Positions 1-46,190 of a stretch of DNA of 46,190 nt are shown piece by piece. A program made the position numbers and the translations under genes. The notes beneath the pieces are model-generated. The model did no database searches. It was given only the letters and a program-made list of their open reading frames with translations, and was not told the DNA's origin. This stretch comes from Candidatus Delongbacteria bacterium (lineage in GTDB: Bacteria; UBA4055), in NCBI GenBank assembly GCA_003252515.1, contig QKDR01000176.1:1-46190 (forward strand), read 5' to 3'. Each line of letters begins with the position of its first letter. Positions within the stretch are counted from its first letter, which is position 1.

Positions 1-1
1 T

Positions 2-850
2 GATCCTGATGATAAATCTCTGCTTAAAAAGATAGGAAAATACAATTATCAGTATGCTGAGAACCTGAAGGCCGAAGATCCCAATAATCCTGAGATCGAG
101 GAACTTGCAACAACTGCGATAGACAATTTTGAGGAATATCTTGAAAGCAATCCGGAAGATGAGGAGATAAACAATCTGCAGACTTACCTTATATCAAAAT
201 TTCTTGACCAGCAGGCTTTAAAAGTAAAACTGGAAAATAACCTGGCGAACAACCCCGAAGACGCCAAAACGATAGAGAGACTGGCGGCAATATATTACGA
301 CGAAGGGAATTCTGCGAAAGCTTCCGAACTTCTTGAAGCCTTACTTGTGAAACAACCTGATAATCTTAAAGCACTAAAAAGACTGATAAGAATAACAAAA
401 AACAATATTGATAAAGCTATTTCTTACAATAAGAAAGCAATTGTTCTTGATGATGCCAATGAAATCTATAACATCAATCTGGCTAAACTTTACTCGGAAA
501 AGAAAAGATTCTCTGAAGCACGATCAGAATGCGTTAAAGCTATTTCAAAAAATAAAAAGAACATTAATATTTACAAGACATGGGCGGGAATATACACTGA
601 AAGTATAGGAGCCTGTGAAATAGATATCGAGTATCAGGATAAACTGGTATTCGTAATATCTTACGGTCTGTATGAACAGGCGGGAGATACGAGAAGAATG
701 CATGCCATGAAAGAAAGCGGACAGGTACCTTCAAAATCTGACTATTTCACGAACAAGTCAACGAGACTTCCCCAGAGAGAATGCTACAAATGGATAAACG
801 TTGAGTGGGATGAAGTAAAATATATTGAAAAATTCCTTACTTCACTTTAA
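2..850 (+). CDS. TPR-repeat protein, 5' end outside window
   Basis: The frame is open from base 2 with no start codon that fits, so the gene enters from the left edge; about 282 residues and the TAA stop are visible. A GTG at 347 lies inside a continuous helical repeat and is not taken as the start. The sequence shows several degenerate 34-residue tetratricopeptide-like units, with acidic linkers such as NPEDAKTIERLAAIYYDEG followed by helix pairs, ending in a tail (about residues 220-282) that does not look like TPR. TPR proteins are protein-interaction scaffolds; no partner or substrate can be deduced. The stop overlaps the rpiB start by one base (TAATG), so the two are translationally coupled. 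Confidence 0.8.
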   Translation, partial: DPDDKSLLKKIGKYNYQYAENLKAEDPNNPEIEELATTAIDNFEEYLESNPEDEEINNLQTYLISKFLDQQALKVKLENNLANNPEDAKTIERLAAIYYDEGNSAKASELLEALLVKQPDNLKALKRLIRITKNNIDKAISYNKKAIVLDDANEIYNINLAKLYSEKKRFSEARSECVKAISKNKKNINIYKTWAGIYTESIGACEIDIEYQDKLVFVISYGLYEQAGDTRRMHAMKESGQVPSKSDYFTNKSTRLPQRECYKWINVEWDEVKYIEKFLTSL

Positions 851-1287
851 TGAAGAACCGCATCATTCATATAGGTTCCGACCATGGCGGGTTCGAACTT
901 AAAGAATTACTTGTATCGTACCTGCAGAAAAAGGGATATTCCGTTAACGACATAGGGACTTTCTCATCTGATTCTGTTGACTACCCGGAATACGGAAGAA
1001 AGGTCGCTGAAGAGGTTCTTAATGACGGTAACACAGGAATAATCATCTGCGGAACAGGGATCGGAATATCTATTGCTGCGAACAGACTGAAAGGCATCAG
1101 GGCCGCTTTGTGCCACTGTACAGAATATGCCGAAATGGCCAGAAAACACAATAATGCCAACATTCTGGCTTTAGGCGGAAGGTTCATAGATACTGAGACC
1201 GCAAAAAGTATATGCGATGTATTCCTGAATACAGAATTTGAAGGCGGAAGACATCAGAAAAGAATTGACCTTATAGATAAAATTTAA
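850..1287 (+). CDS. rpiB: Ribose-5-phosphate isomerase B
   Basis: 145 aa, the normal length of the RpiB/LacAB family, which interconverts ribose 5-phosphate and ribulose 5-phosphate in the pentose phosphate pathway. Visible family signatures are the N-terminal SDHGGFELK phosphate-binding segment, the catalytic cysteine in IICGTGIGISIAANR (Cys67), and the RKHNNANILALGGR segment carrying His100. The ATG shares one base with the stop of the upstream TPR gene, and glyA follows after 19 bases, so the three genes probably form one transcript. The cytosolic enzyme assignment is firm. Linkage with glyA is common in several bacterial phyla and connects sugar-phosphate with one-carbon metabolism. Confidence 0.95.
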   Translation: MKNRIIHIGSDHGGFELKELLVSYLQKKGYSVNDIGTFSSDSVDYPEYGRKVAEEVLNDGNTGIIICGTGIGISIAANRLKGIRAALCHCTEYAEMARKHNNANILALGGRFIDTETAKSICDVFLNTEFEGGRHQKRIDLIDKI

Positions 1288-1306
1288 TGTTGTACGGGAG
1301 ATGTAA

Positions 1307-2581
1307 ATGATTTCTTTAAAAGATTTTGACCCTGAAATTTTTCAGACGATAGAGAATGAAAAAAGAAGACAGTGTGACAAGATCGAACTAATAGCATCAG
1401 AAAATTTTGTTTCCAAAGCAGTACTCGAAGCACTCGGTTCAGTAATGACCAACAAATATGCTGAAGGTTATCCCGGAAAAAGGTATTACGGCGGATGCGC
1501 AAATGTTGATGAAGCCGAGAACATAGCTATCGAAAGAGCCAGGAAACTGTTCAACTGCAAATGGGCGAACGTTCAGCCGCACAGCGGGTCACAGGCAAAT
1601 ATGGGCGTTTATATGGCGCTCGCCGAACCGGGTGACACCATAATGGGAATGAATCTTTCCATGGGCGGTCATCTCACACACGGTTCTCCGGTAAATTTCA
1701 CAGGCAGACTTTACAATATCGTTCCTTACGGTGTAACTGAAGACGGATTTATAGATTACGATGAACTCGAAAGACTGGCGCTTGAATGTAAACCGAAGGT
1801 CATAGTTGCAGGAGCATCTGCTTATCCCAGGATCATTGATTTTAAACGGTTCAGAGAGATAGCCGATAAAGTCGGCGCATGGTTCGTGACCGACATGGCG
1901 CACATCGCGGGTCTTGTCGCCGCCGGACTGCACCCTTCACCTCTGCCCTACTCTCATGTGGTAACCACAACGACGCATAAAACGCTCAGAGGTCCGAGAG
2001 GCGGGATGATCCTGTCCGACTATGAGGGTGGTGAGATACTGCTGAAGAACATGCCGTCGCCCAAGACGCTGACCGAAGCGCTGGATTTCGTGATATTCCC
2101 GGGTATCCAGGGCGGACCGCTTGAGCATGTAATCGCTTCCAAAGCCGTGGCTTTTAAAGAAGCGCTCGATCCGTCGTTCAAGGATTATCAGCAGAGGGTG
2201 CTCGACAACGCCAAAGCGCTGGCGGACGAACTTATGAAGCTCGGCTTCAAGGTCGTTTCCGGCGGAACTGACAATCACATCGTTCTGCTCGATCTGTCGG
2301 ATAAAGAAGTATCCGGTAAAGGTCTTGAGGGAGCTTTGGAGAAAGCCGGCATTACTACGAACAAGAACATGGTTCCTTTCGACAAAAGAAAACCGATGAT
2401 CACTTCCGGAGTCAGGTTAGGCACACCAGCCGCGACTACCAAAGGGTTCACAACTGACGATATGAGAACTATCGCGGGAATGATCGCGAGAGTCGCAGCT
2501 GATCCCAAGAACGAAGAGCTCCTTGCAGATATAAAGAAGGAAGTTGTAGCTTTAAGCACAAGGTACCCTCTTTACGATTAA
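1307..2581 (+). CDS. glyA: Serine hydroxymethyltransferase
   Basis: 424 aa PLP enzyme converting serine and tetrahydrofolate to glycine and 5,10-methylene-THF, the main source of one-carbon units. It is full length, with [11 protein letters not shown] near the N-terminus, [12 protein letters not shown], and the PLP-lysine motif [14 protein letters not shown] (Lys225). The start is an ATG preceded by CGGGAG at 1295-1300, 19 bases after rpiB. The gene ends just before a strong intrinsic terminator (2603-2636). The next operon encodes flavoenzymes of the sarcosine/proline/glycine oxidase superfamily, so glycine and its N-methyl derivatives may link the two; that link is inference. Confidence 0.97.
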
Positions 2582-2602
2582 TATACTGATTTATACCAGT
2601 AC

Positions 2603-2636
2603 AAAAAGACCTGGAATTTCAGGTCTTTTTAGTTTT
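2603..2636 (+). terminator. Intrinsic terminator after glyA
   Basis: An 11-bp perfect stem (AAAAAGACCTG at 2603-2613 with CAGGTCTTTTT at 2620-2630), a 6-base loop GAATTT, and a T-rich tail. It closes the TPR-rpiB-glyA transcript. The same GACCTG stem core recurs in the terminator after the MOSC gene near 28,370. Confidence 0.9.
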
Positions 2637-2656
2637 ATTTTACCTAATCTAATCAC

Positions 2657-2685
2657 TTGATTTTCAATATAAACAATATTATAAT
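2657..2685 (+). promoter_or_regulatory. Sigma70-like promoter of the Fe-S/FAD oxidoreductase operon
   Basis: TTGATT at 2657-2662, a 17-base spacer and a perfect TATAAT at 2680-2685. Transcription is predicted to start near 2692, 36 bases before the ATG at 2728. A tandem repeat starts almost at this point. The call rests on consensus match and spacing only. Confidence 0.6.
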
Positions 2686-2694
2686 TTCGACCAG

Positions 2695-2716
2695 ATAATT
2701 ATAAAATAATTATAAA
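2695..2716 (+). repeat. Perfect tandem 11-bp repeat at the predicted transcription start
   Basis: ATAATTATAAA occurs twice in direct succession (2695-2705 and 2706-2716). Each copy contains the palindrome ATAATTAT. The period is about one helical turn, so two protein subunits would bind the same DNA face. It lies from about +3 to +25 of the predicted transcript and ends 11 bases before the ATG, so it could act as an operator or as an unstructured AU-rich leader. Chance in AT-rich DNA is possible, but an exact 22-base duplication is notable. Confidence 0.55.
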
Positions 2717-2727
2717 TTGGACATAGC

Positions 2728-4797
2728 ATGAACAGAATTGAAAAACACCCCGTACTGGATAAGACCGAACATAACACGGTAAGATTCAATTTTGACGGAA
2801 AAGAAATGGAAGGATTTGAGAATGAGCCTGTCAGTTCAGCGCTTTTTGCGAACGGCGTAAAGGAATTCTCTATCCACAAGAAAGGAAATGCGCCTCAGGG
2901 GATCTTCTGCGCCAACGGACAGTGTTCCCAGTGTACAGTGATAATAAACGGATCACCTTTGAAATCATGTGTTACACCTCTGAAAGAAGGTATGGACATC
3001 AGAACTCTGATCCATCTGCCTGAACTACCGGAAACTGACATGAAAGATTTTGAGCAAAAGACTGAAACTCTTAAAACAGATGTTCTTATTGTAGGCGGCG
3101 GACCATCCGGTCTGACATCAGCCCTCGAACTTGCAAAACTCGGCTTTAAGATAATAATAGTCGAAGATAAGGATAAACTTGGTGGAAAATTATTACTCCA
3201 GACACACAAATTCTTCGGATCCCAAGAAGATTCATATGCAGGTATGAGAGGTTTTGAGATTGCAGCTCTCCTTGAGTCGCAGATAAAAGAAAACGAAAAT
3301 ATTACGGTTTTATATGAATCAAGCGCAGTAGGAATATATAAGGATCAAAAAGCCGGAGTTTATAAGAATAACGGCAAATTTTCACTTATCGAATTCGACG
3401 GAATGGTCATCTCTGCCGGTGCGAGAGAAAAAAGTCTGGTATTCCCGGGCAACGACCTTCCGGGTGTTTACGGAGCCGGCGCGTTCCAGACCCTTGTTAA
3501 CAGAGACCTTATCAAAGCTTCTGACAAAGTTTTCATCGTGGGTAGCGGTAATGTTGGTCTGATCGGGGCATATCACGCACTTCAGGCGAACATCGGTGTT
3601 GTCGGGATCTGCGATATTCTGGACAAGGTATCAGGATACAAGGTTCATTCCGACAAGATCCAGAGAATGGGAGTTCCGCTTTATCTGAAAACGACAGTAT
3701 TGGCAGCTGACGGTAAGGATAAGCTCGAAAGAATCACAGTCGCCGAAGTTGATAAAAACTGGCAGCCTATTCTGGAAACGGCAAGGACCTACGAAGTGGA
3801 TACTCTGCTTATCGCTGCCGGGCTCTCCCCCGTAGATGAGTTCTACAAATCGGCGAAGAAGTTCGGTTTCAAGGTCATCAAAGCCGGTGATGCCGACGAG
3901 ATCGCCGAGGCTTCGAGCGCTATGTTTGGAGGTCGGATAGCTGGTCTTACTATGGCTAAGGAACTCGGCAGGAAAATTGAGATCGACAAGGCATATTACG
4001 AGAAAGCGGAAATTCTGAAGTCTAAACCCGGCAAGGTCTATGAACCGAACAAAGTCGTGGTAAAAGAATATTTCACTCCGGTCTTCCAGTGTATTCAGGA
4101 TATCCCCTGTAATCCTTGTACTACAGTCTGTCCAAAGAACTGTATAACTCTTGATAACAAGCTCGGAAATATTCTTGATATTCCGCTTTACTCGAACGAT
4201 GAATGTATCGGATGCGGACTCTGCGTCGCGATCTGCCCGGGACTTGCAATATCACTTGTCAAGCAGGTTGAAGAGTCGTTCGCCGAGGTCATGCTTCCTC
4301 ATGAGTTCCTTCTCGATTTCGTTCCGGGAGACAAGATACCTGTTACTGACATCAGCGGCAAAACCCTTGAAGATGCGGAAGTTCTGTCATCAAGATTCAA
4401 TAAAAAATATAAAACTCACCTTATCACGGTAAAAATGTCTCTCGCCAACGCACATAAAGCGATCGGAATCAGAGTTCAGGATCCGAAGATCACCGAACCT
4501 GCAAAAGAGACTTATCTTGACTTCCTTCCCGATGACGGGATAGTCTGCCGCTGCGAAAGGGTGACCGTCAAAGAAATAGTCGATTTCATAAAAGAATATC
4601 ATGTCCGGGACGTAAATCAACTCAAGCAGATCAGGGTGGGAATGGGCGCGTGCGGCTCAAAGACATGTTCGATCCTTCTGCCGAGGATCTTCGCTCAGGC
4701 CGGAGTTGATTATTCCGAAGTGACACCGGGAACTATCAGGCCGCTGACGGTTGAAGTGCCTATGAGTTCATTGATAAACGAAGATGGAGAGAAATAA
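2728..4797 (+). CDS. Multi-cofactor Fe-S/FAD amine or amino-acid dehydrogenase subunit (HcnAB/OoxA/SoxA type)
   Basis: 689 aa fusion. Visible in order: a [2Fe-2S] ferredoxin-like domain (Cys61, Cys66, Cys69, Cys81); a pyridine-nucleotide-disulfide oxidoreductase fold with the dinucleotide motif VGGGPSG near residue 122 and a second GSGNVGL near 272; a two-cluster ferredoxin segment (Cys455, 461, 464, 468, 472 and Cys493, 496, 499, 503); and a BFD-like [2Fe-2S] end (Cys607, Cys609, Cys642, Cys647). Families of this design include the alpha subunits of heteromeric sarcosine oxidase, octopine/nopaline oxidase, hydrogen cyanide synthase HcnAB and dye-linked proline dehydrogenase. It shares one base with the next gene, whose product should be the substrate-oxidising partner. 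The added ferredoxin domains suggest electrons go to a carrier rather than to oxygen (inference). The substrate is not determined. Confidence 0.88.
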   Translation: MNRIEKHPVLDKTEHNTVRFNFDGKEMEGFENEPVSSALFANGVKEFSIHKKGNAPQGIFCANGQCSQCTVIINGSPLKSCVTPLKEGMDIRTLIHLPELPETDMKDFEQKTETLKTDVLIVGGGPSGLTSALELAKLGFKIIIVEDKDKLGGKLLLQTHKFFGSQEDSYAGMRGFEIAALLESQIKENENITVLYESSAVGIYKDQKAGVYKNNGKFSLIEFDGMVISAGAREKSLVFPGNDLPGVYGAGAFQTLVNRDLIKASDKVFIVGSGNVGLIGAYHALQANIGVVGICDILDKVSGYKVHSDKIQRMGVPLYLKTTVLAADGKDKLERITVAEVDKNWQPILETARTYEVDTLLIAAGLSPVDEFYKSAKKFGFKVIKAGDADEIAEASSAMFGGRIAGLTMAKELGRKIEIDKAYYEKAEILKSKPGKVYEPNKVVVKEYFTPVFQCIQDIPCNPCTTVCPKNCITLDNKLGNILDIPLYSNDECIGCGLCVAICPGLAISLVKQVEESFAEVMLPHEFLLDFVPGDKIPVTDISGKTLEDAEVLSSRFNKKYKTHLITVKMSLANAHKAIGIRVQDPKITEPAKETYLDFLPDDGIVCRCERVTVKEIVDFIKEYHVRDVNQLKQIRVGMGACGSKTCSILLPRIFAQAGVDYSEVTPGTIRPLTVEVPMSSLINEDGEK

Positions 4798-5945
4798 TGA
4801 AAAATTATGACATTTTAATAATTGGTGCGGGAAGCGTAGGCCTTCCTTTAAGTTACTATCTCTCCAGGAAAGGTAAAAAAGTTGCGGTACTGGATAAAAG
4901 ACCTTCTTACGGAAGAGGACAGAACAGAGCGGCTATCGGTGGTATTAGAGCTACTCACAGTGACCCGGCAAAGATCAAGATCGGTCAGATGAGCATTGAG
5001 ATAGTGAAGGAGATCGAAAAAAACGAAGGTATCGCGGTCGACTGGATAGAGGGCGGTTACCTGTATCCTGTATATGATGATGAAAAAGAGAAAGCTTTGA
5101 AAAGTCTTCTTGAAGTTCAGAAAAGCTACGGACTGAACATTGACTGGATAGACGCTCCGAAAGTCATAGAACTTGTGCCCGGAATTACCGAAGAAGGTTT
5201 GAGAGGCGGTACATTCTCTCCCGGAGACGGGTCGGCTTCTCCGTTAAAAGTCGCCGGAGCTTTCTTTAAGCTTTCGAAAACTGCCGGTACTGAATTTATT
5301 TTCAATGAAAAGGTCGTTTCCATGGAAATGGACGGCGACAAGATATACAAAGTAATTACGGATAAAGAAGAATATTCTGCTGATCTTATCATCAACGCCG
5401 CCGGAGGCTACGGAAAGGAGATCGGAGAAATGTGCGGACTAGATCTGCCCGTTGTTCCCGATTCCCACGAAGCTGGCATCACCGAACCTGTAAAACACTT
5501 CTTCAAACCGATGGTCGTTGACCTTAGAAGCGATAATCAGAGTGCGAACTTCTATTACTATCAGAACTATGAAGGTCAGATCGTTTTTTGCGTCACTCCA
5601 GAACCTAAACTTTACGGAGTCGACTGCGATAACACATCCGAATTCCTTCCGCTCGCAGTCCGAAGAATTTTGACATTACATCCCAAGCTCAAAAACATCC
5701 GTATCCGCAAAACATGGAGAGGACTCTACCCCATGACCCCCGACGGCTTCCCGATAGTAGGAAAAACGAAGAAAGTATCAAATATATTCCTCGCGGTCGG
5801 TATGTGCGGACAGGGTTTCATGCTCGGACCCGGGCTCGGAAAGATCATCTCCGAGATTATCGTCGACGGATCAAAAGAATATGACTTCATATTAGATCAG
5901 CTAAGCCTGTACAGAAAATTCGAAGGCAACGAGCTGCTGAAATAA
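4797..5945 (+). CDS. FAD-dependent oxidoreductase, DAO/SoxB-type catalytic subunit
   Basis: 382 aa flavoprotein of the D-amino-acid oxidase/sarcosine oxidase-beta/glycine oxidase superfamily. The N-terminal IIGAGSVGLPLSYYLSRKGK is the FAD-binding Rossmann motif; a C-terminal WRGLYPMTPDGFPIVGK and GMCGQGFMLGPGLGK match the second FAD contact region of the family. Its ATG overlaps the stop of the Fe-S/FAD subunit (TAATG), so the two are co-made and likely form a complex in which this subunit oxidises a secondary or primary amine (proline, sarcosine, glycine or an opine) and passes electrons to the partner. No signal peptide is seen, so it is cytosolic. The exact substrate cannot be told from sequence. 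Confidence 0.87.
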   Translation: MKNYDILIIGAGSVGLPLSYYLSRKGKKVAVLDKRPSYGRGQNRAAIGGIRATHSDPAKIKIGQMSIEIVKEIEKNEGIAVDWIEGGYLYPVYDDEKEKALKSLLEVQKSYGLNIDWIDAPKVIELVPGITEEGLRGGTFSPGDGSASPLKVAGAFFKLSKTAGTEFIFNEKVVSMEMDGDKIYKVITDKEEYSADLIINAAGGYGKEIGEMCGLDLPVVPDSHEAGITEPVKHFFKPMVVDLRSDNQSANFYYYQNYEGQIVFCVTPEPKLYGVDCDNTSEFLPLAVRRILTLHPKLKNIRIRKTWRGLYPMTPDGFPIVGKTKKVSNIFLAVGMCGQGFMLGPGLGKIISEIIVDGSKEYDFILDQLSLYRKFEGNELLK

Positions 5946-5971
5946 CTTATCGTATACAATAAATAATTTTT

Positions 5972-5997
5972 AAGGGAACAGATAGTTCCCTTTTTTT
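5972..5997 (+). terminator. Intrinsic terminator after the flavoenzyme operon
   Basis: Stem AAGGGAAC (5972-5979), loop AGATA, stem GTTCCCTT (5985-5992), then a T run. The T run overlaps the last codons of the converging gene. The opposite strand lacks a clean T tract, so it acts mainly on the plus strand. Confidence 0.85.
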
Positions 5998-7249
5998 ATG
6001 TCTTCTGCTTCTTTTTATTCGTAGCCGGGAAAAGTATATTATTCAGGATCAGTCTGTAACCGGGTGAATTCTTATGCAGCTCAAGTTCTGTAGGAGGGTC
6101 CATCACATAATGTTTGTAGTCTTCAGGATCATGACCGCCGTAAAAAGTAAAGAAACCTCTGCCTACCGGAGCATAAATATATTTTACCATCTCTGAATTT
6201 TGAACATCCCCCAGAACAACCACACCGGGTTTGATCAGTGATCTTCTGAATGCCGTCGTCTGTCCCATGAAGCCCTTGACGAGCCTTGTATGATTCTGAG
6301 TCAATATTGTCGGAATGGGATCGAACTTCGCCGAAAAATCGAAAAGCGTGAAGTAATCGTTATCTTCGTTCACTGTTCTGCTCATTTCTTCCGAAAGGTC
6401 TATATTCGAGTATTCGTAAACGTATGGATTCATCTCAAGTTTAAAGTCCCTGAAAGCGATACACTGGTCGAAATTCAGTTTGTTTTGCGCTGACGGATCA
6501 GCTGAATCTCCGTCGAACATGGATTCGCAGATATCTGTCCTTGCCGCAGCAAGAGCAATGTCGAACGTATCACTGGCGCTGCACATCGCGAACATGAAAC
6601 CGCCTTCCATCACGAACTGCTTTATCTTGATTACGACTGCCAGTTTTAATCTCGACACTTTGGAGTACCCGAGTTCGCGTGCCTCCTTCTCCTGCTTCAT
6701 CTGCTGGTCGATATACCATTCGCTGTTCATTTGAGAAGCATAGAATTTGCCGTACTGTCCTGTAAAATCCTCATGATGAAGATGAAGCCAGTCGTATTTT
6801 GCCAGATCGCCTCTCAAAACTTCTCTGTCCCAGACTGTTTCATAAGGGATCTCAGCGTAAGTGAGTGCTAGAGTTACTGCGTCATCCCACGGGAATTTAC
6901 CTTCGGGAGTATATACTGCTATTTTCGGAGCTTTCTCGAGTTCAACGACGTCCGAATTTGTACTTGTGATCTGATTTAGTATCGCGGCGTAATCCGAGTT
7001 GGTAATGATCTCATAATACACACCCCTGAGGAGCGCTTCGTCCACAACTTTTTCAAATCCCTCGATCCTGAAAGCTCCACCCCTGTAGTTCAGCAGCCAC
7101 TCCACCTTCGCGCCTTTTTCTATAGCCCAGTACGCAAGTCCGTATGATTTAAGGTGATCGGTCTGAGAATGGTCCATCGGAATAAGAACATCGTCGGCTT
7201 TTATAATAAATGATAATATGAAAATAAATATCAGGATCGTTCTGTTCAA
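5996..7249 (-). CDS. Exported protein of the family often mislabelled asparagine synthetase B; function unknown
   Basis: 417 aa. The start is TTG at 7247-7249, preceded by AAGG with 6 bases between; it gives a short signal peptide (MNRTILIFIFILSFIIKA, cleaved before DD), and no upstream ATG exists. The mature protein has motifs I recall from Bacteroidota proteins labelled asparagine synthetase B: LIPMDHSQTDHLKSYGLAYW near the start, WLLNYRGGAF, and YDWLHLHHEDFTGQYGKF. I see no N-terminal glutaminase cysteine and no ATP-pyrophosphatase loop, so that label is not supported; the fold may resemble class I glutamine-amidotransferase-like proteins. Only 3 bases separate it from the upstream C25 peptidase gene, so both are probably co-translated and both exported. 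A shared task in extracellular protein use is inference. Confidence 0.7.
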   Translation of the reverse strand: MNRTILIFIFILSFIIKADDVLIPMDHSQTDHLKSYGLAYWAIEKGAKVEWLLNYRGGAFRIEGFEKVVDEALLRGVYYEIITNSDYAAILNQITSTNSDVVELEKAPKIAVYTPEGKFPWDDAVTLALTYAEIPYETVWDREVLRGDLAKYDWLHLHHEDFTGQYGKFYASQMNSEWYIDQQMKQEKEARELGYSKVSRLKLAVVIKIKQFVMEGGFMFAMCSASDTFDIALAAARTDICESMFDGDSADPSAQNKLNFDQCIAFRDFKLEMNPYVYEYSNIDLSEEMSRTVNEDNDYFTLFDFSAKFDPIPTILTQNHTRLVKGFMGQTTAFRRSLIKPGVVVLGDVQNSEMVKYIYAPVGRGFFTFYGGHDPEDYKHYVMDPPTELELHKNSPGYRLILNNILFPATNKKKQKT

Positions 7250-7252
7250 ATC

Positions 7253-10200
7253 TTACCTTACTGCCTTGATATAGAAGAATTTCTTGTTTTCAGCCGGATT
7301 CACGACTATATAATCAGTTGAAGTTGTTTCCCCTTCATAAACGAAAGTTCCGTACGGGTCGGATGACGAATATATCTGATAGGAGACCGCATTCTGTACG
7401 GCATCCCAGCTGATGTAGGCATCAGAACCTGTAAAATTTATAGAGATGTTCTCAGGAGATGACGGTACTAAAGGCTGGAAAAGACCGCTGTTCTGAAGAT
7501 CGCCTCTGTAATTATCAAAAACCGGTCTTCCGGAAGTTTGTGCCGGATAATCATAGACTACCATAACACCGTCCCTCACTCCGAACGCGAATTCAAGATC
7601 ACCGTCTCCGTCAAGATCAGCTACTGCCGGTGCGGTCATCTCTATCCTGTCAATATCGTTCAGTTTCAGGGGAAAACCGGAAAGCAGACTGCCGGATGCT
7701 CCTGAATAGCACCATATTCTGTTGTTCGCATCCATGAAAAGGACATCAAGAGTTGAGTCGCCGTCAAGATCGGCGATCGCCGGAGCTGACATATTATTGG
7801 TCGTTACCCTTGGATCAAGAGATACCGGAAATGATCCAAAATTCGTAAAGGTTTTTGAGTATATATATAACTTTGATGCCGTAAGTACAATTATTTCAGT
7901 TTGTCCGTCATCATCAATATCGGCGAATGATACAGGCGGAGTAAGATCGTAAAAACCTGAAACTTTCATGTCTACATCCAATCCTCCTGAAGTTCCAGAC
8001 TTCTCAGTCAAAGTAGATCCGTTGAAATTGTAGCAAAACAACTTACCGTAAGTACCGTAACTTTCTGTAAGTGCAAATATTTCAATATCACAGTCTTCAT
8101 CTATATCGCAATAAGAAAGGGAAGTCTGGATTGTTTTCGGTAAACTGTATTCAATTATTTTTGAAGGTACTAACGGATTATAAACGAATATTTTTGTTCC
8201 GCAGTTAAAAATAAGTTCTTTTGATCCGTCTTGATTCAAATCCAATAATGACGGAGAATGAATAGTCCAATTACTTGCGAAAGAGTAAATCGGGAAACCG
8301 GGAACCATATTTAAAACACCCTGATCGTAATCAAGCATATAAACATAACTTCCGCTAGCTGGAGTTCCTCCAAGTTCTCCTTTAAAAACGCTTATAAGTA
8401 TCTCAAGATCACTATCACTATCAGCGTTAACAAGAACAGGCGCATTTTCCATTATAAAACCGTAGATTTTTCTTTGGGCAAGGATAGTTCCGTCCGAAAG
8501 ATCGACCACCTTGACAAGTACGCTGTCTCCCATACTGTAGGAATAATTCACCATATCAAGAACACCGTCAGAATTTACATCACCAACTGCAAACCCCTGC
8601 CTTCCTTCGGTTGAGAACCCTTCTACCGCCGCTGTATGTATCATTCCTGAATCGTTAATCGGCACACCGTTAGTATAAATTCCGGCGATTGATGAATTCT
8701 GGCTGTTTGCAATTAGTTTTCCCTCAACCAATACAGGGTTATACAGCTGAAACGGGGCTATTTTATAAGTATTCCCGCCATAAAGTCCAACCGGGTCTGT
8801 TCTTACTGTCTTTGAAATGCAGAATTCGTAACCTGAAGAATCAACAAATGCTATTTTTGTATAAACCGGGTCATCTTCTTCATATTCATATGAAAATTCC
8901 GAACCTGAAACCAGTTCAAAATTTTTCGAGGATGCTCCAGTGAAAGAACTGTCCTTTGAAGAATATATGTTCACCCCAGAAATGTCCATAAACGGATCTA
9001 TCCATTCTATACCTATCTTTCCGGGAGAGTAATCCGCATAGAGAAATATCTCCTCCGGTATTCTTTCATTGAACCCGAACTCGTTGGAGTAGTATATCTT
9101 ATTTCCATTTATAGTTATCATAAACTGATAAGTTTTTGAAGAATCGATAACGAAATCAACGGAATCAGTTACGATCTTATATCCGGTTATTTTTCTTAGA
9201 GTTACTGAACTCTTAATGTCTGATCGTAAAACATCAGTTGAAGGTCCGGATCTTGAGATTTCCAGAAGATCTATCTTTGCAGTATTGATAGTTCCTTTTT
9301 TAGGATTAATGAACTCCGGATGCAGCGTATTTTCAGATATGTTGTAGGATCGCATTTTCATATACGGAACAGAGTACGGAACATATATTTTATCTGAATA
9401 AAGAACAGTTCCGTCCTTTTTTGTAATTATGAGATCGGTAACCGCTACGGAGTCAGGGACTTCATTAGCCGCAGTAAAATAATTTATCGAGAACGCGCCG
9501 ATATTTAAATAACTGCCGGATGCAGGCAGTCTGAACCGTTTTTGGCCGTTTATTATACTTATTCCCGAATTGCTGGACCCTGTTACTTTGGCTACTAGAC
9601 TGTCAATACCCGCCGGATTCGAATTAAGCAGGAATTTAAAATTAAATCCGAAATTCTCACCGCACTCCACTATACCTGAAGCATTTTCGTCGGTAACTGT
9701 AATATCTTCCACATTAAAAGAGATTTCTTCCGCAGGAACAGTCGAATAACCGATAGTAGTCAGAAAACATTCCTGAGAATAATAGTTTAAATAAACAGAA
9801 TCCAAGATTATATTTTCATAATCAATGACGAAATCTTTAGATAAAGTTTTCTTAACTGACAATATATTCTCTCCGTCAGTCAGTGTTACATAAAGAGTAT
9901 CTAAAGGTTGAGTATCTAAACTGATAGATACAGATCCGTTTCCTTTCTTAAAAGGAGAAACTGAAGAAATCCCGATATTATTCGGTTCTTTTAAAAACGG
10001 CCTGTTTGATGGATCACCCTGCAACAAATATGTATGACTCAGATATTTACCGTTACCGTTTGCAGAAATATTTCCTAAAACTATTTTCGCATCCGCCAGA
10101 CTATGACCATAATCCTTGTTCCGGTTTATCTGTCTGAAGAAATACGCATTGAAATTGTATGAATTACCAGTGAATTCTTCTCCAGAACTTCCAATATATG

Positions 10201-11539
10201 TAGTGCAGCCTCCGGAATGATTTATCATCGCTTTTCTTGAAAAACTATCTTGACCTATGCTGCCAGATTCGCAGGCCCCGATATAATATAATCCTGAGAC
10301 AGCCGAAAGATTGAGAATATCATCGCTCCAGATCTTGAAATCGTAATCTGCCTGTCTTATAACATGTACATCTCCATGAGACTGAGAATATACAAAATTA
10401 TACCCCCTGTTGAAATTAGCCATGATCGTATCTTTACTAAATCCGGTAGTTTCTTCTTCGTAAATAGAATCTAAGATAAAAGTCTCGGTAGAAAATTCAG
10501 TCTTAATATTATTACACAGGTACTGACCGTCTCCTTCCTGATGAACGTTCATACCAAGAAGAAATAATGAATTATTAAAACTTGCCCTGAACCCTCTCTC
10601 CGATGAATAGTAATTAATATTCTTATTTATAATCGCACTGATCTCTTCTTCATTATTGCCAGGAAATCTTCCTACGTAAACATCCTCATAATAGTCCGGA
10701 GAATCTGCACTTTCAAAATAAACTCCGTTTTTATTTAAGTCCGGGTCTCCATCCAGTTTACTATAGAAAGAATCGGTGAATATTTCTCCGGTTTCATCAG
10801 AAACATATGGCAGTGCTTTTCCAACTGGAACTATACTGTATCCACCACCTATTATTACGTACTCAAGATCGTTATTTATGTATTTATCCTTAATATAATT
10901 CCTTATCTTGATCGCTTCCGATTCACCGGGATATTCCAAATATATTTCCTCTGTTGTTTTAATTAATGTTTTATAACCCTGCTTAATCTTGAAATCCATG
11001 TAAATTGAGAAATTATCCTGAAACTCATTTTTGGTTATTATTAAAAGATCCAATTTACCATACAGCTGATCTTTCGAATATTTATACGACTGCTCTTTAA
11101 AATTTGTAAATTCAAATTCGACATTAGAAATAAAAAAAAGCGAATCATTATAAACAAAAAAAGGGTTAAGTTCCAAAATGGAGAACCCGGCATGCCTTTT
11201 AAAACCTTTTGCGCCTACATTAAGAGGTGTCCTCGGGAATTTTATTCCGATCTGAGGTATGGGATTCTCAAAATAAGCGATATCTAAATCAGGTTTAATT
11301 AGCACAGAATCATACGAACTAATGGTTATAGCATCCGCATATTTACCGTTAAATAAAAATTCTTGATACACAACATCAGTCGTGACTTCGAATTGATATT
11401 TCTTATATGCTTTTTCTTTATATGAAATCGTAAGCGAATCATCGGAGAATTTATAATCATTGATATTGAAAGTGATCGTTTCGGCCATCATATGCAGAGA
11501 AATAATTGTAATAATGAAAATAAATAATATTTTATGCAT
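7253..11539 (-). CDS. Gingipain-like C25 cysteine peptidase with FG-GAP repeats and C-terminal FnIII module
   Basis: 1428 aa secreted protein. A signal peptide (MHKILFIFIITIISLHMMA) is followed by a propeptide-like beta region (about 20-155) and a C25 caspase-like domain (about 160-520). The catalytic pair is visible: His388 in SQSHGD and Cys423 in YIGACESGSIG. A beta-sandwich middle is followed by seven FG-GAP/VCBS calcium-loop repeats (about 985-1350; GDVNSDGVLD, ADIDDDGQTE, ADLDGDSTLD, ADLDGDGDLE) and a C-terminal fibronectin-III-like module (about 1360-1428; ISWDAVQNAVSYQIYSSSDPYGTF) ending in FFYIKAVR. Gingipains are arginine- or lysine-specific extracellular proteases; specificity here is unknown. 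No typical type IX sorting domain is seen; the FnIII module recurs in the cysteine peptidase at 28,403. It lies 12 bases after nadB and 3 before the next gene, in a five-gene transcript. Confidence 0.85.
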   Translation of the reverse strand: MHKILFIFIITIISLHMMAETITFNINDYKFSDDSLTISYKEKAYKKYQFEVTTDVVYQEFLFNGKYADAITISSYDSVLIKPDLDIAYFENPIPQIGIKFPRTPLNVGAKGFKRHAGFSILELNPFFVYNDSLFFISNVEFEFTNFKEQSYKYSKDQLYGKLDLLIITKNEFQDNFSIYMDFKIKQGYKTLIKTTEEIYLEYPGESEAIKIRNYIKDKYINNDLEYVIIGGGYSIVPVGKALPYVSDETGEIFTDSFYSKLDGDPDLNKNGVYFESADSPDYYEDVYVGRFPGNNEEEISAIINKNINYYSSERGFRASFNNSLFLLGMNVHQEGDGQYLCNNIKTEFSTETFILDSIYEEETTGFSKDTIMANFNRGYNFVYSQSHGDVHVIRQADYDFKIWSDDILNLSAVSGLYYIGACESGSIGQDSFSRKAMINHSGGCTTYIGSSGEEFTGNSYNFNAYFFRQINRNKDYGHSLADAKIVLGNISANGNGKYLSHTYLLQGDPSNRPFLKEPNNIGISSVSPFKKGNGSVSISLDTQPLDTLYVTLTDGENILSVKKTLSKDFVIDYENIILDSVYLNYYSQECFLTTIGYSTVPAEEISFNVEDITVTDENASGIVECGENFGFNFKFLLNSNPAGIDSLVAKVTGSSNSGISIINGQKRFRLPASGSYLNIGAFSINYFTAANEVPDSVAVTDLIITKKDGTVLYSDKIYVPYSVPYMKMRSYNISENTLHPEFINPKKGTINTAKIDLLEISRSGPSTDVLRSDIKSSVTLRKITGYKIVTDSVDFVIDSSKTYQFMITINGNKIYYSNEFGFNERIPEEIFLYADYSPGKIGIEWIDPFMDISGVNIYSSKDSSFTGASSKNFELVSGSEFSYEYEEDDPVYTKIAFVDSSGYEFCISKTVRTDPVGLYGGNTYKIAPFQLYNPVLVEGKLIANSQNSSIAGIYTNGVPINDSGMIHTAAVEGFSTEGRQGFAVGDVNSDGVLDMVNYSYSMGDSVLVKVVDLSDGTILAQRKIYGFIMENAPVLVNADSDSDLEILISVFKGELGGTPASGSYVYMLDYDQGVLNMVPGFPIYSFASNWTIHSPSLLDLNQDGSKELIFNCGTKIFVYNPLVPSKIIEYSLPKTIQTSLSYCDIDEDCDIEIFALTESYGTYGKLFCYNFNGSTLTEKSGTSGGLDVDMKVSGFYDLTPPVSFADIDDDGQTEIIVLTASKLYIYSKTFTNFGSFPVSLDPRVTTNNMSAPAIADLDGDSTLDVLFMDANNRIWCYSGASGSLLSGFPLKLNDIDRIEMTAPAVADLDGDGDLEFAFGVRDGVMVVYDYPAQTSGRPVFDNYRGDLQNSGLFQPLVPSSPENISINFTGSDAYISWDAVQNAVSYQIYSSSDPYGTFVYEGETTSTDYIVVNPAENKKFFYIKAVR

Positions 11540-11551
11540 ACCGTCCGCCTT

Positions 11552-13195
11552 CTATTTTGATATCTCGCTTTTACTTCTTCTGCCGCTGCTTCTGATCCTT
11601 GTATTTTTCTGCCAGTTCTCATTATCTTTATGGGGGTGATCAATATTGTAATGAAGTCCTCTTGATTCCCTTCTGAAGCTGGCGAACCTGACCATAAGTG
11701 AAGCTACATCAGCAATGTTCCTAAGTTCTATAGTTTCTTTCGAGAGTTTCGTCTGCATATAATAATCCCTTGCCTGCCATGCGAGAAGATCTATCATTTT
11801 CTGTGCCATTTTAAGCCTCTCGTCACTTCTTACGATCCCGACGAATTCGCTCACGAGCCTCTTTATAGTGTTCCTCAAATAACTGACAACAACTTTCTCA
11901 AGAGGTCTCTCAGTATGATAATACTCCCATTCCTTAATTCCTGTGAAGTCCGTCATATTTTTTGAAATATATTTTTGGACCGAGACTGAACTGATCTTGG
12001 CGAAAACAAGCGCGTCCAGAAGTGAATTAGAAGCAAGGCGGTTAGCGCCGTGAACTCCGTTCTGCGCCACTTCACCTATCGCGTACAAACCTTTCACATC
12101 GGTCTTTCCGTGGAGATCGGTCTCTATCCCGCCGCATTGATAATGAGCAGCAGGAACCACAGGGATCATTTCCTTCGTGATATCTATACCTTCTTCCAGG
12201 CATCTGTGATAAATGTTGGGAAATGAAGCTATAATTTTTTTTGCCGGAAAATTGCTTACATCCAGATAGACATGGTCTTCGCCTCTTTTCTTCATTTCCG
12301 TATCTATTGCACGGGCTACTATATCTCTGGGCGCCAGAGATTTTAGCGAATGATACCTGTGCATGAATTTCTTACCGTCCTTTGTCTTGAGTTCACCACC
12401 AAAACCTCTGACTGCTTCAGATATAAGGAACGAGCTTTCTTTATCCTTTTCCGTATAGAGAGTTGTCGGATGGAACTGGTAAAACTCAAGATTAGAGATC
12501 GTCGCGCCAGCTCGGTAAGCCATTGCCAGGCCGTCGCCCGTCGCGACCGCCGGGTTCGATGTGTGCAGGTAGACCTGCCCCGAGCCGCCTGTCGCCAGTA
12601 TTGTCGACCGGGATAATATCTTTTGTATCTTTTTGTTCTTCAGGTTAAAAGCGTATACGCCGTAGCAGGTAACATTCCTGTAGTCTGAAGGCGGATCGAT
12701 CTTCTGATGCTCGGTCAGAAGGTCAACGCACATCGTATTCTCGAAGATCGTAATATTCTTATTCTCTTTCACGTTCTTTGTCAGAGCGCGTATCAGTTCT
12801 CTTCCGGTAATGTCCTTGAAGTGAAATACTCTACTTTTGGAATGTCCGCCTTCTCTATGCAGAGAATACTCTCCCCTGTTCTGATCCTTTGTGAACTTGA
12901 CGCCTCTTCTTATCAGGTCATGAATTATTTCAGGTCCCTCGTTCACGATCATCTCTACAGATTTGGGATTGCATAATTCGTCACCGGCCGTCAGAGTGTC
13001 TTTAATATGCTCTTCGAATGAATCAGTATCTCTGTCTACTGAGGCTATTCCACCCTGTGCGTAGTAAGTATTTGATTCTTTCAGCGAGTTCTTAGTGAGC
13101 AACAGCACTTTTCCGTGATCAGCGGCAAGTATGGAAAAATACAGCCCGGCCGCGCCGCTTCCGATCACAAGATAATCATAAACATTCTCTTTCAT
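11552..13195 (-). CDS. nadB: L-aspartate oxidase
   Basis: 547 aa FAD flavoprotein that oxidises L-aspartate to iminoaspartate, the first step of de novo NAD synthesis; in anaerobes fumarate can be the electron acceptor. It begins with YLVIGSGAAGLYFS (FAD motif). The segment NTYYAQGGIASV and the later HREGGHS and GANRLASNSLLDALVFA are characteristic of NadB within the succinate dehydrogenase flavoprotein family. The C-terminal helical domain is complete. No nadA or nadC is in the window. It sits between a LapA-like gene (12-base gap) and the secreted C25 protease (12-base gap), an odd neighbour for a metabolic enzyme. Confidence 0.95.
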   Translation of the reverse strand: MKENVYDYLVIGSGAAGLYFSILAADHGKVLLLTKNSLKESNTYYAQGGIASVDRDTDSFEEHIKDTLTAGDELCNPKSVEMIVNEGPEIIHDLIRRGVKFTKDQNRGEYSLHREGGHSKSRVFHFKDITGRELIRALTKNVKENKNITIFENTMCVDLLTEHQKIDPPSDYRNVTCYGVYAFNLKNKKIQKILSRSTILATGGSGQVYLHTSNPAVATGDGLAMAYRAGATISNLEFYQFHPTTLYTEKDKESSFLISEAVRGFGGELKTKDGKKFMHRYHSLKSLAPRDIVARAIDTEMKKRGEDHVYLDVSNFPAKKIIASFPNIYHRCLEEGIDITKEMIPVVPAAHYQCGGIETDLHGKTDVKGLYAIGEVAQNGVHGANRLASNSLLDALVFAKISSVSVQKYISKNMTDFTGIKEWEYYHTERPLEKVVVSYLRNTIKRLVSEFVGIVRSDERLKMAQKMIDLLAWQARDYYMQTKLSKETIELRNIADVASLMVRFASFRRESRGLHYNIDHPHKDNENWQKNTRIRSSGRRSKSEISK

Positions 13196-13207
13196 ACCGG
13201 TTCCCGG

Positions 13208-13618
13208 TTAATATTCGACCTGATTTCCCGACCCTGAATTCTTTGTTGAAAGAACTTCCTTTAGTGTCTTGATCTCATTTAAAGCAGTATTATGATCTAT
13301 CTTGAGCTTATCCAGTTCATTCTGAAGAATCTGAAGGTCTTTTGCTTTCAGTTCGAGGTCTTTGATAGTATTTTTCAAATTAGAAACCGTCTTTTTATTG
13401 TCTCTGACTGTTTTCCATTCCTTAAGAGTCGAGAAAAAAGCTGTAATTACAAAACCTATCAGTACGGAAGCAAAGATAATGAAAACGACCGAAGTGGGCG
13501 GCAGTTCCGTAACGAAAAACAAAGACATACCCTCAACCGTAATACCGAAATTCTCGATCCCCAGCCATATAGCCGATATAAGCAGCAACAACTGAACGAT
13601 CTTTTTTAAATAATACAT
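13208..13618 (-). CDS. LapA/DUF1049-like small membrane protein
   Basis: 136 aa. Two membrane segments (about residues 5-20 and 43-63) flank a short loop, followed by a long cytoplasmic coiled coil (about 70-125) of the form LKNTIKDLELKAKDLQ. This plan matches LapA (DUF1049) proteins, which in Proteobacteria work with LapB in balancing lipopolysaccharide synthesis; that role is not shown for this lineage. A good AGGAGG-type ribosome site precedes the ATG. It lies between miaB (17 bases) and nadB (12 bases) on one transcript. The family assignment rests on topology more than on sequence. Confidence 0.6.
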   Translation of the reverse strand: MYYLKKIVQLLLLISAIWLGIENFGITVEGMSLFFVTELPPTSVVFIIFASVLIGFVITAFFSTLKEWKTVRDNKKTVSNLKNTIKDLELKAKDLQILQNELDKLKIDHNTALNEIKTLKEVLSTKNSGSGNQVEY

Positions 13619-13635
13619 TTATATCCCTCCTGCTC

Positions 13636-14943
13636 TTATTTTATTAATTCTCCCAAAAGAGTTACACTTCCGGCATCAGTTATCTTTACCTTAACATAAT
13701 CACCGGGTTTTATTTTTCCGCTGTTCTCAAAGACCACGCTTCTGTTCTGATCGGTACTACCTATCATTTCGGTTTTTCGTTTTTTACTGACCGATTCAAC
13801 GAGAACTTCTTTTATTGTACCGATATCACCGTTCATTTGTTCAAGTCCGATCCTTTTCTGAAGTTCGATCACCTGCTTCTGTCTTTCCGCTTTGATTTTT
13901 CTGTTTACGTCATCTTTATAATGTTTCTTAGCATAAGTCAGTTCCCTTTCCGAGTATATGAACATAAATGAGTTATCGAACCCGGATATTTCCATTACTT
14001 CAAGTGTTTCTTTGAAATCATCATCTGTTTCACCGGGGAAACCTACTATTATATCTGTTGTTAGAGCGATACCGGGAACTGAATCTCTGATTTTCTCGAT
14101 TTTCCCGAGATAGTCCTCTTTAGTATATCCCCTGTTCATTCTTTTCAGAACTTCGCTGCTCCCCGCCTGAAAAGGCAGATGAAGATGTTTACATATTTTA
14201 GGATTATTTGACATCACTTCGATGAGTTCATACGATATGTCCTTTGGATGTGAAGTCGCGAACCTGAGCCTTTTCAGATTTTCTGTTTCGGATACTTTTT
14301 CGAGAAGGGCGGCAAAGGTCATTCCGTTCCAGTTATAAGAATTCACATTCTGACCGAGAAGAGTGATTTCCGTAATACCTTTAGATACTGCGTCATTTAT
14401 ATCCTTAAGGATTTCGTTAAGACTGCGGCTTCTTTCCCGTCCTCTTACATAAGGAACAACACAATAAGAACAGAAGTTGTCACAACCCCGCATAACGGTT
14501 ACGAAAGCTGAGAACTTGTTTTCTCTGTACGGCAGCATGTTGTCATAATTCTGTTCTTTATACAGCCTGATATCCTCGTGAATCCTTTTATTTTTTATGC
14601 TTTCTTTAATCATCTGAGGAAGCTTGTCGTAGTTGTCCGGACCTGAAAGGATGTCGATAAACGGCAGTTCTTTCTTCAATCTTTCACTTGAATATTGTGG
14701 TATACATCCAAGGATACCCGCGATCTTTAACTTGCCCTTCTTCCTGTAATGAGCATACTGTTCCATCTTATGAATAACCCTTTCCACAGCTTTCTCCCTG
14801 ATCGCACAGGTATTAAGAAAAAGAATATCCGCCTTACCTATTGCTGAAGCTTTTTCATACCCGTTCTGCAGAAGAATATTCATTACCAGCTCAGAATCGT
14901 AAACATTCATCTGGCATCCGAAAGTCTCTATGAAAAATGTCAT
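13636..14943 (-). CDS. miaB: tRNA-2-methylthio-N6-dimethylallyladenosine synthase
   Basis: 435 aa radical-SAM methylthiotransferase that adds the 2-methylthio group to isopentenyl-A37 of tRNAs reading UNN codons. Starting at the ATG at 14941-14943 gives MTFFIETFGCQMN and places the auxiliary-cluster cysteines at 10, 46 and 80 and the radical-SAM cysteines at 154, 158 and 161 (RGCDNFCSYC), close to characterised MiaB numbering. A TTG two codons upstream (14947-14949) is an alternative start. The C-terminal TRAM domain (about 370-435) is present. It is the first gene of the minus-strand transcript, with a promoter at 14980-15008. Its substrate class includes tRNA-Phe, encoded near 37,300. Confidence 0.95.
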   Translation of the reverse strand: MTFFIETFGCQMNVYDSELVMNILLQNGYEKASAIGKADILFLNTCAIREKAVERVIHKMEQYAHYRKKGKLKIAGILGCIPQYSSERLKKELPFIDILSGPDNYDKLPQMIKESIKNKRIHEDIRLYKEQNYDNMLPYRENKFSAFVTVMRGCDNFCSYCVVPYVRGRERSRSLNEILKDINDAVSKGITEITLLGQNVNSYNWNGMTFAALLEKVSETENLKRLRFATSHPKDISYELIEVMSNNPKICKHLHLPFQAGSSEVLKRMNRGYTKEDYLGKIEKIRDSVPGIALTTDIIVGFPGETDDDFKETLEVMEISGFDNSFMFIYSERELTYAKKHYKDDVNRKIKAERQKQVIELQKRIGLEQMNGDIGTIKEVLVESVSKKRKTEMIGSTDQNRSVVFENSGKIKPGDYVKVKITDAGSVTLLGELIK

Positions 14944-14979
14944 TCCCAAAACTCACGCCCTTTTATTCATTAGCTATGT

Positions 14980-15008
14980 AATATACTGCAAATGGCATTC
15001 AAACACAA
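14980..15008 (-). promoter_or_regulatory. Sigma70-like promoter of the miaB operon
   Basis: On the minus strand TTGTGT (15003-15008) is followed after 17 bases by TATATT (14980-14985), about 40 bases before the miaB start. The spacing and the TATATT hexamer match other predicted promoters in this window. Consensus evidence only. Confidence 0.55.
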
Positions 15009-15086
15009 AATTTATAATTAATATTTTTATTTGAATGAAAAGTTTTTCTGCTTATTATACTGTTATATGATATTTGGAGGTTGAAC

Positions 15087-16940
15087 ATGAAACTGTTCAG
15101 GCGTATTTCATTAAAGATCATGACAGATGAATTTATAAGGACCGTAAAAAGATTTCCTCTGCCGGTTATTTTCTCAGTTATAACAGTGGTTCTTCTGATA
15201 ATTCAGATCGAGAATTATTCAATATTTCGAAACTCTCCTGTCCTCATCAAGAGTATATTCATATCTGTCCTCGGATTTTTCTTCACACTTGTCTCCACTC
15301 TCGGGATCGAGAAGAGCTTCAGTAGAGATAAGATCAAATACATCGTGCACCTTATAGTTCTGGGTCTTCTTGGATACCTTTTCATGACTCTTCCGGATGA
15401 GTTCAGGGATACAGACTATATCATTTTCGCTAATTTCCTGTCGGCGTCTCTCTTTACACTGATGTTCGTTTATACCGAAAAAGAAGATCAGCTTTATTTC
15501 GGAAGGTACAACACGACACTGATAATGAGGGCTTTCACCGGAGCTGTTTTTTCGGGAATATTGTTCATAGGTATTGCTTCAGCGCTGTTCGCGATACATG
15601 AACTACTTATCGGTAAAGGTTTTAACGAAAACCTATACGGTGATTTCTGGGTTGCAATAAGCGTATTTTTCGCTCCGGTCTATTTTCTTTCCGGAATTCC
15701 CGATGACAGAAAAGATGATAAAGACAGGTTCTCATTTCCCGCTCCTTTGAAGATACTTCTTCAATATATACTTATTCCGCTCGTATCGCTCTACATGCTG
15801 ATCCTTTATGCATATATCGCAAAGATATTATTCACACAAAAGTGGCCCGAAGGGATTGTTTCATACCTGATAATATCATACTCACTCGCAGGAATTATCT
15901 CCATAATCCTTATGTCTCCGCTGGACGAGGACGATAATTTCAGATGGGTAAGAACTTTTTCGAAATATTTTTTCAGAGCGCTCATTCCTCTTGTGATAGT
16001 TCTGTTCATGGCTGTATTCAAAAGGATCGGTCAGTACGGAGTTACCGAAAGAAGATACTTCATCGTGATACTTGCATTCTGGTTAGGAGGAACGGCGCTA
16101 TATATGATGTTCAGTAAGAAAAAGATCCTGAAACTGCTTCCTGTAAGTCTGTCTATCCTCTCTATACTGGCGATCTACGGTCCTTGGAGCTGTTTTTCCG
16201 TTTCTTTCAAAAGCCAGCGGTCTATTCTTCATGAACTTCTCAGAAAAAACGGAATACTGGTTGACGGTTCTGTCAGGAAAACTGAAGAATCTATTCCTTT
16301 TTCAGACAGAAAGAGCATATCCTCGATCATAGAATATTTTTATGATAATCACGGTATAGATAAAGTGGATTTCCTTAAACCTCTGTATCAGAAACTTGCT
16401 GCGGAAAATAAGGACCCGGAAGGAGAATACAAACATTACAGAGATACTGAACACGCCGTATCGAGAATGAGGCTGGTTAAGGAAGGGTTCGGATTCGATC
16501 TGGTCAGCAGATGGCAGACAGAGAACAGCCTGAACTATATTAACGTGTCCCTTAAATATACATACGACCCTGTATCTGAAGATATTTCCGGATTTACCAA
16601 TATGATAGACTGTACCGACAACAATATAATAAAACCGGTATTCGATGAAAAGAAAGGTCTTTATCTGAGATACAGCAAAGAAAAAATCATTTTCTCAAAA
16701 GATACTCTTTCTGAACTTTTTTCAATCAAACTAAGGCTGCATATAGATGATATTCTCAAGACTCTCAAAAATCCTTCTCACGGGAATCAGCTCGATCCTG
16801 CTGAAATGACGGTCAGGAACGAGAACGATACTCTAAAATACATGATAACCTTCCGTAATTTCACTCTGAACAGAGAGGACGACAAACAAGATTACAGGCT
16901 GCAGTCCGCTCATTTCAGATTATATTATACTGTGAAATAA
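15087..16940 (+). CDS. DUF4153 multi-pass membrane protein
   Basis: 617 aa from the ATG at 15087, chosen because GGAGG at 15076-15080 sits exactly 6 bases upstream; an in-frame TTG at 15081 abuts that site and is less likely. The first about 375 residues hold some ten hydrophobic helices (for example PVIFSVITVVLLIIQI, and the conserved-looking region VAISVFFAPVYFLSG). The last about 230 residues are a soluble domain with many charged residues. The pattern matches DUF4153 proteins, common in Bacteroidota; their function is not established. It stands alone between the divergent miaB operon and the ruvX operon. Confidence 0.7.
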   Translation: MKLFRRISLKIMTDEFIRTVKRFPLPVIFSVITVVLLIIQIENYSIFRNSPVLIKSIFISVLGFFFTLVSTLGIEKSFSRDKIKYIVHLIVLGLLGYLFMTLPDEFRDTDYIIFANFLSASLFTLMFVYTEKEDQLYFGRYNTTLIMRAFTGAVFSGILFIGIASALFAIHELLIGKGFNENLYGDFWVAISVFFAPVYFLSGIPDDRKDDKDRFSFPAPLKILLQYILIPLVSLYMLILYAYIAKILFTQKWPEGIVSYLIISYSLAGIISIILMSPLDEDDNFRWVRTFSKYFFRALIPLVIVLFMAVFKRIGQYGVTERRYFIVILAFWLGGTALYMMFSKKKILKLLPVSLSILSILAIYGPWSCFSVSFKSQRSILHELLRKNGILVDGSVRKTEESIPFSDRKSISSIIEYFYDNHGIDKVDFLKPLYQKLAAENKDPEGEYKHYRDTEHAVSRMRLVKEGFGFDLVSRWQTENSLNYINVSLKYTYDPVSEDISGFTNMIDCTDNNIIKPVFDEKKGLYLRYSKEKIIFSKDTLSELFSIKLRLHIDDILKTLKNPSHGNQLDPAEMTVRNENDTLKYMITFRNFTLNREDDKQDYRLQSAHFRLYYTVK

Positions 16941-17096
16941 GAATACTATTTACTTTTGTCTATTCTGAATCCCAGATGAGAGTGTTGGTCTTTCGGATTA
17001 TATCTGAGAAAATCTGAATCCAAATACCGAAAGATTTAATGTTTTTATTATATGTTCACTCATAATTATATTTAACCTGATTTTTTAAATTCCTGA
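16941..17096 (+). other. Intergenic region with weak inverted repeat
   Basis: TCTTTCGG (16989-16996) and CCGAAAGA (17027-17034) are inverted copies separated by 30 bases, followed by a modest T run. This could be a poor terminator for the DUF4153 gene or a chance repeat; no open frame or RNA gene is seen. Confidence 0.25.
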
Positions 17097-17125
17097 TTGA
17101 AAAAATAATATAAAATTGCTATATT
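17097..17125 (+). promoter_or_regulatory. Sigma70-like promoter of the ruvX operon
   Basis: TTGAAA (17097-17102), 17 bases, TATATT (17120-17125). The start is predicted near 17132, so the leader is short and carries AAGGA at 17140-17144 five bases before the GTG start of ruvX. Confidence 0.6.
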
Positions 17126-17149
17126 AACGTCAAAATTCTAAGGACTGCA

Positions 17150-17560
17150 GTGGGAAGAATTCTCGCAATAGATTACGGAGATGTAAGAGTGGGGCTTGCA
17201 CTTACAGACCCCATGAAAATTATCTCGTCTGCATACAGGACACTGAAGAACACGGGATTGGATCATATTTTATCTGAACTGAAAGAAATTATTATAAGAG
17301 AAGAGATCGAAAAAATAATCCTCGGTCACCCGCTTGGTCTTAACGGGAATAAAACAAATAAAACCGTTCAGGTCGAGGAATTTTCAGAAAAACTGAAAAC
17401 TCTCGGTTTACCTGTCATTCTTTACGACGAAAGTTTCTCTTCCGTCAGAGCACACAGGATCATACACGACATGGGGAAAAAAACAGGGAACAATAAAGAA
17501 AAGATCGATATGCTTGCAGCACAGGTGATCCTGGAAGATTATCTGAGGTCGGTACAATGA
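17150..17560 (+). CDS. ruvX: RuvX/YqgF family nuclease (putative Holliday junction resolvase)
   Basis: 136 aa, usual length. The start is GTG with AAGGA five bases upstream. RNase-H-like fold signatures are ILAIDYGDVRVGLALTD (first catalytic Asp at residue 8), ILGHPLGLNG, LYDESFSS (Glu) and the C-terminal DMLAAQVILEDYL (Asp). In E. coli the protein processes the pre-16S rRNA 5' end; in other bacteria Holliday junction resolution has been shown, so either role is possible. Its last four bases overlap the start of the glycosyltransferase gene (ATGA). Confidence 0.92.
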   Translation: MGRILAIDYGDVRVGLALTDPMKIISSAYRTLKNTGLDHILSELKEIIIREEIEKIILGHPLGLNGNKTNKTVQVEEFSEKLKTLGLPVILYDESFSSVRAHRIIHDMGKKTGNNKEKIDMLAAQVILEDYLRSVQ

Positions 17561-18588
17561 AAGATCTTTTTTCTCAGTTTAAATCTCCGGAAATTATGAA
17601 AAGATCTGACGAAACATCGAAATACGCTTTCGTGACCTTCCTTATGATGAACGACAGCTATCTTGCCTCGACATTACTTCTAGCCTACGGTCTGAAAAAA
17701 CAGAAGTCAAAGTCCGATACTGTCTGTATGGTCACCGAAGAAATAGACGAACAGACGATCTCTCCTTTAAAACTGATCTACGACCATGTGATCAGAGTAA
17801 AGAGAATTTTCGTACCTCATAAAGAAAGAAAAGGAAGAGAGGACAGGCCTTTGTGGTTCACCAGGCTCAATTCATTACTTCTCGGTCCTGACGGGAATTA
17901 CGGCCTTAACTACGAAAAAGTATGTATACTTGACGCCGATGTCTATCCTGTAAGAAATTATGACGCGCTTTTCAATGTATCTACGCCTGCAGGAATGCTG
18001 AACGAAAAGAAATCGAACTGCCTGCAATGGGATGAAAGCGGTAAATATGTTTATCCTGAATCTATCGAAACGGAAGGCAAATGGAACTGGCATAAACAAT
18101 ATGAACCTATAGCTCCCCACGGCGCTCCGATCCCGAAGGAAGTTACGGACAGACCGCTTCATGATCACTCGAATCTCGGGCTGAACGGCTCGATCTATGT
18201 TTTCGACACTTCCGCGAAAGAACTTGAAAGCATAATTGATGATGTCGAAAGACCTGAAATAAAAGAACTTGTCGGTGATAAATTCAAGTGGCCTGATATG
18301 CAGTATTTTACAGTCCGGTGGTCGGGCAAATGGCACAGTATCGATATAAAGTTCTCGTCCTTTAACGGATATCCCGCCATCAAATATCTGTGCGGATGCC
18401 ATTATTCAGGATTCAAGCCGTGGTATTTCAAACAGAAAGGACTGAAAAACTATATGGAACACGAGGATTTCATATTCTGGTATAAAAACTATCTCGCGAT
18501 GCTGGAAGAATATCCCGGACTAACGGAATTTAAAAGACTTTCAAATATCAGAAAGAACATCTTAAACCTTGGACTGGATCTGAAATGA
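17557..18588 (+). CDS. Glycosyltransferase family 8 (glycogenin-like)
   Basis: 343 aa, no signal peptide. The GT-A fold begins at about residue 23 (YAFVTFLMMNDSYLASTLLLAYGL), and the metal-binding DxD motif is Asp126-Ala-Asp128 in VCILDADVYPV. Later parts FNGYPAIKYLCGCHYSGFKPW resemble the end of the GT8 catalytic domain. Retaining GT8 enzymes use nucleotide sugars such as UDP-glucose or UDP-galactose; the acceptor here is unknown. It overlaps both neighbours by four bases. The following sugar-nucleotide epimerase-type gene could make or alter its donor. Confidence 0.78.
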   Translation: MKDLFSQFKSPEIMKRSDETSKYAFVTFLMMNDSYLASTLLLAYGLKKQKSKSDTVCMVTEEIDEQTISPLKLIYDHVIRVKRIFVPHKERKGREDRPLWFTRLNSLLLGPDGNYGLNYEKVCILDADVYPVRNYDALFNVSTPAGMLNEKKSNCLQWDESGKYVYPESIETEGKWNWHKQYEPIAPHGAPIPKEVTDRPLHDHSNLGLNGSIYVFDTSAKELESIIDDVERPEIKELVGDKFKWPDMQYFTVRWSGKWHSIDIKFSSFNGYPAIKYLCGCHYSGFKPWYFKQKGLKNYMEHEDFIFWYKNYLAMLEEYPGLTEFKRLSNIRKNILNLGLDLK

Positions 18589-19601
18589 CGAAAAGACCGA
18601 AGATATTCATCAGCGGAATAGCCGGATTTCTCGGTAGCCATCTCGCTGACGCTTTCATTGCCGATGGACATAAAGTAGCCGGATGCGACAGCCTGATCGG
18701 CGGATATCTTGACAATGTTCCGTCTGAAGCCGAGTTCTATCAGTATGACCTGAATTTTCATAATTCCATTGTCAAGATAACTAAGGACTGTGATATAATA
18801 TTTCACTGCGCAGCTACAGCTTATGAAGGTTTGAGTGTATTCAGTCCTTTTTTTATAACCAAGAACATAGTTCAGTCATCAGTGTCGCTGATAACGGCGG
18901 CGATCGCCAACAGGGCGAAAAGGTTCGTAATGTGCTCGTCAATGGCGAGATACGGCACGCAGGACAGAGTCCCGTTCACGGAAGACATGCCCCCCATGCC
19001 GCAGGATCCCTACGGGATAGGGAAATACAGCTCAGAGCTGTATCTTCGCAACCTGTGCGAGACTCACGGCATGGACTGGGTGATCGCTGTTCCGCACAAC
19101 ATAATCGGGCCGCGCCAGAAATATGACGACCCGTACCGGAACGTGGCGAGCATAATGATCAACCTGATGCTCCAGGGACGCCAGCCTATAATCTATGGGG
19201 ACGGTGAGCAGAAACGCTGCTTTTCTTTCATACAGGATGACATAGACATACTATACAGGCTGGCGTTCGAGAAAAAAGCGGTCGGCGAGGTCATAAATAT
19301 CGGACCGGACGACGAGTTCGTCACGATCAACCAGCTCGCCGGGCATATAGCAGAGATTCTTGATTTCATGCTCGACCCGGTTTACGAAAAGTCGCGGCCG
19401 CAGGAGGTGCAGTTCGCGAACTGTTCCGCAGACAAGGCAAGAAAACTGTTAGGTTACAGCCCGAAAATCAAGCTCAGAGAAGGTCTGAGAGCCATGGTCG
19501 AATATATAAAAGAGAGGGGACCGAAACCTTTTAAGTATCATATAGATCTTGAGATTTTAAATAAGAATACTCCGCATACATGGACCGAGAGGAAATTCTG
19601 A
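18585..19601 (+). CDS. NAD-dependent epimerase/dehydratase (extended SDR)
   Basis: 338 aa. The Rossmann motif ISGIAGFLGSHL (Gly11, Gly14, Gly17) binds NAD(P). The catalytic Ser-Tyr-Lys set is seen as CSSMARYGT and Tyr143-x3-Lys147 in DPYGIGKYSS. It belongs to the UDP-glucose 4-epimerase-like group acting on nucleotide sugars; the precise sugar cannot be set. Start and end both overlap neighbours (ATGA at the start, TGATG at the end), which indicates coupled translation. The central part (about 18,900-19,450) looks richer in G and C than the flanks, as do the most conserved parts of other genes here, so this is not taken as a sign of transfer. Confidence 0.85.
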   Translation: MTKRPKIFISGIAGFLGSHLADAFIADGHKVAGCDSLIGGYLDNVPSEAEFYQYDLNFHNSIVKITKDCDIIFHCAATAYEGLSVFSPFFITKNIVQSSVSLITAAIANRAKRFVMCSSMARYGTQDRVPFTEDMPPMPQDPYGIGKYSSELYLRNLCETHGMDWVIAVPHNIIGPRQKYDDPYRNVASIMINLMLQGRQPIIYGDGEQKRCFSFIQDDIDILYRLAFEKKAVGEVINIGPDDEFVTINQLAGHIAEILDFMLDPVYEKSRPQEVQFANCSADKARKLLGYSPKIKLREGLRAMVEYIKERGPKPFKYHIDLEILNKNTPHTWTERKF

Positions 19602-20272
19602 TGTCCGCGGATCTGAAAGAAAAGATCATGATACTTTATCAGACTGAAACTGAAGCCGTGGTATATAAACCTGCGGGTATTGCGACACAGCTGTCTGACG
19701 ATATAAAAGGATATTCACTTGAATCGATCCTGAAAAACTTGCTCGGTAAAAAAAATATATACTTCCCGCACAGGATTGACAGAATTACCTGCGGACTTAT
19801 CATGGTCTGCTTCGACAAAAATACTGTCGCGTACTACAACGAACAGATCAGGAACGGCAACTTTTCAAAATATTATCTGGCGAGGGTAGAATCAAAAACT
19901 CAAGATCCCCAGAAACTGACCGGTACCCATAAAAATTTCATCAAAACCGAACACGGAAAAAGCCGGATAGTCAGAAGCGGAGGGGCACCTTCTTTCCTTG
20001 AAATATTATCTGTGAATCCTTTACCCGACGGGTCAGGACGGTACAACGTTCTTATACGACTTATAACAGGAAGGACCCATCAGATCCGCGTCATGCTCGC
20101 TGGAATGGATATTCCTCTCGCCGGTGACAAACTGTATAATCCGGGATCCAGGTTCAACGAATTCTTTCTGGAATCATCTGTTCTGGAATTTACTGATCCT
20201 GCCGGCGTGAAAAGAACTTTCAGTAGTACCTATAAAATAGTACATAAAAAAGACCGCAAAAGCGGCCTTTAA
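19601..20272 (+). CDS. RluA-family pseudouridine synthase
   Basis: 223 aa from the ATG at 19601, which shares a base with the epimerase stop and has GAGAGGA (19587-19593) seven bases upstream; an ATG at 19580 would add seven residues. The catalytic motif HRIDRITCG (Asp60) and the conserved GRTHQIRVML are clear. The family converts uridine to pseudouridine in rRNA or tRNA; the target cannot be deduced. It lacks an N-terminal S4 domain, as in RluA/TruC-sized members. The last codons encode DRKSGL and double as the intrinsic terminator of the converging groES operon. Confidence 0.85.
   Translation: MSADLKEKIMILYQTETEAVVYKPAGIATQLSDDIKGYSLESILKNLLGKKNIYFPHRIDRITCGLIMVCFDKNTVAYYNEQIRNGNFSKYYLARVESKTQDPQKLTGTHKNFIKTEHGKSRIVRSGGAPSFLEILSVNPLPDGSGRYNVLIRLITGRTHQIRVMLAGMDIPLAGDKLYNPGSRFNEFFLESSVLEFTDPAGVKRTFSSTYKIVHKKDRKSGL
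20246..20270 (-). terminator. Intrinsic terminator of the groES operon, inside the 3' end of the RluA-type gene
   Basis: On the minus strand AAAGGCCGC, loop TTTT, GCGGTCTTT and further T residues (stems at 20262-20270 and 20249-20257). The stem has one G-U pair on the minus strand; on the plus strand the same position is an A-C mismatch and the T run is short. The structure is therefore strand-selective. Confidence 0.75.
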
Positions 20273-20291
20273 TGAATTCCCTGTCCGGTAC

Positions 20292-20576
20292 TCATATTTC
20301 TTCTGTTTCCACTATCTTTGCCAGAAGGTCTGAATAAGGCACAACTATATAATCCTGTTCCTCGAAGTCTATATCCGTACCTGAGTATTTTTTATAAACG
20401 ACCTTGTCCCCGACCGATATTTCCGGATTTTCCACGTTCCCGACAGCTTTGACCGTACCGATGAGCGGTTTTTCCTTCTCAGCCGAATCCGGAATTATTA
20501 TTCCTCCCGCAGTTTTATCCTCAGTTTTTTCGGGAATTATCAGTACGTTCTCGTTGAGAGGTATCAGCTCTTTCAT
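20292..20576 (-). CDS. groS: Co-chaperonin GroES (Hsp10)
   Basis: 94 aa, normal length. The mobile-loop region KTAGGIIIPDSAEKEKP and the signatures GTVKAVG, VGDKVVYKKYSGT and the C-terminal YIVVPYSDLLAKI are typical of GroES, which caps GroEL during protein folding in the cytosol. The usual partner groEL is not adjacent. Instead the gene follows a thioredoxin-glutaredoxin fusion by four bases and shares its promoter. No CIRCE element is visible upstream; a 12-bp palindrome takes that position. Confidence 0.95.
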   Translation of the reverse strand: MKELIPLNENVLIIPEKTEDKTAGGIIIPDSAEKEKPLIGTVKAVGNVENPEISVGDKVVYKKYSGTDIDFEEQDYIVVPYSDLLAKIVETEEI

Positions 20577-20580
20577 TTTA

Positions 20581-21168
20581 TTATTCTCCCTGATTTATAT
20601 TTAACAGCCTGTTTATTTTAGCTTTATCGAACCCTATGATCATTTCTCCTCCGATCTCAGTCTGGGGAACACCTGTCTGTCCGCTTTTTCTTATCAGGTC
20701 ATTCATTTTCTTCTGATCGCGGGAAACATCCACATCTCTGTATCTGATGTTCTTTTCCTTAAGATAATTTTTGAGCTTTGTACACCACGAACATGACGGG
20801 GTGCTGTAAACGGTTACCGGTTTCTGCTTTGCTTCTTTTCTTTCCCCTGACAATGACTGGGCGTGACCGCTGAAATAATAATTGAAGAACGATTCATCAT
20901 GACATCCTTTTACGACATTAATGAATTTGCCGTCTTCGAAAAGCAGAAGTGAAGGAACTGAAGTGATATTGTAATGCCCGTGAATATCTTTAACCTGAGA
21001 CACATCGCTTTTCATAAAGATCGAATCTTTTACTTTTACAGAGGCTTTTTCTATATTCTTATTAGCGCAGTCGCTGATATCAGAGCCGTTCTTATACAGA
21101 AGAAGGAAAGCCTTTCCTTTCACTTTCAACTCCTCTTTCAACTCCTCATACGATTTGATATTTTTCAT
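20581..21168 (-). CDS. Thioredoxin-like/glutaredoxin fusion protein
   Basis: 195 aa, no signal peptide. Residues 1-100 have a thioredoxin-like pattern with FLLLYKNGSDISDC, a cis-proline segment SVPSLLLFEDGKFI (about residue 72) and no complete CxxC: only Cys34 is left where the second active cysteine would be expected. Residues about 116-195 are a glutaredoxin with the active pair Cys126-Ser-Trp-Cys129 (TPSCSWCTK), TGVPQTEIGG and GFDKAKINRLL. The protein likely reduces disulfides or glutathione/thiol mixed disulfides. It is the first gene of a two-gene operon with groES, suggesting joint response to redox or folding stress (inference). Confidence 0.75.
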   Translation of the reverse strand: MKNIKSYEELKEELKVKGKAFLLLYKNGSDISDCANKNIEKASVKVKDSIFMKSDVSQVKDIHGHYNITSVPSLLLFEDGKFINVVKGCHDESFFNYYFSGHAQSLSGERKEAKQKPVTVYSTPSCSWCTKLKNYLKEKNIRYRDVDVSRDQKKMNDLIRKSGQTGVPQTEIGGEMIIGFDKAKINRLLNINQGE

Positions 21169-21190
21169 TTTTTCCGCCCGTTAGCATTAT

Positions 21191-21202
21191 TACTAATTAG
21201 TA
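21191..21202. promoter_or_regulatory. 12-bp perfect palindrome at the start point of the glutaredoxin-groES promoter
   Basis: TACTAATTAGTA is its own reverse complement. It begins 7 bases downstream of the -10 hexamer, so it overlaps the predicted first transcribed bases, a classic repressor position. It is not the HrcA CIRCE sequence. Confidence 0.45.
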
Positions 21203-21209
21203 CTATTGC

Positions 21210-21238
21210 AATATAGAGTTTTTAAAACAACAAATCAA
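21210..21238 (-). promoter_or_regulatory. Sigma70-like promoter of the glutaredoxin-groES operon
   Basis: Minus strand TTGATT (21233-21238), 17 bases, TATATT (21210-21215). Transcription should start near 21202, about 35 bases before the ATG. Confidence 0.6.
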
Positions 21239-21289
21239 GTAAAAAATCACTTAATTTTACTTATGAACCGGATATCTCTAATTATTATT

Positions 21290-21562
21290 TTATTCTTTTG
21301 CAGGTTCAGGAATAATATTCACACCTGTTCCCATCGCTTCCCTGACATTGTCGATTTTTTTCTGAAGTTCTGAATTAGATTTTTGAAGAGTCTCTATCTG
21401 GTCTTTAAGAAGTTCTGATTTCATCTCGGAACTGGATCTCATTTTATCAACTTTCGCGGAGAAATACAGCCAGGAAGTAAAGAAACTTAAGATCGCCGTT
21501 GAAATAACTATAGAAATAAGAGACACTGTATCGATCTGTCTTTTCTGATTAAAAAAGCCCAT
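21290..21562 (-). CDS. Small single-pass membrane protein with coiled coil
   Basis: 90 aa, not recognised. A hydrophobic helix (about residues 14-33, VSLISIVISTAILSFFTSWL) is followed by a charged coiled coil (about 38-72, LLKDQIETLQKSNSELQKKI) and a short Pro-rich tail. The ATG has GGAGAG five bases upstream and lies 12 bases after rpoD, so the gene is probably expressed with the sigma factor. Its topology loosely recalls DivIC/FtsL-type or LapA-type small proteins, but nothing supports naming it. Confidence 0.65.
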   Translation of the reverse strand: MGFFNQKRQIDTVSLISIVISTAILSFFTSWLYFSAKVDKMRSSSEMKSELLKDQIETLQKSNSELQKKIDNVREAMGTGVNIIPEPAKE

Positions 21563-21574
21563 AATCTCTCCGAA

Positions 21575-22444
21575 TTATCCTAAATATGCTCTCAAAGCTT
21601 TAGAGCGTGAAGTATGCCTTAATCTCCTGATAGCCTTTTCCTTGATCTGTCTTACGCGTTCTCTTGTCAGGCCGAACTTCGCCCCTATTTCCTCAAGCGT
21701 CATTGCCTGATCCTGGTCGATACCGAAATACAGCATGATAACTTCTTTCTCTCTCGGTGTAAGTGATTTTAAAGCTATCTCTATCTCTTCCCTTAACGAA
21801 TCATCAAAGAGCTGCTTATCCGGTGATGGAGATTTGTCTTCTTTCAGAACATCAAGCAGCCTGTTGTCCTCTCCCGGTGCGAATTCCGCGTCGATCGAAA
21901 GGTGTTTTCCCGAAATTTTAAGAGTATCGGTTACTTCAAGTTCGGTAGTCTCAAGCACTTCGGCGATCTCCTCGGGAGTCGGTTCTCTCTCGAATTTCTT
22001 TTCAAGGTGTGTCATTGTTCTTGTAATCTTGCTTAGCGCACCTACTTTATTCAGCGGAAGCCTGACGACTCTCGATTGCTCTGCCAGTGCCTGAAGTATA
22101 GACTGCCTGATCCACCAGACCGCGTATGAAATAAATTTAAAACCTTTCGTTTCATCGAACCTGTGAGCCGCCTTAATAAGACCCATGTTTCCTTCATTAA
22201 TAAGGTCGATAAGGCTCATACCCTGGTTCTGATACTGCTTTGCGACAGAGACTACAAAACGCAGGTTGGCCCTGACAAGCTTTTCAAGTAATTTTTCCTT
22301 GTCGGGACCTTCCTCATGCATCTTTCTGGAAAGCTCTATCTCTTCTTCCGGAGTGAGGAGGTCTTCCTCCCCGATCTCCTGAAGATATTTATCTAGTAAC
22401 TGATTTGACCTGACCGGTCCGTTATTTCCGCTGCTGGATGCCAA
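21575..22444 (-). CDS. rpoD: Primary RNA polymerase sigma factor (sigma70, short form)
   Basis: 289 aa. Region 1.2 begins at [20 protein letters not shown]; region 2 includes [20 protein letters not shown] and [19 protein letters not shown]; region 3 includes [17 protein letters not shown]; region 4 ends with the helix-turn-helix [20 protein letters not shown]. Region 1.1 and the large non-conserved insert of E. coli RpoD are absent, as in Bacteroidota primary sigma factors. The start is TTG at 22442-22444: AGGAGG lies five bases before it, and an ATG overlapping the leader is out of frame. It follows degP by 35 bases in the same direction. It should read the TTGnnn-N17-TATATT promoters found here. 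Confidence 0.93.
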
Positions 22445-22449
22445 ACATT

Positions 22450-22455
22450 CCTCCT
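22450..22455 (-). promoter_or_regulatory. Ribosome binding site that fixes a TTG start for rpoD
   Basis: AGGAGG on the minus strand, five bases before the TTG at 22442-22444. The nearby ATG (22446-22448) is in another frame. A 13-base inverted repeat (ATTCGC-A-GCGAAT, 22460-22472) lies just upstream of the site and might form a small hairpin. Confidence 0.75.
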
Positions 22456-22479
22456 ATGGATTCGCAGCGAATGTTCGTG

Positions 22480-23976
22480 TTAAGGTTTGACCAGTACGTA
22501 ATCGTTCCTTCCGTTCCTTACGAACTTGACGATATAATTGTCTTTGCCGCCCTTAACTTTTGAAACGGCTTTTTTCAGATCGTCAACGCTGCCTATTTCA
22601 AAATGCACACCAGAAACTATGATCTTATTAATTACGTCCCCCGCCTGCAATTTCCCGAACAGTGCGGACTTATCATCAATATCGGTTACAATCACTCCAT
22701 TTTCAACAGAAATATTAAACTTTTTTCTTAAAGTATCATCGAGATTTTCGACTTTTAAGCCTAAGAGCTCTTCGGCATCTTTTTCCACATTAGATGAGTT
22801 GTCAGAAGCAAGCAAAGTTGAACGGTCACCAAGTTTTACCGTGATCTTCTTTTCTTTCCCCTGTCTCAATATTTTAAAATCGACTTTCTTTCCGGGATCG
22901 AAGGCCGCCAGATCGAACCTGAACTGTTCTAAATTTCTTATTTTTTTGCCTTCCATTTCTATAATAACATCGTCTGCCTTAAAACCGTACTCTTCAGCAG
23001 GAGTATCTTTTTCTACCGTAGCTACCAGAACTCCTTCCTGATCCTCTTTAAGACCGAGAACATCTTTCTCTGCGGGAGTGATTTCTTTCGGCATTATACC
23101 CAGATATGCTCTTTTTACTTTACCGTCGGACTGAAGATTGCCGGCTATCTTCTTAGCCATATTGATCGGTATCGCAAAACCTATACCCTGAGCCTGAGCA
23201 TTGATTGCGGCGTTTATACCTATGACCTCGCCTTTAATATTTAAAAGAGGCCCTCCGCTGTTCCCGGGATTTATCGCCGCGTCCGTCTGAATAAAATCCT
23301 GAAAAACAGGTCCGTTCTGGAATCCTAGCCCCGCTCTGTCCTTGGCACTTACAACACCTACTGTTACTGTCTTTTCAAGACTGTAAGGTGATCCTATCGC
23401 AACGACCCAGTCACCTACCCATAAACCGTCCGAATCTCCGAGCTTTGCTATCTTATCATCATCAAAATTCTTGTCTATCTTGATCACTGCAAGATCGGTT
23501 TCGGGGTCGTTACCGATTATTTTGGCGTCAAATTCTTCACCGCTGTGGAGCCTTACAATTATTTTATCGGCTTTTTCTACGACATGATTGTTCGTCATTA
23601 TATATCCGTCAGTTGTGTAGATGAATCCGGAACCTTCTCCACGCTGGATCTGTTTTCTGGTTTTAGGTTGTGCCTGTCTTTGTCTGCCACCGAAAAAATC
23701 GTCAAAGAAAGGGTCCGACTCAAAAAAACGGTCGAAAGGTGAAGTATAATTATATTCGAAACTTCTTTCTATTTTTATATTTACTACCGCAGGCATGACA
23801 TCTTTTGCTATGACCGCGAATCTTGAATGCCCCTCGTTAGAATCGTAAACATCAAGCAGCCCGGAACCGCCGCTTTCAACTGCTGATACTTTATCCGTAA
23901 AATCGAATCTGGCCGTTAAAAGTACTCCTAGAAGAATAAAAACTGCCGCGAGAATTAGATTTCTGATGGTCTTCAT
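22480..23976 (-). CDS. degP: DegP/HtrA (Do-type) periplasmic serine protease
   Basis: 498 aa. An N-terminal hydrophobic segment (about 5-22) exports or anchors the protein. The trypsin-like domain carries the triad His131 (TNNHVV), Asp161 (ETDLAVIKI) and Ser240 (NPGNSGGPL). Two PDZ domains follow (about 290-385 and 405-495). An LA-loop-like insert rich in Phe and Asp (FDRFFESDPFFDDFFGG, about 81-97) is typical of Do proteases. The enzyme degrades or refolds damaged envelope proteins. It lies between clpB (69 bases) and rpoD (35 bases), all on the minus strand, making a quality-control block. Confidence 0.95.
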   Translation of the reverse strand: MKTIRNLILAAVFILLGVLLTARFDFTDKVSAVESGGSGLLDVYDSNEGHSRFAVIAKDVMPAVVNIKIERSFEYNYTSPFDRFFESDPFFDDFFGGRQRQAQPKTRKQIQRGEGSGFIYTTDGYIMTNNHVVEKADKIIVRLHSGEEFDAKIIGNDPETDLAVIKIDKNFDDDKIAKLGDSDGLWVGDWVVAIGSPYSLEKTVTVGVVSAKDRAGLGFQNGPVFQDFIQTDAAINPGNSGGPLLNIKGEVIGINAAINAQAQGIGFAIPINMAKKIAGNLQSDGKVKRAYLGIMPKEITPAEKDVLGLKEDQEGVLVATVEKDTPAEEYGFKADDVIIEMEGKKIRNLEQFRFDLAAFDPGKKVDFKILRQGKEKKITVKLGDRSTLLASDNSSNVEKDAEELLGLKVENLDDTLRKKFNISVENGVIVTDIDDKSALFGKLQAGDVINKIIVSGVHFEIGSVDDLKKAVSKVKGGKDNYIVKFVRNGRNDYVLVKP

Positions 23977-24045
23977 GGTTTTCTCCTATGTTTATTTGTG
24001 CTTTATACATTTATAAATTTTAATTTGTTCGCAATAATGAACGTT

Positions 24046-26601
24046 TTATATTAAAGTGCTCAACTCCACAATATCACCCTGAGAGATATCACCGTTCAAT
24101 ATCTTAAGTGAAAGATTGTTGAGAACAGTCTTTTCAATAAGCCTTTTCAGAGGTCTTGCTCCAAATACAGGATTGTAACCTTTTTCGGTAAGATATTCCC
24201 TTGACTTGTCATCAACTACTATCCTTATTTCTTTCTCTTCAAGACGCCTGTTTATATCTGAAAGCAGCCTTTCCGTGATCTGAAGTATAACGTCTTTTCC
24301 GAGCTTGTTGAACACGATAATATCATCTATCCTGTTGACGAACTCCGGCCTGAGCATTTTTTTGACCATGGAAACGACTTCCGCTTTCTTGTCGTCAGTA
24401 ACTTTATCGACCGAAGCGAACAGGTCTGATCCGAGATTGGATGTCATTATGATTATCGTATTTTTGAAGTTAACGGTCCTTCCTTTGTTATCGGTCAGCC
24501 TTCCATCGTCAAGAACCTGCAGAAGTATATTGAACACCTGCGGATGAGCTTTCTCGATCTCATCGAAGAGAACGATGGAAAATGGTTTCTTACGCACTGC
24601 GTCAGTGAGCTGACCGCCCTCGTCGTATCCTACGTAGCCCGGAGGAGGCCCGATCAGCCTTGTAACCGAGAAAGCCTCCATGTATTCGCTCATATCTATC
24701 CTGATCATTGCGTTCTCCGAATCGAACATGAACTCCGCCAGCGCTCTTGCCAGCTCGGTCTTCCCGACGCCGGTCGAACCGAGGAAGATGAACGATGCTA
24801 TAGGTCTGTTCGGGTCCTGAAGACCCGCCCTGTTCCTGCGGAGAGCTTCAGAGACGACCTTCAAAGCTTCGTCCTGGCCTTTGACTCGCATTCCGAGAAG
24901 TTCTTCCATTTTGAGGAGCTTTTCCTTCTCGCTCTCAAGAAGCTTTGAAACAGGTATGTGAGTCCACCTTGAAATGATCTCCGCTATCTCGTTATCGCCA
25001 ATCTCCTCTTTGAGCATTTTCCTGCCCGACTGGAAACTTTCCATTTTCGCCGTGGCATCGTCTATCCTTTTCTTTACCGCAGGTATCTCCTGATAGCGGA
25101 GCCTCGATACTTTCTCGAGTTCTCCGTTCCTTTCAGCGATAGCTTCCTCGTTCTTCAGCGCGTCCAGCTTCTTTGTTCCCTCGCGGATAACGGCTATATA
25201 TTCCTTTTCCTGTTCCCAATGGACTTTAAGCTCGTCAGCTTCGGATTTCAGCTCGGCTATTTCCTTATTAATATCGTCGAGTCTGTCTTTAGACTTCTTA
25301 TCTTTCTCCCTGGCGACAGCCTGTTTCTCTATTTCGAGCTGGATGATCTTTCTCTGAAGGATCTCAATGTCTTCGGGCAGCGACTCTATCTCGAGCTTCA
25401 GCTTCGACGCAGCCTCGTCTACCAGGTCAATCGCTTTATCGGGCAGGAACCTGTCGGAGATATATCTTGCGGACAGCTTCGCAGCCGAGATCAGCGCGGC
25501 GTCGGAGATCCTCACCCCGTGATGCACCTCGTACTTGTCCTTGACCCCGCGCAGGATAGATATCGTGTCCTCTATCGAAGGTTCGTCTATCATGACAGGC
25601 TGGAACCTTCTCTCGAACGCCGCGTCCTTCTCTATGTACTTCCGGTACTCCGACACTGTCGTCGCCCCGATCACCTTGATCTCCCCTCTCGCGAGAGCCG
25701 GCTTCAGCATATTTGAGGCGTCCATCGCTCCTTCAGCCGCTCCCGCACCCACAAGAGTGTGAAGTTCGTCGATGAACAGTATCAGCTTCCCTTCGGAAGC
25801 TTCGACCTCCTTAAGTACGGCTTTCAGCCTTTCTTCGAACTCTCCCCTGAACTTCGCTCCTGCTATCAGCGCGGCAAGGTCAAGTGCAATAATACGCTTG
25901 TTTTTCAGATTTTCCGGAACGTCTTTTCTGACTATCCTGTGAGCTAGCCCTTCCGCGATCGCCGTTTTACCCGTTCCCGGTTCACCTATAAGTACAGGAT
26001 TATTCTTGGTCCTTCTCGTCAAGATCTGAAGAACTCTTCTTATCTCTGTGTCCCTTCCTATGACCGGATCAAGCTTCTCTTTTTCCGCCAGCTCGTTCAG
26101 GTCGCGCGTATACTTTTTCAATACTTCGTATTTCGCTTCCGGATCAGCATCCTGTACTCTCTGATTACCTCTCACGGATTTAAGCAGTTTTAATATCGTA
26201 TCGTAATCTATTTTAAGATCAGCAAAAATCCTGTAAAGAGCTCCCTTTTTTTCTTTCAGAACGGTCAGAAAGATATGCTCTAAACTTAAGAATTCATCGC
26301 CCATTTCACCCGCAGTCTTAAATGAACCCTCAAGTATCTCATGGAATCCTGATGACAAATACAATTGTGCCGCAGTCGAATTCACTTTTGCAAGTTTTGA
26401 CAATTCGGTCTCTACTTTTGATTCCACTATCGAAATATCGACACCGGATCTTTTTATAAGTATAGTAATAATATTTTCGTCTTTTAATACATTGAATATA
26501 AAATGCAGTTCGTTTATCTCCGGCGATTTTCTTTCTTTAGCCGTACTCATCGCCGAGTTCAGATATTGCTGCACTTTTACTGTCATTTTTTCGAAATTCA
26601 T
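24046..26601 (-). CDS. clpB: Disaggregase chaperone ClpB
   Basis: 851 aa, near the family length of about 860. In order: Clp N-domain repeats (1-145); AAA+ module 1 with Walker A GEPGTGKT at 206-213; the coiled-coil middle domain (about 400-520) that separates ClpB from ClpA/ClpC; AAA+ module 2 with Walker [10 protein letters not shown] near 600; and the C-terminal D2-small domain ending [19 protein letters not shown]. ClpB works with DnaK to dissolve protein aggregates. GGAG lies six bases before the ATG. No clean sigma70-like promoter with 17-base spacing is found upstream, so a heat-shock sigma factor or other control is possible (inference). Confidence 0.97.
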
Positions 26602-26718
26602 GTCAGTCTCCTTAGTTATTTTCAGGCACTCAAATAAATTGCAAGAATAATGCCAAGGTTTTTCGTTTTAATTTTACGGCATTTTACTTATATTTGAACC
26701 AATGCAATCGGAGATCTT
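26602..26718. other. Divergent intergenic region between clpB and moeA
   Basis: 117 bases shared by two divergent starts. On the plus strand TATATTTG (26689-26696) could serve as a -10 for moeA, but no good -35 lies 16-18 bases upstream. No N17-type promoter is seen for clpB. No CIRCE element is present, although GCACTC occurs once near 26,630. Confidence 0.3.
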
Positions 26719-27900
26719 ATGATCGAACTGGATAAAGCTTTAGAACTTATTATTGAGAATTGCGGGATCATGCCTGAGATCGAACTGCCCGTTCACGAAA
26801 CTCTCGGATATATCCTTACCTATGATCTCTACTCAAAACTAGATATGCCTCCGTTCGACAAGTCCGCTATGGACGGATTTGCATTTAAATGGAATGGCGG
26901 GATCAGCGAATACATATGTGACAGGACAATTGCTGCAGGAGATTCAATGGACGAACCGCTTGAGGACGGACACTGCGTCGCGATAATGACCGGAGCTCCT
27001 TTGCCTTTCGGGGCTGACACAGTTATTCCTGTCGAGATTACAAAGAAGGAAGGGAACAAAGTTCTGTTTGATCTGATGCCTAAGAAATGTGCGAACGTAA
27101 GTTATAAGGCTGAAGATATAAAAAAAGATTCGCTGATACTCGCAAAAGGATCGAAGATAAGAACTCAGGACATCGCGCTTATAGTGGCCGCGGGTTATTC
27201 TCATATAAAAGTGCGTGAACTGCCTATCATACATATTCTTAATACAGGATCGGAAATAATCGAACCCGGACAGACGCTGAAATACGGACAGATCTATAAC
27301 TCGAACGGAACTATGCTTGCCGTCATGGCGCAGAACATAGGCATAAACGCCGAATATCTCGGTATAGCTGAAGATGATGAGAAAAGCCTGTCCGCAAAAC
27401 TTGCCGAAGGTCTGAAAGGAGATATTCTGCTTATCTCAGGAGGTGTTTCCATGGGTGAATTCGATCTTGTCCCGAAAGTACTTCTGAGTCTGGGCGTTGA
27501 ACAGATATTCCATAAGGTCGCAATAAAACCCGGTAAGCCTGTATTTTTCGGGAAAACGGACAAATGTCTTGTTTTCGGCCTACCCGGAAATCCGCTGTCC
27601 AACTTCGTCGGATTCGAATTGTTCGTTAAAACTGCTGTGAGAAAATTAACAGCTCAGGAACATATTCTACCTGTTTACGGAGAAGCAGAACTTGCTAAAC
27701 CGTTTATACATAAAGGCGACAGGGTAAACTTCTTCCCTGCAGTTCATCGTAACGAAAACGGAGTTATTAAGATCGAACCGGTTTTTTCGAACGGCTCGGC
27801 AGACATTTCCTCTCTTTCGAATGCTGACTGTTTCCTCATCGGCGCGACCGGGAAAAAAGAATATGTGCCGGGAGACAAGATCGGTTTTTATGAATTTTAG
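26719..27900 (+). CDS. moeA: Molybdopterin molybdenumtransferase
   Basis: 393 aa. MoeA inserts molybdate into adenylylated molybdopterin in the last step of molybdenum cofactor synthesis. Typical segments are MPPFDKSAMDGFAFKW near residue 40, AIMTGAPLPFGADTVIPVE, the MoCF-domain motifs LNTGSEI and ISGGVSMGEFDLV, and KPGKPVFFG with GLPGNPLSNFVGFE. The C-terminal domain IV is present. GGAG sits five bases before the ATG. The MOSC-domain gene follows directly. No molybdoenzyme lies in the window, so the user of the cofactor is elsewhere. Confidence 0.95.
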   Translation: MIELDKALELIIENCGIMPEIELPVHETLGYILTYDLYSKLDMPPFDKSAMDGFAFKWNGGISEYICDRTIAAGDSMDEPLEDGHCVAIMTGAPLPFGADTVIPVEITKKEGNKVLFDLMPKKCANVSYKAEDIKKDSLILAKGSKIRTQDIALIVAAGYSHIKVRELPIIHILNTGSEIIEPGQTLKYGQIYNSNGTMLAVMAQNIGINAEYLGIAEDDEKSLSAKLAEGLKGDILLISGGVSMGEFDLVPKVLLSLGVEQIFHKVAIKPGKPVFFGKTDKCLVFGLPGNPLSNFVGFELFVKTAVRKLTAQEHILPVYGEAELAKPFIHKGDRVNFFPAVHRNENGVIKIEPVFSNGSADISSLSNADCFLIGATGKKEYVPGDKIGFYEF

Positions 27901-27907
27901 GATGTCT

Positions 27908-28366
27908 ATGAAAGGTAAAATTATATCAATAAATATATCTGACGAAAAGAAAAAGCCGAAACGTAAGCTTGAGACAGGAGGATACCTGATCAAAAATGTC
28001 GGACTTGAAGGAGACGCCTATAACAAACCGCCTGTCAGACAGATATCTTTAATTTCAACCGAACTTCTGACTGAACAATATCATTGCCCAAGAGTAGGTA
28101 AGGGAGAACTATTTATAGTCGGTCCCGGTGACTTTTCCGAGACTCTTACTATAGAAGGTATAGACATTTCAAAAATTTCTATCGGAGATATTTTCCAAAT
28201 CTGTTCTGATGCTAAGATACGAATCACTGAAAAAGGGATGACCTGCTTCAAATTCTGTCCATGGGAAAAAGCTGAGAACGAATGCCCGCTGCCAAAACAT
28301 TTTCTCTTTGCCGAAGTACTCGAAAGCGGGACTGTTTCTGTCGGAGATGAAATAAAAAAGACCTGA
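27908..28366 (+). CDS. MOSC-domain protein
   Basis: 152 aa from the ATG at 27908, chosen because AGGA (27899-27902, overlapping the moeA stop) lies five bases upstream; an ATG at 27902 would add two residues. The sequence KNVGLEGDAYNKPPVRQISLIS and the cysteine-bearing TCFKFCPWEKAENECPLPKHFLFAEVLESG match the MOSC fold, named after the C-terminus of Mo-cofactor sulfurase. Small stand-alone MOSC proteins are thought to carry sulfur or bind Mo cofactor; position directly after moeA fits this. The operon ends at the terminator that follows. Confidence 0.85.
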   Translation: MKGKIISINISDEKKKPKRKLETGGYLIKNVGLEGDAYNKPPVRQISLISTELLTEQYHCPRVGKGELFIVGPGDFSETLTIEGIDISKISIGDIFQICSDAKIRITEKGMTCFKFCPWEKAENECPLPKHFLFAEVLESGTVSVGDEIKKT

Positions 28367-28383
28367 AAATTCAGGTCTTTTTT
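28354..28383. terminator. Bidirectional intrinsic terminator between MOSC gene and C39-like peptidase
   Basis: A stem of up to 14 bp (28354-28367 with 28370-28383) with core GACCTGA/TCAGGTC flanked by six A residues on one side and six T residues on the other, so both strands end in a T run. It serves the plus-strand moeA-MOSC operon and the converging minus-strand peptidase gene. The GACCTG core equals that of the glyA terminator. Confidence 0.9.
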
Positions 28384-28402
28384 ACAAATATTTTCTTTAA
28401 TT

Positions 28403-29656
28403 TTATTTTTTGTTCACCTGAACTGTATCCTTTATTTCGGACTTACTGTTGGATGCTATTATGTAATAGAATTTCTTTGATTCGGAAACTGAAACAGTAT
28501 AACTGTTGGTTCCTACTGTGGTTACCAGACTGAAAGTTCCGTAAGGATTATCAGAAGAATATACTATGTAAGAAGTTGCTCCAGATACCGCGTCCCAGCT
28601 GACTGTCAGATCAGAACCGCTGACAGAAGTGGCTACGTTCTGAGGAGCTTCAGGAGTAACGGCAGGTGCTTCAAGATGTATTACACCGACAGCATAATGA
28701 GCCATGCTTGAATAACTTCCTCCCCATGTCATCGAATGAGCTGTCTGACTTGTGTTCTGATCCCAGGTATCTCTCAGATATACTGTTGATGATGTATCAT
28801 CATATCCGATCCCGAGCATAGTGTGCCCCTCGACCTGAATCAGAACGGGATTTCCGTTATCGATCTCGGTCTTGAACTGCGCATAAGTAAAACCTATTGT
28901 ATTCCCGTTATATCCGTAAATATATTGACTGTAATTGTCTATTACCGTAACTCCGCAGGCTTCATAGAACAGTCTCATTCCGTGGCATCCGTCCCTCTGT
29001 GAAGGTTCGCATCCTGTATAGTCGTAGAGCGCCGTACCGTTAGTATAATTATAGAAAGTCGTCGATCCGTCCTGGTTCTGATAGTTATACCACTGGTTCG
29101 TACCCATATAGTCGGCGGTACATGGCTGACCGCTTGAAATATCATGCTGGGTCCAGTTACCGTAGTATGGATCTACATAAGAAAGATAGCTGCTCCAGAA
29201 ATCATCTGAATGCCCTTTTGTACTTCTGCCGTCAACATCCAGAGCGGAAGCCGATACCGGGCACTCGCCCGTATCCGTATGAGAAGCCTGTGCATTCCAT
29301 ACAGCGTTCGTCATCGGTTGAACGCCGCTGTTGGCCGGTCCGGTATAAATATCGGGGTATCCTGAATTGTCGAAATAACCCGCCTGCATAGCTACTGATG
29401 TAGCGCTGCAGCCGTAACTCCAGTCGTACGCCGGAACATTATCAAGATAGTTTACTACACCAGGTACTTTTTCTTTCGGAAGTTCCGTGTTTGGCGGCGG
29501 AAGTACTTTAGGCGGCCTTCCGTCTATTATGATCTCATCGATCAGATTACCGTTTTCATCAACGAATGTTCTGTTAACTTTTACTGCGAAAGCTCCTGCT
29601 GACAAGCTCAGAATGATGATGACGCAGATGAGCCTTTGAATTTCTTTTACATACAT
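28403..29656 (-). CDS. Secreted C39-like cysteine peptidase with C-terminal FnIII module
   Basis: 417 aa from the ATG at 29656, which has GGGAGGA six bases upstream and gives a clean signal peptide (MYVKEIQRLICVIIILSLSAGAFA). The catalytic domain (about 65-330) shows Cys83 in YGCSATSVAMQAGYFD, His278 in VEGHTMLGIGYDD and Asp296 in LRDTWD, the order seen in papain-like C39/C70-type peptidases. Cys129... style extra cysteines (ECPVS, GCEPSQRDGCHG) could form disulfides. The C-terminal about 65 residues (APQNVATSVSGSDLTVSWDA onward) closely match the end of the gingipain-like protein at 7,253, including SYIVYSSDNPYGTF. Substrate unknown. It is a single-gene unit with its own promoter. Confidence 0.75.
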   Translation of the reverse strand: MYVKEIQRLICVIIILSLSAGAFAVKVNRTFVDENGNLIDEIIIDGRPPKVLPPPNTELPKEKVPGVVNYLDNVPAYDWSYGCSATSVAMQAGYFDNSGYPDIYTGPANSGVQPMTNAVWNAQASHTDTGECPVSASALDVDGRSTKGHSDDFWSSYLSYVDPYYGNWTQHDISSGQPCTADYMGTNQWYNYQNQDGSTTFYNYTNGTALYDYTGCEPSQRDGCHGMRLFYEACGVTVIDNYSQYIYGYNGNTIGFTYAQFKTEIDNGNPVLIQVEGHTMLGIGYDDTSSTVYLRDTWDQNTSQTAHSMTWGGSYSSMAHYAVGVIHLEAPAVTPEAPQNVATSVSGSDLTVSWDAVSGATSYIVYSSDNPYGTFSLVTTVGTNSYTVSVSESKKFYYIIASNSKSEIKDTVQVNKK

Positions 29657-29696
29657 ATTTAATCCTCCCTTCAGATTTTTTTCACTGAAAAACAAT

Positions 29697-29725
29697 ATAA
29701 TAATTTTTCCCGGATAAAAAAACAA
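29697..29725 (-). promoter_or_regulatory. Sigma70-like promoter of the C39-like peptidase
   Basis: Minus strand TTGTTT (29720-29725), 17 bases, TATTAT (29697-29702), about 40 bases before the start codon. AT-rich surroundings make chance matches easier here. Confidence 0.45.
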
Positions 29726-29758
29726 AAAATGTTTTATTTCTTTTTATATTTTTCACAC

Positions 29759-29787
29759 TTGCAAAAACATCTCCGAATGACTATATT
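29759..29787 (+). promoter_or_regulatory. Sigma70-like promoter of dnaX-ybaB-recR
   Basis: TTGCAA (29759-29764), 17 bases, TATATT (29782-29787); start predicted near 29794, shortly before the dnaX start. Confidence 0.6.
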
Positions 29788-29819
29788 TTAGTCCCTTTAA
29801 ATTAAGGATGAACGCTGAA

Positions 29820-31496
29820 ATGAGCTATCTGGTAATAGCAAGAAAATACAGACCGTTAACATTCGGGGATGTGATAGGTCAGGAACATGTGACTACCACG
29901 CTCACTAACGCGATAAGGAACAATAAAGTCCATCACGCTTACCTACTTACCGGTCCGAGAGGAGTGGGCAAGACCACGATCTCAAGGATACTCGCAAAAT
30001 GCCTGAACTGCGAGACCGGAGTAACTCCCGAACCGTGCGGAATATGCTCTAACTGCGTCGAGATCGATCAGGGCATCAGTCTTGACGTCAAGGAGATCGA
30101 CGGTGCGTCCAACAGAGGTATCGACGAGATCCGCGACCTGAGGGACGACATCAAATTCTCGCCGGCGAAAAGCAGAAAGAAGATATACATTATTGACGAA
30201 GTCCACATGCTCACGAACCAGGCGTTCAATGCATTGCTCAAGACGCTTGAGGAACCACCCGAACACGCAGTCTTCATCTTCGCCACGACCGAGGTGAACG
30301 AGGTGCCTGCGACGATCCTTTCAAGATGCCAGAGACATGACTTCAAAAGAGTAGATATAGATGTACTGAGCAAGGCCCTGAAGGAAATATGCGGAAAAGA
30401 GGGTGTTGAGATAGACGAGGAATCTCTTATAATGCTATCCAAAGCCGGCGACGGGTCAGTCAGAGACTCTCAATCAGCCTTGGATCAGGTAATAGCTTTC
30501 TCGGGCAACAGCATTACGGCGTCAACTACTGCCGAAGCTCTGGGTATTCCGCCGATCGAATCATACTTCAGGTTCGCAGGGATCATCCTTTCTAAAGACA
30601 CGGGCGATCTGATCACCTACATTGACGGTCTGTTCGGAAAAGGACTTCATATTATCGCATACATAAAAGGTCTGATGGAATTTTTCAGGGACCTTCTTAT
30701 TTTGAAAACGGTCAACGACGCAAGAATACTCGATATGTCCGGAGACAATCTTACAAGACTGAAGAATCATAAAGACAAATTCGGTGAAAAAGACATTCTT
30801 TTATTCATCGACATATTAAGCCAGTCGGTCCAGAAACTCAAATCCTCGCCTTTCCAGAGAATGGATTTCGAGATAGTTCTTTTAAAGATACTTCACCACG
30901 AACCCGTCGCAAAGATCGATGATATCATAAAGAAATTCTCCATGATCGAAGGCGATATGGAAATAGATATAGACCGGATCGTTAATGATATCTCAGCGAG
31001 ACTGGATATTAAATCTTTTACATCAGCTATACCTGAACCGGACGAACCGGCAGAAGAAGATAAAAAAAAAACTTCTGAAGAACCCGTTGTAATAGAAAAG
31101 TCTTCTGTTTCTCTTGATACAATAATCTCCAGATGGGAAGAATTCATAAAACATATCAATTCAGCTAACTCAAGGCTCGGCGTACTTGAATTCGGTCTTC
31201 CTTATGCCGTTCAGGGAAATATTTTAAATATCAGATTCGATAAAAAGGACAGTATTTTCAGGAATTTGTGCGATTCAAAGAAGGAAGAGATCGTTAATGA
31301 ACTGAATTTCTTTTTCGGGCTGCAGGATATTTCTGCGGAATTCGTAGAAGGCACGGTTAAGCCGGCTGACAGGATCATAAAAGTCAAAAAAGATACTAGA
31401 ATGACCACCGAAGAGAAAAGAACTGAGCTATTAAAGAAAGCACCTCAGTTAAAATTCTTATTCGAAGAACCTTTCAACTGTAAATTCATAGATTAA
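29820..31496 (+). CDS. dnaX: DNA polymerase III subunit gamma/tau
   Basis: 558 aa clamp-loader ATPase. MSYLVIARKYRPLTF at the start matches the family N-terminus, so the ATG at 29820 is preferred (AAGGA lies 11 bases upstream); the ATG at 29808 would add four residues and abuts that site. Walker A is GPRGVGKTT; the zinc module is CLNCETGVTPEPCGICSNC; Walker B is IYIIDEVHM; the sensor motif SRCQRHDF follows. The tau-like C-terminal part is short and charged (about 390-558). No obvious slippery frameshift site was noted. The dnaX-ybaB-recR order is conserved across bacteria. Confidence 0.95.
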   Translation: MSYLVIARKYRPLTFGDVIGQEHVTTTLTNAIRNNKVHHAYLLTGPRGVGKTTISRILAKCLNCETGVTPEPCGICSNCVEIDQGISLDVKEIDGASNRGIDEIRDLRDDIKFSPAKSRKKIYIIDEVHMLTNQAFNALLKTLEEPPEHAVFIFATTEVNEVPATILSRCQRHDFKRVDIDVLSKALKEICGKEGVEIDEESLIMLSKAGDGSVRDSQSALDQVIAFSGNSITASTTAEALGIPPIESYFRFAGIILSKDTGDLITYIDGLFGKGLHIIAYIKGLMEFFRDLLILKTVNDARILDMSGDNLTRLKNHKDKFGEKDILLFIDILSQSVQKLKSSPFQRMDFEIVLLKILHHEPVAKIDDIIKKFSMIEGDMEIDIDRIVNDISARLDIKSFTSAIPEPDEPAEEDKKKTSEEPVVIEKSSVSLDTIISRWEEFIKHINSANSRLGVLEFGLPYAVQGNILNIRFDKKDSIFRNLCDSKKEEIVNELNFFFGLQDISAEFVEGTVKPADRIIKVKKDTRMTTEEKRTELLKKAPQLKFLFEEPFNCKFID

Positions 31497-31514
31497 ATCA
31501 AAGGAGAATCACGG

Positions 31515-31847
31515 ATGGCCGGCATGAACATGGATATGAGCTCTTTGTTGAAACAGGCTCAGAAAATGCAGGAGGATATGCAGAAGTCACAGCAGATGCT
31601 CGAGACTCAGGAAGTCGAGGGAACTGCGGGAGGCGGAATGATAAAAGCACGTATGAATGGGAAAAAGAAACTCTTATCGATAAAGATAGACCCTAAAATT
31701 ATAGACCCGGAAGATTCAGAAGGGCTGGAAGATCTGATCCTTGCCGCTGTAAATCAGGCTTCTGAAGAAGCTGATAAGCTTTCCGGCGACGAAATGTCAA
31801 AGATAGTTCCTAAACTTCCGGACGGATTCAAGATACCGGGATTTTAA
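31515..31847 (+). CDS. ybaB: YbaB/EbfC nucleoid-associated protein
   Basis: 110 aa. A Met-rich N-terminal helix (MSSLLKQAQKMQEDMQKSQQ) and the signatures VEGTAGGGMIKARMNGKKKLLSIKI identify the YbaB family of small dimeric DNA-binding proteins that coat the nucleoid. AAGGAG lies seven or so bases before the ATG. It sits 18 bases after dnaX and shares one base with recR (TAATG), the usual three-gene arrangement. Confidence 0.95.
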   Translation: MAGMNMDMSSLLKQAQKMQEDMQKSQQMLETQEVEGTAGGGMIKARMNGKKKLLSIKIDPKIIDPEDSEGLEDLILAAVNQASEEADKLSGDEMSKIVPKLPDGFKIPGF

Positions 31848-32446
31848 TGGGGAATCACTCCGAAATACTTCAAAATCTTATAGACTCTTTCGCGAAACTG
31901 CCGGGAATAGGCAGAAAATCTGCAAGAAGGATATCATATTATCTGATCAATTCGGACGAAAAAGTCTCAAGAAGACTTTCTGAGGCCGTAACTGAGGCTA
32001 AGAACAGGCTCGGATTATGCCGGATATGCAGAAATCTTACCGAGCATGAGATCTGCGATATATGCAGTGACGGGAACCGCGATAAGTCTCTGATCTGCAT
32101 AGTTGAGAACTTCAGCGATCTTTATATGTTCGAAAAACTTAATATCCACCGTGGTGTCTATCACGTTACCGGCGGTCTTATCAGTCCGCTTGACGGCATC
32201 GGACCTTCTTCCCTGAATCTTAATTCTCTTCTTGAAAGAATCACCGGTGACGGAGTGAAAGAGATAATTATCGGGCTCAACCACTCGGTCGAAGGAGATA
32301 CTACGGCACTTTATATTTCTGAGAAACTGAAAGACAGCGGAGTAAAGATCACCAGGCTGGCGACTGGCATTCCGATAGGAGGGGAGATCGAATTCACTGA
32401 CGAGATCACTTTGAAACAGGCGTTCGTGGAGAGGAGAAACTTCTGA
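31847..32446 (+). CDS. recR: Recombination protein RecR
   Basis: 199 aa, normal length. The helix-hairpin-helix segment LPGIGRKSARRISYYL, a four-cysteine zinc module (CRICRNLTEHEICDIC), the Toprim domain (ICIVENFSDLYMFEK and GLNHSVEGDTTALYI) and the C-terminal RLATGIPIGGEIEFTDEITL are all visible. RecR acts with RecO (and RecF) to load RecA at gaps. It is translationally coupled to ybaB. Confidence 0.96.
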   Translation: MGNHSEILQNLIDSFAKLPGIGRKSARRISYYLINSDEKVSRRLSEAVTEAKNRLGLCRICRNLTEHEICDICSDGNRDKSLICIVENFSDLYMFEKLNIHRGVYHVTGGLISPLDGIGPSSLNLNSLLERITGDGVKEIIIGLNHSVEGDTTALYISEKLKDSGVKITRLATGIPIGGEIEFTDEITLKQAFVERRNF

Positions 32447-32476
32447 AACAGCAGAAAATATTATTAATCACTTTGC

Positions 32477-32505
32477 TTGACAAACCGTATGACGGTTGTT
32501 ATTTT
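32477..32505 (+). promoter_or_regulatory. Promoter with a 15-bp inverted repeat filling its spacer, upstream of the aminotransferase
   Basis: TTGACA (perfect consensus, 32477-32482), 17 bases, TATTTT (32500-32505). The spacer contains AACCGT-ATG-ACGGTT (32483-32497), a perfect 6-bp-arm inverted repeat placed exactly between the two hexamers, where a dimeric repressor or a spacer-bending activator could bind. The same bases plus the following T run (32501-32507) can also be read as an intrinsic terminator of dnaX-ybaB-recR. Both readings may be true. Confidence 0.55.
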
Positions 32506-32541
32506 TTCACCGGTTTATAACATTAAACGGAGTAAAAAAGA

Positions 32542-33735
32542 ATGGGAAAACTCACACTCTCTTCAAGGAATGAAATAATGCAGTCCAGCCCGATAAGGAA
32601 ACTGGCTCCTTACGCGGTAAAAGCCAAAAACGAAGGGGTTCATGTCTATCATCTCAACATCGGACAACCCGATATAAAGACCTCTCCGGATATGATCGAG
32701 GCTTATCACAATATTCCGCCTGTCATAGAATACGGTCCCAGCGAGGGTATTCTTTCCTACAGAAAAAAACTTGTGCAATATTATAAAAAGGTTAATATCG
32801 ATGTAGACGAATCTAATATATTCATAACTACAGGCGGAAGCGAAGCGATAATCTTTACTCTTCTTTCTGCTCTTTCTCCCGGAGAAGAAGTCATAATCCC
32901 GGAGCCTTTCTACACGAACTACAACGGTTTTGCTGTTATGGCAGGTGTAAAAGTCGTACCAATAACTACGAACATTGATAACGGTTTCGACCTGCCTTCA
33001 ATAAGCGAATTCGAAAGCAGACTTACAACGAAGACAAAAGCCATCGTGATCTGCAATCCAGGCAACCCGACAGGTGCGGTTTTCTCAAGGGAAAGACTTC
33101 AGGAGCTTGTGGATTTCGCCAGAAAGCATAATCTTTACATAATTTCCGACGAAGTCTACAGAGAATTCACTTACGATTGTCGGGCGACATCTATCCTTCA
33201 GTTCGAAGATTTCGAAGAAAATGCCGTAATGATAGATTCCACATCAAAACGATACTCCGCGTGCGGTTCAAGGATCGGTAACATTGTGACCCGCAATAAA
33301 GAGCTGCTCGCGCTTATCCTGAAATTCGGACAGGCAAGGCTGTGTCCGCCAAGTGTAGACCAGCAGGCTGCTGAAGCAGCAGTTGACACGCCTGACTCTT
33401 ACTTCAGTGAAGTCATAACGGAATACACAAAAAGAAGAAATACGGCATACAGAGAGCTTTCAGCAATTCCCGGCGTCACTGTCCCGATGCCTAAAGGCGC
33501 ATTTTATATGGTTGTCGGACTGCCGGTTGACGACGCGGACGATTTCGCAAGATGGCTGTTGTCTGATTTCAGGCATAATAACGAAACCGCAATGGTCGCT
33601 CCGGCTTCAGGATTCTACGCTACTCCCGGACTCGGTAAAAATCAGATAAGGATAGCTTACGTGCTTAAAGAAGAAGATATTGTTAAAGCAGTCAATATAA
33701 TCAGGCTGGGATTGGAAGAATACAAGAATAGGTAA
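32542..33735 (+). CDS. Class I/II PLP-dependent aminotransferase (aspartate aminotransferase-like)
   Basis: 397 aa. Fold-type I motifs are HLNIGQPDIKTSP, the NPGNPTGAVFS segment, SDEVYREFTYD and the PLP-lysine Lys236 in DSTSKRYSACGSRIG; a C-terminal arginine region (NQIRIAYVL) binds the substrate carboxylate. The group includes aspartate aminotransferases of subgroup I-gamma and related enzymes; the amino-acid preference is not certain. GGAG lies nine bases before the ATG. It heads a three-gene set with a small membrane protein and a YkgJ protein. Confidence 0.88.
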   Translation: MGKLTLSSRNEIMQSSPIRKLAPYAVKAKNEGVHVYHLNIGQPDIKTSPDMIEAYHNIPPVIEYGPSEGILSYRKKLVQYYKKVNIDVDESNIFITTGGSEAIIFTLLSALSPGEEVIIPEPFYTNYNGFAVMAGVKVVPITTNIDNGFDLPSISEFESRLTTKTKAIVICNPGNPTGAVFSRERLQELVDFARKHNLYIISDEVYREFTYDCRATSILQFEDFEENAVMIDSTSKRYSACGSRIGNIVTRNKELLALILKFGQARLCPPSVDQQAAEAAVDTPDSYFSEVITEYTKRRNTAYRELSAIPGVTVPMPKGAFYMVVGLPVDDADDFARWLLSDFRHNNETAMVAPASGFYATPGLGKNQIRIAYVLKEEDIVKAVNIIRLGLEEYKNR

Positions 33736-33748
33736 ATACGGGGTATAG

Positions 33749-34012
33749 ATGTTCGGCAGCACTCCGAAAAAGAGAAAATTCTCATATACGACTACAAAAA
33801 GCCTTAAAACCGACACCAGCAGACCTTTAAAGGAAAGAATGAAATTAGGTTCTTATTCCTCTCAGGGAATAAAATCCTCAAAAAAGAAAATGCTGTTTTA
33901 CGTTATACTTCTTCTTATTGTACTGGCGTTTATGCTCAACTACGGTTTCAGGACCATTAACAGCGTTAATATAAAAGTAAACGAGAATGAACTGGAAAAA
34001 GTAAATGGATAA
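33749..34012 (+). CDS. Small single-pass membrane protein
   Basis: 87 aa, not recognised. A basic Ser/Thr/Lys-rich N-terminal half (about 1-49) precedes one hydrophobic helix (about 50-68, MLFYVILLLIVLAFMLNYGF) and a short tail. The start lies 13 bases after the aminotransferase and the end overlaps the next gene by eight bases, so it is likely a real, co-translated gene. No function can be given. Confidence 0.6.
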   Translation: MFGSTPKKRKFSYTTTKSLKTDTSRPLKERMKLGSYSSQGIKSSKKKMLFYVILLLIVLAFMLNYGFRTINSVNIKVNENELEKVNG

Positions 34013-34511
34013 TAATCAGTATTATTTTGACGCGTATTTCGAATTCATCAAATATGTAGATGACAAAATTAAAGACCTGGAAAAGAAACATTCGAAAGAT
34101 ATTGTCTGCAACAAAGGATGCAGCTCTTGCTGCCTTGACACGACTATTCTTCCTATCGAGTTCTTTTCAATTGTTTCTATACTGAAAGATAAGATCTCTC
34201 CGGAAATCACAAAAGAAAGCTGCGCAATGTTAAAGAACTCTTTATGCCAGATATATGAGTTCAGACCATTAATATGCAGAACTCACGGGCTGCCTCTTGC
34301 TTATGGTGAGGATGAAGACCCGCTTTCAAAAAGTATTACTTTCTGCGACATGAACTTCACGAAAAGAATCCCCGTATTCAATTCAAAGAACATTCTTGAT
34401 ATGGACGAATTGAATATCGAACTGGTAAGACTGAATGAGAAATTCGTTAAATCATTCGGAAAAGAGCTTCCGGAGAGAATAGATCTGAAAGAAATAGTGA
34501 ACTATCTGTAA
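34005..34511 (+). CDS. YkgJ-family cysteine cluster protein
   Basis: 168 aa. The cysteine pattern Cys35-x3-Cys39-x2-Cys42-Cys43 (CNKGCSSCC), then Cys73, Cys81 and Cys91 in YEFRPLICRTHGLPL and Cys114, is that of the YkgJ/UPF0153 family, predicted to bind zinc or an iron-sulfur cluster. Function is unknown. It overlaps the preceding membrane protein gene by eight bases. It converges on the acyl-CoA synthetase gene with only seven bases between the two stops and no clear terminator. Confidence 0.82.
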   Translation: MDNNQYYFDAYFEFIKYVDDKIKDLEKKHSKDIVCNKGCSSCCLDTTILPIEFFSIVSILKDKISPEITKESCAMLKNSLCQIYEFRPLICRTHGLPLAYGEDEDPLSKSITFCDMNFTKRIPVFNSKNILDMDELNIELVRLNEKFVKSFGKELPERIDLKEIVNYL

Positions 34512-34518
34512 TCTCCGG

Positions 34519-37203
34519 TCACAGATTCATCTCTACTTCAACGGTCGTATCATTATTTCCTTCAAGTATGTCAAAACCTTTCTTCTTAAAAAGCGATATC
34601 ATTCTGTGATTATCTGAAGTGGTCTGGGCGTAAATTTTCTTCATTCCCCATTTCCTGGCTATTTCGATACAGAATCCGGTAAGAATTCCGCCCAGATCTT
34701 TATTCTGCCATTTATCTGTGATAAGTACGGCATATTCCACGGTCTGCTGTTCGGGGTCAGAGATCAATCTTCCCACGCCGATCAATTTTCTTTCGTCCCC
34801 TGTTTTCATCTCGGCAACTATAGCTATCTCCCTGTCATAATCAATATAGCAGTATCTCGTAGCGACGTCGTGGGATGACCATTGAAAAAAATATCTGAAC
34901 CTTGAATAAATAGATTCTTTAGAGCAGCTTCCGAGCAGTTCAAGCCATAAAGGTTCATCCTCGGGTTTTATAGGTCTAAGAGTAATTTCCTGCCCGTCAA
35001 GCTGAATACCTTTTCTTACGAATTCTTCAGGATAAGGTCTCAGAGCGAGGTGAGAATACTTTTCTGTCTGCTTGATCTCGGGTGAAAGATCTACAATTAC
35101 CCGGGCGTCAAGCGCAAAAACACCCTCAGGACCAACTGCAAGCGGATTGATATCAAGTTCGGTTATCTCAGGATAATCGGCAGCAAGATATGACAGTCTG
35201 ATCATCACCTCAATAAGCTTATCAATGTCCGCAGGAGTTTTCCCGCGGTACCCTTTTAAAAGCGGCCATATCTTAAGGTTTTCCAGCATCCTTCTGGCCA
35301 GCCTTTCGTTAAGAGGCGGAAAACCGAGGGACCTGTCCCCGAAAAGTTCTGCTGTAACTCCACCCGCACCGACAAGTATCACGGTCCCGAATATACTGTC
35401 CTTTTTGATCCCCAGAATTATCTCGGTAGAATCTTTCATTCTTATCATTTTCTGTACCGTTACTCCAAAAATCAACGCATCTGGCTTTGCTTTTTTTGCG
35501 TTCGCAACGATCTTTTCGAACGATAATGCGGCTGTCTCGGAAGAGTTAATATCTACTATAACTCCGCCCACGTCTGTTTTATGAGTTATATCAGGTGAAT
35601 TTATCTTGAATACTACAGGGAAACCGATACTTTCGGATATCTTCACGGCTTCATCTTTATCGGCAGCGGGAACCGGAACTGTCACGTTTATATCATACGC
35701 CGCAAGAAGTTTCTTTGAATTCTCTTCTGAAAGTATATTTACATTATTCTTAACGATCGCTTTGAATTCGTCCCTTATCTTTTTCCTGTCAAGAGAGAAT
35801 TCTACAGGTATGTCTTTAGGCGTTTCGTAAAGTGTTTCAAGATTTCTCGAATACTCGACTAATGTCATGAACGCCCTTACCGCCTGTTCCGGTGTTTTAT
35901 AGGCCGCGACCCCGTATTCGTTCAGTATTTTCAAACCTTCTTTCATGTTCTTTCCGCCGAGCCACGATGCCAGAACAGGTTTCTTCGCCGCTGACGACAA
36001 TTCGCCTACAGCCTTTGCGGTCGCATCGGCGTTAGTCATCGCCTGAGGAGTAAGTATGACCAGAACAGCGTCGACGTTCTTATCGTCAAGTACTATCTTG
36101 ACAGCTTTGGCGATCCTTTTCGATCTGGCGTCACCGAGGACATCCACCGGGTTCCCGTGGGACCACTGGGCTGGAAGATTCTCGTTCAGAAGTGCGATAG
36201 TTTCATCACTAAGTTTCGCCAGTTTACCTCTCGAGCTGATCAGTGCGTCAGTAGCCATCACTCCGGGTCCGCCGGCATTAGTGACGATACCGAGCTTTGC
36301 GCCTTTTGGGATCTTGTTCCTGGCTATCAGCTCCGTACAGTCGAATATCTCGCCTATATCGTATACTCTCGCGAGACCGGTCCTTCTGAATGCCGCATCG
36401 TAAACATTGTCCTCGGACGCCAAAGCTCCGGTATGGGAAGCAGCCACAGCGGCAGATTCAGGAAATCTTCCGGCTTTGTAAACTATTATAGGCTTAGTTC
36501 TGGCGAAAGCCCTTGACGCCGTCATGAACTTTCTTGCGTCGGCAATTGATTCAACATAAAGAATTATTGATCTTGTGCTTTCGTCCTCGCCGAAATAATC
36601 AATAAGATGTCCGTAATCAACATCTATCGTGTTTCCTATCGATACGAAACTGGAGAAACCGATCTTTTCCTCGTTCGCCCAGTCAAGTACTGATGTGCAT
36701 AGCGCTCCGGACTGCGAAATGAAGGCAATATTCCCTTTTCTCGGGAAATCAGGAGCGAAGCTGACGTTCAGATTAAGTTCCGGTACTATTATACCGAGAC
36801 AGTTCGGTCCGATTATCCTCATGTTCCTGAACTTTGAACGCTCTTCGACAATCATCTTCTCCAACAGGGCGCCTTCTTCTCCGGTCTCCCTGAAACCTGA
36901 TGACATAATAATAACCCCGTTGATACCGGCCTCTCCGCATTCTCTTACCTTGTCGGGGACTTCTGTTGCGGCGGTACATATTACAGCAAGATCCGGTGTT
37001 CTGGGCAGACTTTTTAGATCAGGGAAACAGGGCATTGCCATCACTGCTTCGAATTCCGGATTTACTGGATAAACAACACCTTTAAATCCGGCGGAGACTA
37101 TATTGGTCAGTACTTTACCGCTAACGCTGTTGGGATTCGATGACACGCCGACAAGAGCGATTCTTTTCGGTTTAAAAATACAGTCGAGATTATGTACGTT
37201 CAT
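34519..37203 (-). CDS. ADP-forming acyl-CoA synthetase fused to a GNAT acetyltransferase
   Basis: 894 aa. Domains: CoA-binding Rossmann domain (about 5-130); succinyl-CoA-synthetase-like flavodoxin domains (about 150-460) with the phospho-histidine motif ASHTGALAS (His257); ATP-grasp domain (about 470-700, DITHKTDVGGV and ELDINPLAVG); and a C-terminal GNAT domain (about 725-890, GVGRLISDPEQQTVEYAVLI and the acetyl-CoA loop region near DKWQNKDLGGIL). ADP-forming ligases make acetate and ATP from acetyl-CoA in fermenters; the same fusion in enterobacterial Pat/PatZ acetylates protein lysines with an inactive ligase part. Here His257 is kept, so the ligase may work. The ATG has AGGAG nine bases upstream and lies 19 bases after the tRNA-Phe terminator. 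Confidence 0.88.
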   Translation of the reverse strand: MNVHNLDCIFKPKRIALVGVSSNPNSVSGKVLTNIVSAGFKGVVYPVNPEFEAVMAMPCFPDLKSLPRTPDLAVICTAATEVPDKVRECGEAGINGVIIMSSGFRETGEEGALLEKMIVEERSKFRNMRIIGPNCLGIIVPELNLNVSFAPDFPRKGNIAFISQSGALCTSVLDWANEEKIGFSSFVSIGNTIDVDYGHLIDYFGEDESTRSIILYVESIADARKFMTASRAFARTKPIIVYKAGRFPESAAVAASHTGALASEDNVYDAAFRRTGLARVYDIGEIFDCTELIARNKIPKGAKLGIVTNAGGPGVMATDALISSRGKLAKLSDETIALLNENLPAQWSHGNPVDVLGDARSKRIAKAVKIVLDDKNVDAVLVILTPQAMTNADATAKAVGELSSAAKKPVLASWLGGKNMKEGLKILNEYGVAAYKTPEQAVRAFMTLVEYSRNLETLYETPKDIPVEFSLDRKKIRDEFKAIVKNNVNILSEENSKKLLAAYDINVTVPVPAADKDEAVKISESIGFPVVFKINSPDITHKTDVGGVIVDINSSETAALSFEKIVANAKKAKPDALIFGVTVQKMIRMKDSTEIILGIKKDSIFGTVILVGAGGVTAELFGDRSLGFPPLNERLARRMLENLKIWPLLKGYRGKTPADIDKLIEVMIRLSYLAADYPEITELDINPLAVGPEGVFALDARVIVDLSPEIKQTEKYSHLALRPYPEEFVRKGIQLDGQEITLRPIKPEDEPLWLELLGSCSKESIYSRFRYFFQWSSHDVATRYCYIDYDREIAIVAEMKTGDERKLIGVGRLISDPEQQTVEYAVLITDKWQNKDLGGILTGFCIEIARKWGMKKIYAQTTSDNHRMISLFKKKGFDILEGNNDTTVEVEMNL

Positions 37204-37222
37204 TATTACGGCTCCTGTTATT

Positions 37223-37261
37223 AAAAAGACAAAGGCTTTGATCTCTCAAAGCCTTTGTCTT
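37223..37261 (-). terminator. Strong intrinsic terminator of tRNA-Phe
   Basis: A 16-bp perfect stem (37226-37241 with 37246-37261), loop of four bases, then TTTTT on the minus strand. The stem starts two bases after the encoded CCA end of the tRNA. The acyl-CoA synthetase start lies just beyond it. Confidence 0.92.
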
Positions 37262-37262
37262 C

Positions 37263-37338
37263 TGGTGCCTCCTCGCGGAATTGAACCACGGACACAAGGA
37301 TTTTCAGTCCTTTGCTCTACCGACTGAGCTAAGAAGGC
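37263..37338 (-). tRNA. tRNA-Phe (anticodon GAA), CCA encoded
   Basis: 76 bases folding into a full cloverleaf: acceptor GCCTTCT with AGGAGGC (one G-U pair), D-arm GCTC/GAGC, anticodon stem AAGGA/TCCTT with loop CTGAAAA (anticodon GAA), variable loop GTGTC, T-arm CGTGG/CCGCG with loop TTCAATT, discriminator A and an encoded CCA. It lies 81 bases after rpoC with its own promoter and terminator. Confidence 0.97.
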
Positions 37339-37360
37339 ATCATAAATCGGTACGGGGTCA

Positions 37361-37389
37361 AATATAAGATTATTTCAAAACCTTGTCAA
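37361..37389 (-). promoter_or_regulatory. Strong sigma70-like promoter of tRNA-Phe with GC-rich discriminator
   Basis: Minus strand TTGACA (perfect, 37384-37389), 17 bases, TATATT (37361-37366), then TGACCCCG. A GC-rich stretch between -10 and start is a mark of stable-RNA promoters under stringent (ppGpp) control in Proteobacteria. Start near 37354 would leave a 16-base leader for RNase P. Confidence 0.75.
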
Positions 37390-37419
37390 GCAACTTTTAA
37401 AGTCTTTCAAGGCTCATTT

Positions 37420-42111
<4,692 letters not shown>

Positions 42112-42165
42112 TCTTAACTCCTGTTTTTAATACCTGACGAGCTTTATTCTGTTTCTATACCGACA

Positions 42166-45100
42166 TCATTCTAATTTGACATCGAGATTCAGTCCGTAAA
42201 GCTCTTTTATAAGGACATTGAAAGCTTCCGGTATACCCGGTTTAGGTATTTCAAGTCCTTTTACGATCGCTTCATATACTTTTGTTCTTCCGTTCACATC
42301 GTCTGATTTATAAGTCAGCATTTCCTGCAGAATATGAACAGCTCCGTAAGCTTCAAGCGCCCATACCTCCATCTCACCGAACCTCTGACCTCCGAACTGA
42401 GCTTTACCTCCGAGAGGCTGCTGGGTGATCAGAGAATAAGGTCCGATAGATCTCGCGTGAAGTTTGTCTTCAACAAGATGTGAAAGTTTAAGCATATAAG
42501 TAACGCCTACTGTGATCTCCTGAGCGAATTTCTCGCCTGTCAGTCCGTCATACAGAACAGATTTGCCTGACGAAGGCAGCTTTGCCTCCTTAAGTTTTGA
42601 TTTTACATCCTCAAGCGAAGCTCCGTCAAAAACCGGCGTAGCGTATTTCTCTCCCAGAGTTCTTCCGGCCCATCCGAGATTCGTTTCAAAAATCTGGCCA
42701 GGGTTCATCCTTGAAGGCACACCGAGAGGATTGAGTATTATATCGACAGGTGTTCCGTCCTCTAGATACGGAAGGTCTTCAACCGGTACGATCCTGGAAA
42801 CAATACCTTTGTTACCGTGCCTGCCGGCCATTTTATCACCTATCTGGATCTTTCTCTTCTTGGCGATATAACATTTTACGAGCTGAATGATACCCGGAGG
42901 CAGCTCGTCGCCGTACAGCAGACGCTGTCTGTCTCTCTGGAAATCAACATTCAGCTGATCGACTACCATAGAATAATTGGTAATAATTTCAGTGATCTTT
43001 TCGTTAATGGCATCGTCGTCAGTCCAGTCCGTTGCGATATTGGAATCTTCTATGTTCAGTTTAAGGAAAGTTTTCTGACTGATCTTTTCGCCTTTTCCCA
43101 GAACTACTACTCTTGTTCCTTTGTCTTTCTGCAGACATACGATATCCGAAAGTATATTTTTATCTTTCAGAAGAGTGAAAAGCTCTGTAGATCTTTCCTG
43201 TTCGAGAACGGCCAGATCCTCGTCGTATTTCTTTTTGAGCTTTTTCATTTCGTCTTTTTCTTTGCTCTTACGGGACGCATCTTTTTTCTTTCTGGAAAAG
43301 ACTTTCGTTTCGATCACGATACCTTTGTCACCCGGAGGTACTCTTAGGGATGCGTCTTTGACTTCACCCGCTTTCTCACCAAAGATCGCCTTAAGAAGTT
43401 TGTCTTCAGGCGTTAGGTTGACCTCTCCTTTCGGAGTGACCTTACCGACAAGAATGTCCCCGGGGTACACTTCAGCTCCGATCCTGATAATACCGTTGTC
43501 GTTCAGATTCTTTGTAGCTTCCTCGCTGACGTTAGGTATCTCTCTGGTAAGTTCTTCCTCACCCCTTTTTGTCTCTTTTACACTGGTCTCGTATTCTTTT
43601 ATATGCAGAGAAGTGAAAATATCTTCTTTGACCATCCTCTCGCTGAGGATTATAGCATCCTCAAAATTATATCCGTTCCAGGACATATAAGCAACGAGAA
43701 CGTTTTTTCCTAATGCAAGTTCTCCGTTCTCTGTAGCGGCACCGTCAGCCAGAACATCACCGGGTTTGACTTTGTCGCCGGCTTCAACTAAAGGAACGTT
43801 ATTTATACAGGTATCCTGATTGGTCCTGAAGAATTTTACGAACCTGTAATACACTTCGTCAGGATCTTTAGGATCTTTTTTCTTGGTGACCTTAACTGTA
43901 CAGCCCTTAGCATCAATACTTGAAACGATACCTTCGACAGTCGATTCGACCATTGCCTTTGAATCTTTCGCGATGGTCTTCTCCATTCCTGTTCCGACGA
44001 TCGGCGCTTCTGTCTGCAGGAGCGGTACTGCCTGTCTCTGCATGTTGGAACCCATCAGAGCCCTGTTGGCGTCATCGTTCTCAAGGAACGGTATGAGGCT
44101 CGCTGCCGCTGAGACCACCTGTGTAGGAGTACAGTCCATATAGTTTATCTTGTCACTCGTCTGGATCGGAAAATCGCCTCTGTACCTTGTCAATATGGTC
44201 TCAGGTCTCAAGAAATTCCCTTTATCGTCCAGCGGAGCGTTTGCCTGAGCGATAATGTTCCTGTCCTCTTCATCAGCGGTAAGATATTCAATATCGTTGG
44301 TCACTTTACCTTTTTTCACTTTTCTATATGGAGTTTCAATAAAACCCATGTCGTTCACTCTTGCGTATGCCGCGAGGGATGAGATAAGACCGATATTCGG
44401 CCCCTCAGGCGTTTCGATCGGGCACAGACGTCCGTAGTGAGTATAATGAACATCTCGAACCTCGAACCCGGCTCTGTCCCTTGTCAGACCTCCGGCACCC
44501 AATGCTGAAAGTCTTCTCTTATGGGTGATCTCAGCCAGCGGGTTCACCTGGTCCATGAACTGTGACAGCTGGTTGGTACCAAAGAACGCGTTCAGCACAC
44601 TGGAAAGGGTTTTAATATTTATAAGGTCTGCGATCGCGAGTTCGTCTTCAGGCTTTGCAAGCGACATTCTTTCCTTGATCGTTCTGCTCATTCTTGAAAG
44701 AGCTATCCCGAACTGATTCGCCAGCTGCTCGCCTACTGTCTTGATCCTTCTGTTCCCGAGATGATCAATATCGTCAACTATCCTCTTTCCGTTCTTTATA
44801 TCCAGAACTTCCTGAACTATAGCTATGATATCGAAATCAGTGATAAGGATAGTGTCCAGGTATGTTTCTCTTATTTTTTCGAAAAGGTCTTTTTTATCCT
44901 CGTCCTTTGCTTTCTCAAGAGCTTTCACAACCTTATCAACCGGAAAGTACTGATAATTATCCTGTGAAACTTTCAGCCTGACCATTCTTTTTTTATTCAT
45001 TCTTTTAAAATAAGCCAGAAGGTCCTCGATCTTATGCCCCATCTTCTGATTGATCCTGTACCTGCCCACTTCTCCGAGATCGTAACGTTTGTCGTCAAAG

Positions 45101-46125
45101 AACATCCTGTCGAAATGCTTTCTTGCAGTATCAATATCAGGTGATTCGGTAGATCTGAGCTGCTCATAGATATACATCAGGGCGTCATCCTGATTAGCTG
45201 TGATATCTTTATTCACTGTATTGTATAAAAGATTGAATTTAAGTCTGTCTTTTGCATTGACAAGGATCACTGAACTTACACCGTTCTCATATAACAATTC
45301 CAGATGACCGGATGTCAATTTTGTTCCTGTTGCCAATATAACCGGCTGCCCCTGCTGACCTTTTTCATTACTTTTTGATCCCGGAATGATAATTTCCTTA
45401 AAAAGGATCCTTCCAGCCAGTTCCGTGGAACTTTTTTTCGTGATCTTTACTTTCTCATACAGATCGAACATCCCGAAAATCTCTTCATTCGAAGAAAATC
45501 CCATCGCTCTAAGGAAAATAGTTACGGGGAACTTCTTCTTTCTGTCAATATAGACCTGCATAGAATCATTGATCGTCGTCTCGAATTCAAGCCATGATCC
45601 CCTGAACGGGATTATCTTTGCCGAAAATAGTGTTGTGGAATTTGGATGAACCCTGGATGAGAAAAATGCTCCTGGAGATCTGTGAAGCTGTGTAACGATG
45701 ACCCTTTCAGCGCCGTTTATAATAAAAGTGCCTTTCGGGCTCATCATCGGTACTGTACCAAAGTAAGTCTCGGACTCTATTGTCTGCTGATATTCATCTG
45801 AATCATCTGCTTTTTTTGACAATCTCAGTCTCACTTTCAAAGGCGCGCTGTATGTCGTTCCTATCTCCTGACACTCTACGACTGAATACTTGGGCTGACC
45901 GACGGAATAATCAATATATTCCAGAAGGTATTTCTCTCTTGTATCAGTTATCGGAAAAGTATTTCTGAAAGCCTGATGCAGACCGGAATTTCTTTTCTTG
46001 TTGCCTTTTGCGCTTTTCTGAATAAATTTATCGAATGAATGTACCTGAAGGTCCAGAAGATTCGGCATTTCGAGCACATCGTCGATCTTTGAGAAAGTTA
46101 TTCGTTTATTTTCGTTCTTCTTCAA
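42166..46125 (-). CDS. rpoB: DNA-directed RNA polymerase subunit beta
   Basis: 1319 aa. The rifampicin-pocket region reads TNQLSQFMDQVNPLAEITHK followed by RRLSALGAGG, and the catalytic-core motifs GDKMAGRHGNKG and GGKAQFGGQRFGEMEVWAL are intact. A lysine-rich insert (about residues 965-1010) matches the variable region between these. The start is TTG at 46123-46125 with AGGAGG seven bases upstream; upstream in-frame codons reach a stop without an ATG, and the next ATG would remove 19 conserved-looking residues (ITFSKIDDVLEMPNLLDLQ). Rifampicin contact residues look wild-type apart from small changes (N518V and P535A by E. coli numbering), as judged by eye. Confidence 0.98.
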   Translation of the reverse strand: MKKNENKRITFSKIDDVLEMPNLLDLQVHSFDKFIQKSAKGNKKRNSGLHQAFRNTFPITDTREKYLLEYIDYSVGQPKYSVVECQEIGTTYSAPLKVRLRLSKKADDSDEYQQTIESETYFGTVPMMSPKGTFIINGAERVIVTQLHRSPGAFFSSRVHPNSTTLFSAKIIPFRGSWLEFETTINDSMQVYIDRKKKFPVTIFLRAMGFSSNEEIFGMFDLYEKVKITKKSSTELAGRILFKEIIIPGSKSNEKGQQGQPVILATGTKLTSGHLELLYENGVSSVILVNAKDRLKFNLLYNTVNKDITANQDDALMYIYEQLRSTESPDIDTARKHFDRMFFDDKRYDLGEVGRYRINQKMGHKIEDLLAYFKRMNKKRMVRLKVSQDNYQYFPVDKVVKALEKAKDEDKKDLFEKIRETYLDTILITDFDIIAIVQEVLDIKNGKRIVDDIDHLGNRRIKTVGEQLANQFGIALSRMSRTIKERMSLAKPEDELAIADLINIKTLSSVLNAFFGTNQLSQFMDQVNPLAEITHKRRLSALGAGGLTRDRAGFEVRDVHYTHYGRLCPIETPEGPNIGLISSLAAYARVNDMGFIETPYRKVKKGKVTNDIEYLTADEEDRNIIAQANAPLDDKGNFLRPETILTRYRGDFPIQTSDKINYMDCTPTQVVSAAASLIPFLENDDANRALMGSNMQRQAVPLLQTEAPIVGTGMEKTIAKDSKAMVESTVEGIVSSIDAKGCTVKVTKKKDPKDPDEVYYRFVKFFRTNQDTCINNVPLVEAGDKVKPGDVLADGAATENGELALGKNVLVAYMSWNGYNFEDAIILSERMVKEDIFTSLHIKEYETSVKETKRGEEELTREIPNVSEEATKNLNDNGIIRIGAEVYPGDILVGKVTPKGEVNLTPEDKLLKAIFGEKAGEVKDASLRVPPGDKGIVIETKVFSRKKKDASRKSKEKDEMKKLKKKYDEDLAVLEQERSTELFTLLKDKNILSDIVCLQKDKGTRVVVLGKGEKISQKTFLKLNIEDSNIATDWTDDDAINEKITEIITNYSMVVDQLNVDFQRDRQRLLYGDELPPGIIQLVKCYIAKKRKIQIGDKMAGRHGNKGIVSRIVPVEDLPYLEDGTPVDIILNPLGVPSRMNPGQIFETNLGWAGRTLGEKYATPVFDGASLEDVKSKLKEAKLPSSGKSVLYDGLTGEKFAQEITVGVTYMLKLSHLVEDKLHARSIGPYSLITQQPLGGKAQFGGQRFGEMEVWALEAYGAVHILQEMLTYKSDDVNGRTKVYEAIVKGLEIPKPGIPEAFNVLIKELYGLNLDVKLE

Positions 46126-46131
46126 GTTTAG

Positions 46132-46140
46132 TCCTCCTTA
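46132..46140 (-). promoter_or_regulatory. Ribosome binding site for the TTG start of rpoB
   Basis: TAAGGAGGA on the minus strand, ending a few bases before the TTG at 46123-46125. An in-frame stop upstream excludes an earlier start, so this site decides the TTG call. Confidence 0.8.
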
Positions 46141-46190
46141 ATTACTATTTTTGTTAAAGGACTTCAGCGTATAATAAAATAAAAAAGCCC
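46141..46190 (-). other. rpoB leader with a possible terminator tail at the window edge
   Basis: On the minus strand the region begins GGGCTTTTTT, which looks like the second arm and T run of an intrinsic terminator whose first arm lies outside the window, followed by TATTAT/TTATAC that could be a -10. If so, rpoBC has its own promoter or an attenuator after the upstream (ribosomal protein?) genes. Only half of the structure is visible. Confidence 0.35.

Follow-up and report, generated by a model that had tools for sequence, protein, structure and literature searches.

Vegetative promoters of the sigma-70 type have the form TTGACA-N17-TATAAT, and the operators of dimeric repressors can lie in promoter spacers. 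Promoters activated by MerR-type regulators have an over-long spacer of 19-20 bp, and those of Bacteroides carry a -33 element. The promoter consensus TAnnTTTG is described as Bacteroidetes-specific (PMC6414381).

We analyzed a putative promoter upstream of aat in a 46,190-nt stretch of DNA from a Candidatus Delongbacteria bacterium; this whole stretch is called the window below. The aat promoter has the same -35 sequence and the same 17-bp spacer as the sigma-70-type vegetative promoters, but its -10 element carries a T at position 5, and TA(t/a)nTT is common in this genome. With the Bacteroidota TAnnTTTG it has in common the TA, two free bases and TT of the -10 element, while a TG after TANNTT was seen in just one of the 31 sampled promoters of this genome (that of the window gene at 37203). 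As in the spacer operators of dimeric repressors, a perfect dyad stands between the -35 and -10 elements; here, however, the dyad is unconserved and occurs exactly only once in the genome. The locus also resembles the intrinsic terminators of this genome in having a hairpin followed by a T run, but the hairpin is weaker than most of those found and is bulged, and the T run coincides with the conserved -10 element and its flank. A MerR-type promoter was rejected, the spacer here being 17 bp.

The aat promoter and its class in the genome

The putative promoter is located in the 95-bp gap between recR and aat (32447-32541) and reads TTGACA, AACCGTATGACGGTT, GT and TATTTT (Table 1). The sequence-only reading had described AACCGT-ATG-ACGGTT as a perfect inverted repeat occupying bases 1-15 of the 17-base spacer; every base and coordinate of this description matched, the repeat being of the 6+3+6 form. 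The nearest named relatives of the recR protein were a Candidatus Delongbacteria record (83% identity) and a UBP11 record (79%); the two named Candidatus Delongbacteria records that we encountered are both metagenome assemblies. For the aat protein, the best solved relative was 2gb3, named aspartate aminotransferase. An Rfam scan of 32300-32700 identified no RNA family up to E = 1.

Table 1. Coordinates of the features at and around the aat promoter
Feature	Position	Strand	Basis or remark
recR, upstream gene, 199 aa	31847..32446	+	TIGR00615; Pfam RecR domains
TAATC upstream element	32465..32469	+	In 6 of the 8 footprint aat promoters
-35 hexamer TTGACA	32477..32482	+	TTGAC in all 8 footprint aat promoters
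Terminator-like RNA hairpin, 10 pairs, one bulge	32478..32501	+	-7.4 kcal/mol; TTTTTT (32502-32507) next
Inverted repeat AACCGT-ATG-ACGGTT in the spacer	32483..32497	+	In the window species alone among the 8 compared
ATGAC, local copy of the spacer core AWRWC	32489..32493	+	Footprint
-10 hexamer TATTTT	32500..32505	+	Footprint; T run extends to 32507
Predicted 5' leader of ~30 nt, GGAG at 32529-32532	32512..32541	+	Start predicted from the -10 element
aat, PLP-dependent class I/II aminotransferase, PRK07568 type	32542..33735	+	NF005744, 582.8 bits (cut-off 389)

To describe the promoters of the genome we used a 277-kb sample (11% of 2,522,814 bases) consisting of the window and 20 further contig stretches from this genome. 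A simple script that takes the longest open frame served as gene caller, so that gene starts are approximate. The upstream set contained 92 gaps that precede a called gene and are 50 bases or longer. The pattern TTG-N20-TANNTT had 33 matches in these 92 upstream regions, while 15 alternative spacings gave 1-8 matches each. When flanks were included, the 15.5 kb of upstream sequence contained 31 matches, as compared to 11 sense and 17 antisense matches in 251.9 kb of coding sequence. Among the promoter counts given here, 33 is the full number, 31 demands 10 flanking bases and 32 omits the window's own promoter. TA-N-AAT boxes at the N20 spacing numbered 2 in the same sample, against 33 for TANNTT. 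Shuffles in the spacing, promoter, gene-end, leader and dyad tests were plain letter shuffles, which do not preserve dinucleotides.

In the aat promoter TTG and TANNTT stand exactly 20 bases apart upstream of a gene, which places it in this class, and six promoters of the class were found in the window. The spacing peak indicates that 32477-32505 has the common promoter form of the genome. Judged from the sampled upstream regions, that form is a -35 element TTGac, a 17-bp spacer and a -10 element TA(t/a)nTT. Set against the promoter reading, TTGAC-N17-19-TANNTT was found in 11 of the 92 upstream regions, but 4 of these regions matched when read as reverse complements too, the shuffles giving 0.7. 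We put the probability that 32477-32505 is the promoter of aat, belonging to the genome's common class TTG(ac)-N17/18-TAnnTT, at about 0.85. The promoter proposed by the sequence-only reading was supported by the genome-wide spacing peak together with the phylogenetic footprint of hexamers and spacing described below.

Transcription is predicted to begin near 32512, by RNA polymerase carrying a sigma factor of the sigma-70 type, and the resulting aat leader would be about 30 nt long. A sigma-70 factor of 289 aa is encoded in the window (21578-22444, minus strand), in which regions 1.2, 2, 3 and 4 are present and a region 1.1 would hardly fit; it is close to RpoD/SigA and lies below the NCBIfam equivalog cut-offs in the rows compared. 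This factor is a plausible partner of the promoter class. A short primary sigma is typical of Bacteroidota, and our literature search on the Bacteroidota sigma found nothing. These counts provide sequence evidence for a Candidatus Delongbacteria promoter form with TTGac, a 17-bp spacer and TA(t/a)nTT with T at position 5. In a literature search for 'Delongbacteria' and 'promoter' the titles among the matches listed were on other subjects, from which we do not claim absence from print.

Conservation of the aat promoter across the phylum

The phylum set consisted of only 13 genomes, and aat was found in 11 of them, with no match in G003 and G010 at E 1e-60. We identified the pattern TTGAC-N7-AWRWC-N6-TATTTT before aat in 8 of the 11 genomes (the window genome, G001, G002, G005, G007, G009, G011 and G012). 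The pattern had 9 matches in the 13 genomes, 8 of them the aat promoters, and its backwards control had 1. Since it was derived from the 8 aat promoters themselves, only its rarity elsewhere counts as a test. recR directly precedes aat in six of the eight footprint genomes. In the other two, G007 and G012, aat is found elsewhere, behind other genes, and the promoter, the T run and TATTTTTTC are kept. G004 and G006 had no match to the footprint pattern; by eye, TTG-N21-TATATT could be picked out upstream of aat in both, weak evidence as it is. In G008 the recR-aat gap is just 48 nt long and the motif is absent, indicating that the gene can do without the promoter motif.

Between G001 and G002 the recR-aat gap differs at 2 of 99 bases (97/99 identical), while the bases of recR and aat differ by 14-16%. 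A comparison of ~21 kb from G001 and G002 gave identities of 66% and 75% at third codon positions in the two stretches. Eight other gaps could be aligned, and seven of them had 76-94% identity and one (42 nt) had 100%, with the reservation that some of the long 'gaps' may hold genes owing to the simple gene caller. The comparison argues strongly for constraint on the recR-aat gap region, and this constraint would extend past the promoter hexamers. Taken as a whole, the recR-aat gap (L006, L007) was more alike in the two genomes than all 7 other compared gaps longer than 42 nt.

The spacers were also identical at 17 of 17 positions in G001/G002 and in G009/G011, despite a coding divergence of 11-16%. 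When identical promoters were counted once (G001 = G002, G009 = G011), the 6 distinct spacers had two invariant columns; this was reached in 13 of 20000 shuffles, a count that ignores kinship. Further upstream, TAATC was found at the same distance from the -35 element in 6 of the 8 promoters (window, G001, G005, G009, G011 and G012), G002 having TAATT at this position and G007 being without the element. TAATC was rejected as a gene-specific element, with one-mismatch matches at many places and one exact match in its own genome (C84).

NCBIfam gave no match for either of the two genes 3' of aat. The second gene after aat in the window (34005-34508) was recognized by Pfam as a CxxCxxCC gene (PF03692), and a similar CxxCxxCC protein was seen by eye after aat in G007 and G012 (L109, 8244-8777; L110, 7709-8242). 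The aat and CxxCxxCC genes seem to be linked, as the pairing is still there in these two genomes, where recR is elsewhere.

The spacer dyad is not conserved

Phylogenetic footprinting, a check put forward by the sequence-only reading, divided its proposal: hexamers and spacing were kept, but the dyad was kept in 0 of the 7 other promoters, AACCGT-N3-ACGGTT being absent from all of them, the congeners G001 and G002 included. The spacer itself is constrained in the relatives, though the dyad is not. The search for further palindrome sites in the genome, also put forward there, gave no second exact site. In the genome, which is 95.9% complete, AACCGT-N3-ACGGTT occurs exactly only here; three sites differ from it by one mismatch, one in a tRNA-Ser gene and two in open frames, and none of these is at a promoter. 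From this we infer that the promoter can most likely work without the AACCGT/ACGGTT dyad, which occurs in this species alone among those compared and has perhaps no function.

That the dyad arose by pure chance, the promoter needing hexamers and spacing alone, is the explanation toward which we lean. Perfect 6+3+6 repeats are about as frequent in the window as expected at random, 16 being found as compared to a mean of 12.3 (sd 2.6) in 15 sequences from a first-order random model, and those with at least 3 G/C per arm numbered 6 in the window and averaged 6.1 over 15 random sequences. The lack of the dyad in the congeners is also in agreement with chance. Less easily explained is its exact layout: a random 17-nt spacer of the same composition holds a 6+3+6 repeat with a probability of 0.0014, and the exact layout in one of the 6 window promoters has a probability of ~0.9%, before allowing for other noticeable layouts. 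When repeats with 6-base arms and loops of 3-8 bases were counted wherever they lay in the promoter, they were present in 4 of 31 sampled promoters and in 5.2% of spacer shuffles. Dyads recur, moreover, among the aat promoters, since 5 of the 6 distinct ones carry a dyad with 5 or more exact pairs, where null rates were 6-16% each, against 9 of the 32 other promoters of the genome (28%, their own shuffles giving 18%). This recurrence hints that the dyads in the aat promoters may not be accidental, but the 5/6 count overstates independence because the lineages are related. A second perfect 6+3+6 repeat, AACAGTATAACTGTT, was noted at 28493-28507 within a reverse-strand C39-peptidase-like gene.

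The same recurrence bears on an explanation that we consider unlikely, in which a dimeric regulator of aat binds the spacer palindrome and blocks or helps polymerase, with half-sites turning over between lineages. It is consistent with the location of the recurring dyads inside the promoter and with the unchanged spacers of G001/G002 and G009/G011, as well as with GACNT-N5-ANGTC, which is common to G005, G007, G009 and G011 in one register (the variable pair is T:A in three and A:T in G007). However, the sequence and start of the dyad vary, the start being 7 in the window, 13 in G001/G002 and 2-3 in G005/G007/G009/G011; G005 also carries a dyad starting at -2, and in G012, where the variable pair is broken, no dyad passes. 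The 32 other promoters also exceed their shuffles in dyads, and the window dyad is without a second exact genomic site. A GACWT/AWGTC regulon was rejected, as TTGACWT-N5-AWGTC had 25 matches in the 13 genomes and the backwards control had 60. A search with AACCGGTG-N7-11-CACNGGTT found matches only at the aat promoters of G001 and G002.

Pfam analysis of the full set of 32 called window genes recognized no dedicated one-component regulator, and 4 of the 32 were without any family; the matches included a sigma factor, genes for core RNA polymerase and YbaB, a DNA-binding family. Weighing against the spacer-binding dimeric regulator suggested from the layout are an unconserved dyad, the lack of a second exact site and no recognized dedicated regulator in the window, though the spacer is constrained in the relatives. 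The YbaB gene is located two genes upstream (31515-31847). RpoB, of 1319 aa (42169-46125, minus strand), shows split domain matches, with Rpb2_1 spread over 23-508 and Rpb2_2 in three stretches, possibly owing to a lineage insertion.

We regard it as quite improbable that a dedicated regulator binds inside the aat promoter spacer with AWRWC and the hexamers fixed and the dyad specific to each lineage. Under such an arrangement three genera would have kept the hexamers and their spacing together with the AWRWC core of the spacer, and the lineage dyads would be GACNT-N5-ANGTC in G005/G007/G009/G011, AACCGGTG-N9-CACNGGTT around the -10 element in G001/G002, and AACCGT-N3-ACGGTT in the window. If true, this would be operator turnover within a fixed promoter.

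The terminator-like hairpin

We doubt that the same bases serve both as an intrinsic terminator for recR and as the start of aat transcription. The RNA hairpin, UGACAA.CCGU/ACGGUUGUUA, has 10 pairs and one bulged A and includes five -35 bases and the TA of the -10 element, and its stem stands directly before TTTTTT. Intrinsic terminators do appear to be in use in this genome: of 61 gene ends, 15 folded to -10 or better, a number that includes both sides of two convergent gaps, as compared to 0 of 61 shuffles, with one shuffle per gene end. Just 1 of the 61 shuffled gene ends reached -7 or better, and when the hexamers were held fixed, 10 of 400 plain shuffles reached the -7.4 kcal/mol of the hairpin. 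On the other hand, the hairpin ranks 18th of the 61 gene ends, 17 of which fold more stably, its stem is bulged with few G-C pairs, and when a 53-nt segment was folded, dinucleotide shuffles were as stable in 16 of 200 cases. Among the 10 other aat leaders G011 alone was comparable (-7.8) and the remaining 9 were between 0 and -2.1; G009, a close relative of G011, was without a comparable fold. Two of seven recR-aat gaps, those of the window and G011, folded to -7 or better.

The T run is kept in G007 and G012 without recR upstream, and G001, G002 and G005 have just four T after the TA. Since promoter and T run are kept where recR is not adjacent, the T run belongs to the -10 region, and the terminator look would come largely from the -10 sequence. 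Judged from these promoters, the T run by itself is no evidence of a terminator; at its place after the hairpin it would be the -10 element plus the downstream flank. The case for a recR terminator is weak, with the T run a conserved part of the promoter, the hairpin missing in 9 of 10 other leaders and 17 of 61 gene ends more stable, though the hairpin might still act as a weak terminator in this one species. Of the earlier suggestion that 30 bases end one transcript and both start and control the next, only the start found support. In AT-rich genomes with a TATTTT -10 element caution is needed, as a promoter with a small spacer dyad resembles a terminator. Our literature search on overlapping terminators and promoters found no usable case. 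Within the predicted leader, a short dyad, GTTTATAACATTAAAC, at 32513-32528 adjoins the GGAG ribosome site and could pair in RNA.
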